Of a stretch of DNA of 64,000 nt, positions 1 to 64,000 are shown one piece after another. This stretch comes from Anthracocystis setariae (Eukaryota; Basidiomycota; Ustilaginomycetes; Ustilaginales; Ustilaginaceae), in assembly GCA_928724745.1 (NCBI GenBank), contig CAKMXJ010000037.1, positions 1 to 64,000 of the forward strand. Reading direction: 5' to 3'. The translations under genes were made by a program, and so were the position numbers. The number at the start of each line of letters is the position of its first letter. Position 1 is the first letter of the stretch. Below the pieces are notes generated by a model, which was not told where the DNA came from, did not search any database, and was given only the letters and a program-made list of their open reading frames with translations.

Positions 1-7
1 ACCCTAA
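1..7. repeat. Telomeric repeat remnant at the chromosome end
   Basis: The window opens with ACCCTAA, one unit of the CCCTAA telomere strand, directly joined to subtelomeric block A. C-rich repeat on the plus strand at the left edge fits a left chromosome end from which the long terminal array was trimmed or not assembled. Similar short tracts recur inward at 822, 3570, 4389, 4440, 5074 and 8509. Confidence 0.7.
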
Positions 8-821
8 GTTGGCTCCTAGTTGTACATAGTTCCTGAAGTTCCCATGGACTTCATCTGAGGTTTTTTCATCCTCTTCACTGAGGGTTTTTCCTCACAATGA
101 AGTACCTTTCTCTTGATCAAAGTACCTTCCAACCTAGACTGAAGTAGGATCAACCTCTGTGTACTGGCCCTTGAACCCTAGGCAGACCTCATCCAAGTAT
201 GTTGGAACCTGAGTCCAACCAGGTTCAAGTACATTGCCAAGCCATGGTTGAAGATAGGCAGAAGTACCATCAACCTCAGTTGAAGTGCAGGAAGTACACT
301 TCAAGCTTGGTCCAAACTATACTTGGCACATAGTTCAACTTCAAGTCACCCAGCTTGGACTCCATCAGAACACCCCAGCCAGCATCCAAGTTTGAACTTC
401 AACCCTCAGTCAACCTACCCTCAACTTCGGTCAACCCCACCCTCAACTTCGGTCAACCCTACTTGGACCCCATCTTCATACCTGGGCTGGCCGAACTTGG
501 ACCTAGGTTCAAGGTACCTTGGTGTCAACTTTGAACCCCTGTAGCACCGCAACCACTTGCAATTTCACCACTCTTGACATGTGTACAGCCTCTCTATAGG
601 TTCTTCTAGCTGTTCCACACATTGCCTCCACCCTTCCTCCTCTTTGAAAAAAAAATATTCTTCCCCGACAGAATCCTGGCGGCAACTTCAAATGCCCGTA
701 TCTCCGTCAATAGAGTAAACTTTACCCCAAACTCAACGGCTTCTGGCAGCTCTCAGCCAGCTCTACAACTCTCATTAGTACAGATTTGATGGTGACTTTG
801 ATGGGTCCAAGGGAACACCTT
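8..821 (+). repeat. Subtelomeric block A: 5'-truncated copy, 3' region only
   Basis: This ~815-bp stretch is nearly identical to 1210-2023 and 2501-3310. It is the non-coding 3' region that follows the OTU reading frame in the neighbouring copies. It begins abruptly after ACCCTAA and ends in CCTTGTAACCC. Inside are an imperfect 20-bp direct duplication near 415-458, an A-run followed by TTCTTCCCC near 648-666, and a conserved end module (CTACAACTCTCATTAGTACA near 764-783). The 73-codon open frame at 323-544 has no ATG and is identical in all copies only because the DNA is, so I do not call it a gene. Confidence 0.8.
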
Positions 822-856
822 GTAACCCTAACCCCCCTTAACCCTAAACCTAACCC
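822..856. repeat. Interstitial degenerate telomeric repeat between blocks A and B
   Basis: About 35 bp of CCCTAA-like sequence with slips (a CCCCCC run and an AAACC variant). It sits exactly where copy C instead carries the catalytic box of the OTU domain. It joins the CCTTGT end of block A to a point inside the OTU reading frame of block B. Confidence 0.85.
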
Positions 857-1184
857 TTCAGAGGTGGTAAAGTACCTTGAACTTCACCACAACATGGTGG
901 AAGCCATCCTGGCTACCAAGGAAGTACCCAAACACCCCTTCATATCCAAGGGGGAACCTCTGACAGTCAGAACCTACCTTTCTAAGATGGCTAGGCATGG
1001 TACATGGGGGGATGATGCTACTTTAAGTGCAGCAGTCTCCATCTTCAAGCTCAGTTTGGTGATCATCAACCCAGACAGATCCTACTTTGAGGTCAACAAA
1101 GTACCTGTTCCTACCCAGTGGCATGCCCTCTACTACACAGGCAACCACTACGAGCTTGTACTCAAGTTCAACTCAGAGGCATAG
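857..1184 (+). pseudogene. OTU cysteine protease fragment lacking the catalytic Cys box (block B)
   Basis: This is the C-terminal part of an OTU-family protease (deubiquitinase-like fold), about 108 codons up to the stop at 1182-1184. The core GTWGDD, the hydrophobic strands after it and the C-terminal GNHYELV (candidate catalytic His) are present. The Asp-Gly-Asn-Cys box seen in block C is missing, because the copy starts 3' of it. An ATG in the preceding block (786) reads through the telomeric tract into this frame, giving a chimeric 132-codon frame. I see no reason to think it makes a working enzyme. It is a truncated copy, not a decayed one: no stops or frameshifts. Confidence 0.75.
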
Positions 1185-2031
1185 GTACTTGGACCGAAGT
1201 TTGTATATAGTTGGCTCCTAGTTGTACATAGTTCCTGAAGTTCCCATGGACTTCATCTGAGGTTTTTTCATCCTCTTCACTGAGGGTTTTTCCTCACAAT
1301 GAAGTACCTTTCTCTTGATCAAAGTACCTTCCAACCTAGACTGAAGTAGGATCAACCTCTGTGTACTGGCCCTTGAACCCTAGGCAGACCTCATCCAAGT
1401 ATGTTGGAACCTGAGTCCAACCAGGTTCAAGTACATTGCCAAGCCATGGTTGAAGATAGGCAGAAGTACCATCAACCTCAGTTGAAGTGCAAGAAGTACA
1501 CTTCAAGCTTGGTCCAAACTATACTTGGCACATAGTTCAACTTCAAGTCACCCAGCTTGGACTCCATCAGAACACCCCAGCCAGCATCCAAGTTTGAACT
1601 TCAACCCTCAGTCAACCTACCCTCAACTTCGGTCAACCCCACCCTCAACTTCGGTCAACCCTACTTGGACCCCATCTTCATACCTGGGCTGGCCGAACTT
1701 GGACCTAGGTTCAAGGTACCTTGGTGTCAACTTTGAACCCCTGTAGCACCGCAACCACTTGCAATTTCACCACTCTTGACATGTGTACAGCCTCTCTATA
1801 GGTTCTTCTAGCTGTTCCACACATTGCCTCCACCCTTCCTCCTCTTTGAAAAAAAAATATTCTTCCCCGACAGAATCCTGGCGGCAACTTCAAATGCCCG
1901 TATCTCCGTCAATAGAGTAAACTTTACCCCAAACTCAACGGCTTCTGGCAGCTCTCAGCCAGCTCTACAACTCTCATTAGTACAGATTTGATGGTGACTT
2001 TGATGGGTCCAAGGGAACACCTTGTAACCCT
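857..2031 (+). repeat. Subtelomeric block B: OTU 3' end plus 3' region
   Basis: Block B is the OTU fragment (857-1184) followed by the same ~840-bp 3' region as block A, ending CCTTGTAACCCT at 2020-2031. The join to block C has a single telomeric repeat. The only differences from the other copies that I noticed are isolated, for example GCAAGAAG near 1490 against GCAGGAAG near 287 and 2780. Near-identity points to recent copying or gene conversion. Confidence 0.8.
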
Positions 2032-2475
2032 CAAGGTACAGACAACTACAGGATCACATCTGGCTACATCAAGGGAGATGGCAACTGCCAGTTCAGGGTA
2101 CTATCCAAGATCATCTATGGTACCCAAAGTAGCCATCAAAGGGTACGTTCAGAGGTGGTAAAGTACCTTGAACTTCACCACAACATGGTGGAAGCCATCC
2201 TGGCTACCAAGGAAGTACCCAAACACCCCTTCATATCCAAGGGGGAACCTCTGACAGTCAGAACCTACCTTTCTAAGATGGCTAGGCATGGTACATGGGG
2301 GGATGATGCTACTTTAAGTGCAGCAGTCTCCATCTTCAAGCTCAGTTTGGTGATCATCAACCCAGACAGATCCTACTTTGAGGTCAACAAAGTACCTGTT
2401 CCTACCCAGTGGCATGCCCTCTACTACACAGGCAACCACTACGAGCTTGTACTCAAGTTCAACTCAGAGGCATAG
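2032..2475 (+). pseudogene. OTU cysteine protease fragment with catalytic box (block C)
   Basis: The frame stays open from 1981 through 2475 without an in-frame ATG, and copy-specific sequence starts at 2032. It encodes a nearly complete OTU domain: GDGNCQFR (catalytic Asp and Cys, codons around 2074-2097), GTWGDD and the C-terminal NHYELV with a candidate catalytic His. It is homologous to the C-terminal ~130 residues of the protein at 5202-7565 but clearly diverged. The N-terminal part of the parent gene is absent, so this is a 5'-truncated copy. A non-ATG start or fusion transcript could in principle express it. This is the longest of the truncated OTU copies. Confidence 0.75.
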
Positions 2476-3318
2476 GTACTTGGACCGAAGTTTGTATATA
2501 GTTGGCTCCTAGTTGTACATAGTTCCTGAAGTTCCCATGGACTTCATCTGAGGTTTTTTCATCCTCTTCACTGAGGGTTTTTCCTCACAATGAAGTACCT
2601 TTCTCTTGATCAAAGTACCTTCCAACCTAGACTGAAGTAGGATCAACCTCTGTGTACTGGCCCTTGAACCCTAGGCAGACCTCATCCAAGTATGTTGGAA
2701 CCTGAGTCCAACCAGGTTCAAGTACATTGCCAAGCCATGGTTGAAGATAGGCAGAAGTACCATCAACCTCAGTTGAAGTGCAGGAAGTACACTTCAAGCT
2801 TGGTCCAAACTATACTTGGCACATAGTTCAACTTCAAGTCACCCAGCTTGGACTCCATCAGAACACCCCAGCCAGCATCCAAGTTTGAACTTCAACCCTC
2901 AGTCAACCTACCCTCAACTTCGGTCAACCCCACCCTCAACTTCGGTCAACCCTACTTGGACCCCATCTTCATACCTGGGCTGGCCGAACTTGGACCTAGG
3001 TTCAAGGTACCTTGGTGTCAACTTTGAACCCCTGTAGCACCGCAACCACTTGCAATTTCACCACTCTTGACATGTGTACAGCCTCTCTATAGGTTCTTCT
3101 AGCTGTTCCACACATTGCCTCCACCCTTCCTCCTCTTTGAAAAAAAAATATTCTTCCCCGACAGAATCCTGGCGGCAACTTCAAATGCCCGTATCTCCGT
3201 CAATAGAGTAAACTTTACCCCAAACTCAACGGCTTCTGGCAGCTCTCAGCCAGCTCTACAACTCTCATTAGTACAGATTTGATGGTGACTTTGATGGGTC
3301 CAAGGGAACACCTTGTAA
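2032..3318 (+). repeat. Subtelomeric block C: longer OTU 3' copy plus 3' region
   Basis: Block C matches block B base for base over the shared part but extends ~120 bp further 5' into the OTU frame. It ends CCTTGTAA at 3311-3318, where the next block begins after only a partial telomeric unit. Measured start to start at GTTGGCTCC (8, 1210, 2501), spacing is 1202 and 1291 bp. The 89-bp difference is the extra OTU sequence in C less the telomeric insert in B. Confidence 0.8.
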
Positions 3319-3569
3319 CTCCTACGCAGGGAACATCACTGTATAGCACCCCTCTACACATCCCATTAAAGCGTCAGCACCATCAGAGGTGATCAAAAAC
3401 TTTTTTTTCTTCCCCAAGAGAATCTGGCTGCGGACCTTTGACGGTCTGTATCTCGGTGACCACGGAACATGGTTCCGTCAGACTTTGCATACATATACCT
3501 CAGACCTATATCTACAACTCCCATTAGTACAGATTCTTGATCAAAGTGCTCTCCGGCGGGGAGGACCTT
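3319..3569 (+). repeat. Subtelomeric block D: diverged 3' end of the same family
   Basis: The right two-thirds of this block align by eye to the 3' end of blocks A-C: a T-run with CTTCCCCAAGAGAATC, a GTATCTCGGT segment, then CTACAACTCCCATTAGTACA and a terminal CCTTGTAACCC. It is diverged and 5'-truncated relative to them, so it is an older or different subfamily member. A small perfect hairpin (ACGGAAC/GTTCCGT) lies at 3462-3478. No coding potential is evident. Confidence 0.6.
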
Positions 3570-3587
3570 GTAACCCTAACCCTAACC
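3570..3587. repeat. Interstitial telomeric repeat
   Basis: GTAACCCTAACCCTAACC follows the CCTT end of block D. About two and a half telomere units. Confidence 0.9.
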
Positions 3588-3677
3588 GCTTCAAAAAAGC
3601 TCGCTTGCCAAGGCACGCAGCTACCATCCTCATCTTCCAAACACGCCGTTCTCAGTGCTCTTTGGCGACACCGGATG

Positions 3678-3882
3678 TGTTTGATCAACGTCATCAACAC
3701 AATCCGACACCGCAAAAAAGCGAGGATTTTGGACGTTCTTGAACATGTTAGATTGCGTTGAGTAACACGTTCTGCATTGCAAAAAAAGCGGAAATTTTCC
3801 GACATTTCCAGATTTGTTAGATTGTGCCAATTAACACAATCTGTCATTGCAAAAAAGCGAAAAAAATTTTCCGACACGGAAA
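3678..3882. repeat. Three tandem ~68-bp repeats
   Basis: Copies start at about 3678, 3746 and 3815, each beginning TGTT(A/T)GAT, containing a GCAAAAAAGCG core and ending near GA(T/C)TTTCCGAC-type sequence. They are clearly diverged, so the expansion is old. A short GGGAAGCTCGGGAAGCTCGG iteration follows near 3915-3935. Confidence 0.6.
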
Positions 3883-3968
3883 CTCGGGAAATTACCTCGG
3901 GGAGCTCGGAATGCGTCGGGAAGCTCGGGAAGCTCGGGATCCTCCATGAGTCAAACTTGACTCCCCAT

Positions 3969-4274
3969 CTGCGGCCCGTACGCTGCAGCTACCGCACCAA
4001 GCTTTTGCATGCCAAAGTGTACCCATATAGTGCACACACTGACCCCAAGCAGCCCCCAAAGTTTGGCTTGCTCACCGTCGCCACCAGCCAACATGTACGC
4101 GCAGACGTACATTTACGTCAACTACGCCCGCTACGGTGCAGCCACTGTGCCTGGTGTTTGTGTTCCCAAGTCTGTCTATATACTGCACAAACTGACATAA
4201 AAAAACCCCCAGGGTTTTGCTTCCTCATCGACGCCCCCAGCCAAAGTGTACGCGTGGACCTACGTTTACGTAAT
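3969..4274. repeat. Two diverged tandem 153-bp repeats, in frame
   Basis: Copies are 3969-4121 and 4122-4274. Read in the same frame, both give 51 codons starting LRP(V/L)RCS and containing a (A/T)(H/Q)TD-KxPP core and a V(R)xDxxLR end, without stops. Length divisible by three and conserved frame suggest that the stretch once encoded a repeat protein. This is inference from the pattern only. Confidence 0.6.
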
Positions 4275-4388
4275 TTTGCAAAAAAGTATGCAAACAATTT
4301 CGCCAAAATTTTCTGATCACAATCTACAAGATGAGAGCTTTCCAACGGTACCAAATGATCACCATAACTCACAAAGGGTCCCCCCTAT

Positions 4389-4410
4389 GTAACCCTAACC
4401 CTAACCCTAA
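4389..4410. repeat. Interstitial telomeric repeat
   Basis: Three and a half CCCTAA units after the TAT end of block E, followed directly by an A-run. Confidence 0.9.
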
Positions 4411-4455
4411 AAAAAAATAACTCACAAGGGAAACCGAGTGTAACCCTAACCCTAA
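4411..4455 (+). repeat. Tiny block F: 3' end of the block E family plus telomeric repeat
   Basis: About 28 bp (AAAAATAACTCACAAGGG...GAGTG) resembling only the last bases of block E, then GTAACCCTAACCCTAA at 4440-4455. It reads as an extreme 5' truncation of a block E copy whose 3' end is preserved. Confidence 0.5.
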
Positions 4456-5073
4456 GAACCTGAGTCCAACCAGGTTCAAGTACATTGCCAAGCCATGGTT
4501 GAAGATAGGCAGAAGTACCATCAACCTCGGCTGAAGTGCAGGAAGTACACTTCAAGCTCGATCCAAACTATACTTGGCACATAGTTCAACTTCAAGTCAC
4601 CCAGCTTGGACTCCATCAGAACACCCCAGCCAGCATCCAAGTTTGAACTTCAACCCTCAGTCAACCTACCCTCAACTTCGGTCAACCCCACCCTGAACTT
4701 TGGTCAACCCTACTTGGACCCCATCTTCAAACCTGGGTTGACCGAACTTGGACCTAGGTTCAAGGTACCTTGGTGTCAACTTTGAACCCCTGCAGCACCG
4801 CAACCACTTGCAATTTCACCACTCTTAACATATGTACAGCCTCTCTATAGGTTCTTCTAGCTGTTCCACACATTGCCTCCACCCTTCCTCTGCTTTGAAA
4901 AAAAAATATTCTTCCCCGAGAGAATCCTGGCTGGCAACTTCAAATGCCCGTATCTCCGTCAATAGGTTAAACTTTAACCCAAACTCAACGGCTTCTGGCA
5001 GCTCTCAGCCAGCTCTACAACTCTCATTAGTACAGATTTGATGATGAATTTCATGGTCGCTGAGGAGAGCCTT
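4456..5073 (+). repeat. Subtelomeric block G: 5'-truncated, diverged copy of the A-C unit
   Basis: Corresponds to about 205-820 of block A, with scattered substitutions (for example CTCGGCTGAAG for CTCAGTTGAAG). It starts in the middle of the 3' region immediately after telomeric repeat and ends GAGAGCCTTGTAACCC. It is more diverged from A-C than they are from each other, as expected for an older, more proximal copy. Confidence 0.8.
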
Positions 5074-5097
5074 GTAACCCTAACCCTAACCTAACCC
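5074..5097. repeat. Interstitial telomeric repeat
   Basis: GTAACCCTAACCCTAACC followed by one shortened unit. It lies only ~105 bp upstream of the ATG of the OTU gene, so telomeric repeat is effectively part of its 5' flank. Confidence 0.9.
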
Positions 5098-5201
5098 AAA
5101 CGACCGACCAACATCAACTCACTTTGCGCCAGACACAGCACAGACGCCCAAGCAATCCTCTCTTCTTTTCAGCACCTCTCTATTCCCTTGAGAGCGTCAC
5201 A

Positions 5202-7565
5202 ATGGACCATCCATTGCCCATTAGGATGGACCATCAAGTCACCAAAGGATTCATGGCTCCACGTGACCTCGATGCGTGGAACATCAGCCTGTACCCCAAA
5301 GACTTACTCCAGGTGTTCAAGCCAATGTCACCTGTTCAGTTGGTCAGTCATGCTCCCACCATCAAGGACCATCCCACATTCAAGGACTGGGTCAGCGCTG
5401 GCCAGTGCGTCTTCAACATCAAGATCCACCCAAAGTTCAAGATCCCGCTCCTCAACGTCCTCATCTCCGCCGACATCATCATGCTGGGCTCCGACTATCC
5501 TGAAGCTCTGATCCGGGGCAATCAGGTGATCACCTGCAGCGTCTTCATCAACTGTCTGCAGAAGGCGGGTGTTGATACTGTCAGAGTCCAAGGCTACGGC
5601 ATGAAGATGTGGGTCAACTACCCGTATGACGGTCCAGACCTTGGCAACCCTCAACACCCAATGTCGGACCTCAATACCTTTGACCTGGCATGTAACTGGC
5701 CCAGCCAGAACATCTGGCTTGTGACCAACCGACATGACAGCATCCGTGGCCTCCAGCAGTATCCCATCCTCACACCGGTGGGCCAGGGCTTTGGCGGTGT
5801 CCAGATGCCAGTCCAGTATGGTGGTGAGACATATCAGGTGAAGATCTATCCACGCATCGTCCACCAGATCAAGGCACAGGCTGGCAACCACATGCTCAAC
5901 AAGCCAAAGTCAATCTACATCTGCAAGAAGCGGAGAGCGACCCTGCTTGGCCATCTGGCGCACATGGAGAAGCTATCGAGCCAACAGCTTGGTGGCATAC
6001 GGGTTGAGGCTACAATCACCAGCCCAACCCTCAGCCTTGCTGTATGCAACATCACGGCTACTCCTGTGCTCAATATAACCCAGTACATGACGCCACGGGT
6101 TGAGGCAATGGAGCCGTACAAGATACGGAGCATCAAGATCAACAAGGAGGACTACATCAAGAACCTGCGTGATCTGCTGGCCAAAGCAGATGAGCAACAG
6201 GTGTTCTCTGGCAATAACAGCCGCTCTCCTCACCCTGACTCCCAGCAGATCATCATTGACCTCTTCAATGCGCTGGGTTGGCATACTGGACGCTTTGAGC
6301 CAACACGCTGGGATCATCCAGCTGCCTGGTGGCTCCACTCTCAAGGAGAAGCACCAGTGATCACCAGCAATGATGTGGAGATGGAAACACAGGCTGAGGA
6401 GCGCCGTCAGCCATCCAAGGCTCTCCTGAAGCGCCGTCTGCGCACCATGGATGCTCTGCGTAGCTTCTTTGGCCAGATCAAAGGTCAGACACCGTGTCCC
6501 AAGTGTCAGAAGCCAGCGCCAGCACTGTACAACCAAGGTGGGCGCCGTCAGTTCCGCCTGCAGTGCACTGGCTGCAAGGCGCGCCTCAATCAAGAGCAGG
6601 CTCGAGAGTACTTTGGCCAGCTGCTTGATCAAGGCCGTCTGACGGTAGACCTGGGTCCAGAGCCAGTGCCAGAGCCAGAGGCAGCAGCAATGGAGGCAGT
6701 CACTACAGAGGAGGAGGATGTCAACATGCCTGACCTTGGCAGCAACTCTGATTCCTCAGCTGACCAGGCTCCTGTCCATCCTCTGCATGGTCCACGCCGT
6801 CAGAGCAACCGTCTGCGTAGGCGTCTCTCTCCTGCAGCAGCAGCAGCACCAACAGTGGAGCTGCACACGCATGGCACAGATGCGGTGGTGCTCCTCCCAG
6901 CAGCGTCGCCAGCCCCTGCTGTGGTTAGGAGCAGCAGCGCAGAGACCAGCGCTAGCATTCAGGCCATCTTGGATGAGCTTGATGCAGAGCTGGTCTCCAG
7001 CCCAGACCGCAGATGCAGGGAGACACCCAACCCCTTTGTGGCTGAGCTGGTGGTATCACCAGCAGTCACCCTGCCCTCCCGTCAGCCACTGCAGAGCAAG
7101 CCCAGCCTCCATGCTGTTGACAGAGTCACTGTACTGGCTGCTACGCTTTGCAACCTGTATGGTCTGAAGGTCAGCAACATCATTGGCAGGGATGGCAACT
7201 GCATGTTCAGGGCCATGGCATACCACCTGACAGGCAACCAAGACCAGCATATGATGGTCAGGACAAAAGCAATCCACTGGCTGCAGCGGAATCCTGACAT
7301 CCTGCTGGCATTTGCGGCCCAGGGCGATGGGCATCTCTCCGCTGCCACATACCTGGCTAACATGGCCAAGCCAGGAACATGGGGTGACGAGATCATGCTC
7401 ATGGCCATTGCGCAGGCATTCAGCATCTCAATCATGGTCTACTCTGGCATAGACCCTCAGACCGGTGACAGCCATGGCACCGTCTACCCTCACAATGCAG
7501 AGGGACCCCACTATGGCCTGTTTCACCTGGCCAAGTCCCAGCATTATGAGCTCCTGTTCCCCTGA
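5202..7565 (+). CDS. Subtelomeric OTU-domain cysteine protease with novel N-terminal region (787 aa)
   Basis: The start ATG at 5202 has a good context (CACAATGG); an in-frame extension to 5124 begins with TTG only. Residues ~1-380 match no family I can name. Residues 432-458 form a C-x2-C-x19-C-x2-C motif, a likely zinc ribbon. Residues ~480-640 are acidic, Pro/Ala/Ser-rich linker with a basic RRQSNRLRRR patch. Residues ~645-787 are an OTU domain: RDGNCMFR with catalytic Asp664 and Cys667, GTWGDE at 725-730, and SQHYELL near the end with candidate catalytic His781. OTU proteases cleave ubiquitin-type linkages; some transposons (Helitron/Helentron, Zisupton-like) also carry OTU domains. Neighbours are telomeric repeat on both sides and truncated relatives in blocks B and C. 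I infer a mobile or telomere-borne gene rather than a host housekeeping deubiquitinase. The OTU call is firm; the function is open. Confidence 0.85.
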   Translation: MDHPLPIRMDHQVTKGFMAPRDLDAWNISLYPKDLLQVFKPMSPVQLVSHAPTIKDHPTFKDWVSAGQCVFNIKIHPKFKIPLLNVLISADIIMLGSDYPEALIRGNQVITCSVFINCLQKAGVDTVRVQGYGMKMWVNYPYDGPDLGNPQHPMSDLNTFDLACNWPSQNIWLVTNRHDSIRGLQQYPILTPVGQGFGGVQMPVQYGGETYQVKIYPRIVHQIKAQAGNHMLNKPKSIYICKKRRATLLGHLAHMEKLSSQQLGGIRVEATITSPTLSLAVCNITATPVLNITQYMTPRVEAMEPYKIRSIKINKEDYIKNLRDLLAKADEQQVFSGNNSRSPHPDSQQIIIDLFNALGWHTGRFEPTRWDHPAAWWLHSQGEAPVITSNDVEMETQAEERRQPSKALLKRRLRTMDALRSFFGQIKGQTPCPKCQKPAPALYNQGGRRQFRLQCTGCKARLNQEQAREYFGQLLDQGRLTVDLGPEPVPEPEAAAMEAVTTEEEDVNMPDLGSNSDSSADQAPVHPLHGPRRQSNRLRRRLSPAAAAAPTVELHTHGTDAVVLLPAASPAPAVVRSSSAETSASIQAILDELDAELVSSPDRRCRETPNPFVAELVVSPAVTLPSRQPLQSKPSLHAVDRVTVLAATLCNLYGLKVSNIIGRDGNCMFRAMAYHLTGNQDQHMMVRTKAIHWLQRNPDILLAFAAQGDGHLSAATYLANMAKPGTWGDEIMLMAIAQAFSISIMVYSGIDPQTGDSHGTVYPHNAEGPHYGLFHLAKSQHYELLFP

Positions 7566-8508
7566 TCTGTTCCAAGTTCCAAGTTCTGTGTTCCGTATGT
7601 AAATAGTTGTGGGGTCTAGGGCACTTTTTTTCCCACTGGGTTTTTTCCCCTAGACCATGTAAATAGTCGCTCCAATACATAATAGTATACACGTCTACAC
7701 CTTCCTGTCTGTGGTGTTTGGTGGCCCTACCGGTGACTGACCAACAGAGGCAGACAGACCTGCAAAGTGGTTGAATCATCTTTAGAAGGTGTGAGAGCCT
7801 CACCGCACATTAAACAGCAGTGTCTCAATATACAAGTTCAGGTCGGCCCTACCTGACCAGGGTAGGGCTAGGGCTAGGTTCAGGTCCCAAAAAATTTTAG
7901 CCCTAGGGCCTGGAAGACAACTTGCTTAGATAGTGTCTGATATGGCTCCTGCATGCCAGAGAACCCCAGCGCACATCAAAAAATGGCCACTTATTATGCC
8001 AGAAGAGTCCAACCCCTACGGGGGTAGGGCCTGGCCGACACGTTTCACCCTACCCAGCTGCAACCGCAACCGGTACAGCATTGACCTTGCAGATACAGCC
8101 ATTTGGCACCATTTGACATGTATGTCATTAAGAGATGCAGTCCATCCAAGCCACTTTTTTGGTCCACAAAATGCTCCCATGGTCCCCCCTTTGGATTTGG
8201 CCGTTTTTCAACTTCTGCTGCCCCTACACCCTCAGTATGCATTCCCCATCCCTGCTTTCTTGCATACATTCCTATTTCACCATTACGCACCTTCCTGCGG
8301 CATCAGATCCCTCAAAATCCAAAAAAAGTTCTCAGACCCTACCTCGACCCGGGGTCCCGACCCTACTTTCGGTGACCCGCCCTGACCTGTTTTTATAGTC
8401 AACTTGCGTAGGGCCACTTAATGACTTCAGCCAAACTCACCTAGCACTATCCAGTAATGCACAGAGAAGGGGGTGTTATGTCTTCAGCCCTACCACAAGA
8501 TCCCCTTG
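7566..8508 (+). other. 3' flank of the OTU gene, end of block H
   Basis: No supported gene. It begins with T-runs (7627-7656) suitable for a 3' UTR. Short G/C-rich words related to GTAGGGC/GCCCTAC recur on both strands near 7855-7910, 8020-8055 and 8330-8390. The block ends CCCCTTGT and runs into telomeric repeat, the same terminal word as blocks A, B, D and G although the rest differs. Confidence 0.5.
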
Positions 8509-8521
8509 TAACCCTAACCCA
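8509..8521. repeat. Interstitial telomeric repeat capping a broken Gag gene
   Basis: GTAACCCTAACCC abuts, with no spacer, the interrupted Gag reading frame that begins at 8522 (minus strand). This is the most proximal telomeric tract. It marks a former chromosome end. Confidence 0.85.
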
Positions 8522-8657
8522 CATCGTCTTCGGTGACGTGCGTTCGAACTGACGCTGGAGAGCTGTCGTCAAACCTCGTCGGAAAAGGTGGAGCTTGAGG
8601 TGTTCGTTGCTCATGCCGGCGCGCTCTTCGAGGGTCCTGAAAGCCTCGACATACTTG

Positions 8658-8870
8658 TGTCATAACCAAGTTAAGGTTAAGGTTCTGACGTGCAGTGAGC
8701 TTGAGCTAAATGAGTGATCGATGTCATTTCGATGGAGGCAGTGTGAGTGAGACGAGATTTACAGGGAAAGCGGAACCAGCGAAAATAGGAGTCAGCCCGA
8801 TACGGCGGATCGGGCTTGGATCGGCGATCTGGGAAGCGTAAGCGTTATAGGGAGGGAACGCCTCATGACA
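8658..8870 (-). repeat. 3' LTR of the gag-only element
   Basis: 213 bp, TGTCAT...ATGACA, no difference seen from 10133-10345. It lies on the 3' side of the minus-strand element. It contains TTAAGGTTAAGGTT near one end. Confidence 0.92.
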
Positions 8871-8881
8871 TCCCCCCCGCA
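8871..8881 (-). other. Polypurine tract
   Basis: On the minus strand, GCGGGGGGGA sits immediately upstream of the 3' LTR, the expected place for the plus-strand primer of reverse transcription. Confidence 0.7.
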
Positions 8882-8998
8882 AAGAAAGAGAGCACTCGGA
8901 CGAGACAAGGAGTGCGAAAAGGCCGGAAATCGGAAAGACGGATCTCGGAGACGTGGAAATCGGGAAAAAAGGAACTCGGAAGAACGGAAACCGGGAAA

Positions 8999-9991
8999 TT
9001 AAGGAGGAGGTTTGTGCACAGACCTCCAAGGTTCCTGCAAAGCACGGAGTTCTCGCAGGAAACCGGAAATCGAGGAAACTTCCTGGTACCGTGCGAGAAG
9101 CTTGAGTGAATCGGGAAGTCCAAGCCAGATATCATGGATCGTGTCCCGATCGTCACGTGAGTGGTACGCGGCGCGTAACAGTGACAATTTCGCGTAAAAG
9201 TAGCACGTGACATCCTCCGTGTGAGGCTGCCACTTCCGCAGTTCGGCCGTCCGACGGGCGACCGAGATATCCGTTCCGAAAGCGTCGTTGAGCATAATTC
9301 GCCAGATCGGCCAAGATCGGCTGAGATCTCGCCGATCACGATCGGTGATCGAGCTGTACCAGTGCTGAGCCGTCTTTGTGAGGCAGAGAGGCAGCTGACT
9401 AAGCATTACAGCGACGAAGGAAGGCTCGTGATTCTGTGAATCCAGCAGAGACTCGACTCGTGCGAGAAAGAACTGGACGGCGTCGCTGGAACCGTCAAAG
9501 CGACCGATGTCGTCCGGAGACAGGCGGATTCGGTGGTGGGACGGCTTCTGATTGGTGGGGCTGACAGCTGCGGAAGCCGGAAGGTTAGAGTTTTCGGCGT
9601 CATTAGAGTTTGCAGCGTTCTTGGACAGCCTGGAAACGTCAGAAGTAAGGTTTTCGGCTTTGACGTTGGCGTTCTTGGGCGCAGAAGCTTCATTTGACGT
9701 CACTAGAAGCTTCAGAAGCCGAGAGAGTGTGTCATTCGTGACTTGTTGCGCAAGTTGAAGCCTGTCAAGAGACGTTGTGACAGCTTGAAGCGAGTCAGCT
9801 AGCGCATCAAAACGCTGGTTTTGCTGTTTTTGCACGTCAAGTAGCTGCGTGACGACGTCCGGGGCCGGTTCTGACAGCTGTCCAGGATCGTCTGGCATGT
9901 TGGTTTCGGAATCCGGAGGCGGAAGAACTGTTTCCGGAGGCGGAAGAACTGTTTCCGGAGGCGTAAGGCGTTGATTGCGGCTTCGGGTCAT
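8999..9991 (-). CDS. Gag of the nested LTR element (330 aa)
   Basis: A complete frame from ATG 9991 to the stop at 8999. Residues ~1-40 are Pro-rich with a PPPETVL-type duplication. Residues ~45-100 are a heptad-rich, probably coiled-coil segment. A linker rich in Ser/Asn/Ala follows, then a Gag capsid-like domain from ~155 (IGRFDGSSDAVQFFLARVESL, TAQHWYSSI, FGTD, LRKWQ, YFYAKLSLLRAAY) as in Retrotrans_gag proteins. No CCHC zinc knuckle is visible; it ends with KPPP, followed by 128 bp of non-coding DNA before the LTR. An intact frame in a gag-only element suggests that selection or recency keeps the capsid functional. Confidence 0.85.
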   Translation of the reverse strand: MTRSRNQRLTPPETVLPPPETVLPPPDSETNMPDDPGQLSEPAPDVVTQLLDVQKQQNQRFDALADSLQAVTTSLDRLQLAQQVTNDTLSRLLKLLVTSNEASAPKNANVKAENLTSDVSRLSKNAANSNDAENSNLPASAAVSPTNQKPSHHRIRLSPDDIGRFDGSSDAVQFFLARVESLLDSQNHEPSFVAVMLSQLPLCLTKTAQHWYSSITDRDRRDLSRSWPIWRIMLNDAFGTDISVARRTAELRKWQPHTEDVTCYFYAKLSLLRAAYHSRDDRDTIHDIWLGLPDSLKLLARYQEVSSISGFLRELRALQEPWRSVHKPPP

Positions 9992-10108
9992 GTTTGGCAG
10001 CCGTCAAAAAGCGAGTTTGGTGGGCGTGGTGGGACGAAACTCTCGGAGTCCGTGTAGAACAGCTTGTGATTGGTTCCAGGAACGTGGTACAGGCTGTTGA
10101 GGTGTGTG

Positions 10109-10132
10109 TCGAACTCCGCGCTCTTGTCACCA
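10109..10132 (-). other. Primer-binding site of the gag-only element
   Basis: On the minus strand, TGGTGACAAGAGCGC starts at the base after the 5' LTR. TGG is the complement of a tRNA CCA end, so a tRNA ending GTCACCA would prime. I cannot name that tRNA from this window. Confidence 0.7.
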
Positions 10133-10345
10133 TGTCATAACCAAGTTAAGGTTAAGGTTCTGACGTGCAGTGAGCTTGAGCTAAATGAGTGATCGATGTC
10201 ATTTCGATGGAGGCAGTGTGAGTGAGACGAGATTTACAGGGAAAGCGGAACCAGCGAAAATAGGAGTCAGCCCGATACGGCGGATCGGGCTTGGATCGGC
10301 GATCTGGGAAGCGTAAGCGTTATAGGGAGGGAACGCCTCATGACA
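10133..10345 (-). repeat. 5' LTR of the gag-only element
   Basis: 213 bp, no difference seen from 8658-8870. Followed on the plus strand by the target duplication ACTTG at 10346-10350. Confidence 0.92.
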
Positions 10346-11314
10346 ACTTGCTTGCGGCACCTGGCTTGTTGCTGGCAAGGCGCAGGGCGTAGAGCTTATT
10401 GAAAGCGTCTAGCTTCTCGTCATGTACCCCATAGAGCTGCTTGAGTTGGTTGACGAAGAGAGCCCAGTCCCCAAACAACGCACCCAACTGTGATGGATCG
10501 GCTCGTAGTTTCGACCGGTACCAAGTGAGAGCCCGACCCTTGAGATGCGGCCCTAGGAACTGGATCCTCTTGCGGCCGTCGGCCATCTCTTGGTATCGGA
10601 ACCAGGCCTCGACCTGAATGAGTGACATTTCCAGGTCATCCTCTTGCCAGTCGGGGAAATCTAGCTTCAGATCATTCTTGGTAGTGTTGCGCTTGAAGTT
10701 TGTTTCCCGTGTCGGCATCGTAGGGTGGTCCCAGGCGGGGCGTCGGCCAGTGGACATCGAATACAAGTCCTCTTGACTGTACTCGTCATTCCAGCGTAGG
10801 ACTGACGTCGCTGGCCGACGGGCGGGAGTGGAGCTGCCCAGCGGGGTAGAGCGCCGAGGATCATCATGCATGCTGTACGATCTTTCCTCGTGCGCTTCAA
10901 GACCAGGGGCAACGGCGGCGACCTCTGGCTCACCCCCTCGTCGTAGAGCAGGCTTGATCAGCTCCCCGGAGGTCTGTGATCTCAGCCTTGAGCGCGAGAA
11001 TCTCCTCCTGGTGCGCCGTTAGAGGTCGTGGACGGAGCTGGAATAGCTGTCAAAGGCGTGGACGACGGCTTTGAGCCGGTCGCAAGGTCCATGAGCGTGT
11101 AGAGCTTCTCCTGGAAGCGGAGTCGGTCTTGGCTCTCTTTCAGCATGGCCTCCTGTCGACTAGCTTCGTAAACCATGCGTTGATTGTGGACCTCCTTCAT
11201 CTGAAGTCGTATGTCCTCAATTAAGCCTTGCAGCAATGGTTCCGGGTTCGCTGCAGGAGGCGACGAAGCCCAACTGCGAGGAGTGCTGCCTCGCGGCACA
11301 GCTGCGTCGGACAT

Positions 11315-11578
11315 GTCGAGTACGGGGCGCTGCTTGAACGATCCACTCTAATGTCAGCGGTCGGGCGCCTGGTAAATAGGCCGATCTTGTTTCGAGAGCG
11401 GTGCGGTCCTGTTGGGCTGGGCCGCTGAGTTTGTGTTACGCGCCTGTGCAACTGGGAGGTACGAGGTGGGTTGCGCAGGTACGCCGGCGGCCCGGTGAGG
11501 GCTATTAAGCCGCACTCAATTTAGCGGCGGCGGAGTGTGAGACTCTCAACCGCGTTCGACCTTTTACCGACTGACCAA
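11315..11578 (-). other. Probable leader of the truncated host retroelement
   Basis: Lies 5' of the broken Gag on the minus strand. Its distal edge (11571-11580) reads on the minus strand as AACATTGGTCAGTCGG, which has the layout of an LTR end (AACA) followed by a tRNA primer site (TGGTCAGTCGG). The full-length LTR would extend rightward from 11579, but no second copy exists here to define it. Confidence 0.35.
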
Positions 11579-14387
11579 TGTTGGCGCTCCGTTCAGAGGC
11601 AGCACGGCGTACTCGGTACGGCGGCGTGATGGCCTAATGTCTCGTGAGCGCTCTTGACGAGGCAGAAGGCGTGTTGATTGGTTAGATGGTCACTGGAAGT
11701 GATCACCAAGCTGTTACGGCGACGGCTTAGGGCCTGACGTCCCAATGTCAGCTTGTAGGCAGCGTTTACGCACTGCGGTGTCGATACCGGTACCGACGAG
11801 GTCTAGCTGTTCTCCGACTTGAACGGAGGCACGCGAGGAAGCTGCAATGCTACTTGTATTGCAACTTACTGAACTAGAAACTGAATGATCGTGAAGACGA
11901 CGTTAAGAAGCTATACTGAGCTTAGAGACTGTGTTGTAAGAAGTAGAGTGGACGAGGAGCTCATCCACTGCGAGCCAGAGGGGGAGGACTTAAGTATGAC
12001 AGCTCCAAGCCCCTATGGCAAGGCCGTTCCAGCGCTAGCCTATTGTCCAGCTGCACGGCCTGCGTGTGCGCATGTACTGACCGTGGTACACGCAGCTGAT
12101 CACCTCCAAGCCTCTGAGAACGTCCGAGATGGTGTCCCTTGACTGCTGATAGCTCCAAGATGGCGTTGCCGCAATCCGGCGTCTCTGCGCTGTCGAACAA
12201 CCGCAATCCAACCGCTATGGACAAAAACGGCTGAGAGAGACCCTTTGAGCCGCACTCACTCCGAAGGCGGCCGAAAAGCGTGTTTTCCACCGCTCCAACT
12301 TTGCCGCCCGCGAGTAACGCCACTGCTAAATTTGACGCACTGCTTGGCCACGTATCTCCCCTCACCCAAATGCGAGGGCGGTTGACCGTAGCCCTCTTAA
12401 CCGCGCTTGAACCGAGAGCGGCCGAATAACCAGTTTTCTGCCGCCTCGGCTTCGCTGCCTGTAACAAGCGTCTCCTGCCTTTGTCTCCCGTCTCCTGTCT
12501 CCTGCCTTTGTCTCCCATCTCCTGTCCGCTGCTCCTGCCCTCTTTCATGAGTGTGAAAAGTTGAATTTGTCCGCTGAGCACTTCAGCAGTCTGGCCAAAC
12601 ACGTGAACCACCCAACCAATTTCTGCCAATTTTGACGCGTCTCCCAGGGTCCAACCTGCCGCTCAGCCAAAAAATATTTGATTCTCCTGCGGCACTTGAG
12701 CAGTGTAATTTGGCTTGTCTCCTGGGGGTGGGAGACAAGACGCGTCAGGTCAATTTGGCAGGGGAGATTTGTCTCCCGCCAGCCATTGGGGACAACCGCC
12801 TAGGGCTAGGGCTAAGCATTAGAAGTGCTTACAGCAAAAGCAGGCGCAATCGTCCTCCATGGGCTGGGACCTGGGACGGAGGAGCAGCAACAATGTTGTG
12901 CTACCTGGCCGCAGGCAAATATGGTGAAGAAAGCAACGGAGAGCTTGAATTGCGGCTTGCCAGGCCAAGCAAGACAAGGTACACGCGCTGTTGGCAGGGC
13001 AAAGCCTCTTGCCTGCTCGTCGAGCCAGTTCTTGACGCCTGCTGAGCTACGCAGATGCTGGTGAGTGTGTCGCTACTGGGGATCAGTGCCAGTAGATGAA
13101 TCGATAAGTTTAAGCTTATTGAGCCCGGAGAGGAACGCCACTGCTTGACGCTGTTGGGCCCCAGCGATGACGGTTGACGAGGTGGCAGGAGAAAGGACCA
13201 CCAAGAATTGCACAAAGCACTTGAGCACGCCGGCTACAAGGTCACCCAATGGGGGTGTTCCTGACTTGTCAGAGGTCAGGGGCAAGTTGCTGTGGTGAGG
13301 GGCCTGCTGGGACACTGATTGTGTCAGTTGTGCTGAGCTGTCAAGATCAAGACATGCTGGGGCGACCAACCCTGCAGCACAGCTATGTTGGGAGACTGGG
13401 TCACCAACCCAGTAACAGCATGTTGGTGGTATCTATCACGGCTTGCCAAGCCGTGGGACCACATTACTCTAAAAAGAGCCTGTCAATTGCTTGGACCAAA
13501 GGAGCAATATGAGCAGCAGTGAAGAAGGTGAGCGCTAAAGGCGAGTGGAGTGTGCTCGAGCCAAGGCGCAGGATGAATCAACAAATTGCAGCCTGTGAGG
13601 TCTGCAATTGAGTGAGATGATGGTGGGAGACCACCAAGAAGATGAGCTAGAGGCAAATTGCTTCTAGCTCAGCATACGCGTGTCACCCAAGCACGTGACT
13701 GAACACTCTAACATTGAAGCAAGCGAGCATAGCCCGCTACGCCAGAAATTCAACTCTCATACTTTTCTCAACGCGCACTGCAACAAGTTGCTAATCGCTC
13801 GTGCGTTTTCACGTGAAATGTTACCGGACGCCTAGCAGCCTCGCTTTCTTTCAGAAACTTGCGGGGGTCTTGGAAGTGCTGAGCACGGAGTGCACGGTAA
13901 TACAAAGAAAAACAACTTGAGGGGCGGCTCCTTGACCTTGTAGAACAACTAGGCTCGGCAGATACAGGCTACTGTACGGTACAGTCTTTCGAAACCGACC
14001 TTGGGCTCCAATGCAATCAATAGACACACAGGCGTAAGGAGGAACATTTTTCTCTGTGACGAAGGCAAGAGAGCCGGCGTGACTCCCTGCGGAAAGGGTA
14101 AAAATCCGAGGCGGACCATTCGACCGACTCTTGTTCGGTCACGCGGATGTCAGAAGCTCTGTGCTACATCAAATACAGTGCACTACAGAACCCGTTGTCA
14201 TTTCCAACTCCATTGATACACTCACCGCTTTAGACTCACGACATCGTCTGCGGCACTTTCGCCGTTCACACCATCTCCTTCTTCAGCCAAGTTCGGTGTT
14301 GGCTTCCGTCTTTTTGCTGCTGATCACTCTTGTACACCGATACAACAGACACGATCCCAAGGTCACCTTCCCCACCGTCAAGAAAGC
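11579..14387. other. Decayed repeat/intergenic stretch, no supported gene
   Basis: No frame here has a recognisable domain. Points of note: a possible LTR from 11579; two diverged ~65-bp related segments near 12245-12315 and 12395-12465 (both with GCGGCCGAA then TTTTC and CCGCC); a CTCCTGCCTTTGTCTCC iteration at 12473-12541; CTAGGGCTAGGGCTAAG near 12800; a small hairpin GAGCTAGA/TCTAGCTC at 13644-13670. A low-complexity frame at 13073-13369 (minus) is not convincing. The right end (~13900-14387) is presumably the promoter and leader of the hydrolase gene. Confidence 0.5.
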
Positions 14388-15890
14388 ATGTCGACTCCTT
14401 CGTTCAGTACACGGACGGGGGCCAGCTCGAGCGACGTCAGCCTTGGCGGGACGAAGCGCCAGGTGGATCCCAACGTGCTGGCAGCCGTCAGACGCGCTTC
14501 GCCGCCTAGGCCCGCCATCCTCGTACCCTTCCTGCGATTGCTCTTGTTTCAGCTCTACTTCCTGCCTACCTCGTTCATCGCGATCCCGTGGTACATGATC
14601 CGCAGTCTCATCCCTCGTTTCCGACTCAACAAGAATTGGAGCTTTGTCACGGCGGTCTACATCCTCGTTGTACGCCGTGTCATGCGCAATCTGATCCGCT
14701 TCCGTGTACAGCCCATCGTTCCTCGCAAGGGAGGTCTTCGAGACCGCAACACACTGCTTGCTACCGTCGTCGGCTGTCTTAATCTGTCGGGACCGGGTGG
14801 CTCGGTCGTCCTCGCCAAAGATGCGGTCAAGGCGCTCAAGCTCGATGTCAAGCACGGCAGGGCTGATAAGGTGTGGATCACTCCTGCGGGCCCCGAATAC
14901 CTGGATGGCATCCTTGCTGTCAAAACCAGCCCGCAAGATCGCCGTCAGATTGCGACCGAGGCTTATACGGGTCCGCCCTTGCTGGATGCCAAGTGGCTTA
15001 AGTGGAGCGTCCGTGCGTTCTGGTTTACGCATAAGCCGCACGTGGTGCCCGCGCAACCTCGTGCAAGCACCAAGCCCAGCCGACCTGTCGTCTGCTACTT
15101 CCACGGAGGGGCTGGAGTCACGTTCAACGCGGGCGACGTCCATATGGGCCAGAATCTGGCCAAGACGTTTGCTCGCAACGCCGGGATCGACATCTTTTCG
15201 GTCGACTACAACCTGGCTCCCTTTGCTGCCTCGCCGGTTCAGCTGTACCAGGCCCTGTCAGCTTACCTATTCCTGATCAACGAGCTGGGCTATTCGCCAG
15301 AACAGATCTACATTGGCGGCGACAGTCATGGCGCGTGGTTGACGCTGCAGCTGGAGCGCTACTTGCGCTCTTACAAACACCTCTTGTTCGACGAACCTGC
15401 ATCCGTCAAGATGCCTGGATTGATCTTGCTCTCACCGTGGGCGGCGCCGGAGGATCTGTCGTTCAAGAGTCGAGAAGGCAACGTGGGCCGAGATATCATC
15501 ACAATGGCATACGAGGAATGGGGGGTATCTGCACAGGGACTCGAGAAGCTCCCCTACCCTCTATCGGATCCCTGGAATACCCACACGAACAAGACCATGG
15601 CTGAGTTGGCTGCGATGCCACCCTGCTTCGTCGCCAACGGAGGCGGCGAGACGTTGCTGGATGAGGGTACAATGCTGGCCAATCAGCTTCGAAAAGCCAA
15701 GGGACTACCCACCTCGACTTCGTCGCACAAGATCATCTTGAGCCCAGGCGAGCTCAACTGCAAGGTGGTGCACCACGTGTACCCGGACCAGGTGCATGAT
15801 TACTTTACTGTGGATACGGAGGTGTCGAAAGCTGCAGCGACGTACAAGCAGATTGGCACTTGGGTCAAATACACACGCACTTTGTTGTAA
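14388..15890 (+). CDS. Alpha/beta-hydrolase, HSL-type esterase/lipase (500 aa)
   Basis: The first clearly native gene after the subtelomere; no intron needed. Residues ~41-76 are a hydrophobic stretch (ILVPFLRLLLFQLYF...IPWYMI), probably one or two membrane-associated helices. The catalytic half starts near 232 with YFHGGAG (oxyanion-hole HGG at 239-241) and VDYNLAP near 272. GDSHG at 311-315 makes Ser313 the nucleophile. An acidic residue near FVANGGGETLLDEG and the His in YPDQVHDYF complete the triad. This pattern fits the hormone-sensitive-lipase (alpha/beta hydrolase fold-3) family, acting on carboxyl esters, possibly membrane-bound. Substrate unknown. It is not part of the repeat region, but its subtelomeric position may expose it to silencing. 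Confidence 0.85.
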   Translation: MSTPSFSTRTGASSSDVSLGGTKRQVDPNVLAAVRRASPPRPAILVPFLRLLLFQLYFLPTSFIAIPWYMIRSLIPRFRLNKNWSFVTAVYILVVRRVMRNLIRFRVQPIVPRKGGLRDRNTLLATVVGCLNLSGPGGSVVLAKDAVKALKLDVKHGRADKVWITPAGPEYLDGILAVKTSPQDRRQIATEAYTGPPLLDAKWLKWSVRAFWFTHKPHVVPAQPRASTKPSRPVVCYFHGGAGVTFNAGDVHMGQNLAKTFARNAGIDIFSVDYNLAPFAASPVQLYQALSAYLFLINELGYSPEQIYIGGDSHGAWLTLQLERYLRSYKHLLFDEPASVKMPGLILLSPWAAPEDLSFKSREGNVGRDIITMAYEEWGVSAQGLEKLPYPLSDPWNTHTNKTMAELAAMPPCFVANGGGETLLDEGTMLANQLRKAKGLPTSTSSHKIILSPGELNCKVVHHVYPDQVHDYFTVDTEVSKAAATYKQIGTWVKYTRTLL

Positions 15891-16027
15891 GGTTCCTTTT
15901 GCTTGTTCTTGGTATAATGCGGATGAACGCAGAGTTGCTGTTGCAATGCCGATCCAGCTGGAAACACCCGAATCAGGGACATGAGCACGAGCGATCGTGT
16001 AGTATGTGAAGCAGATGTGAGATTGTA

Positions 16028-16736
16028 TCAAGACTCGTCGGCGCTTTCGTCATTCGAGTCTTCCTTGGGCTTGAATGCGATGCGCTCTACTGCACTGTTG
16101 TGTAAACGCTGTTTCTTGGCTTCGGCCTCTCCGTCGGATCGTGCTTCGGTCTTACCGAGAGACGCTCTGTGGCGAATCTTGCCTTTGGCGGCCGATTGAG
16201 CCTTCAATGCTGCGAGCTTCTTCTTTTCCCGCTTGGCGCGATTCTTGTCCGTCTTTGCTTCATCTCTGCGTTGAACCTCGGAACGCTTCCGTTCGAACTC
16301 TTCTTGTTCCGTCAACTGAACGGTCGCGGTGGGAAACGAAGGACAACAAGTTCAGTATCTGCGCTCCCAACATGGTGACGATGGAATCGTTCGACTTGCT
16401 GGAGCTTACCTTTTTGCTTTGTTCCTCCATCAGCTGGATGCGCTCGTACTCTCTCCTTCGTTGCTGTTTGTAGACATGAAACTCGCCCGACCCTGCACCT
16501 GCGCTCGAACCGGTTACATTCTTCATGACATCGCGAGGCGGTCGTATGGTCTTCTCCTTGGGGCCACTCGGGATGTGCATCTCTTTTTCTGGATTCGCCA
16601 GGAGCTTCGAGATAGCTTGTGCCTGTCGCACATGTGGCGATAGTTTGCCCTTTCGACCTGAAGGCGGTGGTGGCCCTGTGAGATCCGAAGTTGAGCCGGT
16701 CGACGAAGCCTTGCCGGGAAAGGATGCATGCGACAT
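16028..16736 (-). CDS. PRKRIP1-like (DUF1168) nuclear protein, two exons
   Basis: Exon 1 is 16736-16410 and exon 2 is 16315-16028, with a 94-bp GTAAGC...CAG intron in phase 0; product ~204 aa. Near residues 78-100 it carries GSSAGAGSGEFHVY and RRREYER, the hallmark of the PRKR-interacting protein 1 family. A long charged helix, rich in Lys/Glu/Arg, follows and continues through exon 2 (QEEFERKR, KREKKK). In animals this protein is a component of catalytic spliceosomes, so a splicing role is likely here. Start ATG 16736 is chosen because the only upstream extension begins with GTG in another frame. It shares a 421-bp divergent promoter with VPS16. Confidence 0.85.
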
Positions 16737-17157
16737 TGTAGCTTCCTCGATGGGTGGGCCTGCGGTTCCTCTCGTGATCTCTGGCTTCGCGCTGCTGCCT
16801 GTGGCGACGAGGCAAAGTTGCGGGTGACGAATGACACCTCTTGGCTAGGTCTTTTGGTAGAATGACAGAAGATGGTGAGGTTTGTCGTTTTGAATTTGAT
16901 GCTGCGTTGGCTTATCGGAGTTTCCGACCGCGCCGCTCTTCCTCCACACGCTCTGTGCTCGCGTTGCGTTCCAATTTGCTCCTGAAATCACAGCACAGAC
17001 CACACACCCTCGGCTTGCTTCTTCACCACTGCTCGTTTCCACCTCGTCGACGCTTCCCACATCCATCCCCAACGTCGGCTCTTCCTTCGAGCGCCCTTTT
17101 GGCCATCTTGCCAATCAGCTACAGCTGGCTCGTTCGAGCGCGGACGTTCAGTCTGCC
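16737..17157. promoter_or_regulatory. Divergent promoter between the PRKRIP1-like gene and VPS16
   Basis: 421 bp with no coding signal. The right half is strongly pyrimidine-rich on the plus strand (near 16920-17120), common in fungal promoters. No TATA element is convincing. Confidence 0.5.
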
Positions 17158-20100
17158 ATGGTCCAAGCCAACCATCCGACCACCGAGTGGACCAGCTTGC
17201 AGGACATCTTCTATCGACGAACTGAGCTCTACGCACTCACTTGGGGCATCGAAAACCTCGCAGACTATGTGGTCGCAGCCGCCAGCAATGGTGGTCTTAT
17301 CGCACTTATCCGCGATCCCACCCGCCTCGTCTCGCTAGGCAAAGCCTCCTTGCTCAAACCCAAGATTCTCGTCTACACCGCAGCCGGTCAACTCATCGAG
17401 AGCATTCCATGGGATCCTTCGCTCCGAATCATCGCGCTCGATTTCAATGCTCTGGAACAGCTCGTCGTAGTCCTCGAAGAAGGCACCGTTCGCATTTACA
17501 CCCTGCTATCCCCGTGTCCTGCCTCGACCGATCGACCCTCCAATGCCGCAAGCTCGCGCAGCCGCCCTGTCCCCATCGAGGCCACCTCCAACTCCTTCTA
17601 CACGCAGCACTCGCTCGGTACAGAGGCTACAGAGACCGGTGTGATAGAGGCAAAAATTTGGGCAGGAGGTCTGGTGGCCTTTGTTGGTACCCGTCGCTTT
17701 GTTGAGTGGCGCTTTCCAGGGCTTGATGTTGATGCCGAGTCTGGAGAGTACGCCGGAGCCGTCGCTCTGAGTGGCGGCGGCGAACACGGGTTTGCACTCC
17801 CTTCAGCTGATGACGATCTTGTCCAAGCATCAGCTCCAGAGCTGCTTCCACCCTTCGACCAATCACAGACCCAGCTGGGCAACTCTCACACTTCCCCATC
17901 CTCCTGGGCCGTCGTCCCGCCCAGTGTGTCGCAATCCGGCCGTACCACGGTACTCGTTGCACAGGGCGCCACATTGCTCTCTCTTACACGATCGGCTGCT
18001 GGTCCTTCATCCATCGAGACCGCTTGCCAGGACATGCGCCTCTCGAGGGGTCCCTTCCACGTCATTCGTCCCTCCCCCAATGGCAAGCTTCTGGCGCTCA
18101 TGACCGCAGATCTCATTCTCTGGGTGGTAAGTGCCGACTTCTCTCGCAGTCTCAGCGAATTCGACATTCGCTCCAGCGAAGCTTACCAAGACGCCGCCAT
18201 CGTCGATGACCCTTTCCGATCCTTGAATGGAGACGCTGCTTCCTCAGGCACCAAGGGAGGCATAGGAGGCAGTGGTGTCCGGGGGGTCCAGTGGTGCGGC
18301 AACAACGCGATCGCTTTGGCATTTCATGACGAAGTCGTCATGGTCGGACCCTTTGGAGATTCCATCCGCTATCCTTACGGCGGACCCACGCATCTGGTAG
18401 GAGAAGTGGATGGCCTTCGTATCATTGCGTCAGACCGCCACGAGTTTGTTCAGAAAGTGTCCGACGTCTCTAGTCGAGTCTTTCGACCGGGATCCAATGA
18501 CCCGGCGGCGCTCTTGTTCGAAGCGGCCGAGCAATTCAGTGCAAAGAGTAGCAGAGCGGACGAAGGCATCAGAGCCATCCGCAGCAGTCTGCCAGACGCC
18601 GTGGATACCTGTCTTCGAGCTGCTGCGTACGAATGGGACCTCGCCTGGCAGAAACGCCTGCTCAAAGCTGCCTCGTTTGGCAAGAGCTTCGTAGACTTGT
18701 ATGATCCAACCTCTTTCGTCGACATGGCAAGGACCCTGCGTGTCCTCAACGCAGCCCGTAATTATCAGACAGGGATCCCTATTTCCTACGAGCAATATGT
18801 TGCTGTCGGGCCGACAGCGCTGTTGTCGCGGCTGACAGCACAAAATCACCACTTCCTCTCGCTCAAGATCGCTCGCTTCCTTCACATTCGACCGGACCCC
18901 ATCCTCAAGCATTGGGCAAGAGCAAAGATCGCGAGAACGAGGCCTCCGTTGGGAGGCTCGGCAGCTTCAATCTCTGCTGCCGAGGAGCGTCTATGCGATG
19001 AAATTGTAGACAAATTTCGCCTCGCTACCATCCTCAATGAGCAAGTGGGCGAGCTTGGTGGAGATGAGAATGGCGCGCCTGCTGCTACAGCGGATGTTCC
19101 TTCGTCGTCCAAAGCGGTGGGCCCTGCAAACAGCGATGGAGCCGCTTCCATCAGTTTCGCTGGGGTTGCTTGGACTGCATGGAAAGCAGGAAGAGGCAAT
19201 TTGGCCACGCGCTTGCTCGACCACGAGGCTCGGGCTATTGATCAGATCCCTCTGCTGCTCAACATGCGCGAGGACAAGCTTGCGCTCGTCAAGGCGATCG
19301 AGTCAGGAGACACGGATCTGATTTATCATGTGCTATTGCGCCTTAAAAATCAACTTTCTCGCGGTGATTTTTTTCGCATCGTTCAAGCGCCCATCTCGGA
19401 TGCAAGGGTACCAAGCAGCACTTCCGCCTCTGCTTCGGATCGCACGCGAACGACGTCGAAGCTGGCCTCAACACGCCAGTATCTGTCGCTGGCCTCGAAT
19501 CTGCTGGAGTGCTATGCGAAACAGGTGGATCGCGATCTGCTTAAGGATTTCTACTATCAGGACGATCGCCGGACGGATTCGGCTATCTTGACGCTTGAAG
19601 AAGCCAACGCTTTACAGAGTCTTTCCGAAACCGAGCTCACCGATAAGATCTTCAAGCTCAGGATGGCCATGAAGTTCTTCGGCGAGGATAAGGAACGGGT
19701 GTTGGAGGCAAAGGTAAGTAAAGATCGTTCGTTGTCTGAAATCTCGTTTGTGCTCCACTTTCTGACCTGTTTGTGTGCCTGGCTCGGTCCTTGTTTATCT
19801 AGCTCGTTGACGAGCAAATCCGTCTGTTGGCTATCCAGCAAGCTTTGGAAAAGGAAGATGGCCATCGAAGTCAATACACTGGCCTATCACTCAACGAAAC
19901 CATCCGACAGCTACTGTTCCGCAACATGTCCAAAAAGGCAGAGAAGCTTCGGTCCGATTTCACAGTTCCGGACAAGCGATATTGGAACATCAAGCTGGAC
20001 ACTCTCATCCAGAGCAAAGACTGGGATGGCTTGTGGACATTTGGTAAGTCACGCCGGTCCATGGAAGAGAATCCCAGCGCGTAAACTGACCTTGCTTTGC

Positions 20101-20310
20101 TGTTGCATCTCGTCAGCCAACTCGAAACGCTCGCCTGTCGGCTACACACCTTTCATCGTCAAGTTGGTGGAGCACAACCACGTTCAAGAAAGCCTGCGCT
20201 TCGTACCCAAGATCCAGGACAAGAGCGATCGCAACGCGTTCACCGCTTACTTGTCCCGACTGCCCAGTCAGGCCATCGCCAATCAGCTGTCGGACAAGTT
20301 CAGCGAATGA
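17158..20310 (+). CDS. VPS16: VPS16, core subunit of HOPS/CORVET (996 aa, three exons)
   Basis: Exons 17158-19713, 19803-20043 and 20117-20310; introns of 89 and 73 bp with GTAAGT donors and TAG/CAG acceptors. Exon 1 holds the N-terminal WD-like propeller (from FYRRTELYAL...) and the start of the helical C-terminal solenoid (FKLRMAMKFFGEDKERVLEAK). Exon 2 continues with LVDEQIRLLAIQQALEKE and FGK. Exon 3 encodes SPVGYTPFIVKLVEHN, a typical VPS16 end. VPS16 is a scaffold of the tethering complexes that fuse late endosomes and vacuoles. Size is slightly above yeast Vps16 owing to Ser/Ala-rich inserts near 120-145 and 650. The unspliced frame also stays open to 20310 through both introns, but reading introns as coding destroys the conserved C-terminus. 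It ends 132 bp from the convergent WSS1 gene. Confidence 0.92.
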   Translation: MVQANHPTTEWTSLQDIFYRRTELYALTWGIENLADYVVAAASNGGLIALIRDPTRLVSLGKASLLKPKILVYTAAGQLIESIPWDPSLRIIALDFNALEQLVVVLEEGTVRIYTLLSPCPASTDRPSNAASSRSRPVPIEATSNSFYTQHSLGTEATETGVIEAKIWAGGLVAFVGTRRFVEWRFPGLDVDAESGEYAGAVALSGGGEHGFALPSADDDLVQASAPELLPPFDQSQTQLGNSHTSPSSWAVVPPSVSQSGRTTVLVAQGATLLSLTRSAAGPSSIETACQDMRLSRGPFHVIRPSPNGKLLALMTADLILWVVSADFSRSLSEFDIRSSEAYQDAAIVDDPFRSLNGDAASSGTKGGIGGSGVRGVQWCGNNAIALAFHDEVVMVGPFGDSIRYPYGGPTHLVGEVDGLRIIASDRHEFVQKVSDVSSRVFRPGSNDPAALLFEAAEQFSAKSSRADEGIRAIRSSLPDAVDTCLRAAAYEWDLAWQKRLLKAASFGKSFVDLYDPTSFVDMARTLRVLNAARNYQTGIPISYEQYVAVGPTALLSRLTAQNHHFLSLKIARFLHIRPDPILKHWARAKIARTRPPLGGSAASISAAEERLCDEIVDKFRLATILNEQVGELGGDENGAPAATADVPSSSKAVGPANSDGAASISFAGVAWTAWKAGRGNLATRLLDHEARAIDQIPLLLNMREDKLALVKAIESGDTDLIYHVLLRLKNQLSRGDFFRIVQAPISDARVPSSTSASASDRTRTTSKLASTRQYLSLASNLLECYAKQVDRDLLKDFYYQDDRRTDSAILTLEEANALQSLSETELTDKIFKLRMAMKFFGEDKERVLEAKVSKDRSLSEISFVLHFLTCLCAWLGPCLSSSLTSKSVCWLSSKLWKRKMAIEVNTLAYHSTKPSDSYCSATCPKRQRSFGPISQFRTSDIGTSSWTLSSRAKTGMACGHLVSHAGPWKRIPARKLTLLCCCISSANSKRSPVGYTPFIVKLVEHNHVQESLRFVPKIQDKSDRNAFTAYLSRLPSQAIANQLSDKFSE
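19714..19802 (+). other. VPS16 intron 1
   Basis: 89 bp, GTAAGT...TAG, phase 0. Length not divisible by three and no stop in frame with exon 1, so retention would shift the frame after ~29 extra codons. Confidence 0.85.
20044..20116 (+). other. VPS16 intron 2
   Basis: 73 bp, GTAAGT...CAG, phase 1. Splicing restores the FGK-less junction WTF/ANSKRSPVGYTPF, matching the family. Confidence 0.85.
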
Positions 20311-20442
20311 ACAGCACTGTCACGCAAACATTGCCCATCGAGACCTCAAAACTCAAGCGGGGGTTGTGTGCATTGGGGATGGTTAAATCCAACAAATTGC
20401 GTTCTATTCGTGCTGTGATGAATGCCTTAAGGTCTAGAGCGA

Positions 20443-22008
20443 TCATTGGCCGACGATACGAGATCCTTTTGTGGTGGAGCAGGCATCGCACTTGGTTGCA
20501 CCAGCGGGGTTTCGAAGCGTGCAGACTTGGCAGCTCCATTCCTGTGCGGAGGAAGGTGAGGATTGTACAAGCCGACGTTGAGCCGGTGGCCTGCTTGACA
20601 CAACTGGTGGGCTGTCATCATCGGAAGAGAGGATCTCGATCGGATCGTGTCTGGAGTTCTGGACTCGAGTTTTGACGCTTGGGGCTGGATCCTCTGCCGT
20701 CGAGTTGGCGTTGGGCAAGGTCGAGATGGCGCAGAAATCTAGCCAGTCTTCGTCCGTAGAGCGAAGCTTGCCACCTTGTTCGAGCTCGTGTTGGCGGTGG
20801 AGACGCGCTCGATCCAATCTTTGCTGCTCGCTCTCCCTAGTGGCCAGCGTCGAATGTGCCTCGGGATCTGTCTCGCCTTTTACTCGAGCTGCACCGACGG
20901 TTTCCGTGTCCTGTTTGCTCCGAGAAGCCGATGAGTTATCTGCAGTGTTTGCTTCATCTTCAGAGGAGTCGTCGAAGCGTATGATTAAACCGCCATGGAT
21001 GGTATCCTTCTCGTCCTCTGTCTCGCTTTCTGTCCCGGTGCTGTCCTCTTCTTTGATGGCATGACTGCTACTGGCCGATGAGATCGAGCCTGCAGACCGT
21101 GTCTTTTCATCACCCTCGCGTGAGGGCCAAAAGGAGCCCTGCGCATGGACCTTGGCTTCGGTATCCTCTGCCTTCAGGGCGTCGAAGCGTCGTTGGGCAG
21201 CTTGAGCGCGAAGTTCTCTCGCCGAAGCGGTCTGGGTACGCTTTCGAAAAGTCGAATTGACATCCTGCTTGTACGATGAGCTAGACGCAGATGCTGGCGG
21301 AAGATGATTGTTGCCATCGACGCGGGAGCCGTTGCCTGGCAATGGAGCCTGCATGCGTCGGCCGCCCTTGGCGTTTGGTGCAGTTTGCGCGCCCGTATGA
21401 AGACTGGGTCCGCGGAAGCCTGGTTTGCGGGATTGGGAAGCGGCCGTGGTGCGCCGCCGCTTTCGAGCTCGGCTTTTGGCTTGCTTGCTTCGGAAGGCGC
21501 CACCACAAGAGTATTCGGGCAAACCTTGAAGCGAGTTGATGCCACTGCCTGCGACAAATACATTGTCCTGAAGACGCTGCCCCGCCGACCAGAACCCATC
21601 GCCGTAGTAGCCTCGCGACTGAAGCTGTCTGCATTCGTTGCGAAGTTCGCCATCAAGTTTGCCATGTTGGGACGGGATATGGTTCATGTACTTGATATGA
21701 GCCAACTCATGACAAAAGACCATGAGCACCCATTGCAGAGGAGCAAATGAGCCATCTTGGCGTCTTAGGACCAGCTCGACTGTTTCGCCGTTGTTCCAAT
21801 TTCGTCCAGCGAATTCGCGATTCCATTCGAATTCCTCCAGCGAGTTGATCTGGAATCCATGCTTCTTCATGACTGGCTGCACCTGGGCTGCCAGCTGAAG
21901 CAGCCGATGGCGTGCCTGTTCGCTATCAGCATATTGAGGCAATGCTGTGATGTAGTTGATGTGCTTGTTCCGTGAGGTGTCCGGGTCGTTCAACCGAAGA
22001 TGGACCAT
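20443..22008 (-). CDS. WSS1: WSS1-like DNA-protein crosslink metalloprotease (521 aa)
   Basis: The N-terminal WLM/SprT-like domain spans ~1-165: GRNWNNGETVELVLR then HELAHIKYMNH, giving zinc ligands His100, His104 and His110 with Glu101 as general base. A lysine/arginine-rich segment follows (KSRARKRRR near 185). The middle is disordered, acidic and Ser-rich. Near 455-470, DPIEILSSDDD looks like a SUMO-interacting motif. The C-terminus is a RanBP2-type zinc finger (WSCQVCTLRNPAGATKC, Cys493, 496, 507, 510). Wss1/SPRTN-type proteases cleave proteins covalently trapped on DNA, with SUMO and Cdc48 as partners. Domain order and length match fungal Wss1. Convergent with VPS16. Confidence 0.93.
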   Translation of the reverse strand: MVHLRLNDPDTSRNKHINYITALPQYADSEQARHRLLQLAAQVQPVMKKHGFQINSLEEFEWNREFAGRNWNNGETVELVLRRQDGSFAPLQWVLMVFCHELAHIKYMNHIPSQHGKLDGELRNECRQLQSRGYYGDGFWSAGQRLQDNVFVAGSGINSLQGLPEYSCGGAFRSKQAKSRARKRRRTTAASQSRKPGFRGPSLHTGAQTAPNAKGGRRMQAPLPGNGSRVDGNNHLPPASASSSSYKQDVNSTFRKRTQTASARELRAQAAQRRFDALKAEDTEAKVHAQGSFWPSREGDEKTRSAGSISSASSSHAIKEEDSTGTESETEDEKDTIHGGLIIRFDDSSEDEANTADNSSASRSKQDTETVGAARVKGETDPEAHSTLATRESEQQRLDRARLHRQHELEQGGKLRSTDEDWLDFCAISTLPNANSTAEDPAPSVKTRVQNSRHDPIEILSSDDDSPPVVSSRPPAQRRLVQSSPSSAQEWSCQVCTLRNPAGATKCDACSTTKGSRIVGQ

Positions 22009-23424
22009 CGTTGTTGGCTTCCTTGAAATCTTGTTGATCTCACCATATCGCTGGCATGTCTGTCCTCAAATCAATGGTGACTCGTCTTGCCACGATCGCG
22101 AAGAAGGCGCAGTGTAGCGGAAAGGAGGAGTTTGATGCCATCTTCGGTCGTGGTCACGAAAGCATGCGTTCAAGCTGAGCTCAAATGGTTTTGTGGAGGT
22201 CGGCTCTCGACTCGAGAAAAAAACCATGGTGCAGCATCGATCTAACAAGTTCATGCGGCTTGCGCGCCCAACCCGCAGGGCCAACTACAAAAATCGGTTG
22301 TGTGACGCTCACAAAGGAGATCGATCCCACCTAGCTTCAAGAATGCGGTATTGTGTCGACCCTACAGCGATATAGTACGACCCAATTCCGAAGATGGTCG
22401 AGGGTGAAAAAGGGCAATGAGTCCACTGCTATCGACGTTGCTCCCTTCGCTAAGGGAAGAGTGCAGAATGCCACCAATGAGCAGGCCGAGCACTTTACTT
22501 TGGACTCTGACGGCTAGGAAGCTGTGCTGGTCGCGCGGACCCAAAGGTTCAGACAGAAGTGGCCTTGCGCAGCCGCAACACCAGCATCCCTAATTGCGAA
22601 CTTGTGCAACTTCCTGGAAGCGAGCTTTCGCTTCCGACCATCAAGTCCAGTTCAAACCGTCCAGGTGGTCTCCCTCCCAATGGTGAAGGCACGGCATAGT
22701 GTACACAAGTTCGAAAAAGAAAGAACGAATTCCAAGCAGCACCACTGAAACCTCCTCATTCAGATCAAGTCAAAATGGAAGAACGAGGCGTCCAGATGCA
22801 GGGACCCGGTCTCGGCTAGACAGCAGACTTCGGTAAGAAAGCATATCCAGGATAGCAGGGCGCCTTTGAAATGGTTACATCGCACGTTGTCGTACAGTAT
22901 AATATGTTGCAGGCCCGAATGCGATCCACACAAACACACGATGGCACGGTCTTGCAGCTGCTCTACTGCACCAAACGATATCATATCAAATGGAAACAAG
23001 GCGACAAGATTGCAGCTGCAAAATCCAAGTGCTGTATGAATGAGAAACAGGAATTGCAAGCGGCGGTCAAGTGAGACAATTTATCGAAACTTCCAGGTGA
23101 GAAAATCACATGTCCGGTGTCCATTTTCGGAAAACAAGTAGTTTGCCTTTTTCTCATGGTTGATTGCTAACTAAGTTCGGTACCTGCCTTGGCGGCGGCG
23201 TGGCGACTCGATGTCTTCTCGGAACTAATTACTGAACCCAAGAAAGCGGCCCAGAAAGGAGGCCGGCCACTTTGCAAACGCAACAAGCCATCTTTGCTAT
23301 GCTGCAACCGAGGATTGTGCCGTTCAGCTGGAATCTCTATAGCGGCGCGTGCAATGGCTCTGATCATCCATTTCGCTTCAGGTCGCCACTTTGGACGTTG
23401 ATAGGCGCGCGCCGGGTTGACTTC

Positions 23425-23453
23425 GCTTTAGCTTGCTCGACCTGAGCTAAAGC
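23425..23453. repeat. Perfect 9-bp inverted repeat
   Basis: GCTTTAGCT and AGCTAAAGC separated by 11 bp, in a G/C-rich patch. Could be a dimeric protein site or chance. Confidence 0.4.
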
Positions 23454-24666
23454 CAAGCGAGATCGCATGCGATGCGCTTCCTTTCCACCATTTGCTCTCA
23501 AGCACTCTGCCACCTCCTCCGCAAGTCCATCTGATCAATACTAGACTCGTTGCCTACAGTACATCGCTCCGTGGCCCCTGGCCTCTCGATCAAATACTTA
23601 AATACTAGCACGCCTTTCTTCACATGACTGGCAAGTAGATGGCTCCCCACATAAACTAGACCCGTAGTGCCCTCATCTAGCCCGACACGCGTGCGGCTCC
23701 GAGCCTACCAGCCCTCTGCATTGTCACAGTTAAATGGGGTTCATGGTGAGAAACATGTTTCGTCCTTTCTTCACACTAAAGATGACTTGCGAGCAAAATG
23801 TCCTCGGCAAAAGTGAACCGCGATCGAAAGCGAGATGCCGTGCTTAAGCGGCGGCGAGCTCGTATGACTGTCCAAGGTTGCTCGGATGCATCGCTCAATT
23901 AACGTCAGCAGCGACTTCGATGCATGCAAGTCGAAGGGCGGCGGACTCAAGAGCGGCGAATCGGGCCGGCAAGGAAATGCCAGGCCGATTAGTTTCCTAG
24001 CAAGCCAAGCACCCGACATCGTCTGAGTAGATGCTTGTTCGAAAAGCCAAAGCCAAATCCAAACCTCGGTTCGTGGGGACTCTTTCGAGCACTCGCCGCT
24101 TCATAAGGCGAACCTGCATTCTAATCCCCTGCCGGTAAGCAACAAGGTCGGTGGCGGAGCATAGGATGGCATCTAAGAAAAGGCGATAGCTTCGGGCCTG
24201 CCGATTTAGAAAGGCTTGCCGATTCAGAGCTGTGGCGATGCCTCTGGGACGGGATGGTTAGCGGTGCAGCTCGCAACCTTGTTTTTCTTCTTTTGACTCT
24301 TTTGCGTCGATTCACTTTTGCGCGAGCAGACGTGCACCACCGACTATCCGTGCCTCCGCAAATTCGACAACTCGGCTGAATCACACAAGCGAGCCTTTCG
24401 GGCCATAGAACGCGCTGTGGAATCCGTCTCGAACAACAAGTTCTTCCGGGTTCGGCGGTTTTTTTTATTTTTTTGGGACGCCCTTCTGTTCTGTTTCTTC
24501 CTAAGCACAGTACCCCGTCCGGTAGTGAACTCACACGCCCCGCTTTTGGTCGTACTATACAGTACTCGGATATAACAAAATGATTGCAAGGGTGCGTGTG
24601 TAGAATTGGCGATGCGAGGAGGTGGTTTGCAGAGTGAAAAAACGTCGCGGGTCGCATCTTGGGTTT

Positions 24667-24667
<1 letters not shown>

Positions 24668-24731
<64 letters not shown>
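24668..24731. repeat. Poly-T run of 64 bases
   Basis: An uninterrupted T homopolymer, the longest in the window. No target duplication or retroposed sequence is evident beside it. Exact length is likely unreliable in any assembly. Confidence 0.9.
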
Positions 24732-27700
24732 CCCATATCCCCCAACGCTGACCGTGTACTGTACCCGACACCGGTCAAATCTCCTTGCTTTACGGTCGCT
24801 GGAATGTAGCAACCATGCAGCCCCTCCATAGGCGAGACGCAACAGCTGATGAGATGCATTCAACACAATCGCTTCTGTGATCTCGGGTAGAGCATGAACA
24901 GTGGAGCACCAAGTGCACCATCCAACCCTCTCCGCCATCGTTTCTTTGCCCGGTTTACGCTTGGGACCATGATGGTGGAAGCCAGACTTAGGCAGACTCA
25001 ATCCGGACTGCTGCGTTGCATCTGGCTAAAGGTGGTGCCGCTCTTGTCCTTGCATTGACTCGATCGTTGTCGGATTCGATTGTCGCACCATGCTTACACG
25101 TCGGAGGTTCCGACGGACCTTGCAGTCGGTGCAAGTCGTTCCTACTCAGACTCGGGCAGCAGAAACAGCCTACGAGATTCAATATGCAGACTCGTGGGAG
25201 TGTTTCTTCTGCGCTGCAATCACACACCACCACATACGGCACTGAATCAGAAATGCCGTCGTACTCAAGAGTTTGTGCATTGTGTACTTTGCTGGCTCGA
25301 AATCTTCACTCTCTGCAGTGATTCCCTTCTATTTGCAGCGATAACCGACGTCATTTTCGAGCCCCGACAGAACAGATCAGTACTGTACAGTTCTTGCAGT
25401 GTGCCTGACTGCTACAGAAAGAAAACGGGATTTTTGTGTGAAAAAGGACGACGACGAGCATGAATTTGCTAAAACTCAGCTAGCTCACAGCAGATCATCG
25501 CTCCCACGATCTGGCAGTAGACGCAGCGGTCCTTTTGCGCTCTTTACACTCCCAAACTGCACCTTCTTTCCAAGCCCAATATGATCTTCTACCACTACTG
25601 CATCTATTCTCCGCTCTGCTCTAATGCAAAGTCAGCCTCTGGAACTTGCAGCCACAATGGAAAACGTAAAAGAACTCAGACCGGATTCGATGCTTCACCT
25701 GCATTGGCCCAACGGCAAGCCCTTGTTTCACTTGCATCCATCAATGCACATCATTCCGATCCATCGCCTTGACCACTTTGCCGATTGCCTCTGAGCCTCT
25801 TTCGTAAGCAACTGTGCTGTCCTGAGCTGAGCTGAATTGTGCGATGAGAATTAGGGGACAAAAATGATTGTTCTTGGCTGCTACTGCACTTTCTCTGTTG
25901 CAGAACGCTTTGACGTTGCGACGTTGATAGCCGGCATCGCTGGTGCCAAAAGATCGCTTCGATTTCTATTTCCGCTCGTCTCAGCTTGTCAAGAGATCCA
26001 TGACAAGGCCAAACTAACCACACCATCCTGTGCTTCGAGCAACTATCACGTGCGATGATCGGAAACCGTAAGTGCGTCAGACAGAATACCGGATTGCATT
26101 GGACGCTCAGGGTTGGGTCGCTGAAGAAACCGTCGTCTGCTGTATGCGATCAGTGTAGTCTGCCACTACTGCATCTATATTGTTCAATCTAATAATTGCT
26201 TTTCCAGGTGACCTGGCTTCAGCTGGACGGACGGACGGACGGACGTCTTTGCAGCTGCGCTCCAGAACATTTGAGTCCCCGAAGGCGTTTTGGTGGTCCC
26301 TCTTGACAACCAAACACGGAGTAAACTCAGTCATGACAGTACAGTAGAGTACGATACAGTACTGACTGAATGTTGCAGGACTCTATCTATCTGAGTTAAC
26401 TATGATTGTTATGGTGCTTGCCCTTCAATCATCATTCAGACTCGACATGTGAGCACCCCTTTGATGCATATCGGCTGTTCCGCTGTTTGTTCCCCTGCAA
26501 CCCGCTGTCGCGCATCTTCTGCCTCCCTCCCCCCTTGCGAAGGCTTCCATGTCAAATCCAGCCAACGTGCATGCTGCCTTCCAGTGCTTTCCGTTTCCCT
26601 CGTCGAAGTCGCATCGCCCTGACTGTGAATGTGATTCTGCAAGCTTGACGGTCCTTGAATCCGATGTCCCACAGCCTGCAACGGTCGCAGCCCGAGTAAT
26701 GCTTTGTGCCGCTTGATCGCTTGCCTCGTTGACCTCGTCATGCCGCGGCCAATCCGACTCGTTTGACGTCGCGTGCATCTATCCATCTTTCTCACCGTCA
26801 ATCTCGCTCCCTTCTTGACCCTCACCTCTGCATCCTCCTTCCTTCCTTGGCAGCTTACACTCTTTCGCCCGCCATCTTGGACTGTTGTTTCGTTGATCGA
26901 CCTACGGCAAATCGTCTTCTCCTCGACGCCGACTCATGCCTCCGACATCACAGCTTTGCCTCGGCGTGGACTCGCTCTAAATCTGTGCTGTGTCAATCTG
27001 TGACACCTGTCACACTTTGTCAGCCTGTTGATTGCCGTCTCCTTCGACCGCTTCTTGAAAAAGCCCGCCATCATCGCGAGCGAGCTGGGACGCGTCGGGC
27101 GTGTCGCCACCGTCGCTACTGCTCGGCGAGCCTTCGTCTGGAGGACTACTTTTGTTTGGCACCCACAGGTCTGGATTCTTTTCTCTGGGGAATGCCCAGT
27201 AGCTTCGACTTAGACATCTTTGTCCGTGTTTCGGGCCGGCCGATCTCCCGCTTTTAGCTCACATTGTGTCTCACGTCGAGTTGAAACCTTTGCCTCTTGG
27301 TGTTCTCACTTTCTTCTTGTACTGACTGCAGATCGATCAGCTGCGCTGGTGTCGGGAACATCCGAACGATTACAGGAGGCGCGACTTTCTTCCCAAACCG
27401 AGCACCAGTCGCCAGAACATCGGCTCAGCGCATTGGTTCGCCCTATACGCTTCTGTTCAAGCACGTGCAACGATCTTTAGCGGGTACAAGATCATCATTT
27501 CCCTGCTTTGCTGGTTCTTCGAGCTCAGCATATCCAACTGCAAAAGTATCCGACCGCATTCCACCTCTACAACCCACTCGAATAGACTCTCAGTGATCTC
27601 GTTTGGCCCAAACTCCATGGCCATCGTTTGGTAGGGTCTGTTGACTTGATTGAGTATAGTCTTCGGTCGACTCTGCTGCAGCGTGACGAGCGAATCTTCT

Positions 27701-28020
27701 TCGAGCGCAGTGCCACAGCGAATGTCGGCTTGCGAATATCTTTCCAGCAGTCCGATCCCACATTGCCCTTCACACCACTTCCTCAGACCACTCGAGCGAT
27801 CCAAACGGTACGCCATCACCCAGCCTCATAAGCTCCTGCGCCGGTGCCCAGCCGGCCTTCAGGCAGGCCCTTTGCAAGCAACCATACTGGCCCTCATCAT
27901 CATCAACTCAACGCCGGTGCCGATGTCAGCTTTGATCTAAGCAACTCTCATTCCGCCTCCAGCTCCTTCCTAGAGCTGTCAAGCAATTCCGAATCCGCAT
28001 CGCTGGATCTTGTCGCTGGT

Positions 28021-30186
28021 ATGGAGTATCGTTCCCAGGCGTCAAGGGTGACCTTGCCGCCACTCTCTTCGCTCACCACTTCGTTTGACCGCGATCGTGG
28101 GAATAAGCGTCCCCCTAGCCGTGAGCGGGATTCCTTCGAAACGAGTCCAGATCTGTTGCCCCGCGATGTTCATTCCCAGGGTCGTCGCCGGTCTACAGAT
28201 CCTGAGCGTGCGAGAAGGTCGAGACCTTCTTCGTCCAACTATCCTCCTCTGCAAGTCGAAGCTGTAGATCCACAAGACCCATCTGGCTCACCATTCTTAC
28301 CTAGTGCAGCTCAGGCGTTCTCGACATCATTCTTGCCTCCACCAGCGCATCTTTCCGATGACCTCGAACCAAGCCGGCCCCGCTCCTACTCTTCGCCTCA
28401 CAAACATAGGGTGCACAGTTCTACGAGGCGCTCTTCCATTTCCGAAGCGTCCGAGGTAGACCGGCTTCTCGAGGGCCTCATCTACGTGCAAGATATCAAT
28501 CGCCGCCTCGGCCTCAATCCAGGGCGTCCAGCATCGCCGTCCTTATTTGGCAATGCCCAAGCTGCTGAAATCCTACAGAACAAGGTTCAAGAAGAGCTCA
28601 ATACCATGGCACATTTCTCGCAAAGCCGCGCCGATTCTGTCGCAGATCACCTCGGGTTTACCATCCATTCTGAATCCTTTCGACAGCTCGGAGGAAGAAC
28701 AGCCTCATCCGAGCAAAGGTACCGCTCATCCACCATGATCTCTCCAGCACAAGCAGATCATCCTTCTTGGCCTTCCAGCGAGCCCGCCCAAAGGCCTCCT
28801 TCGCCTTTGACGCGCTTCACGTTGGAGGAACGACACTCTCGTGACCGTGGGTACGCATCCTACGAGGCCCTGGCGGAGATGGAGCACGCCAACGCTAGGA
28901 CTGTACCTTCGCCCGGAAAGCGAAACATGCATACCATGCCACCATCATTGACGACCCCGGTGCCAAGCCCAATCTCGCGGGCTGCATCATTCGAGCAACT
29001 TCGGGCGATCCAGCATCGTCCATCTCCACATCGCCATTATGATCATGGCTCATCGGGAGGGACCCGGTATCCAATAAATAACAGGGTGTCGCACGAGAGC
29101 CTCATCTCTCACGCTGCCGGACCCTCGGGCATCCCAGCCCTCCAGCACCCAGAGAGCCGGCACCAGCAGCAAATGGATGCCTTGGACCGAAGAAGACTAG
29201 CTGGCAAGGGCATGAAGCGAGTGAGGAAGCGTAAGAATGAGCACCACCAAGAATGTCTGGGGTGTCAAGCCAAGGAAACCCCCGAGTGGAGAAAGGGCCC
29301 CATGGGTCCACGAACGCTGTGCAATGCATGTGGCCTCCTCTATGCCAAGCTCACAAAGCGGAAGCAGCAAGAAGCGGAAGCAGCGGCCAAGGCGAGTGGT
29401 AAGACGGCCGAGGAGATCGTTCGCGAGCGTGAAGAATCTCCGGGCGCCAAGCAAGCGAGTCTTGAGGCGTTGCGGGCCGAGCTTAATCTGGTGAATGGCA
29501 TGCGCAATCGTGCCGTTTCCTCGGCCACTTCGACTTCGTACACAAGTACGCTCCATGCACCACACGCGGACATGCTGTCTCTGCCGGCTACACGACACTA
29601 CGACACTCCGGCGGACCTTGCGCCTCCAGCTCTGTCGTGGCCGTCTTACCATCGTGACACCGGTCAGCTTTTTGCTCACCAGCTTCCCCATCAGCGATCC
29701 AAGATGCCTAGCTCAGGCGAAATCTACCCTGTGCAGGATCGCTCCAGCACACGCGCCGTGGAAAGCAGCGTCTTGAGACCATACAGTAGCGGCAGCGTAC
29801 CCGATGGTTCGATACCGCCACGGCCTGATGATACCCATCTGCGATCTGCTGCCGAACGCGACAACTGCCTTGACCACATCGACAATTTTGACCACCTGGC
29901 CCGCCGTCCGCTTAGCATGAATGGTGCATCTGGACCGGCAAGATACCAGTCACGCCAGGGACCGATGCGACCTTACTCTGGAGGCGACACTCCTGAAGCG
30001 CAGCACCCTCACTCTCAGTTTCCTCATGGCATAGGTAGGCAGCGATCGGCGTCCAGCCTTCAAATCTCTGGACCTCCGCCCATCGCCCACCACCACCAGC
30101 GGCCAAGGTCGCCATTCAGTGCCCAACAGCAGGCCTTTTTACCCCCTAGTCCCAGCATCCAACGCAGACATCACCCCTACTTGTAA
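28021..30186 (+). CDS. GATA-type zinc-finger transcription factor (721 aa)
   Basis: ATG 28021 is the first in-frame ATG; the frame is open back to 27844 without one, so an upstream exon could add residues. The protein is mostly disordered (Ser/Pro/Arg/His-rich) except a possible helix near 140-200 (VDRLLEGLIYVQDINRRLG, AAEILQNKVQEELNTMAHF). One GATA finger lies at Cys412, 415, 434 and 437 (C-x2-C-x18-C-x2-C; ETPEWRKGPMGPRTL, NACGLLYAK), followed by a basic tail. Spacing x18 is the type seen in WC-1/WC-2-like and several basidiomycete GATA factors; no PAS domain is present. It binds GATA-core DNA in the nucleus. It is not urbs1-like, which has two fingers. The long upstream region suggests complex regulation. 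Confidence 0.88.
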   Translation: MEYRSQASRVTLPPLSSLTTSFDRDRGNKRPPSRERDSFETSPDLLPRDVHSQGRRRSTDPERARRSRPSSSNYPPLQVEAVDPQDPSGSPFLPSAAQAFSTSFLPPPAHLSDDLEPSRPRSYSSPHKHRVHSSTRRSSISEASEVDRLLEGLIYVQDINRRLGLNPGRPASPSLFGNAQAAEILQNKVQEELNTMAHFSQSRADSVADHLGFTIHSESFRQLGGRTASSEQRYRSSTMISPAQADHPSWPSSEPAQRPPSPLTRFTLEERHSRDRGYASYEALAEMEHANARTVPSPGKRNMHTMPPSLTTPVPSPISRAASFEQLRAIQHRPSPHRHYDHGSSGGTRYPINNRVSHESLISHAAGPSGIPALQHPESRHQQQMDALDRRRLAGKGMKRVRKRKNEHHQECLGCQAKETPEWRKGPMGPRTLCNACGLLYAKLTKRKQQEAEAAAKASGKTAEEIVREREESPGAKQASLEALRAELNLVNGMRNRAVSSATSTSYTSTLHAPHADMLSLPATRHYDTPADLAPPALSWPSYHRDTGQLFAHQLPHQRSKMPSSGEIYPVQDRSSTRAVESSVLRPYSSGSVPDGSIPPRPDDTHLRSAAERDNCLDHIDNFDHLARRPLSMNGASGPARYQSRQGPMRPYSGGDTPEAQHPHSQFPHGIGRQRSASSLQISGPPPIAHHHQRPRSPFSAQQQAFLPPSPSIQRRHHPYL

Positions 30187-31328
30187 TTGTACGGCCTGAT
30201 AAGCAAGCTCAATCAAATCATCAGAGCCAAAAAAGATATCATGTGACGCAATCTGTGGACAGTGGTTGATTTTTCTTTGCAGAATGTTGACGTTACGTAT
30301 TGACAAAAGTCCTCCTGCCATCCGTTATGCGGCATATTGCCCACCTCTTTGCAAACGTTCATTAGCATGAGTAGCAAAACAATTTTTTCATAGCCATGTA
30401 CTGATGAGCAGACCCGGAGCAGCTCAAATTCCCAACTCTCATCTTCTAGGTGTTCAAGCTCAAAATTGGGGCTGCGCAGGTGCAGGACAAGGTGTATGGT
30501 TGTCAGAACTGCTCGATCAATGTGCATTAGCGATTTGACTGGTCTTCAACAACATTGTGTTGAAGCAGATACGCCATCTCAAAGAGGACATGCCATTTTC
30601 ACAATGTCGCCATCTGCTGTAGGATTCAAAAAACGCGTCTGCGTCGGTACTACAGATGCTTCGGAAGGACAGTAATTACGTTGTATCGAATTGATGCGAT
30701 GAAAAAAATCTACAGCGAAGAGGAAAGGATGGCCTGTACAAATACACACGATGTGCGACGTGAGACGAGTGTCGCTGCGATCCTTCGACTAAGGAGGCGA
30801 AGGCAAAGGGCGACACGCTTGAAAAGCAGACAATTTTTACGTGACGGATGATGGGGGTATACGGGCGACCTGAGCCGTTTGTGGACCCAGGTCGAATGCA
30901 GAACGGAGCCCATTCGAGCAGAACGAAGAAAACCAGATTTGAGAACCAGAGGATTTGAATGCACCGACATGATGCGGATGTCTGCTAGACTGAGATACGG
31001 ACCGTACTGCTGGAAGAAACTGTTGCTTGCATGGTATCTTGATGTTGAATAGAATCGTGACTCTCTAAGTGATGCAAAGATGGATGCAGATTATCGGAAC
31101 CAGTTGAGAACCACTCGAAAGAGTCGTCGGAAGAGACCATGCAAAATGCTTGAAGAGGAGGAAGATGAGATAAATTGTCCGCTATGCTTTTGAGTTGACG
31201 ACGAAGATCGTGCGTTCGGAGGGGCCAGGATTTGGAATCGAGCGGCCAAAGAGGGAAAGGACGAGAAAATTTCACTTGATCGAAACAGGACGAGTCATGG
31301 AGTTCGTGGCCATTCGGCATCTAATTGA
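30187..31328. other. Intergenic, convergent 3' ends
   Basis: 1.1 kb between the ends of the GATA gene and DED1. No supported gene, RNA or repeat seen. Confidence 0.5.
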
Positions 31329-34795
<3,467 letters not shown>

Positions 34796-37147
34796 CTAGC
34801 CCACCATGTCATACTCGCTACCGCTCTCATAGAATTCGGATGCGGGACTGTCATACCCATTGCTACCGGGATAGCTGCTGATGCAAGGTGTGGGCGACGA
34901 CGCACTGGGAAAGTAGGTGCTCGAGTAGATCGATGATGTGGCTGAGCTAGTTCCGCTCGACCATGGCGAGGGCGACGAGGGCACGGCGCAAAAGCCGGGT
35001 CGACCGCGCTCGGGCAAAGAGACTGTGCTAAGACGCGAGCTGGCTGGTCCAGCAGCTGTCTTGTCATTCGCACCCAGTGCATCGAGTCGCAAAGTCCGAG
35101 TAAATCCTGGTGAAGTTGGAGGTGATGGGCTTGTCTGTGTGAGCACAGGGATCTCCGACCGACCGGGCAGTTCAGAATGAGCAACGGACTGACAGCTCAG
35201 GCGACGTGGCATGCGGGCGTCCTGCGTGCCTAAACGATTGACTGGTGGAGCCGACGTGGAGCGACTCGGCGAAACGGACGAAGCGCGCGGCGCTGATAGA
35301 CCCGGCAACGGCGGCGGTGGTGCTTGACCGAACTTGCTGCGAATCGACAGGGCCTCGGAACTGAGCGGCTCTGTTCGACAAGAGGCAGCGCCTGCTCGGT
35401 TACGCATGTAGTGAGGCAGATTGCGCTGACGTTCTTCAAAACGCTCACGTTCCTTTTGTTGGCGCAAACGTGCAGCGGAACTGCCCAGCGAACCGGGTCC
35501 GAGCGTCGAATCCGACTCGGCACCGCACGCTCGGCTTCGTTCGCGCGAGGCATTGATGGCTGCGATGCCAGCGTTGTATGCACTGTTGTTCTCGGGCTTG
35601 GTGGTGCCTTCGGTGCCCTCGACCTTCTTTGGCTTGCAGGCTGCCACGGCGGCCCACCTAGCTTCCAACAGACCCATCTCCATCTTCATTGTGCGAAGCT
35701 CCTCCACGTCTTCCGGGCTGAGTCGATTGTTGACAGGACAGCTCTTGCGATCATACTCGACAGGACTGTGGGTGCGCAGTTCTTGCGGCGGTCGGCTGCT
35801 GAAGCGCACCGAGCGACCCCGTTGCTGGTCACGTTCGCATGAAGACTCTCTCGTGGAAGCTGCCGACTGGTGCGATGTCTGACGGCGGAAGCAAGGTCGA
35901 AGTTTAACAGGCGAAGAATTCCGTCGGCTCGAGGATCGAGACAGGCGGGGAGGCGAGTCTTGAACGTGAGAGTCAGCCTGTTTGGCTTCGATGTCATCGA
36001 TTCGGGAAAATTCCGGAACGCGTGGATCCTGGGACTGTGTCGATGAGGCTGAAGTAGCTACTTGTTGCGGGACTGCGGCTGTACAATCGGCTCTGATGGT
36101 CTCGACACTCTCTTCGAGAGCAGCTGGTGCAGAGGATGCAGCACCGTCGGCGCTGAGACACGTACAAAGCGGAGAAGGAATGGTAGGAATCGTGTCGGAA
36201 GGGCTAAGACTGCGGGGAGGGGCGAGCGGAGGACCCGAGACGTCGCATGACCACTCGGAAGTTCCTGAAGCGAAAGGTGCCTTGGGCATGACGGTCGTGT
36301 TGATGGCCTCGCCTCCTTCTTCGACGATTTCGGAGATGCGACCCTTCTTGACCCGGCGAGGGCGGCGGGCGGCAATTTTGTTGGCATAGTTGTTGAGCAG
36401 CCATTCGCTGCGTTTGCGACGAGCATAGTCTGATGCAGCGGTGCCGTTCGAAGCCGGTCGCGGAGAGCCATTGCGAGACGAGTGAGACGAGGAGAGACCG
36501 AGCGCATAGGCAGCTGTCGACAGGTGCTCGTTATCGCCGCCATGAGAGCTTGCACGTTCCGAATCCGAGTCGAGATCGACGCCGATATCAAGGGAGCAGA
36601 GGCTGCTCGATTCCTCGTCGCATTCACTCACCGTCTCGAGTTCGGGTTCGAGGTCAAGATCCTCAATGTCGGCAAGATCTCCGCGTCGAAAGCTGTTTAT
36701 GCTGGAAACGCTGCCGGGACTGTCGGTGAGACCTTCGCTCATGCTAGGGCTAGCTGGCACTGGCAGACTGGCATCATAGCTGAGGTGCGAGTCTGTTGAA
36801 TTTGAGTTGGTCATGTGGAAGTGGCGTCCATAACGGCTAGCAGGACTGACCGAGTAGGAAGCGGGCGATGCTTGGTGAGTATGAGAGACATGGGGTGTGC
36901 GGTCGGCGATTCGAGCTTCCGAGGTCGGAGGAGGATAGGAAGCACCAAGTCGAGGCTGATTTGAGCTATTACGAATGCTGTCAGCCGGAGATTTAGAGGT
37001 GGAAATGGCGAGGCTGCGTAGACCTGCAGACACAGCTTGCATCGTATCAGGAGGCTCTATCACACCACCTGCTGTAGCGGCATCGTCCGAGCCGGTGGTA
37101 GGCGCCACGAGCGCCGATTCGGAACGGGTCACGGCGATCTGCGACAT
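34796..37147 (-). CDS. Uncharacterised Ser/Arg-rich protein (783 aa)
   Basis: A single uninterrupted frame from ATG 37147 to the stop at 34796. I recognise no domain. Visible features: an acidic, Asp/Glu/Ser-rich patch near 155-200 (DIEDLDLEPELETVSECDEE); a basic segment near 245-270 (RRKRSEWLLNNYANKIAARR then PRRVKKGRISEIVEE); a short helix near 495-520 (LSPEDVEELRTMKMEMGLL and EARWAAV); and long Ser/Pro/Arg-rich disordered tails. The two short ordered segments are the best anchors for finding homologues. Upstream lies a GA/CT-rich promoter. Probably a regulatory or scaffold protein, but that is a guess from composition. Confidence 0.75.
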   Translation of the reverse strand: MSQIAVTRSESALVAPTTGSDDAATAGGVIEPPDTMQAVSAGLRSLAISTSKSPADSIRNSSNQPRLGASYPPPTSEARIADRTPHVSHTHQASPASYSVSPASRYGRHFHMTNSNSTDSHLSYDASLPVPASPSMSEGLTDSPGSVSSINSFRRGDLADIEDLDLEPELETVSECDEESSSLCSLDIGVDLDSDSERASSHGGDNEHLSTAAYALGLSSSHSSRNGSPRPASNGTAASDYARRKRSEWLLNNYANKIAARRPRRVKKGRISEIVEEGGEAINTTVMPKAPFASGTSEWSCDVSGPPLAPPRSLSPSDTIPTIPSPLCTCLSADGAASSAPAALEESVETIRADCTAAVPQQVATSASSTQSQDPRVPEFSRIDDIEAKQADSHVQDSPPRLSRSSSRRNSSPVKLRPCFRRQTSHQSAASTRESSCERDQQRGRSVRFSSRPPQELRTHSPVEYDRKSCPVNNRLSPEDVEELRTMKMEMGLLEARWAAVAACKPKKVEGTEGTTKPENNSAYNAGIAAINASRERSRACGAESDSTLGPGSLGSSAARLRQQKERERFEERQRNLPHYMRNRAGAASCRTEPLSSEALSIRSKFGQAPPPPLPGLSAPRASSVSPSRSTSAPPVNRLGTQDARMPRRLSCQSVAHSELPGRSEIPVLTQTSPSPPTSPGFTRTLRLDALGANDKTAAGPASSRLSTVSLPERGRPGFCAVPSSPSPWSSGTSSATSSIYSSTYFPSASSPTPCISSYPGSNGYDSPASEFYESGSEYDMVG

Positions 37148-37496
37148 GGTCGAGTCAGGCAGGACGATGAAGTTTGGCGGGGTTCAAGCTGGCTAGAAAC
37201 CTTTCTATAGTTGTGAGGCGAGACGAGTCAACATCGTATCAGCTGGCGGAGCTGATGTGTAGTTGGCGATGAGCAGAGGTAGTCGATGATACGGAGTATG
37301 CTGAAGGGCGCACTACGCCGAAGCGATAAGGTACAAAAAGGGCAAGCCTTGAAAAGCCTGATGCTACAACAGCAGCAGATGCATAGCAATGAGGAATGAG
37401 GACGTGGTGGTTGTACGCAGAAGATGGGTCGAGCCGATGGAGTCGAATGAGAGGATGAGGCGAACGGAAGATGAAGAAGAGACGAGAGTGTTGAGG

Positions 37497-37534
<38 letters not shown>

Positions 37535-40470
37535 CTTAGAGTGACGTGATGGCAGTGACGTGTTGGTTGTGTGGTTGATGTAGTAGGACGCTGAAAACCA
37601 GCAAGGCGAACCGATGTTCCTGACGAGGAGATCGTCAGACGCACAGAGAAGCAATAAATGGTCGTGTGCTTTCGAAGTTGCCAAGCTAGGCAGAGCGAGT
37701 GACACAGAGGGGAATCCTCCCTGTCCGCAGAGAAGGAGAGAGAGAGAGTGATGGGCTACAAGGTGAAGGAAGGGTCACGACAGGACGAACGAGACGAGCA
37801 GATACGTACAGTACGGCACAGCACAGTACGGCACAGCACAGCACAGCACAGCACAGCACATAAGCCTGAGGTGAACGTCGAGCGGATTAGTAGTTGGTGT
37901 TGATCGCGCTCTCAGACAGATTACTCTGACAAAATAATGTTTTGTGTGTGATGATGCGTGGCTTAGACTCGCTTGTTCACCGAGCCAGCCTCGAACGCCT
38001 GTGACTTGCCCCTTGTTGTGGTCCCACTCTGCCTTGCCTTGTTTCTTTTCTTCAAACTGCAATATTTTTCTTACTTTCCCGCAGCACAGGCATGATCCTG
38101 CCCTGTCATGTCTTGACCGAACTCAGATCCTATACATACATATGCGGTGCTAGCAGGGCTTCACAAAGGGGCGACGACAAGACTAACGGAAGAGGATTGT
38201 GCGCATATCATTTCCCGCAGGCTGCGTGCAGCATTATGGGTTACTGCATTGCACCGTGGTTGGGATGGATGGGGCATGTACTGTAGCAACAGGGGCTGGA
38301 CTCGCGTTGAAGTTCGGTGTGGAGAAACGGCGAATGGAACTGCAGCAGGAGCACACAAGTGCGAGTAACATTCAACACATCCGCGTCAGCCACTTTTTGG
38401 GCACATCTACCGTCTTGCTGGGCTCAGGGCTGTCTGTCCATGCAGCAGGCCGCCCGTGCCGCTGGGCTTGAGCGAAAAGAGGCTGTGAATTTCAACAAAT
38501 CGTCACACACTGCCATTGTGCCATCGTTTTCGCAGGGAGAAACTGTGACGAACTTGTGCCCGAAACTATAGAATACTCTGTACTGCACAGTACTGTACAG
38601 TACATAGTGTCAGCACGAAGCGTAGCCTGACATTCCGCTTGCGTGCTGCCTTGCTACCATGGGTGTGTAACTTTCAACACGTTGTTTGTTCGCTCTAGGG
38701 TAGTTTCAAGGGGTGAAGGATGCAGACGCTGCAAATCGAGTTGCGCACCAACTTTCGACACCGTTGCGTACCAAGCACGGTGGACTGTCATTGGAGCATC
38801 AAGTCCTTATCCACCAGCAAGTTGGCATGTCCTTATCGTCAACAGACGCTACGGCAAGAAAGATCAATCAAATCATCGGACTTGCTGTATCAGCTCTGTG
38901 TTTGGGATGGAAGCGGTCGAGAGGTCAGACCGTCTAGTCCGTTATCACCAATTTGGCGGAAATGCAGCCCAAAAAAAGAAATTCGGAATCGGCCCAGCAA
39001 ACACAGAGAAGAGTGTAGTCGCATGCTGTACTGAAGTGCAGTACCGGGCACGATAGTGATGATGCGGCCGACCATCATCCGAAGCAAGTGCATTATTGTG
39101 GTATCTCTGTGCAACCGAGCATGGTCCCCTCTGCTGTTCCACCTGTTGGGCGTTGCGCTATATCGATCTACTTCGCCTTCGCGGCAACCGCCAGAAGATC
39201 AAGCTCGATCTGTGGGTGCCGAGGTATTGACACCACAGGCGTGTGGCTCGTCAGTGTTCCAGCTGACATTGCAAATTCCTAGCAGGATCGTCATTTTGCT
39301 CAACTGAGTGAGACCTCCAACCGCTCTCTGCACCTCCGATCGTGCTACCATTGCATTGAACAGTACTGTGCTGTGGTGTACTGTTACCGCACAGCGCTGT
39401 GGAACTGTCTGCAACTGTCTTCAACATCTCTTCGGTCTTATAACTTGCATTTCCTACACAATCATGCAAAGCAAAAAATGACTGGCATGCTTGCGTTGCA
39501 TGGCGAAAGGGAGCCTAGAGCGTTCTAGTGCTGCACTGTACCTGGTTGGCTCGTCGATGGTTGCCTCCAGTCGCTTGGACTTTCCTGCCCCTTTGCCGCG
39601 CGAGTTTGTCTCGCTTCGGCCACCCCGATCCAACCGCCGAATCTCGTTCTTCGTGCAGTTGCTATACTTTTTGCTGCTCTCGAGGGTCACGCTCCACCTC
39701 ACCTGTGTATCGACGGGAGGGATCATTGACTCCGCTCACAGCTGGAACGAATCACCAATAAAGTGTTCCTTTCTGATTGTTTGTTCTCTGTATGGCTCTT
39801 ATGAAGACGATGAGACTCGCAGGGACCCGGTGTTGAAAAAGTAGGGGCAGCAGGAAGTGGAGGAAGGGTCAGGGGAGACGGTCACATCGACAGAGATTGC
39901 CAATCGGGCCAATTCGACTGACTTTCATCGCCTCGATGCAGCCTCGGCCTTGTCAACCTTGTCATGCCTCCAGATGGATCTCAGCCGGTCATGAGCCCTT
40001 GCCAAGGTCCGGTCCAGCGGAGTGGAGCAGGCTGCGATGCGAGTCAAACTGAGATTGAATAGCAATTGTAATGTTAAGCTGTCGATCTTATTCCTTTTTT
40101 TCGTGGTTTATTCGAAAATCCAGATGGCCAAATCCAATTTATCACGTGTCGAGCTGAGTTTCTTCGGCCGAGCTTGACTCAGGTTTGGGGCACCGTTTTG
40201 CGGCCAACTCAGTTGCAGGCCAGCGCTCCGACTCGCAGCAAAAATGTGGCTGGATCTGAGGCACAGTCGTCCGAGTTCACAGAAGACTCAAGAGAGCCCA
40301 GGGGTCAAGCGGCACCAGGACTGCAGAGTGCAGGTCTGGAGGGAAGCATACAGAGTGAGTGTGAGAGCAAGAGTTGTGTGAGTGTGCATGTTCAGACCTC
40401 GAATCCTGCTTACACCTTACGTTCTTCGTCACGATCATCCATCAAGATCATCATCGCATCATAGTCAAGA
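37148..40470. other. Divergent 3.3-kb intergenic region before RPL11
   Basis: No supported gene. Contains a (GA)n tract (~37501-37532), a CAGCA iteration (~37805-37862), GTAC-palindrome clusters (38576-38606, 39018-39048, 39360-39390), and the RPL11 promoter just before 40471. Frames such as 39491-39844 lack any recognisable feature. Confidence 0.5.
37805..37862. repeat. GGCACAGCA/CAGCA tandem iteration
   Basis: Alternating AGTACGGCACAGCAC units pass into simple CAGCA repeats. Confidence 0.85.
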
Positions 40471-41841
40471 TGGCGGAATCCAGCAAGGCAATCAACCCCA
40501 TGAAGGTGCGTACTCATACACTTCGACACCGCCAAAGTCAAAACCGAAGCATTGCCGCCTGCCCTGCACGCCGCACTTCGTCTCATTCAACCTGCATCGT
40601 TCATCATGTGGCCTCGTGTTCATTCGACTTTCGACCCAACTCGCCGCCTCCACCTCTCTAACAACATTCTGCATCTTCGAAGCTCAGTTCCCGACATCGT
40701 ACGCAATCATTATGGTCCTTGTTATCGCTCCGTTGTTCAATCGCTCGCATGCACGTATTCTAGGTCTAGGAGAGTTGCAGGTTTTGGACGTAGGATACAC
40801 ACCTCTAAATATGGTTGGTTCAGTTATAGTCAATTCCATCAGAGTCGGAGGCACGCTCGTTTCGGTGTGCGGGACAGCTGTGATGGTGCGAAACGACTAC
40901 CCAATGTCGAGGGCCCAAGCAGTAGAGACTGGAGAAGCATTTATTTCAGAATGGCCGGATATGAACGCAAGCGGAATGGACCAAGAAGAAAGCACGGTAT
41001 GAATACATCGACTGCCATCGATCAGAATCGCCAACATGCCAGAATCCTCGACATCCAGCCTTCTTTCGATAGCACATGCATTATCAGCAGATTTCGGCAC
41101 GCGCAGCTACCATTCTCGGCAATTCGCAAAGCCTTGGTGCACCTTGCGGCTGTTCGACACCAATTGCCCTTCATCACCCATCACCCTATCAACGCGAAGA
41201 AGTCTGTCTTTCAGAATCAACAACTCGCATAGAGACAAAAGTGCAGCGAGTGCGGCAGTGGCTTTCTGTCACATGGAGAAGAGAATTATTGACTGACCTT
41301 CCTGATTCCTTTTTGATCTCCTCGCAAATCCACCTTTGTCCGACAATAGGAGCTCAAGGTCGACAAGCTCGTCGTCAACATCTCCGTCGGTGAGTCGGGT
41401 GACAGGCTTACCCGTGCCACCAAGGTGCTTGAGCAGCTTACCGGTCAGACCCCCGTCACCAGCAAGGCCCGTTACACCCTCCGTGGTTTCGGTATCCGTC
41501 GTAACGAGAAGATCGCTTGCCACGTCACCATCCGCGGCCCCAAGGCCGAGGAGATCATCGAGCGTGGTCTCAAGGTCAAGGAGTACGAGCTCCGTCGTCG
41601 CAACTTCTCCGACACTGGTAACTTCGGTTTCGGTATCACCGAGCACATCGACCTCGGCATCAAGTACGACCCTTCGATCGGTATCTTCGGTATGGACTTC
41701 TTCGTTTGCATGACTCGCGCCGGTACCCGTGTCTCGCGCCGCAAGCAGCGTGTTGCCCGTGTCGGTGCCCCCCACCGTGTCAAGAAGGAGGAGACCGCCG
41801 CTTGGTTCAAGCAGCGATTCGACGGTATCATTATGCGTTAA
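40471..41841 (+). CDS. RPL11: 60S ribosomal protein L11 (uL5), two exons (175 aa)
   Basis: Exon 1 is 40471-40506 (12 codons, [12 protein letters not shown]) and exon 2 is 41350-41841. The intron is 843 bp, GTGCGT...TAG, phase 0. Exon 2 runs [47 protein letters not shown], and [19 protein letters not shown], ending GIIMR: a textbook eukaryotic L11. It binds 5S rRNA in the large-subunit central protuberance. Splitting after a short first exon is common for ribosomal protein genes. A branch-point-like TTGACTGAC lies ~60 bp before the acceptor. Codons are highly biased, as expected for high expression. Confidence 0.95.
40507..41349 (+). other. RPL11 intron, unusually long (843 bp)
   Basis: About ten times longer than the other introns in the window. 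Open frames inside it (up to 226 codons) show no known domain. It could host a regulatory element or small RNA, but I found no clear C/D or H/ACA box pair by eye. Confidence 0.85.
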
Positions 41842-42509
41842 ACTCCTGTCGCCCCAACGCCAAGTGAACCACCACCGCCTAGTTCGTCCTCGTCCTCACT
41901 TTCAGATTCCTGCAACTTCACGCATAGGTCTCGGACCTCGCCGTCTCATGCCAACATAGCCTTCCGATGTTGCTGAGTCCGGTTTCATTTCTTGTTGTAC
42001 AAAACAAAACACCACTACCTCCCATGTCCTTCGCTAATCCGCGTTGGTAATAACATGAAAAACTTGACGCTCGCACTCGAGCTCGGCATCTAGTCATTTC
42101 CTCTGGTTCGTTCTGACCTCAACTCAAAGCGTGTGCAACTCACAGCTCTCCCGACGTGCTCCTTCCCCGCCATCTGAGTAGCGAATCGAGTGAGTTCAAG
42201 GGCTTGTCGTAACGAATGCGCCGTCTCGTTCTTCAATGCGTAGCCCATGAACAGTGACGCTGGATAGGCAAACTCAGCTCTGGGGCATGAGCGAGGAGGT
42301 CAAACATCCATTTCAGAGACCGGATTTCTTGGGGGAATTCGTGTGCCTTTTTTTCAAGGATACTTTTCTCAATTGTTTGGACTAAGAGTGCGTGATTATG
42401 GATCGGTGCACGTTCTAGTATGGCTGAGCAAGAGCATCCTTCACAGAGAAACATGTGCATGAACGTTTTGTCCGGACGATACTGATGCTCTAGGTGGCGA
42501 GACTATCGT
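41842..42509. other. Intergenic, RPL11 and GST 3' ends
   Basis: 668 bp between convergent genes. No feature seen. Confidence 0.5.
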
Positions 42510-43202
42510 TCAAGCGTATTTGTAAGGGCCGCCCTTTTCAAGACCTCGCTTGTACGCCGGACGGGAGTGCACCTTGTCGACGTAGGTCTTGATCGGAGCT
42601 GGCAGATCTGCGATGCGCCCCGCCAAAGCAGCCTCGAGCGGAAAAGCCATCTGAAAGTCAGCCGTGGTTGGGTTGCCATCCTTGTCGCCTCCAGCAAACC
42701 AACTGTTTCCTGCGTCGCACTTGTTGGCAAGTTCGTCAGCGATGAAGTCGGATTTGCGCTTGAGGTCAGGGTCTAGGAACAACGAGTTGACATTGCTGAC
42801 AATCGCTTTGCCGATCGGTCGTACGAAGAATGGCATCTTGCCGGGGATCATGCTGAAGACGAGCTTCATGACAAGCGTTGGCATCAAAGATCCTTCGGCA
42901 AAGTGGTTCCAGAAGACATCATCGTCCACTCGCTGCGGGTCTGCCGGCACGAAGCGTCCTTGGCCGTAGTTTCGGATGAGATATTCAACAATCGCGCCAG
43001 ATTCGGCGACCACCTTGTTCGTTGCCGTATCAGTGATCAACGGCGACTTGCCGGTTGGGTGAACCTCGAGAAGCTCGGGAGGCGCGGTGCCTTGCGCAGT
43101 TCTGGCGTAGTGCTTGATCTCGTAGTCGATGCCCATCTCCTCGAGCAACCAGAGAACACGCTGCGAGCGCGAGTCGTTGAGATGATGAACAATGATAGCC
43201 AT
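42510..43202 (-). CDS. Glutathione S-transferase (230 aa)
   Basis: Start ATG 43202 (MAIIVHHLNDSRSQRVLWLL); a 16-codon upstream extension lacks conservation. Residues ~1-80 form the thioredoxin-like domain: SRSQRVLWLLEEMGIDYEI, HPTGKSPLI and VAESGAIVEYL (the Glu-Ser-Gly/Ala glutathione-binding motif). Residues ~90-230 form the helical C-terminal domain, with WFAGGDKDGNPTTADFQMAF containing the N-capping box Thr-x-x-Asp. This fits fungal GSTs of the yeast Gtt1-like group, conjugating glutathione to electrophiles. A Ser near the N-terminus (S11/S13) is the likely catalytic residue. Confidence 0.9.
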   Translation of the reverse strand: MAIIVHHLNDSRSQRVLWLLEEMGIDYEIKHYARTAQGTAPPELLEVHPTGKSPLITDTATNKVVAESGAIVEYLIRNYGQGRFVPADPQRVDDDVFWNHFAEGSLMPTLVMKLVFSMIPGKMPFFVRPIGKAIVSNVNSLFLDPDLKRKSDFIADELANKCDAGNSWFAGGDKDGNPTTADFQMAFPLEAALAGRIADLPAPIKTYVDKVHSRPAYKRGLEKGGPYKYA

Positions 43203-46200
43203 GTTCGTGTACGTGCAGTTGAGTTGTGGTGTGAATAGGAGGGTAGGCAAAAGAGTGGATGGAATACGCCGGGCTGATCGTTTGGATGGAAGACGGACGT
43301 GGGCACGGTGTTGGTAAAGAACTAGTCACAGTAGAGATAGGAATCGAAACGATAAACTTGGTAAAGACAGGTTCGAAAAAGGTGTTGGTATGGTGTGAAG
43401 CTAACCATGGTTCGCACGACGCTTTTATGTGCTTTACTCTGTGGACGAAACAGTCGAACGAGAACAAACGAATCCAAACACACAGGCATGTGCAGGAAAC
43501 GAGCCACTGCACAACGCTCCTACCCCTGTATCAATGATACCAGTATCATCGATTGATAGTTGTTAACGGTTGTCGCACATCCCGAGCCGGTAGCGGCGAT
43601 TGGGGCCGCCAATTCGGTGATAGCATTTTGCCCAACGCCCGCGCATCGGTGTCATATAGGCAGAAAAAGCTCTTTCACACAAACCAATTATTGTGAATCT
43701 TCCATGCCGATCCAAGAATTCCGCGTAAATAGAGAGGTGGAGGGCCACCGGAAAAAAACAAAACAGGAATGCATGTTAGACCCAAGAAGCGCAATTGTAA
43801 TGTCGAAAGAAATCGATGATTTTGCCACAAGCCGCATGCGTGACGATGTCGCTCACCTCGAAGCTCAGCAATACTGGCTTCCAACGCTGCGTCACTCTCA
43901 CCAAGCATTGAACCGCACTCACTCCGATTCTACACATTCGGATCTATCAGCTCTGAACGCGAAAGCTTGACTTAGGGCTGCGTCCCTGCACAGGTCGGTC
44001 TCGACTCGGATTCGATGCATGCTTCCCAGATCGAAGCCAATGGCTGCTACTTTACGAAACCGCCGACCAGAGCTTCCCAAGTGGCCCGCCAGCCCACATT
44101 GATACAGATCATCATCATCGTCGAATTGTGCTTGAAGCCAATCTTCTCGTCAGCATCTGTTTGCGGGGGAGAAAAGCGGTTATATGACCACATCTGTTGG
44201 CAAATGGCGATTCCAGCCTTGATCGGCTCACGATCTTAGATCGCCGATACAAGGGTCTCGCACATGCGCATGTTCTTGCTGGTCTCGTCCTTCCTTGTCT
44301 GTCTTGTTGAGAAGTAGAGCACATAAGAGGAGTCAGTAGGTTAGCTAGACGCACCCTGACACTCACTGCCACTGTCTTTACTTACCCCGTCCCTGGTCCG
44401 GTTCCTAATACAAGTGCTCTACCTCAACTTGTGTGACGATCTCGATCAACTTACCAACACACGTTCACGGATTGCCGATAGTGCTTTTTCTTTCTGCCTT
44501 CCAACCTTCTGCAGCTAAATGGATCGGAGCGAATCCGCAGGAGCGCATAAATCCCTCAGGAGAGGCGACTTGCAGATGGAATAGGATCTCTCCGTGCATT
44601 TCTGTTGCCAAGACGTGGTGCGTGACGGAGGTTTCCTATTCTCAAAGGGTGGGGCAGCACGATGGAACGGAATCGTGAGGCTTGGACAGGAACTTTCCGA
44701 AGAAGATCAGTTGACCGGCATCCTCGGCACCTAGGGAAGGTCGTAGAGTTAGCGGGGACATCTTCTTCGAGATGGGGCGCGCGCGCGGAAGCGCTGAGTG
44801 TTTCCCTATGCCAAGAACCATTAAAATGGTATGGAAACAAAAGTTATTAATTAGTAGTAGATGTATGCACAGGCTCGTGGAGAGGGGACGAATTGGCTTC
44901 CATCGGAAGACTGAGGGGCAACCGGTATATTGATGCGAAAAAAAGGTAGAGGGAGAGATGCGTTCAACAGGCACAGCAGCTGAGCACCACCCTGCGGTCG
45001 GTTCTCGGACCGGGGAATTGCAGTCGTTGCCCCGCTACGAAGGAGAAAGCGGGGCGGCATCGGATCGGAAGAACAGAGTAAGGCATGGCAGAATGTGGGA
45101 TTCGCCTTGCCCTACGGGCCGCCTGAGGGTACTGGCGGTCCAGGCGATTCCGCCGCTAGTTCTGGCAACGGCGACGAAGTGTCTGAATGTTCGTAGGGTC
45201 AGACCGGTGAAAAGCAGCTGCAGGTAGCGCCCAAGCAAGCGCGATTGCGCGTTTTGACAACGGCAGGACCAGGGTTGGGAGCATTCCACCTAGAGTATGG
45301 GAGTGAGGAGCTTCGAACTGCCAAGACAATCTGAGATTGAAAATGGACGTGCCCAGTTGCTGGCCTAAAAACTCCCCTTCAGAATTTGTGCAACGCCAAG
45401 ACAAATTGTCACCTGTCGTTTAATGCGAACCCTAACCGTAACCGTTCAGTAGCCCCACACATCTTTCCGTCGTAGCGGATAATTTGAATCCTGTATACTT
45501 CCTGTGGCTCGGTGAGGGATGTTTGCAAACTCAGGCTTGTTATCAGCCGCCATCGGTGAATTTGGTCCCCGCCCCTGTCACCCCTCTGCGTAATAACGAC
45601 GTTCACTGCAGCCAGTTGTCGACTCGAGAAGACAAGGATGCTATTCTGCCAAGACCGCAGTTGACTGCATGCGTTCTCAGTCCGCAGACGCGGTGCAACA
45701 ATGCACCTAATTCCGACAAACATCCGCTGTGAAGCTTGTCGCCTTGAAGACTTCCAAGACAGTCAAAGATACTGTTCAATATCTCCGATGTATGGAACTC
45801 ATTCTCATTCTTGCTTGTGCAACGGTTTCCCCTGGCTGATTGGTGGTGCGAATCGGAAAGCAGTCGGATCATTCCGAGAAAGAAAGACTACCATTGCGAC
45901 AAGTCACGACTGTTGGAGGATCTCGCCTTCGAGCCCTTTCGGGGGGCTGCGTCCATTGTGACCGCTCTGGTACCGTCGATCGAGGCCTGCTCTCTCTTCC
46001 CTTGGCTAGTTCCTCCGGTCTACTGCACTGCCGTTTGATGCAATGTCGAGATCTAGAATGCAGGAACCAGGACCAACGCAACAGAGTTCGCAGTTCGCAT
46101 TCGTGCGGCCTGGACCTGCTGTACCTCGCTGGCTGTGGTCTAGAACGATTGAGGGGCTTACGCACCTGACAATTTGGCTGGCCCAATCATGTGGGGCTCC

Positions 46201-46391
46201 GCTAGAGACCTGTTGTGCGCATGCTGCGCAACCTCATGATGAGACATTATAGATAAATACCCTTGAGTCGTTCGTTCTTCCTTCCTACACAGCAGACAAA
46301 GTGTCCTCCACATCCTACTCCTTACGTACTCTTCCATTATAGCCACGCATCGAGGGAATCTACAGGTGACTTCGATCCAAGCCTTTTCACG
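43203..46391. other. 3.2-kb intergenic region between GST and the sugar transporter
   Basis: No supported gene in either direction. An imperfect palindrome (TATCAATGATAC/GTATCATCGATTGATA) lies at about 43529-43558 upstream of the GST gene. A telomere-like GAACCCTAACCGTAACCG occurs at 45427-45444. The leader of the transporter gene is T/C-rich near 46265-46340. Confidence 0.5.
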
Positions 46392-48186
46392 ATGTTGCTT
46401 TCTCACTTGCGCGACACGCCCGTCGAGGCGCGTGGCTGGCGTCTTTGGTTCAGCGCCTGGGCTGTTGGTGCGCTCGGCATCTCGCGAGGTCTGGACGAAG
46501 GCATCATCTCGGGTGTCCTGAAGCAGCACAGCTTCATCGAAACCTTTGGCTTCGATGACAACTCTCCGCAAGAAGCAACCATTGCCTCTCAACTCCAGCT
46601 CGGCTCCATCGCAGGTTCGGCCATTGCCTTTTTCCTCTGCGACCGTCTCGGCCGCTTGCGTACTTCGATGCTGGCCTGTCTCCTTTGGATCTTTGGAACT
46701 GCGATCTGGATGACCTCTGCTGGCGTCAGCGGCACTCACCAACCAGGCAACTACCCACAGCTTCTCGCTGGTCGATTCATTGCCGGCCTAGGCGTTGGTT
46801 TCACCCCTGTTGTCGCCCCAGTTTACCTCGCCGAGATTGCCCCCAAAGCGATTCGTGGTCTCTGCGTTTGTATCTTCTCAGGAAGTGTCTACGTTGGCAT
46901 CTTGTTGGGCTACAGTTCGAATCTGGGCACGAGCTTGAACTACACGGATGCAAGGCAGTGGACCATCCCCGCTAGTATCAACTTCCTTTTCGCTGGTATC
47001 ACTTTTATTGCTTGTCTGTTCGCGAAAGAATCGCCACGTTGGCTTATCAAGAAGGGCCGCTTTGAAGAAGGACGCAAGACGCTCAGCTATCTTCGCAACC
47101 TGGATCAAGATCATCCTTTCATCGTCAACGAGCTTGAAGTCATGGAGCAGCAGATCATTGCCGAAAAGGAGGCGCTCGAGGGCCTCAGCCTCTTCCAGAT
47201 CCTCAAGAAGCTCGTCATGAACAAGAACAACCAATACATTCTCTTCCTTGGCCTCGGAATCCAAGTGCTTGGACAAATGAGCGGCGGCGGCGTCTACACA
47301 ATGTAAGTGACCACAAAGATAAACTGCCAAACGTGATGTGACCATCGATTTATTGACTATCTCCATTCTTGAACACAACCCCCTTTTTTGCGTTCTTTCA
47401 TTCTTTCCCCTCTTTCTCTTCACCAATACGGCTACCAGTTTCGCTCCAAAGATCTTCGGCCTTCTGGGTGTTCCTGGAGGACAAAAGACGAAGCTTTTCA
47501 CCACGGTCATCTTTGGTGTGGTGAAGCTTCTCAGTTCACTGGCTGCGGCTTTCTTCCTCGTTGATATGCTTGGTCGAAAGACTGCTGTCACTACCGGGCT
47601 CCTGCTGCAAAGCATCTGTTCGCTGTATCTCGCCCTCTTCCTCAAGTTCACCGCCGGTGTTACAAAGGCGAATGAAACACACTCGGACAAGGCAGCAGCT
47701 ACAGGTGCAATCTTCTTCTTTTACCTCTCGGGCCTGGCATGGGCTATTGGCGTCAATTCGGTGCAATACCTCACGCAGACGGAGATGTTCGACATCACTG
47801 TACGAGCGCTTGGAGTTGCAGTTGTCTCTCTGGTCCACTTTGCTATGCAGTACGCCGCCACGCGCTCACTCAACCCTATGCTCCGCGACTGGGGCAATTT
47901 CGGCACCTTCCTCTTCTACGCCATGGTTGCACTTCTCGGTTGTCTTTTCGTCTTTTTCTTCATGCCCGAGACCGCTGGAATGCAGCTAGAGGATATCCAC
48001 AAGCTCTTTGAAAAGCGCTGGTGGTGTATCGGCTGGACCGCCAACCGACCTGCAAACAGGCGCACGGCCGTTGCCACCAACACTTCCACCGAAGAATCTC
48101 AGGACGGCCCTGAATTGACTTATGATCCTAAGCTTGGCAACAAGAAGTCGATCGACCAGGAGGAGGAGGAGAAGAAGAAGCACTGA
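46392..48186 (+). CDS. MFS sugar transporter (552 aa, two exons)
   Basis: Exons 46392-47302 and 47439-48186, with a 136-bp GTAAGT...CAG intron in phase 2 joining GVYT-I-FAPKIF. The first in-frame ATG is 46392. The protein has about 12 membrane segments and sugar-porter signatures: DRLGRLR after TM2, AGRFIAGLGVGFTPVVAPVYLAEIAP after TM4, ESPRWLIKKGR after TM6, DMLGRKTAV after TM8, and PETAGMQLEDI after TM12. The early sequence SRGLDEGIISG resembles fungal hexose/quinate/lactose-permease branches, where R-G-Y-D-x-G is usual. It imports a sugar or related polyol by proton symport. The exact substrate cannot be told. A charged Glu/Lys C-terminal tail faces the cytosol. Confidence 0.9.
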
Positions 48187-48501
48187 CTTCCGAATCTTTC
48201 CCTATCATGGGCAAACGACCGTCTCTGTCATCGTTCTTTCCGGAAAGGAAATTACTATGTAAAGTACCTCATGCCTCGTATTCTCCACAGATGCCCTTAT
48301 ATGTGACTGTGTCCTTGAGATCGGAGGGGCTGCTGCGTGTCTCGTCGTTGCCAAACGCTGGCGCATTTGCCGAAACAGAACAATGCGGTTCTAAATTTGA
48401 AGTAGGGAGATCGGGTCGTTGGAGCAACGCAGGACATCACGCTAGGCAAGTTCCAAACACGAATTGTATTCCGACTGACGAACAAAAGAGACGAGCCTGT
48501 A
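48187..48501. other. Intergenic, convergent 3' ends
   Basis: 315 bp between the transporter and peptidase stops; nothing seen. Confidence 0.5.
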
Positions 48502-50454
48502 TCAAAGCAAGCGATGAGAGTTGAAAGCGGCAATAGCCTTACCGATAGTAGCCATTGCCGCACTCACCTCATCCGGGGAATCTGGGTCATCAGGGGAATC
48601 TGGATCATCAGAGGTTGGGAGAGAAGCGACAGAGTCATTGGTAGGGAGAGCGAAGATGGGCACATCGGTTCCACATGTGATGCCTTTTTGCGGCACCTTT
48701 CCGTCGATGAAGTAGTCGCGGATGATCTTGTTCATGCACTTGGAGGGTTGCGACGTACTGCAGTGACCGTACCCAGAGCGTCGCACCGAAACAGCCGAAG
48801 GGAAAAGGTTGGCCATCACCTCGGCGGAATGAGCAGGTGTGACAGGATCATAATCGTTGCCAAGGCTCAGGATCGGAAAGGAAGTTTTGGTTTCGAAGTT
48901 ACCTCGATAACGCTCCGTGGAACGGAATTTCCAAGAACCGAGGCACTTCATAGCCTGGGTGGCCCAGAGTGGTCCGAAGAGAGGTGATTCTTGCTGCATC
49001 TGGTAAATAAAGTTTTTGGCTTGGTCGATGCTCCATGATCCATTGATGGGTGGGGGAAGCACGTCACCGCAGGCAATAGCTAGGTTAGCCTGACCCGATT
49101 CAGGCTTGGCGGGGGCCACGTAGAGGGAAGTACCGTAATTACTAATGAAAGATGTACCGTTGCCGTTCATCACATCAGTGAGAATGGCAGAAAGCGCAGG
49201 CCATGCAGAAGGGTGTTTCAAGGCGTCGAAGACCACCCCAACCACGTTGCTGTATGTCAGCAGCTGCGGCATCTCTACATGGATCACGGGCATGGGATGA
49301 AGCTTGAGGCTTTCAAGTAGATCCATGAACTTTTGCTGCAGCTTCTCGCCGGTCTCAGCTTGTGAGGCTAGCGGGCATGCCATGGGGCCTGCTTTTACGC
49401 ATTCCTCGAAGAAGCCTTTGAGAGTACCATCAGCATCACGAAGATTGGTGCTCCAAAGACCCTGGTAGTAGTTGCGAGCATCCATCACGCCATCGATGAT
49501 GAGACGGTTGACATCGTCGGGAAACATGGCGGCAAAGGTGGCGCCTAGCACTGAGCCGTAGCTGAATCCCCAATAGTTGAGGCGTGCATCACCGAGGAAA
49601 CGGTGGAGCAATTGCATGTCGCGAGCCACGGCCGAGGTGCCGACGAACTTGGCGTCTCCTGCAACAGAGGGATTGGCAGCGCACAGCTGAGAAATGAGTT
49701 CGATGTTGGCAAGCTCTGCGCCAATCCCGCTGTTAAGCGCGCTGGGTCGCGAGGTGATGAAGCCGGCAGAGGAAGAAATGACGCCATGGAGGTAACTCTT
49801 TTGCGTGTTGTTCCAGCAGTCCATGCGAGGCAAGGTGCGGCCAACTCCACGAGGATCAAATGAAACGATGTTATACTTGCCACCAAGGACGGTGTCAAAC
49901 TCAGCAGCGAGCAGCTGTCCGCCTTCATAGCTTGTGATCAAGTTGACTCCAGAGCCACCGGGTCCGCCCGGATTCATCAGCAGTGAGCCCAAGATGTCGG
50001 CGTTAGAAGTGTTGCCAGCGCCCGCAGGATAGAAGACAACGGCAATTGAGGCATTGCGGCTGTCACCATCAGCATTTGTCCAGTCAAGCGGAGCCTTCAT
50101 GCGACCACACTGAAATGGAGCGGGAAACTTGGTCTCGTCCCCGCAATCATGCCATGCGATCTGGCCGCGGGGAACCTGAGAGAAATCGGTTTGGTTCTCG
50201 GGCTTAAGTCCAACGGAGTCAAGGAGAGATCTCGATTGGGGTGTTTGTGCCAGGCTTCTGGGGAGTCGTTGTTCGAACAGGGCGCGAGCATCGACACCAG
50301 CTGGCGAGCAAAGCCACAAGCAGACCACGAGGACGTAGCAGCTGAGCACCCATCGGTGCGCCGAAGTGGATGTGCGCTGCTTGCGACTGCCGGATGCTGC
50401 TGTCTTGACGGCATCGTAGCGCTCGTCAACCACCTGATTCTCGTGAGCTTTCAT
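48502..50454 (-). CDS. Secreted or membrane-anchored S33 peptidase, TAP-like (650 aa)
   Basis: Start ATG 50454; the frame extends upstream to 50622 without homology. A hydrophobic segment at ~34-52 (RWVLSCYVLVVCLWLC) follows a basic N-terminus, so it is a signal peptide or type II anchor. NPGGPGGSG at 161-169 forms the oxyanion region typical of prolyl/tripeptidyl aminopeptidases. FDPRGVGRT and GFSYGS at 296-301 follow, with Ser298 the nucleophile. A TAP C-terminal domain has the Asp in LGNDYDPVTP and the His in GYGHCST. Several Asn-x-Ser/Thr sites suggest glycosylation. The C-terminal tail holds a DSPDDP-type duplication, visible as tandem DNA at 48575-48612. It probably trims N-terminal peptides outside the cell or in the vacuole. 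Confidence 0.88.
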   Translation of the reverse strand: MKAHENQVVDERYDAVKTAASGSRKQRTSTSAHRWVLSCYVLVVCLWLCSPAGVDARALFEQRLPRSLAQTPQSRSLLDSVGLKPENQTDFSQVPRGQIAWHDCGDETKFPAPFQCGRMKAPLDWTNADGDSRNASIAVVFYPAGAGNTSNADILGSLLMNPGGPGGSGVNLITSYEGGQLLAAEFDTVLGGKYNIVSFDPRGVGRTLPRMDCWNNTQKSYLHGVISSSAGFITSRPSALNSGIGAELANIELISQLCAANPSVAGDAKFVGTSAVARDMQLLHRFLGDARLNYWGFSYGSVLGATFAAMFPDDVNRLIIDGVMDARNYYQGLWSTNLRDADGTLKGFFEECVKAGPMACPLASQAETGEKLQQKFMDLLESLKLHPMPVIHVEMPQLLTYSNVVGVVFDALKHPSAWPALSAILTDVMNGNGTSFISNYGTSLYVAPAKPESGQANLAIACGDVLPPPINGSWSIDQAKNFIYQMQQESPLFGPLWATQAMKCLGSWKFRSTERYRGNFETKTSFPILSLGNDYDPVTPAHSAEVMANLFPSAVSVRRSGYGHCSTSQPSKCMNKIIRDYFIDGKVPQKGITCGTDVPIFALPTNDSVASLPTSDDPDSPDDPDSPDEVSAAMATIGKAIAAFNSHRLL

Positions 50455-51047
50455 GGCTGCGATGATGATGCGCAAGCAAGGTTGGTATCCTTTTGTAGAC
50501 GTCAAAGGGGGAAAGCATGGCGTTATATTCAAGTATATATACGATGCAAGAGGGGCTTGGAGGAGGTCAAAACATGGCGAGAAGGACGCATGCGGTGGGG
50601 TGGCTTTGGCAGTCTTTTGCATTGACTGGATTCCACAGCGGCACCCAAATGGCCCCGAGGGAAAAGCTATCCTTTCTGCCTGCTCAAGGCTTCTTCTGCG
50701 ATCGATCCCGAATCAACTTTGCCCGGAAGCATGGACCGAAGTCAAGTAATGGGACAGCAGAGATGCCATCCACCGAATGCAGCCATCTCTTGGCCGCTTC
50801 TGGACCGTTTCGTCAACGTATGATTGATGGCGGCGCTACAAATTGTTCCTCTCTAATGCGCGGTGGCACAGCTTGAAGGTTCAGCATGTCCACCGCCGGA
50901 TGCGATCGGCTCTATTCTACTTTGTTTGAAACGTCAGTGTTTTCCAACTCCGTCGAGATTGGGACCATTTCGTGTGAAAAAAGCAAGGTGGGATCAGCTG
51001 TCCTGTCATACATGTATGCAATCAGTCATGGAATATGCGCATTAGTC
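50455..51047. other. Intergenic between peptidase and tRNA-Glu
   Basis: 593 bp, presumably the peptidase promoter. No other feature seen. Confidence 0.5.
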
Positions 51048-51145
51048 TCCTTGTTCGTCTAATGGTTAAGATAAGGCTCTCTCAGATTTAGCACCTGATT
51101 GACAAAATAACAGCCTAGATCGGGGTTCGATTCCCCGGCAGGGAA
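51048..51145 (+). tRNA. tRNA-Glu (anticodon CTC) with a 26-nt intron
   Basis: The acceptor stem pairs TCCTTGT with GCAGGGA (51138-51144) and two G-T wobbles. D arm near 51055-51073. Anticodon stem AGGCT/AGCCT (51074-51078, 51112-51116), loop CTCTCA with anticodon CTC at 51081-51083 and T33 preceding it. The intron is 51085-51110, one base 3' of the anticodon, the canonical place. T arm CGGGG-TTCGATT-CCCCG (51121-51137), which includes box B GGTTCGATTCC. The discriminator base is A51145. It decodes GAG, a preferred codon in this genome. A T-run follows. Confidence 0.93.
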
Positions 51146-51386
51146 CTTTGTGTCTTTTTTTCGCTTATCGCTTAATTGCACAAGTTTTTTTCTTTTTGGG
51201 CAAATGTTACGTCGGAAATAGGAGGGATCATTGCGTGGAGGGGAGGGTCAGGGCAGGGGCGAGTGTGAGTGTGAGTGTGAGTGGGGTGTGTGCGTGGAAA
51301 AGCGGGTTGCATTTATTTTAGAGCTTTGCTCCACTTGACCGCCTTGGCGCAGCTGGCTGTGTGTGTGTATGTATGTGTCGTTGTTC

Positions 51387-51417
<31 letters not shown>

Positions 51418-51632
51418 TACAGTTGAGCTCGAACTTGGTCTTAAATACTTCGAATCCTGGTACCATCCCTTTCTCCTTCCTTTGAGATAACCACGCTCGA
51501 CATACTCCTCCGGCACATTGCTATCACCGACGCTGCTCCCAAGCTACACTAGAGGCCTCACCGCAGAGACGCACTGGTGCTCAACTTACAGCGGACGAAC
51601 GAGACACCCGCATCCAACTTATCTGCGAAGAG
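51146..51632. other. UBC6 upstream region with (CAT)n tract
   Basis: 487 bp without a gene apart from the tRNA terminator. Holds a GTGAGT iteration (51262-51286), a GTGT/ATGT patch and an (ATC)n microsatellite at 51388-51416. Confidence 0.6.
51155..51162 (+). terminator. Pol III terminator of tRNA-Glu
   Basis: TTTTTTT begins about ten bases after the discriminator. Confidence 0.7.
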
Positions 51633-52865
51633 ATGGCAACCAAGGCAGCCATCAAGCGCGTAAGTAGCTGTTACCATCGGTTACAGAAACAGGCAGCACA
51701 TTGACGGGCGCACGCACTGACCCATCCTCATCTTCTTGACTTTGCTGTCTCCTCTTTGGCCCCACACCAGCTCACAAAGGAGGCGCAGCTGATGGACAAG
51801 GACCCTCCGCCGCTCGTCTATGCTAGACCGCGAGAGGACAACATCCTCGAATGGTAAGTATGCTGTTCCGCACACATGAGTTCGTCCCAAGCACAACCAA
51901 CTGACACCACTCGTCGCCGCACTACGTCTCTCACACACTCACACAGGCACTATATTCTCCGGGGACCTCCTGACACGCCCTATGCGGGAGGAGAGTATCA
52001 TGGCCAGCTCCTCTTCCCGCCCGAATTCCCGTTCAAACCTCCCGGCATCAAGATGCAGACGCCCAGCGGTCGCTTTGCACCCAACACCAAGATCTGCACC
52101 TCGATGAGCGACTACCATCCTCACACCTGGCAACCAGGCTGGAACACCTCGACCATCCTGATCGGCCTCCTCTCGTTCATGTGCTCGGACGAAATGACCA
52201 CTGGCTCCGTCACTGCATCCGAAGCCGATCGTAGAAAGCTCGCCGCGCAATCGCACGCCTTCAACCTCACGCAGAAAAAGTTTTGTCAGATCTTCCCCGA
52301 ATACGCCACTCCTCAGATCACCGACTTGCCCAACATGGGCAATCCCAAGCCGAGCACTTCGAGCCACGCTCCTGGCTCGGCAACGACCGACAACACACAA
52401 AAGGTGGGATCCGATACCCTTGTCTCGTCACCGGCATCGGGTTCTGCTGCATCGCAAGGTGCGTAGCATACAATACGAACATGAGCGGTCAACGTCGCTA
52501 CCAGCGACCGAGTGCTTTCCAACCACACATCACATCCCTCTCTCCCGAAGTGCAACCGTACTGACGTCTTGCCTCTCCCTTCTCTATCTTGCCGCCATCC
52601 TTCGTGCGTCGCGCAATCTACAGACGTAAGGAGTCGGACCGCTCGATCTGCGGGTTCGAACAGCACAGCATCGATAGCAGCGAGTCCCACCACTGCATCA
52701 GGCAGCAGCAACGCTAGAGGTGCTGCGAAACTCGACGAGGTCAGACCACCAAACAATGGGCGTCGAGATCGGTTCGGTGTACGCAGCTCCCTGGTGGTGG
52801 TCGCCGTACTTGCATATCTCTTTGTCAGTCGCGTGATGAACGCCAGCGCCAACGGCATCATCTGA
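51633..52865 (+). CDS. UBC6: UBC6, tail-anchored ER ubiquitin-conjugating enzyme (287 aa, four exons)
   Basis: Exons 51633-51659, 51771-51853, 51947-52458 and 52624-52865; donors GTAAGT/GTGCGT, acceptors CAG. Residues 1-160 form the E2 fold: RLTKEAQLM, WHYILRGPPDTPYAGG(E)Y, and PNTKICTSMSDYHPHTWQPGW with catalytic Cys87; the Ubc6-type YHP...W...W motif replaces the usual HPN. A Ser-rich linker follows. Near 255-280, RSSLVVVAVLAYLFV is the C-terminal membrane anchor. Yeast Ubc6 acts in ER-associated degradation with Doa10, exposing the E2 domain to the cytosol. The third intron falls in the variable linker, so its acceptor is the least certain junction; splicing there is needed to reach the tail anchor. 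Confidence 0.92.
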
Positions 52866-53228
52866 ACAACTCTTCTTTTTCGTGCTCATTCCTTGATTTC
52901 ACATCGTTTAAAGTATCCTTCTTTTTAGCATCTCAATTAGCATTTCCTCTTTCACCATTTCAGTCCAAGTCCAGCGCTTGATACCGGTGCATCGCGAGTG
53001 CGGTTGGAAAAGCATGATGCAATTGTTGCCGTCCTCGGTTGTGGTTTGTTTGGGGTTCGCGGATCAGGTCTGGTGTCAATGCTGTCGCGTCACATGGTTT
53101 TCTGAATCTCGGGCGGTTCGAAGGGGTCAAGAGCTGGTATCGAGGAGGGGGAGGGGGTATCATTTCGACCATAAAAGAGCAGGCCTTGTAATAGAATACA
53201 ATGAGAACGCTTTGCTTGGCACCTAACA
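52866..53228. other. Intergenic, convergent UBC6/RHO3 3' ends
   Basis: 363 bp; nothing seen beyond T-rich 3' UTR sequence. Confidence 0.5.
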
Positions 53229-53946
53229 TCATAAAATTACGCAACCTTTGGCATCACCCAGCCTATCCTTTCCCTTTGGCTTGCTGGCTATCGCCAAGTT
53301 TGCGATCTCGATGAAGGCTTGGTTGACGCCTCTGTTCATCTTTGCGGAGCATTCGAGGTATCTGGCGGCCTTGATTCGTTTTGCCACCGAGACACCGTCG
53401 GCATAGGTAAGTGGGGTGGGACCACCACGTAGACGTTTCTCCACCGTCTCTGGTGCGTCTCGAAGATCACATTTGAGAGCTACTAGGATGACTTTGACGC
53501 CGGGGCAGTGTTCGTGGATCTCGGGAAGCCACTGCATGCAAAATTTCAAAGGTTCAAACTTTCAGCTACTGGTCGCAATCAATCCAAGGAGGCGGGTTAC
53601 TTACACGACTTTCAACGTTCTTCAACGAGGCTGGGTTATCCGTGGAGAAGCACAGAACTACCACGTGGGTGTCGGCGTAACTTAAGCTTCTCAACTTGTC
53701 GAACTCTTCCTGTCCTGCAGTGTCCCATAGCGCGAGTTCCACCGTCGGTCCACTAGCGGTCGGTTGCATGGTATAAACGTAGTTCTCGAAAACGGTCGGC
53801 TCGTACGTCTGTGGAAACTCATGTTTGATAAACACGAAAAGCAACGAAGTCTTACCGCACGCTCCATCACCGAGCACCAGCACCTTGCGACAAACCCTCC
53901 CACCTTCGAAACCTCCTCCGCCAGCTACCAACCCGCACAGAGTCAT
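53229..53946 (-). CDS. RHO3: Rho-family GTPase, Rho3-like (214 aa, two exons)
   Basis: Exon 1 is 53946-53605 and exon 2 is 53531-53229; the 73-bp intron is GTAAGT...CAG, phase 0. ATG 53946 is the first in frame. P-loop GDGACGKT at 26-33; switch [11 protein letters not shown]; switch [19 protein letters not shown]; the base-binding [13 protein letters not shown]; and the C-terminal CAAX box CVIL, predicting geranylgeranylation. [14 protein letters not shown] and WLPEI resemble yeast Rho3 more than Rho1 or Cdc42. Rho3 controls polarised secretion and actin at the plasma membrane. An N-terminal Gly-rich extension of ~18 residues before the core is usual for this branch. Confidence 0.9.
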
Positions 53947-54503
53947 CGTTCGCACCGAAAGATCGCAGAAAAAAAAAGAAGAAAAGGAAAGAAAAAAGTT
54001 GCGTGTGTTGCGTCCGTCGACGTGTGATTGCAGTAAAGTGTCGATGCCAATGATGATGGTCGTGGTGGTGGTCGTGGTGATGGTGGTGGTTCACATTCGG
54101 GTTCGGGTTTGAGTGCAAAGTGGAGTCGAGTGTTGTTCTCGACTGGATAAATTCATGCGCACGCCCGCATACAACAAAACGCGATCCCAAAGTGTTGGTC
54201 TCGGTCGCGCACAACAACGTGGAAATTTGATCAACCCGCACCAAGACGTCCAACAATGGTTAAAAATTCTGGATTTGCCATTCATCGTTTCCGTAGATCA
54301 CCATGCTCCCGAGCACACAACAAGCAAACGTCTAGACCACCATATGCGTGAGCCACAAGCGAGCGCTGAAACAAGCTAGCCGTCACTCTGGGTACATCGA
54401 CGGGGAAACGCTTACTACTCTGGCAAACTGCTGCAGTATCAGTTAAGCTTGGCCAATGACACCTCCTATCTACCAATACCGTCTCGAGATCCGGCAACGT
54501 CTC
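53947..54503. other. RHO3 promoter with GTG-rich tract
   Basis: 557 bp upstream of RHO3 and downstream of SSL2. A GAAAAA-rich patch at 53969-53998 and a GTGGTG iteration at 54046-54090. No gene seen. Confidence 0.5.
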
Positions 54504-57299
54504 TCAATCATCCATGTTCTTGCGCTTGGCCTTATCAGCTCGTTTCTGGAACATCTTGTGTCGTCCTTGCTCCTTGTTGAGCGTCTTGTTGACCGCCCGA
54601 TTGCGTTCGATGTACGACATGTGTTGAGCACCACTGAGCGCGTTCAAGGAGCCCGTCGTCCTTGTCGCCTTGGCCGCACCTGCGTTCATCAAGCCACCTC
54701 CATTGCTGGCGCCCGCACGGCGCGCCCCACCGCCAAACTCGGTCCCAGCCAAATCCGAACCCAGATCCGCATCCGACTCGTTGGCGATCAACACGCTCTG
54801 CAACAGTTCGATCTGTTCCGCTTGGCTTTTGTACACCAGCCCAGGCATATCCTCCATGCCTACCAAGTGCGTGATCACTCGGAAAGCATAACCCTGGTCG
54901 ATGAGAAACTGCTGTCGTTTGGTCGAGTAGAACATTTCTGCCGTATCCTTACTGACCAAACTGTAGAAGAAGGCGTTGAAACCCTCGTCATTCCTCCTCT
55001 TGGCACGCAGGATACGTCCCAGACGCTGTGCTTCTTGTCTACGCGAGCCGAAATGCGACGAGATCTGAATCAGACACGTCGCCTCGGGAAGGTCGATGGA
55101 CGTGTCTCCAACCTTGGACAGGAAGATGGTATTGACAAGAGGATTGTGCTGGAAGTTTTGCAGAATGCGCATGCGTTCCACGTGCGCCGTGCCACCGTGA
55201 ATGAAAGGCTTTTTCAGCTTGATCGCATACGCCTCGAGCGCATACACGTTGTCCGAAAACACAATGATCTTGTCACCGCGGTTCTCGTGATAGTCGATCA
55301 GGAACTGACACGCCTGGAACTTGTTCGGGTTCATGCAGTAGAGGAGCATTTTCTTTCTACTCTTCTCCCGTAGATATTCACGGTAGAACTCTGGCGTCAT
55401 AGGACACCATACTTCGGCACACTGCACGGTAGCGATATGACCCTTGGCAGCCAGATCCATCCAATTGGCTTCGTACAGCTTGGGCCCGACAAGGAAGTTG
55501 AGCTCGTCGATTTTCTCGTCCTCACGCACGAGCGTCGCTGTCAAGCCGAGCTTCGAGTGCGCCTTGATCTTGGTCAAGACTCTTCGGAACATGCTCGCGG
55601 GTACGACGTGCACCTCGTCCAGTAGAATGAACCCCCACTCTCGGCTCTCGAGGAAGTTCATCATCTTTTGTGACGTGTGAGATCGCTTGCCCGTGTTGGC
55701 TACCATCGAGTAGGTCGAGACAACGATACCAGATGCGCCCGAGAACTTCTCCTTTTGATCGGCGGTAAACACACTGATCTGGTTGTCCTGGATGTTGCTC
55801 CACTGCAGGAATTGCTGGCGCCACTGCATGACGCTGACACTACTGGTGCAAAGCACGAGACAACTCTTCTTGATGGTGCAAGCGGCTGTGATGCCTACGA
55901 GCGTCTTGCCCGCACCGCATGGCAGTACAATGATGCCGCTTCGGGCACGGCCATTACCGAACATTTTGGCCAAGCTCTTTTCTTGGTAGGGTCGAATGTG
56001 GGTGATGGGCTTGAGATCGATCTCGAGATCAGCGTTGAGCTGATCATTGCGGAAGTCGTATTCCTCAAGCATCGGGTATCCGATCTCGTTGCAGCGCTTC
56101 TTGACTTGCTCGATATACTCTTCAGCGATCTCGAAGCTGTGTACCGTATCGTCTTCGTCCAACTCGTCTGCTTCGTCCACACCAATGATGGCAGAGAAGA
56201 GGTCTGCTTCATCCTCCCTTTGTGCGGCTTCGGCATTCTCGGGTGGAGGCCCTGAAGCGGCGGCCCCGTTGCTTGAGCCGCCCGGACGACCGTTGCTAGC
56301 GGCTCCTGGAGCTTGGCCTGCCGCTGCAGCTTGCTGTCTGGCTTTCCTGGCGGCGCTTTCGGTTCCGGGAATGACAAGATCGCCACGCGTGGGTGCCTGT
56401 GTCTTGCCGAGGACTTCCATTCGTCCAGACTTGGCGGCGTTGGGATCCTCTCGGACACGAGCAGCGCCAATGATGCTGTCCTGCAAAAGCGTCTGGAGGA
56501 TCTCGGGATGTGCGCTTTCGACAAAATACTTGTTCTGCTTGAGCACGAGCTTGATCTTGCCGAAACTGGCCGTGTACTCGCGGATGAAGTCGAGCACAGC
56601 GTCGGGCACGGGCACCTTGGAGAGGCGGTTGAGCACCTCTATGATGTCGTTGGGTTGCAGACCGACCGAGACAGCAGCGTAGAGCGAATATGGGGTCAAT
56701 TTGTATTCGTGGATGTACGCCGGTCGACTGACTGGCTCTGCAATGGCAATGAGGAAGTCCTGGGCCTGTTCGGCGAGCGGACTGAAACCTTCGAGGATGA
56801 TGTGACCATCGTCGGGCGAGATCCATAGGGGCCGGCTGGCATGATCGAGCTTGAGCGGCATCTTTGTGAAATCGCGCGTATGGAAACGGAGCTCTCCCGA
56901 GTCGTAGCGGGCCTGCTCATCGTCCTCGTCCAACGCTGGCGCGTTGAAGCGCGGCGCAGCGCCCGATAAGGGGTGTTGCCGGGCTATTGCACTTGTAGGA
57001 GCAGATTGCGCCGAGGAAGTGGCGCCTGACTTTTTGTTTGCTGTTTTGCCGGCCCTCCTGCCGCGACCATAGTCATCACCGGAGTCATCCGAAACAAAGC
57101 CGTCATCCAGCGCAAAAGCTGGCTCGCCATCATCATCGTCTTGATCACGGAAAGCGGTACGCAAGTTTGTAGAATTCTGCGTGCGAGGAGCTTGTGACGA
57201 GGTTGGAGTGTTGGTACCGCTGGTTGCCGCGCTGCTGTTGGGTCGCAGCTTGACGGTGAGTCGGGGACGAGAGCTTGAGCCCTGCTCGGTAGAAGACAT
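54504..57299 (-). CDS. SSL2: SSL2/XPB/RAD25, TFIIH DNA helicase/translocase (931 aa)
   Basis: A single exon from ATG 57299 to stop 54504. The N-terminal 110 residues are disordered and acidic. Residues ~130-300 are the XPB N-terminal and damage-recognition-like regions ([19 protein letters not shown]). The helicase core has [17 protein letters not shown] (Walker A), [10 protein letters not shown] (DEVH box), [15 protein letters not shown], and [13 protein letters not shown] followed by QRLGRILR. It is an SF2 translocase that opens promoters in transcription and acts in nucleotide excision repair. Insert ~330-395 is Ala/Gly/Glu-rich and absent from the core family. The C-terminus is Lys/Arg-rich. 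Confidence 0.95.
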
Positions 57300-59600
57300 G
57301 TTGGTGTGCGGACGAGTTGGAAGATGGCAAGCCGATCTTGTTCGAGAGCGCTATCGCCTGCAGAATGTCCAGGTCAAGCTTAGCTGCTCAGCCCGGAGCG
57401 ACGAAGCTATCGAGACGGACTGCAAAGATTAATTTGCTCGAAGCCGGCAGGTGTTTCTGACGGCAGTGCCGGCTCGCCTGCAAGTAGGCTTTTCGGAATC
57501 ACAAGAGCACTCGGATCATGTAGAAGGCGGACGATTCTAGGGCATAAAGCAGAACAAAGGCTTCTGCCGGGGGAATAACAGATGAGGGCGAGGAGCGAAA
57601 GAAGAATGACGGCCGAGGTAGCGAACAAGTGGCCACAATTGACATGGTTGACTTGGTAAGGTGATGAGAGCCTGTCGCCTCCACACACTCACACTGTGAC
57701 TCTGCTGATGCCCTTGCGTGATTCAACTCAGCTTCCTTTCTTTCTTTTTTTCGGCCGGCATTTTCATTGGCAGTTGCTAGTTGAAGTCTAACATTTCGGT
57801 TGAATTATGCCTCAATTTTGCAACCCTTTTTCTGAGTTCCAATTTTTGCTCGCATTTTGCTCTGATTTTTAGGGTCAAGGAAAACAATATAATAATGGCA
57901 AGCGAGATGCAATTGTGAGCATCGCTTCTGCCGGTCGTCGATCAACGAGAGCATGGCAAACGTGGCCGACGATCGCCAATCGCTGTCCTGCCATGCCGAA
58001 CAATGATTGCTTTTTGCTTGACCGTATCCATTCGCCCAAACCATGTCCAGAGGGGTACGATGAATTGGTTCACACACGCCATGGTTGCACGTCTCGATTG
58101 CCGTTGACTCGATGAGCTCATAGAGATACTTGCATTGCATTGGATACTGCACAGTGCCGTACCTCGTGCCCAACCCAAGACACGTCCAATTCACGAGTTA
58201 AGCACAGTCAGTGTAGGTTACAGTAGGTTAGAGTACAGTACAGCAGAGCAGCGAATGAACTCACGTCTGCCAGTGACGAGCGGGATTTGAAGCTTGAGCT
58301 ATCGGAGTCTAGAGATGGGCCATGAACAGAAGCACGAACAGGTCCAAGCAGTGTCAGCCAAGCAAGTCATGCCTTTACTGTATTTTTGAGGGTTGGATTT
58401 GGGATGCTGCACTGGTGCACGTTTGGAATCTGACTGCACATGCAGCGTACATGTTGGAATTGAAATTGGTGGTGACGGCGGCGGCAGCAGCAGCAGCAGC
58501 AGCAGCCAAGAACTCAGCTTTGGCACGGCATGTGTTGGTTTGTTTTGGTGGGAATACTGTAGCATATTTAATTGTTCTTTTTGAATTCACCGGCAGCAAG
58601 CAGGCCTATTTAAAATTGAAATCCGAAACCAGGGATCTGCACGCTGCAGCGAAAATGTGCATGTTTTGCGTGTGTGAGCGTGTTTGCTGTCATTTTCAGC
58701 TGGACCCTCGAATCTACAGCGCCCACTGCTGCCGACACCATGCAATCGGATGCATCGATGCTAATCGCTGACCAGCAGCAGCATGCAACGCCAGCTTAGC
58801 TCGCATCCAACCATCCAACCATCCAACCACCCCCCTGTCCAGCCACCATCGACATCGCGCCTCGCGGCTGCTGCATGCCAACAGAAAGAAAAGAGGGTGA
58901 AAGAGGGTGGGCTTATTCTCAGTAGTGTTGCAAACCGTCGTTCACATGCGCCTGTCTCGAGCATGGTGTGGCTCAGTTGACAAATCTCTGTGCAGCTCCA
59001 GGCAGGCACTTGGCAGATCAGGAGTGTGATTTATGCAGACCAGGCCAGTTTATGAGTACTGGACTGGGCAGTACAAGTACAGTACTGTACAGTACTGCGA
59101 CGAGGCGGCATCCCAAATAATGCTTAATGCTTGAATTCGCGCTGCACGGCGCTTGTGCCACCAAATGCTAGTTCATCATGGCCCTGCATGGCCCCTCGCT
59201 TTTGTCACATCGGGACGTTTCCGTGCGTCGACGACACTACTGTACTCACTCTTTGCTCGTCGCCGTTGCTCTCGTCTCGCTCGTCTTCACCACCATCTCC
59301 ACTGCACTGTCGATCCTTCCACCCACTTCCTGTCCTCTTCCACCCGTCTCATCTTCCCCTTCTGCCGCTCGTTTTTCTCCGTCCTTCACTTGCTCCGTTT
59401 TGAATGCACCCGACTTGTGGCAGCATTCCACGGTCTTCAGCTTAGCAACCTCTGTGGTGTCACTTATCTGGTCATCCTCCATCACTCCAATCCCAAGCAC
59501 ATTCGTTGTGCTCTTCACGGAACAAGGGGATGCTCACCACTTGCAAACGTCTCACAAGGCATCGTTAGCATCTGCATCGTCACAATCCAGCTGACTCGGC
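57300..59600. other. 2.3-kb divergent intergenic region
   Basis: No supported gene. A (GGC/AGC)n tract at ~58476-58508; a CATCCAAC iteration near 58805-58832; GTAC palindromes at 58211-58245 and 59057-59097; strongly pyrimidine-rich plus strand from ~59240 to 59420, a likely promoter/leader for the gene at 59601. Confidence 0.5.
58476..58508. repeat. (GGC)n(AGC)n microsatellite
   Basis: GGCGGC followed by about eight AGC units. Confidence 0.9.
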
Positions 59601-62600
59601 ATGTCGGCCTCCATGCGCCCGCTCAACGGCCAAATGCCGCAGCCTGCCTTTGACTCTTACGACCTCGCTCAGTCTAGAATCTCATATCACAAGGATGATG
59701 ATCTCTTTGACACGCTGTTCCCACAGCCACCGCCCCGATCTCGCATTCAAGCCGAACGTCTAGCTCGTCCATCGCTCCCGTCTCTCAAGGCCCTCGCACA
59801 GGCTGAATCCGCCGACTCGTCCCGTTCCACAGCTCAGCACATCCCTTCGTTCAATTCCATCGAGTCAGTCAACTCGCTCTCTTCCTATCCCTCTTCCACA
59901 TCCTCCCTCTCCTTGCTCCACAGCTTGCATCCATCTAAGCAAGCTTCAGGCGACAGCTCCATAGATTACTACAGTCCCGCCGTCAGCGACGTCAACAGCG
60001 CAGAGACGGATCACAGCGCTTCCAGTAGTCATGCTCATTCACACTCCTCCGAATTCGGACTGCACGACGCTCGCATTCCTTTGACTCCACTCACCCCTAA
60101 CGGCGCTCCACATGCTTGGAGGCCCAAGCAACTCAATCTCGTCCGCAAACGCCAATCAAGTGCGCCCAGCGAGCCTTCCACCCCGGCCTATCACCCACCT
60201 CCTTCCTGGAACGCCTCTTCGCGTATCAGCACAGATCGAAATGCTCTCCTCATCGGTTTGGGTCTTGGAGGCTTTGGCTTCAATCCTCCACCTCCGCCCC
60301 CGCCTCCGTCCATGCACTCTGGTCTGCCTGCCGAAAAGCTGATCTACTCCAAGCATGCTCGATCGTTTCTCGCTTCCAAATCTCCGCAGCTGGACGCGTC
60401 CGCAGCTTATCCTCCAGATGCAGTGCCCTCGCACAGTCCAAATCCATCCGGTTCGCATGGTCCAAAACAGCTGCTTTTGGTATCGTCAGGAGGACCTCCT
60501 GCTGTCCGACGCTTTCCAGGGCGCAGACCTAGCCAAGGTCTATACGACAACCTTGCGTCGCCCCTGCCACCTCCATCCTCGGAGCAACACTCCCGCTCCA
60601 ATACACCGCAGATGCGCTCCGCCATCCCGGTCATGCCCAGCGGTCCCGCCTTCGTGGATCCAAGGGCTCCATCCCCCGACCCCGCGACCCTGTTACACGA
60701 AGATCACCAAGCGCGTCCTTCCGCCTCCGAGTTTCTCGCTCAAATCGCCTCGACGCCCGAATACCAGGCCAGCAGCTACCTTGGATCCACACCTTCCACG
60801 GCGATACCTTTGCACTCTCCCTTCCTCCCGACTGGTTCCACTTCTTCCGACCAAGTCCTCGAACAAGAGTCAATACAGGAGCATCCTCCTCTCGAATCAT
60901 CCACAGTCGCTTCCACAGCTCCTGGCTTTTCTTCCACCCATCGTCCCAGGGCCGCCTCCGTTGGGAGAAGAAAGCCTCCACCTGCTCCGCTCGTTCTCGC
61001 ATCCTCGCCCGCTACCAATTACTCTGACACACTTCCCGGCTCGGCAAGTGGCAGCCGCGGACGCTCTCATACCGCCACAATCAACCAGAACTCTCCTCTT
61101 TCTGCTCCTCACTCTGCTTCGTCCATGCCAATCTCAAGCAAGCCTCCATCTTCAGCCGCTTCAGCATCCGCAAACCACCGCAACGACAGCATCTCTGAAT
61201 GGTCTCAGCCTCTTCGCACTGCTTACTGCGATTTCGACTCGGAAGATGGCGTCGACGGCCACGACGAGTCTTTCCAGCCAAGCAATCGCTCCCAGGCAAC
61301 CCACAGCCCCTCTGCAGTCCAGGCGCTCTCCGAAAATGCACAGGTTTTGCCGGAAACCCAAACGCAGAACCGCGGCAGCGGCAGTTCCAAACCCGCCGCA
61401 GCATTTGAATTTCAAGACCTTGAAACTGAATGCAACGACGCTGACGGCCTCAGCCTTCAGACTATGATGGGTTTCCTGCAACGCCAGGACTCTCACAAGG
61501 CTTCGACCATATCGGATGATGTACCTACAGAGTCCGAGTCCGGAGAGCAGGATGATTTGGCTGCATCCCTTACCAAACCAGAAGAGCAGCAACCGGTTGA
61601 CCACGAGCACCTTCTCACGGCATCTCCGGAATCCATCGCGAGGCACGAGCAGATTCATCCCGCACCGCCTTCCTCTGCGGCTCCCGCCATCCCGAGCTTC
61701 AACCTCTCCGTCTCTGCGCCTGAACAGGCATCAGTGGCTCCGGTCTCGGCACCGTTACCGAACCCTGATCGTTCCATACGCAATGTGACAGCGAGCAACA
61801 GCGTGACATCACCAACTACGCCAACTCAGGCCTCGTTGCGTCCTGCAAAGCACAGTATCGTGCCCGCTCCGCCTGCCTTTGCCATCCGCGAGGCGCCACG
61901 TGGAGATGACAAGCAGCACCAATCACCCATGTTGTCGGCGTCTAGTCCCAAAGGTCTTGAAGTTCGTTCCGCCCTTGTCCACGCGCCCAGCGAGCATCTT
62001 CCAGCGGCAAGCAGCCGATGGAGCTCCGGCTCCGAGTCGGATGGCGAAGCCGGCGCGTCAGTCAAAGGTGGCGGTCGCAAATCCTTCTCCAAGAGCCGTA
62101 AAAGCTTCTCCAACAGCCGCAAGAACAGCGTAGCGCTGGCTCGAGAACTCATCGCCGGCCCGGCCTCCACCAAAGAGACTCTGGCCGAAATTGGCGGCAA
62201 GCATTCCAAGCGCTCCAGCGAGACTCGCCTCTCCGCCCAAGTGGCATCCGTACAGACGCCTGCTATGCAGACAAAGCAAACTGCAGCATCCAAATCCAAG
62301 CGCTTGCTCCTCAATGGCCTACCTTCTTTGCGAAAGAAAAGCTTTTCAAATCTCAATAGTCAGACTGCGCCACCATCAACGCCGACGAACGCCACCTCCG
62401 CCGGTCCAGCATTCATGGACAGGACCGAGTTTCCTTTCCCTCCGCCCTTTTCCCCTCAGGTCACCGCGTCATCGCCTCTGGCTAGCAGTGCGAATTGTCA
62501 TCTCGACCGTCCCGGTGTGGCCGGTCTCAAGATCAACACTGTCCTTCATTCCGCGTCTGCATCAGATCCAAGGTCATCGGCACAGTTGCCGCCGACCCCG

Positions 62601-64000
62601 CTATCGGCGACGTACGGCATCATGTCGAGTGGAACAGACGGGCCACTGACTACCAGGCAGCTTCTCGCCCAAGCTCGAAGTAACGTCTGGCCCGAAAACT
62701 ACATTGGGACAGGCGTCAGTGCTGCAGGGCTATCTTCTCCCTTCTTGTCCACGGCTCACGACATCTTTAACTACAATTTTATCCCTTCGAGGCTTGCACC
62801 AAGCCCGCCTGTTGCATCACCGGCGCTGCAAAAGGACGGGTCGTCCACTCCTCATATGCCTCCCGTTTCTCAAAGCCCAAGATTCGCAACTACCGTGATC
62901 AACGTGGACAAACCGACGCCGGCGGAGGCCACAACTTCCGATCGTTCTCGCTCCCGCACAACTGAACTCGCATTACCGCCCAAAAACCTGCGACACTTGC
63001 GCAGATGCTCCTCCAATGCCACCTTGGGCAAACTCCGTGCGGACGTGCCTTCTGATCTCTTCATGCCCACACATGCAAGCTCTGCGAGCACCAACACTGC
63101 GAGATCCCAATCTCAGCCCGGCCTCCCGACGCCTTCTCCAAGAAGCGACGGTTCTAGTGCCGAAGAGGGAAAAAGGTCTATGAGCGTCGGAGCCAGCGCA
63201 GGAAAAGCTGTAGCGGACAAGGAAATCCCCGAACAGTCGGTTCCAGATCTCGGAGGGACTGCGCAAAGGCCCGTATTGGTCAGTCGTCAACGGGCCAAGC
63301 TGCAGAAAGCTCGACGTATCCGTAAGCAACAAGATCGCTTACCTCGCTACAATTCCTGGTCGGAGTTCGGGCTGCAATGGCTTGAAGAGCGAGGCGAACA
63401 CGCTTTCGACAGGTTGGCGACTGAAATCATTCCCTCCGCGGCCATCCTGGCGGCTGCGGTGGCTTCTTCAGGCAAGCCAAACCAGATCCTTGCGAGTGGC
63501 AGCGGTGGCAGCGGCGACGGCGGTGACGATTCGGAGGCAAGCGATACGGATGACTATGGATCCAGCGACGGCGGCGGTGGCCGTGGAGCCGCAGGAGGAG
63601 GGCGTGGTGGTGGTGGTGGTGGGGGTGGAGGTGACAAGAAGCCTGATTCGCGCGATTCCGATGATTCGGACGAACACGATGCCACTTCCGATGAAGAGCA
63701 GGAAGCTGAAGCGATGACCGACGAAGATTCCGAAGACCATTACGACGAAGTGGTGCGGTCAGCTGCTTCGCGAACCTCTGGCACTGGTCCGAAGCCGTCG
63801 GTACCGAAGCGAAACAGCTCTATGGCTCCGAAAAAGGCAGAGCAGAACGATCCCGATTCTGATTCTTCGGATGACCGCCCTCTCGGCCTCCTGGTCGATG
63901 ATCCGAAGGCACTGCAGAAGGCTCTGCGCGTCCAAGAACGTAAACGGCACTTTGCGTTGGCGCAGCAGGCCCTCGAAGGCAAAGGCGCTCCACGTCCTGG
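59601..64000 (+). CDS. Uncharacterised very large disordered protein, 3' end outside window (>1,460 aa)
   Basis: An uninterrupted plus-strand frame runs from ATG 59601 to the last base. Composition is Ser/Pro/Ala-rich with many short low-complexity runs. A Pro-rich PPPPPPPP patch lies near residue 232. Near 830-850, KSFSKSRKSFSNSRKNS is a basic Ser-rich repeat. The only ordered-looking part is near 1225-1290: QRAKLQKARRIRKQQ, RYNSWSEFGLQWLEERGEHA, then FDRLATEIIPSAAILAAAVAS. A Gly-rich, acidic Ser/Asp-rich stretch follows (~1290-1380), then RPLGLLVDDPKALQKAL and VQERKRHFALAQQALEG, a likely helix, at the window edge. I do not recognise the family. The real end and any introns lie beyond the window. 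Confidence 0.75.
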   Translation, partial: MSASMRPLNGQMPQPAFDSYDLAQSRISYHKDDDLFDTLFPQPPPRSRIQAERLARPSLPSLKALAQAESADSSRSTAQHIPSFNSIESVNSLSSYPSSTSSLSLLHSLHPSKQASGDSSIDYYSPAVSDVNSAETDHSASSSHAHSHSSEFGLHDARIPLTPLTPNGAPHAWRPKQLNLVRKRQSSAPSEPSTPAYHPPPSWNASSRISTDRNALLIGLGLGGFGFNPPPPPPPPSMHSGLPAEKLIYSKHARSFLASKSPQLDASAAYPPDAVPSHSPNPSGSHGPKQLLLVSSGGPPAVRRFPGRRPSQGLYDNLASPLPPPSSEQHSRSNTPQMRSAIPVMPSGPAFVDPRAPSPDPATLLHEDHQARPSASEFLAQIASTPEYQASSYLGSTPSTAIPLHSPFLPTGSTSSDQVLEQESIQEHPPLESSTVASTAPGFSSTHRPRAASVGRRKPPPAPLVLASSPATNYSDTLPGSASGSRGRSHTATINQNSPLSAPHSASSMPISSKPPSSAASASANHRNDSISEWSQPLRTAYCDFDSEDGVDGHDESFQPSNRSQATHSPSAVQALSENAQVLPETQTQNRGSGSSKPAAAFEFQDLETECNDADGLSLQTMMGFLQRQDSHKASTISDDVPTESESGEQDDLAASLTKPEEQQPVDHEHLLTASPESIARHEQIHPAPPSSAAPAIPSFNLSVSAPEQASVAPVSAPLPNPDRSIRNVTASNSVTSPTTPTQASLRPAKHSIVPAPPAFAIREAPRGDDKQHQSPMLSASSPKGLEVRSALVHAPSEHLPAASSRWSSGSESDGEAGASVKGGGRKSFSKSRKSFSNSRKNSVALARELIAGPASTKETLAEIGGKHSKRSSETRLSAQVASVQTPAMQTKQTAASKSKRLLLNGLPSLRKKSFSNLNSQTAPPSTPTNATSAGPAFMDRTEFPFPPPFSPQVTASSPLASSANCHLDRPGVAGLKINTVLHSASASDPRSSAQLPPTPLSATYGIMSSGTDGPLTTRQLLAQARSNVWPENYIGTGVSAAGLSSPFLSTAHDIFNYNFIPSRLAPSPPVASPALQKDGSSTPHMPPVSQSPRFATTVINVDKPTPAEATTSDRSRSRTTELALPPKNLRHLRRCSSNATLGKLRADVPSDLFMPTHASSASTNTARSQSQPGLPTPSPRSDGSSAEEGKRSMSVGASAGKAVADKEIPEQSVPDLGGTAQRPVLVSRQRAKLQKARRIRKQQDRLPRYNSWSEFGLQWLEERGEHAFDRLATEIIPSAAILAAAVASSGKPNQILASGSGGSGDGGDDSEASDTDDYGSSDGGGGRGAAGGGRGGGGGGGGGDKKPDSRDSDDSDEHDATSDEEQEAEAMTDEDSEDHYDEVVRSAASRTSGTGPKPSVPKRNSSMAPKKAEQNDPDSDSSDDRPLGLLVDDPKALQKALRVQERKRHFALAQQALEGKGAPRP

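Follow-up and report, generated by a model that had tools for sequence, protein, structure and literature searches.

Stacked blocks with one fixed end at the chromosome ends of Anthracocystis setariae, and a relaxase-like protein that may attach them

The chromosome ends of A. setariae consist of stacked mobile blocks, each attached by one fixed end and capped by telomere repeats at the other, variable end. The blocks are copies of several chromosome-end element families. They keep a single orientation, carry an AA of their own at the fixed end, occasionally adjoin non-telomeric partners and can be very short. We put at roughly 45% the probability that a relaxase adds them to chromosome 3' ends by one-ended transfer and that telomerase seals the product. 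The joining enzyme would be the element's own protein, a putative tyrosine nuclease like the Rep_trans initiators and filamentous-phage gpII. Slightly more tentative is the wider proposal that these are a class of eukaryotic mobile elements, of rolling-circle type, in which a Rep_trans/gpII-like tyrosine relaxase rather than a reverse transcriptase (RT) would pass single DNA strands to the 3'-OH of a chromosome end, with telomerase finishing the product.

The window, that is, the whole 64,000-nucleotide stretch analysed, contains eight block termini within positions 1-8521 (Table 1). Six of them (823, 3571, 4390, 4441, 5075 and 8509) are followed by AACCCTAACC, while 2025 is followed by AACCCT only and 3316 by AACTCC. 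The original prediction of telomeric sequence at the joints is correct for the six termini but not for block C, which ends at 3316 without telomere repeats. Copies of one unit do begin at different points (about 7, 858, 2032 and 4456), as had been proposed. The common 3' end claimed for them is exact in blocks A, B and C, but block G has diverged (GAGGAGAGCCTTGT versus AGGGAACACCTTGT). Longer copies of the r0 element in block H are present on C19, C36 and C18. The sequence beyond the innermost joint contains a gag-like ORF.

Table 1. Blocks, joints and coding features at the outer end of the window
Feature	Position	Strand	Basis or remark
Block A, r1-type 3' fragment, terminus AGGGAACACCTTGT, AA at 824-825	7..823	+	Repeat families, segment map, joint
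Joint, telomere-like tract AACCCTAACCCCCCTTAACCCTAAACCTAACCCT	824..857	+	
Block B, r1-type, starts inside OTU region, terminus of block A	858..2025	+	Microhomology 1 at start 858
OTU part of block B, r1 residues 557-664	858-1181	+	
Joint, single AACCCT	2026..2031	+	
Block C, r1-type, longer OTU part, terminus of block A, then AACTCC without telomere repeats	2032..3316	+	
OTU part of block C, r1 residues 518-664	2032-2472	+	
Block D, non-coding, AA of block C end plus inner partner, terminus GGGGAGGACCTTGT	3317..3571	+	
Joint, telomere tract	3572..3587	+	
Block E, no protein-family match, terminus CCTATGT	3588..4390	+	
Joint, telomere tract	4391..4410	+	
Block F, mini-copy of ~31 nt, terminus GAGTGT	4411..4441	+	
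Joint, telomere tract	4442..4455	+	
Block G, diverged r1-type 3' fragment, terminus GAGGAGAGCCTTGT	4456..5075	+	
Joint, telomere tract	5076..5097	+	
Block H, r0 element with complete gene, terminus CAAGATCCCCTTGT	5098..8509	+	
ORF, 787 aa: relaxase-like N-domain, Zn ribbon, low-confidence linker, OTU domain	5202..7565	+	
Relaxase-like N-domain, residues 17-304	5250..6113	+	Fold alignments, conservation
OTU domain, residues 664-754	7191..7463	+	PF02338, E 1.2e-11
Innermost joint AACCCTAACCC	8510..8520	+	

The end-block layout is real and extends beyond this region. Five copies of TTGTAACCCT are present in the 64-kb window, where 0.04 would be expected, and CCTTGTAACCCTAA occurs 175 times in the genome against none for the reversed control. 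Among 100 of these 175 places, every + strand copy sits no more than 20 kb from a left contig end and every - strand copy is on the right side, there within 21 kb of the end on contigs of known length (a set that leaves aside C3, C10 and C11). For 16 termini, no copy was found on the other strand. A census of 213,770 bases, mostly contig ends, took in six terminus classes and yielded 150 joints, at which 26 different terminal 14-mers were counted; some of these are near variants or extend into the telomere tract. For a single terminus, the number of inner contexts reached 14 and that of outer starts 15. Complete segments of at most 35 nt made up 14 of 125, and the lowest two values, 3 and 11 nt, are skewed by the position at which the tract was divided; copies sharing the fixed end go down to about 7 to 24 nt, with extreme cases of ~7 nt on C17 and ~3-4 nt on C5. 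Identical 5' ends in all copies would have refuted end attachment, but they are not observed: the 74 DNA matches to the 1.28-kb unit in the genome begin at many points. A constant attached end, a variable telomere-capped end and a single orientation towards the chromosome end, all parts of the original prediction, are supported.

The fixed end itself is defined by two bases. AA directly follows the terminus in 183 of 183 copies (19 termini), yet 45 of them, representing 35 distinct joints, have no recognisable telomere tract after it. Among these 35, 17 read AAG and 16 read AAC; AAG is incompatible with a leftover of the telomere, whereas one or two telomeric bases could be hidden in AAC. The third base was A in only one of the 45. 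Of 29 distinct non-telomeric joints, 19 have an inner partner whose longer copy is without the AA, which shows that AA derives from the element and CCC does not. In 10 of the 29, AA overlaps the target, against 0.067 expected; for one of these the longer copy contains a telomere tract, which leaves 9 of 28. The element's own end is therefore only AA, and a CCCUAA tail is not needed, because AA is constant where the tract is absent. The earlier idea that an RNA carrying CCCUAA anneals to the telomeric G-tail is not supported, and we reject it on the tract-free joints and the element-borne AA. The termini share no hairpin or RNA fold (mean z 0.07 for 21 terminus types versus -0.59 for the upstream control), and window positions 1-9000 gave no Rfam match at E up to 1, hence no match to a 3'-terminal hammerhead ribozyme.

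Where the outer ends adjoin telomere repeats, microhomology is in excess, with a mean of 2.24 nt versus 0.36 over 49 distinct joints (from 178 tract ends, 75 with a longer copy, reduced to 49 under stricter rules). The telomerase RBD was found at one locus in the genome.

Coding direction does not follow the fixed end. The coding strand had been expected to point inward always; this is so in the window, but in the genome 25 loci point inward and 29 outward. These 54 loci are 63 protein matches after nine fragments were merged into neighbours, with the length of C27 assumed and contigs without known length sided by coordinate. In the 827-aa family (r5) the fixed end lies on the promoter side of the gene, with the ATG 317 nt away, and the fixed-end rule still holds, so that coding direction does not matter and a sense-RNA origin is not supported as a general rule. 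The element genes have pN/pS values of 0.06 to 0.28, and the protein is apparently under purifying selection. Used as queries for homologs, the window protein and alignment A1 recovered the identical 8 proteins, and the 944-aa family recovered 10. ORFs near r5 and r6 that resembled 2-oxoglutarate dioxygenases by eye gave no Pfam match, and the assignment was dropped.

The N-domain carries a conserved set, D, D, K-x-Y-x-[RK]-x-x-H and R-x-E, across 23 aligned element proteins (P0004 and P0005, which are N-terminally short, were left out). D161, K214, Y216, H221, R267 and E269 are present in all 23, D22 and D24 in 22 with one gap, and R/K218 in 20. Judged from sequence, this set resembles the Rep_trans/gpII relaxase active site, for which the published motifs are D, RxD, YxKxxE and RxE. 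By order and spacing, the D-D-E metal residues would be D22/D24, D161 and E269, and the catalytic tyrosine Y216; the spacing is 137-55-51 versus 141-54-46 in IKe gpII. When the letters of 57 conserved columns were shuffled 200,000 times, a relaxed form of the pattern arose 19 times and the strict form never. For two structure models, the best structural alignments were Rep_trans proteins, as weak fold matches; Foldseek returned no E below 0.001 for either, and the viral library gave nothing convincing.

Homology searches did not extend this likeness. The full Rep_trans motifs (RxD, T/SxY/ExG, YxKxxE, W/LxRxE) are not all present: the R of RxD is absent, E is His, W/L is Gly, and motif II was not identified. 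The PF02486 HMM had no match in the genome at E up to 10, whereas a Bacillus subtilis control did match, and none among the members of A1 and A4. Profile comparison with gpII (PF05144) gave hhalign P values of 0.12 to 0.33 with small alignments (0.19 for P0010 alone), which are not significant. Apart from OTU, no Pfam family scored above chance, and the N-domain had no convincing PHROG, NCBIfam or PDB-sequence match. There is no H-x-H among the invariant columns, and no helicase match in the proteins scanned.

In the proposed relaxase mechanism, the fixed end (C-strand ...AA, mostly ...TGTAA; G-strand 5'-TTACA...) would be joined to a chromosome 3' end, the acceptor usually being the telomeric G-tail and sometimes a non-telomeric end. 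The element protein would cut in front of TT(ACA), remain attached to the 5' end and pass the single strand on to the free 3'-OH of the chromosome in a one-ended, rolling-circle-like transfer. The free variable end would then receive a new telomere, most likely by telomerase, and whole stacks could be multiplied by recombination between ends. The model predicts a nick in front of TT(ACA) in DNA with GGGTTACAAGG.

A less likely alternative is reverse transcription in trans, as in HeT-A or MoTeR2: an RNA ending in ...TGTAA would be copied onto chromosome 3' ends through TT/AA pairing by the RT of an unseen retroelement or by telomerase, early stops would produce the variable 5' ends, and the relaxase-like protein would have another role. 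The layout equals that of telomeric retroelements in the parts of the reports consulted (PMC7367193, PMC12857005, PMC6431247), the 14 short segments are expected from early stops, and the AA overlap with the target also fits. The genome is rich in RT genes; a search with the RVT_1 model produced 206 candidates, of which 150 were scored. On C32 the scored matches begin at 407,540 and thus miss the window blocks, which bears out the earlier remark that no RT is visible there. The contig ends examined hold only two scored matches in full (C25:4166 and 8720, both read on the opposite strand, their frames resembling LTR retrotransposons by eye) plus one in part (C9:56488), and no RT belonging to the end elements, or full-length RT partner, was found among those scored. 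Anchored on its promoter side, r5 would need an antisense RNA. Exactly two A's instead of a tail of variable length, termini without shared RNA structure and a relaxase-like conservation left unexplained also count against this alternative.

We consider it improbable that active transposition is lacking altogether, with old blocks spread by break-induced copying and unequal exchange between telomere tracts, and 5' ends made variable by erosion and telomerase healing. Recombination does act, as the original prediction allowed: C31 repeats the block array of the window, and C3, C18 and C7 carry single-period arrays. The 5' joints look like healing, and such rearrangements are documented in MoTeR arrays in the consulted part of PMC7367193. 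Recombination alone leaves unexplained why unlike termini all end in AA, and against it stand the 35 distinct non-telomeric joints that keep the exact AA end, the fixed-end copies of about 7 to 24 nt and genes that look selected.

Several known systems share parts of this picture. HeT-A of Drosophila is a chromosome-end element without its own RT that is 5'-truncated, encodes a gag-like protein and is joined through oligo(A). The blocks resemble it in the lack of their own RT, in location and in 5' truncation, but differ in the relaxase-like protein, in an AA that is exact in all 183 copies instead of variable oligo(A), and in the presence of telomerase. MoTeR1/MoTeR2 of Magnaporthe and FoTeR of Fusarium are telomeric non-LTR retrotransposons and, in the consulted parts of PMC7367193 and PMC12857005, occupy telomeres in head-to-tail order, separated by telomere tracts, with telomere repeats at the 3' end and 5'-truncated copies healed with short seeds. 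Constant-end telomere repeats and 5' truncation recur here, though 45 of 183 termini lack a recognisable tract. MoTeR1 and FoTeR have their own RT and MoTeR2 shares its ends with an RT bearer, whereas no RT partner was seen here among the 150 scored of 206 candidates. The blocks differ further in having more than one protein family, all of a relaxase-like kind, and in joining non-telomeric partners at times. Terminons, Athena and EN-deficient Penelope-like elements are similar in chromosome-end attachment, 5' truncation by telomeric repeats and arrays with captured genes (PMC6431247). They encode an RT and end in a hammerhead ribozyme plus telomeric repeats, where for our blocks no RT was seen (RVT_1, 150 of 206 scored), no Rfam match was obtained (window 1-9000) and the end is only AA.

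The enzyme has its closest parallels elsewhere. Rep_trans (PF02486) and gpII (PF05144) share the D, D, Y, R-x-E order, the spacing and most residues, with a weak fold match; three motif residues differ, sequence homology was not detected, and the present proteins are fused to OTU and belong to a eukaryotic chromosome-end element. Helitrons and Helentrons share the rolling-circle idea, and an OTU-like domain occurs in animal and some fungal Helentrons (PMC6431247, in part), but they have an HUH Rep and a helicase, unlike the proteins described here. In the literature searched, this enzyme type was not found in eukaryotes, except for the HUH type of Helitrons and the rolling-circle Rep proteins that rotifer Terminons carry as accessory genes, whose type is not named in the consulted part of PMC6431247. 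Telomere-bound mobile elements are explained there by reverse transcription; if a relaxase is used, the transfer of single DNA strands would be a further way for chromosome ends to grow. Even with a wrong guess at the enzyme, any model in which blocks lacking an RT make up fungal chromosome ends has to accommodate the element-borne AA, the non-telomeric partners and the reversed r5 family.

The genome containing the window comprises 21.47 Mb in 36 contigs, the window being the left end of contig C32. Further distinct bases were fetched, chiefly from contig ends (201,770), and together with the first 12,000 bases of the window they made up a working set of 213,770 bases. Nineteen termini, the fixed inner ends of the chromosome-end blocks, were searched irrespective of the downstream bases, and all 183 copies had AA directly after the terminus. 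A telomere repeat followed in 138 copies and none in 45, where the third base was G in 25, C in 18, A in 1 and T in 1. Counted as distinct joints, 109 were telomeric and 35 were other (third base G in 17, C in 16, A and T in one each). One or two telomeric bases may be hidden at AAC joints; at AAG joints this is impossible. Non-telomeric chromosome ends, presumably eroded, are used as well. The first partner base was G or C in 33 of the 35 distinct non-telomeric joints (p ~4e-8), a bias without explanation.

At 29 distinct non-telomeric joints, the longer copy of the inner partner carried AA at the site in 10 cases and other bases in 19; the latter make the AA the element's own, and the telomeric CCC is part of the target. 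The 10 cases compare with a background of 0.067 (p ~1e-5; one of them precedes a telomere tract), and the element's AA is apparently favoured by TT at the 3' end of the target. Since only AA is element-borne and CCC comes from the target, the RNA with a CCCUAA end that the original prediction had annealing to the telomeric G-tail is unneeded. Opposite-strand copies of 16 termini were not found in the fetched ends and window start. Across all fetched ends, the C-strand carried 139 copies of CTTGTAA and the G-strand 14.

According to PMC5714925, a relaxase cuts one strand, remains on the 5' end and can transfer it to a free 3'-OH. The G-strand fixed end was 5'-TTACA in 15 of the 19 termini, those with a TGT ending. 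The partner of this end is the 3' end of the chromosome, and the strand so transferred would offer telomerase a natural primer in its own 3' end. We infer that transfer by the element's own relaxase-like protein would cover the fixed end, the common AA, the varied partners, either coding direction and the absence of a reverse transcriptase. No transfer intermediate was observed.

Reverse transcription in trans accounts well for the ends and for very short copies, the smallest of which span ~3-8 nt as judged by eye (C5 near 911,200; C17:4159-4165), but leaves the r5 family, the constant pair of A's and the conserved relaxase-like site unexplained. Genes of families r0 to r3 point toward the fixed end; the r5 gene runs the opposite way, with its ATG 317 nt from the fixed end (C8, the right end of C32, and C9), and shorter r5 copies retain just this side. 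With 25 of 54 loci coding inward and 29 outward, the coding strand does not always point inward, contrary to the original claim. Recombination, the rival named at the outset, also acts by multiplying the stacks: the window array is repeated on C31, and arrays of a single period occur on three other contigs (see table), amplified through either exchange or rolling circles. C31 (29,070 bases) is a near-copy of the entire window stack plus one additional truncated unit, and is either a second chromosome end or the same end assembled in an alternative way.

Tandem arrays of a single period
Contig	Coordinates	Unit (bases)	End of every unit
C3	1800762-1810192	~446	CCTTGTAA
C18	17-9469	~1186	CCTTGTAA
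C7	1-2828	~453	CCTTGTAA

A census using six terminus classes gave 150 joints with 26 distinct terminal 14-mers, part of which are near variants; the four commonest termini had 14, 12, 11 and 10 different inner contexts. Complete segments (n = 125) had a median of 450 nt and a maximum of 5566 nt, and 14 were ≤35 nt, the shortest lengths being skewed by how tracts were called. The variable 5' ends originally noted were borne out, with at least six distinct starts for the window's r0 element and many for a 1.28-kb unit with 74 matches genome-wide. These matches end at or near the unit's 3' end, some having diverged over the last 20-30 nt. Outer starts adjoin telomere repeats. Where a longer copy exists elsewhere (49 distinct cases), the tract overlapped the lost sequence by a mean of 2.24 nt, against 0.36 at random positions (≥2 nt in 65% versus 7%); because the final telomere-like base was taken as the joint, roughly double the 0.36 would be a fairer null, and the overlap still exceeds this. 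MoTeR truncations heal from similar short seeds (PMC7367193). The telomerase RBD was found at one locus in the genome.

Within window positions 1-8521, AACCCTAACC directly follows six of eight termini, AACCCT one and AACTCC one, and a single unit is repeated with starts at ~7, 858, 2032 and 4456. CCTTGTAACCCTAA was counted 175 times in the genome (with positions listed for 100) versus 0 for the reversed control. In the fetched ends AACCCTAAC lay on the '+' strand in 85/85 cases at left ends and on the '-' strand in 84/84 at right ends, which by itself shows merely the constant direction of telomere tracts. A gag-like ORF (8999-9991, '-' strand), whose Retrotrans_gag match at E 1e-4 falls short of the curated cut-off, lies immediately inside the innermost joint, and a nearly pure T run of 68 bases occupies 24664-24731.

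The protein family had 63 genome matches, all within ~40 kb of a contig end on contigs of known length, and Pfam placed an OTU domain in 9 of 13 aligned members. pN/pS was 0.16-0.28 for r0 (four copies) and 0.06-0.16 for r5 (three copies), few differences underlying both. The window's 944-aa terminal gene had 10 relatives, five by name from Ustilago trichophora, Ustilago sp. UG-2017a or Kalmanozyma brasiliensis, which points to a smut fungus as the most likely host. Known systems include telomeric retrotransposons (PMC7367193, PMC12857005), Terminons with accessory Rep proteins (PMC6431247) and bacterial Rep_trans enzymes (PMC5714925); full-text searches, which covered few subscription papers and took in PMC8381367, PMC10035886, PMC4797284 and PMC12730594, turned up no comparable element. 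A 133-bp tandem repeat, placed close to the 5' side in the longest copies of r0 (L037:2964-3263, upstream of r0 on C19), recalls the tandem repeats upstream of FoTeRs described in PMC12857005. ORFs adjoining r5 (L044:4301-5293, C8 right end) and r6 (L045:3-1151, C22 left end) resemble 2-oxoglutarate/TET-JBP-type dioxygenases by eye; Pfam gave no match for either. The C8 ORF is interrupted by a telomere tract, inside the anchored segment of r5. OrsD-type domains occur ahead of telomere-linked helicases, and an OrsD match at the curated cut-off (E 8e-6) was seen in an ORF at the right end of C9 (L041:2673-3518).
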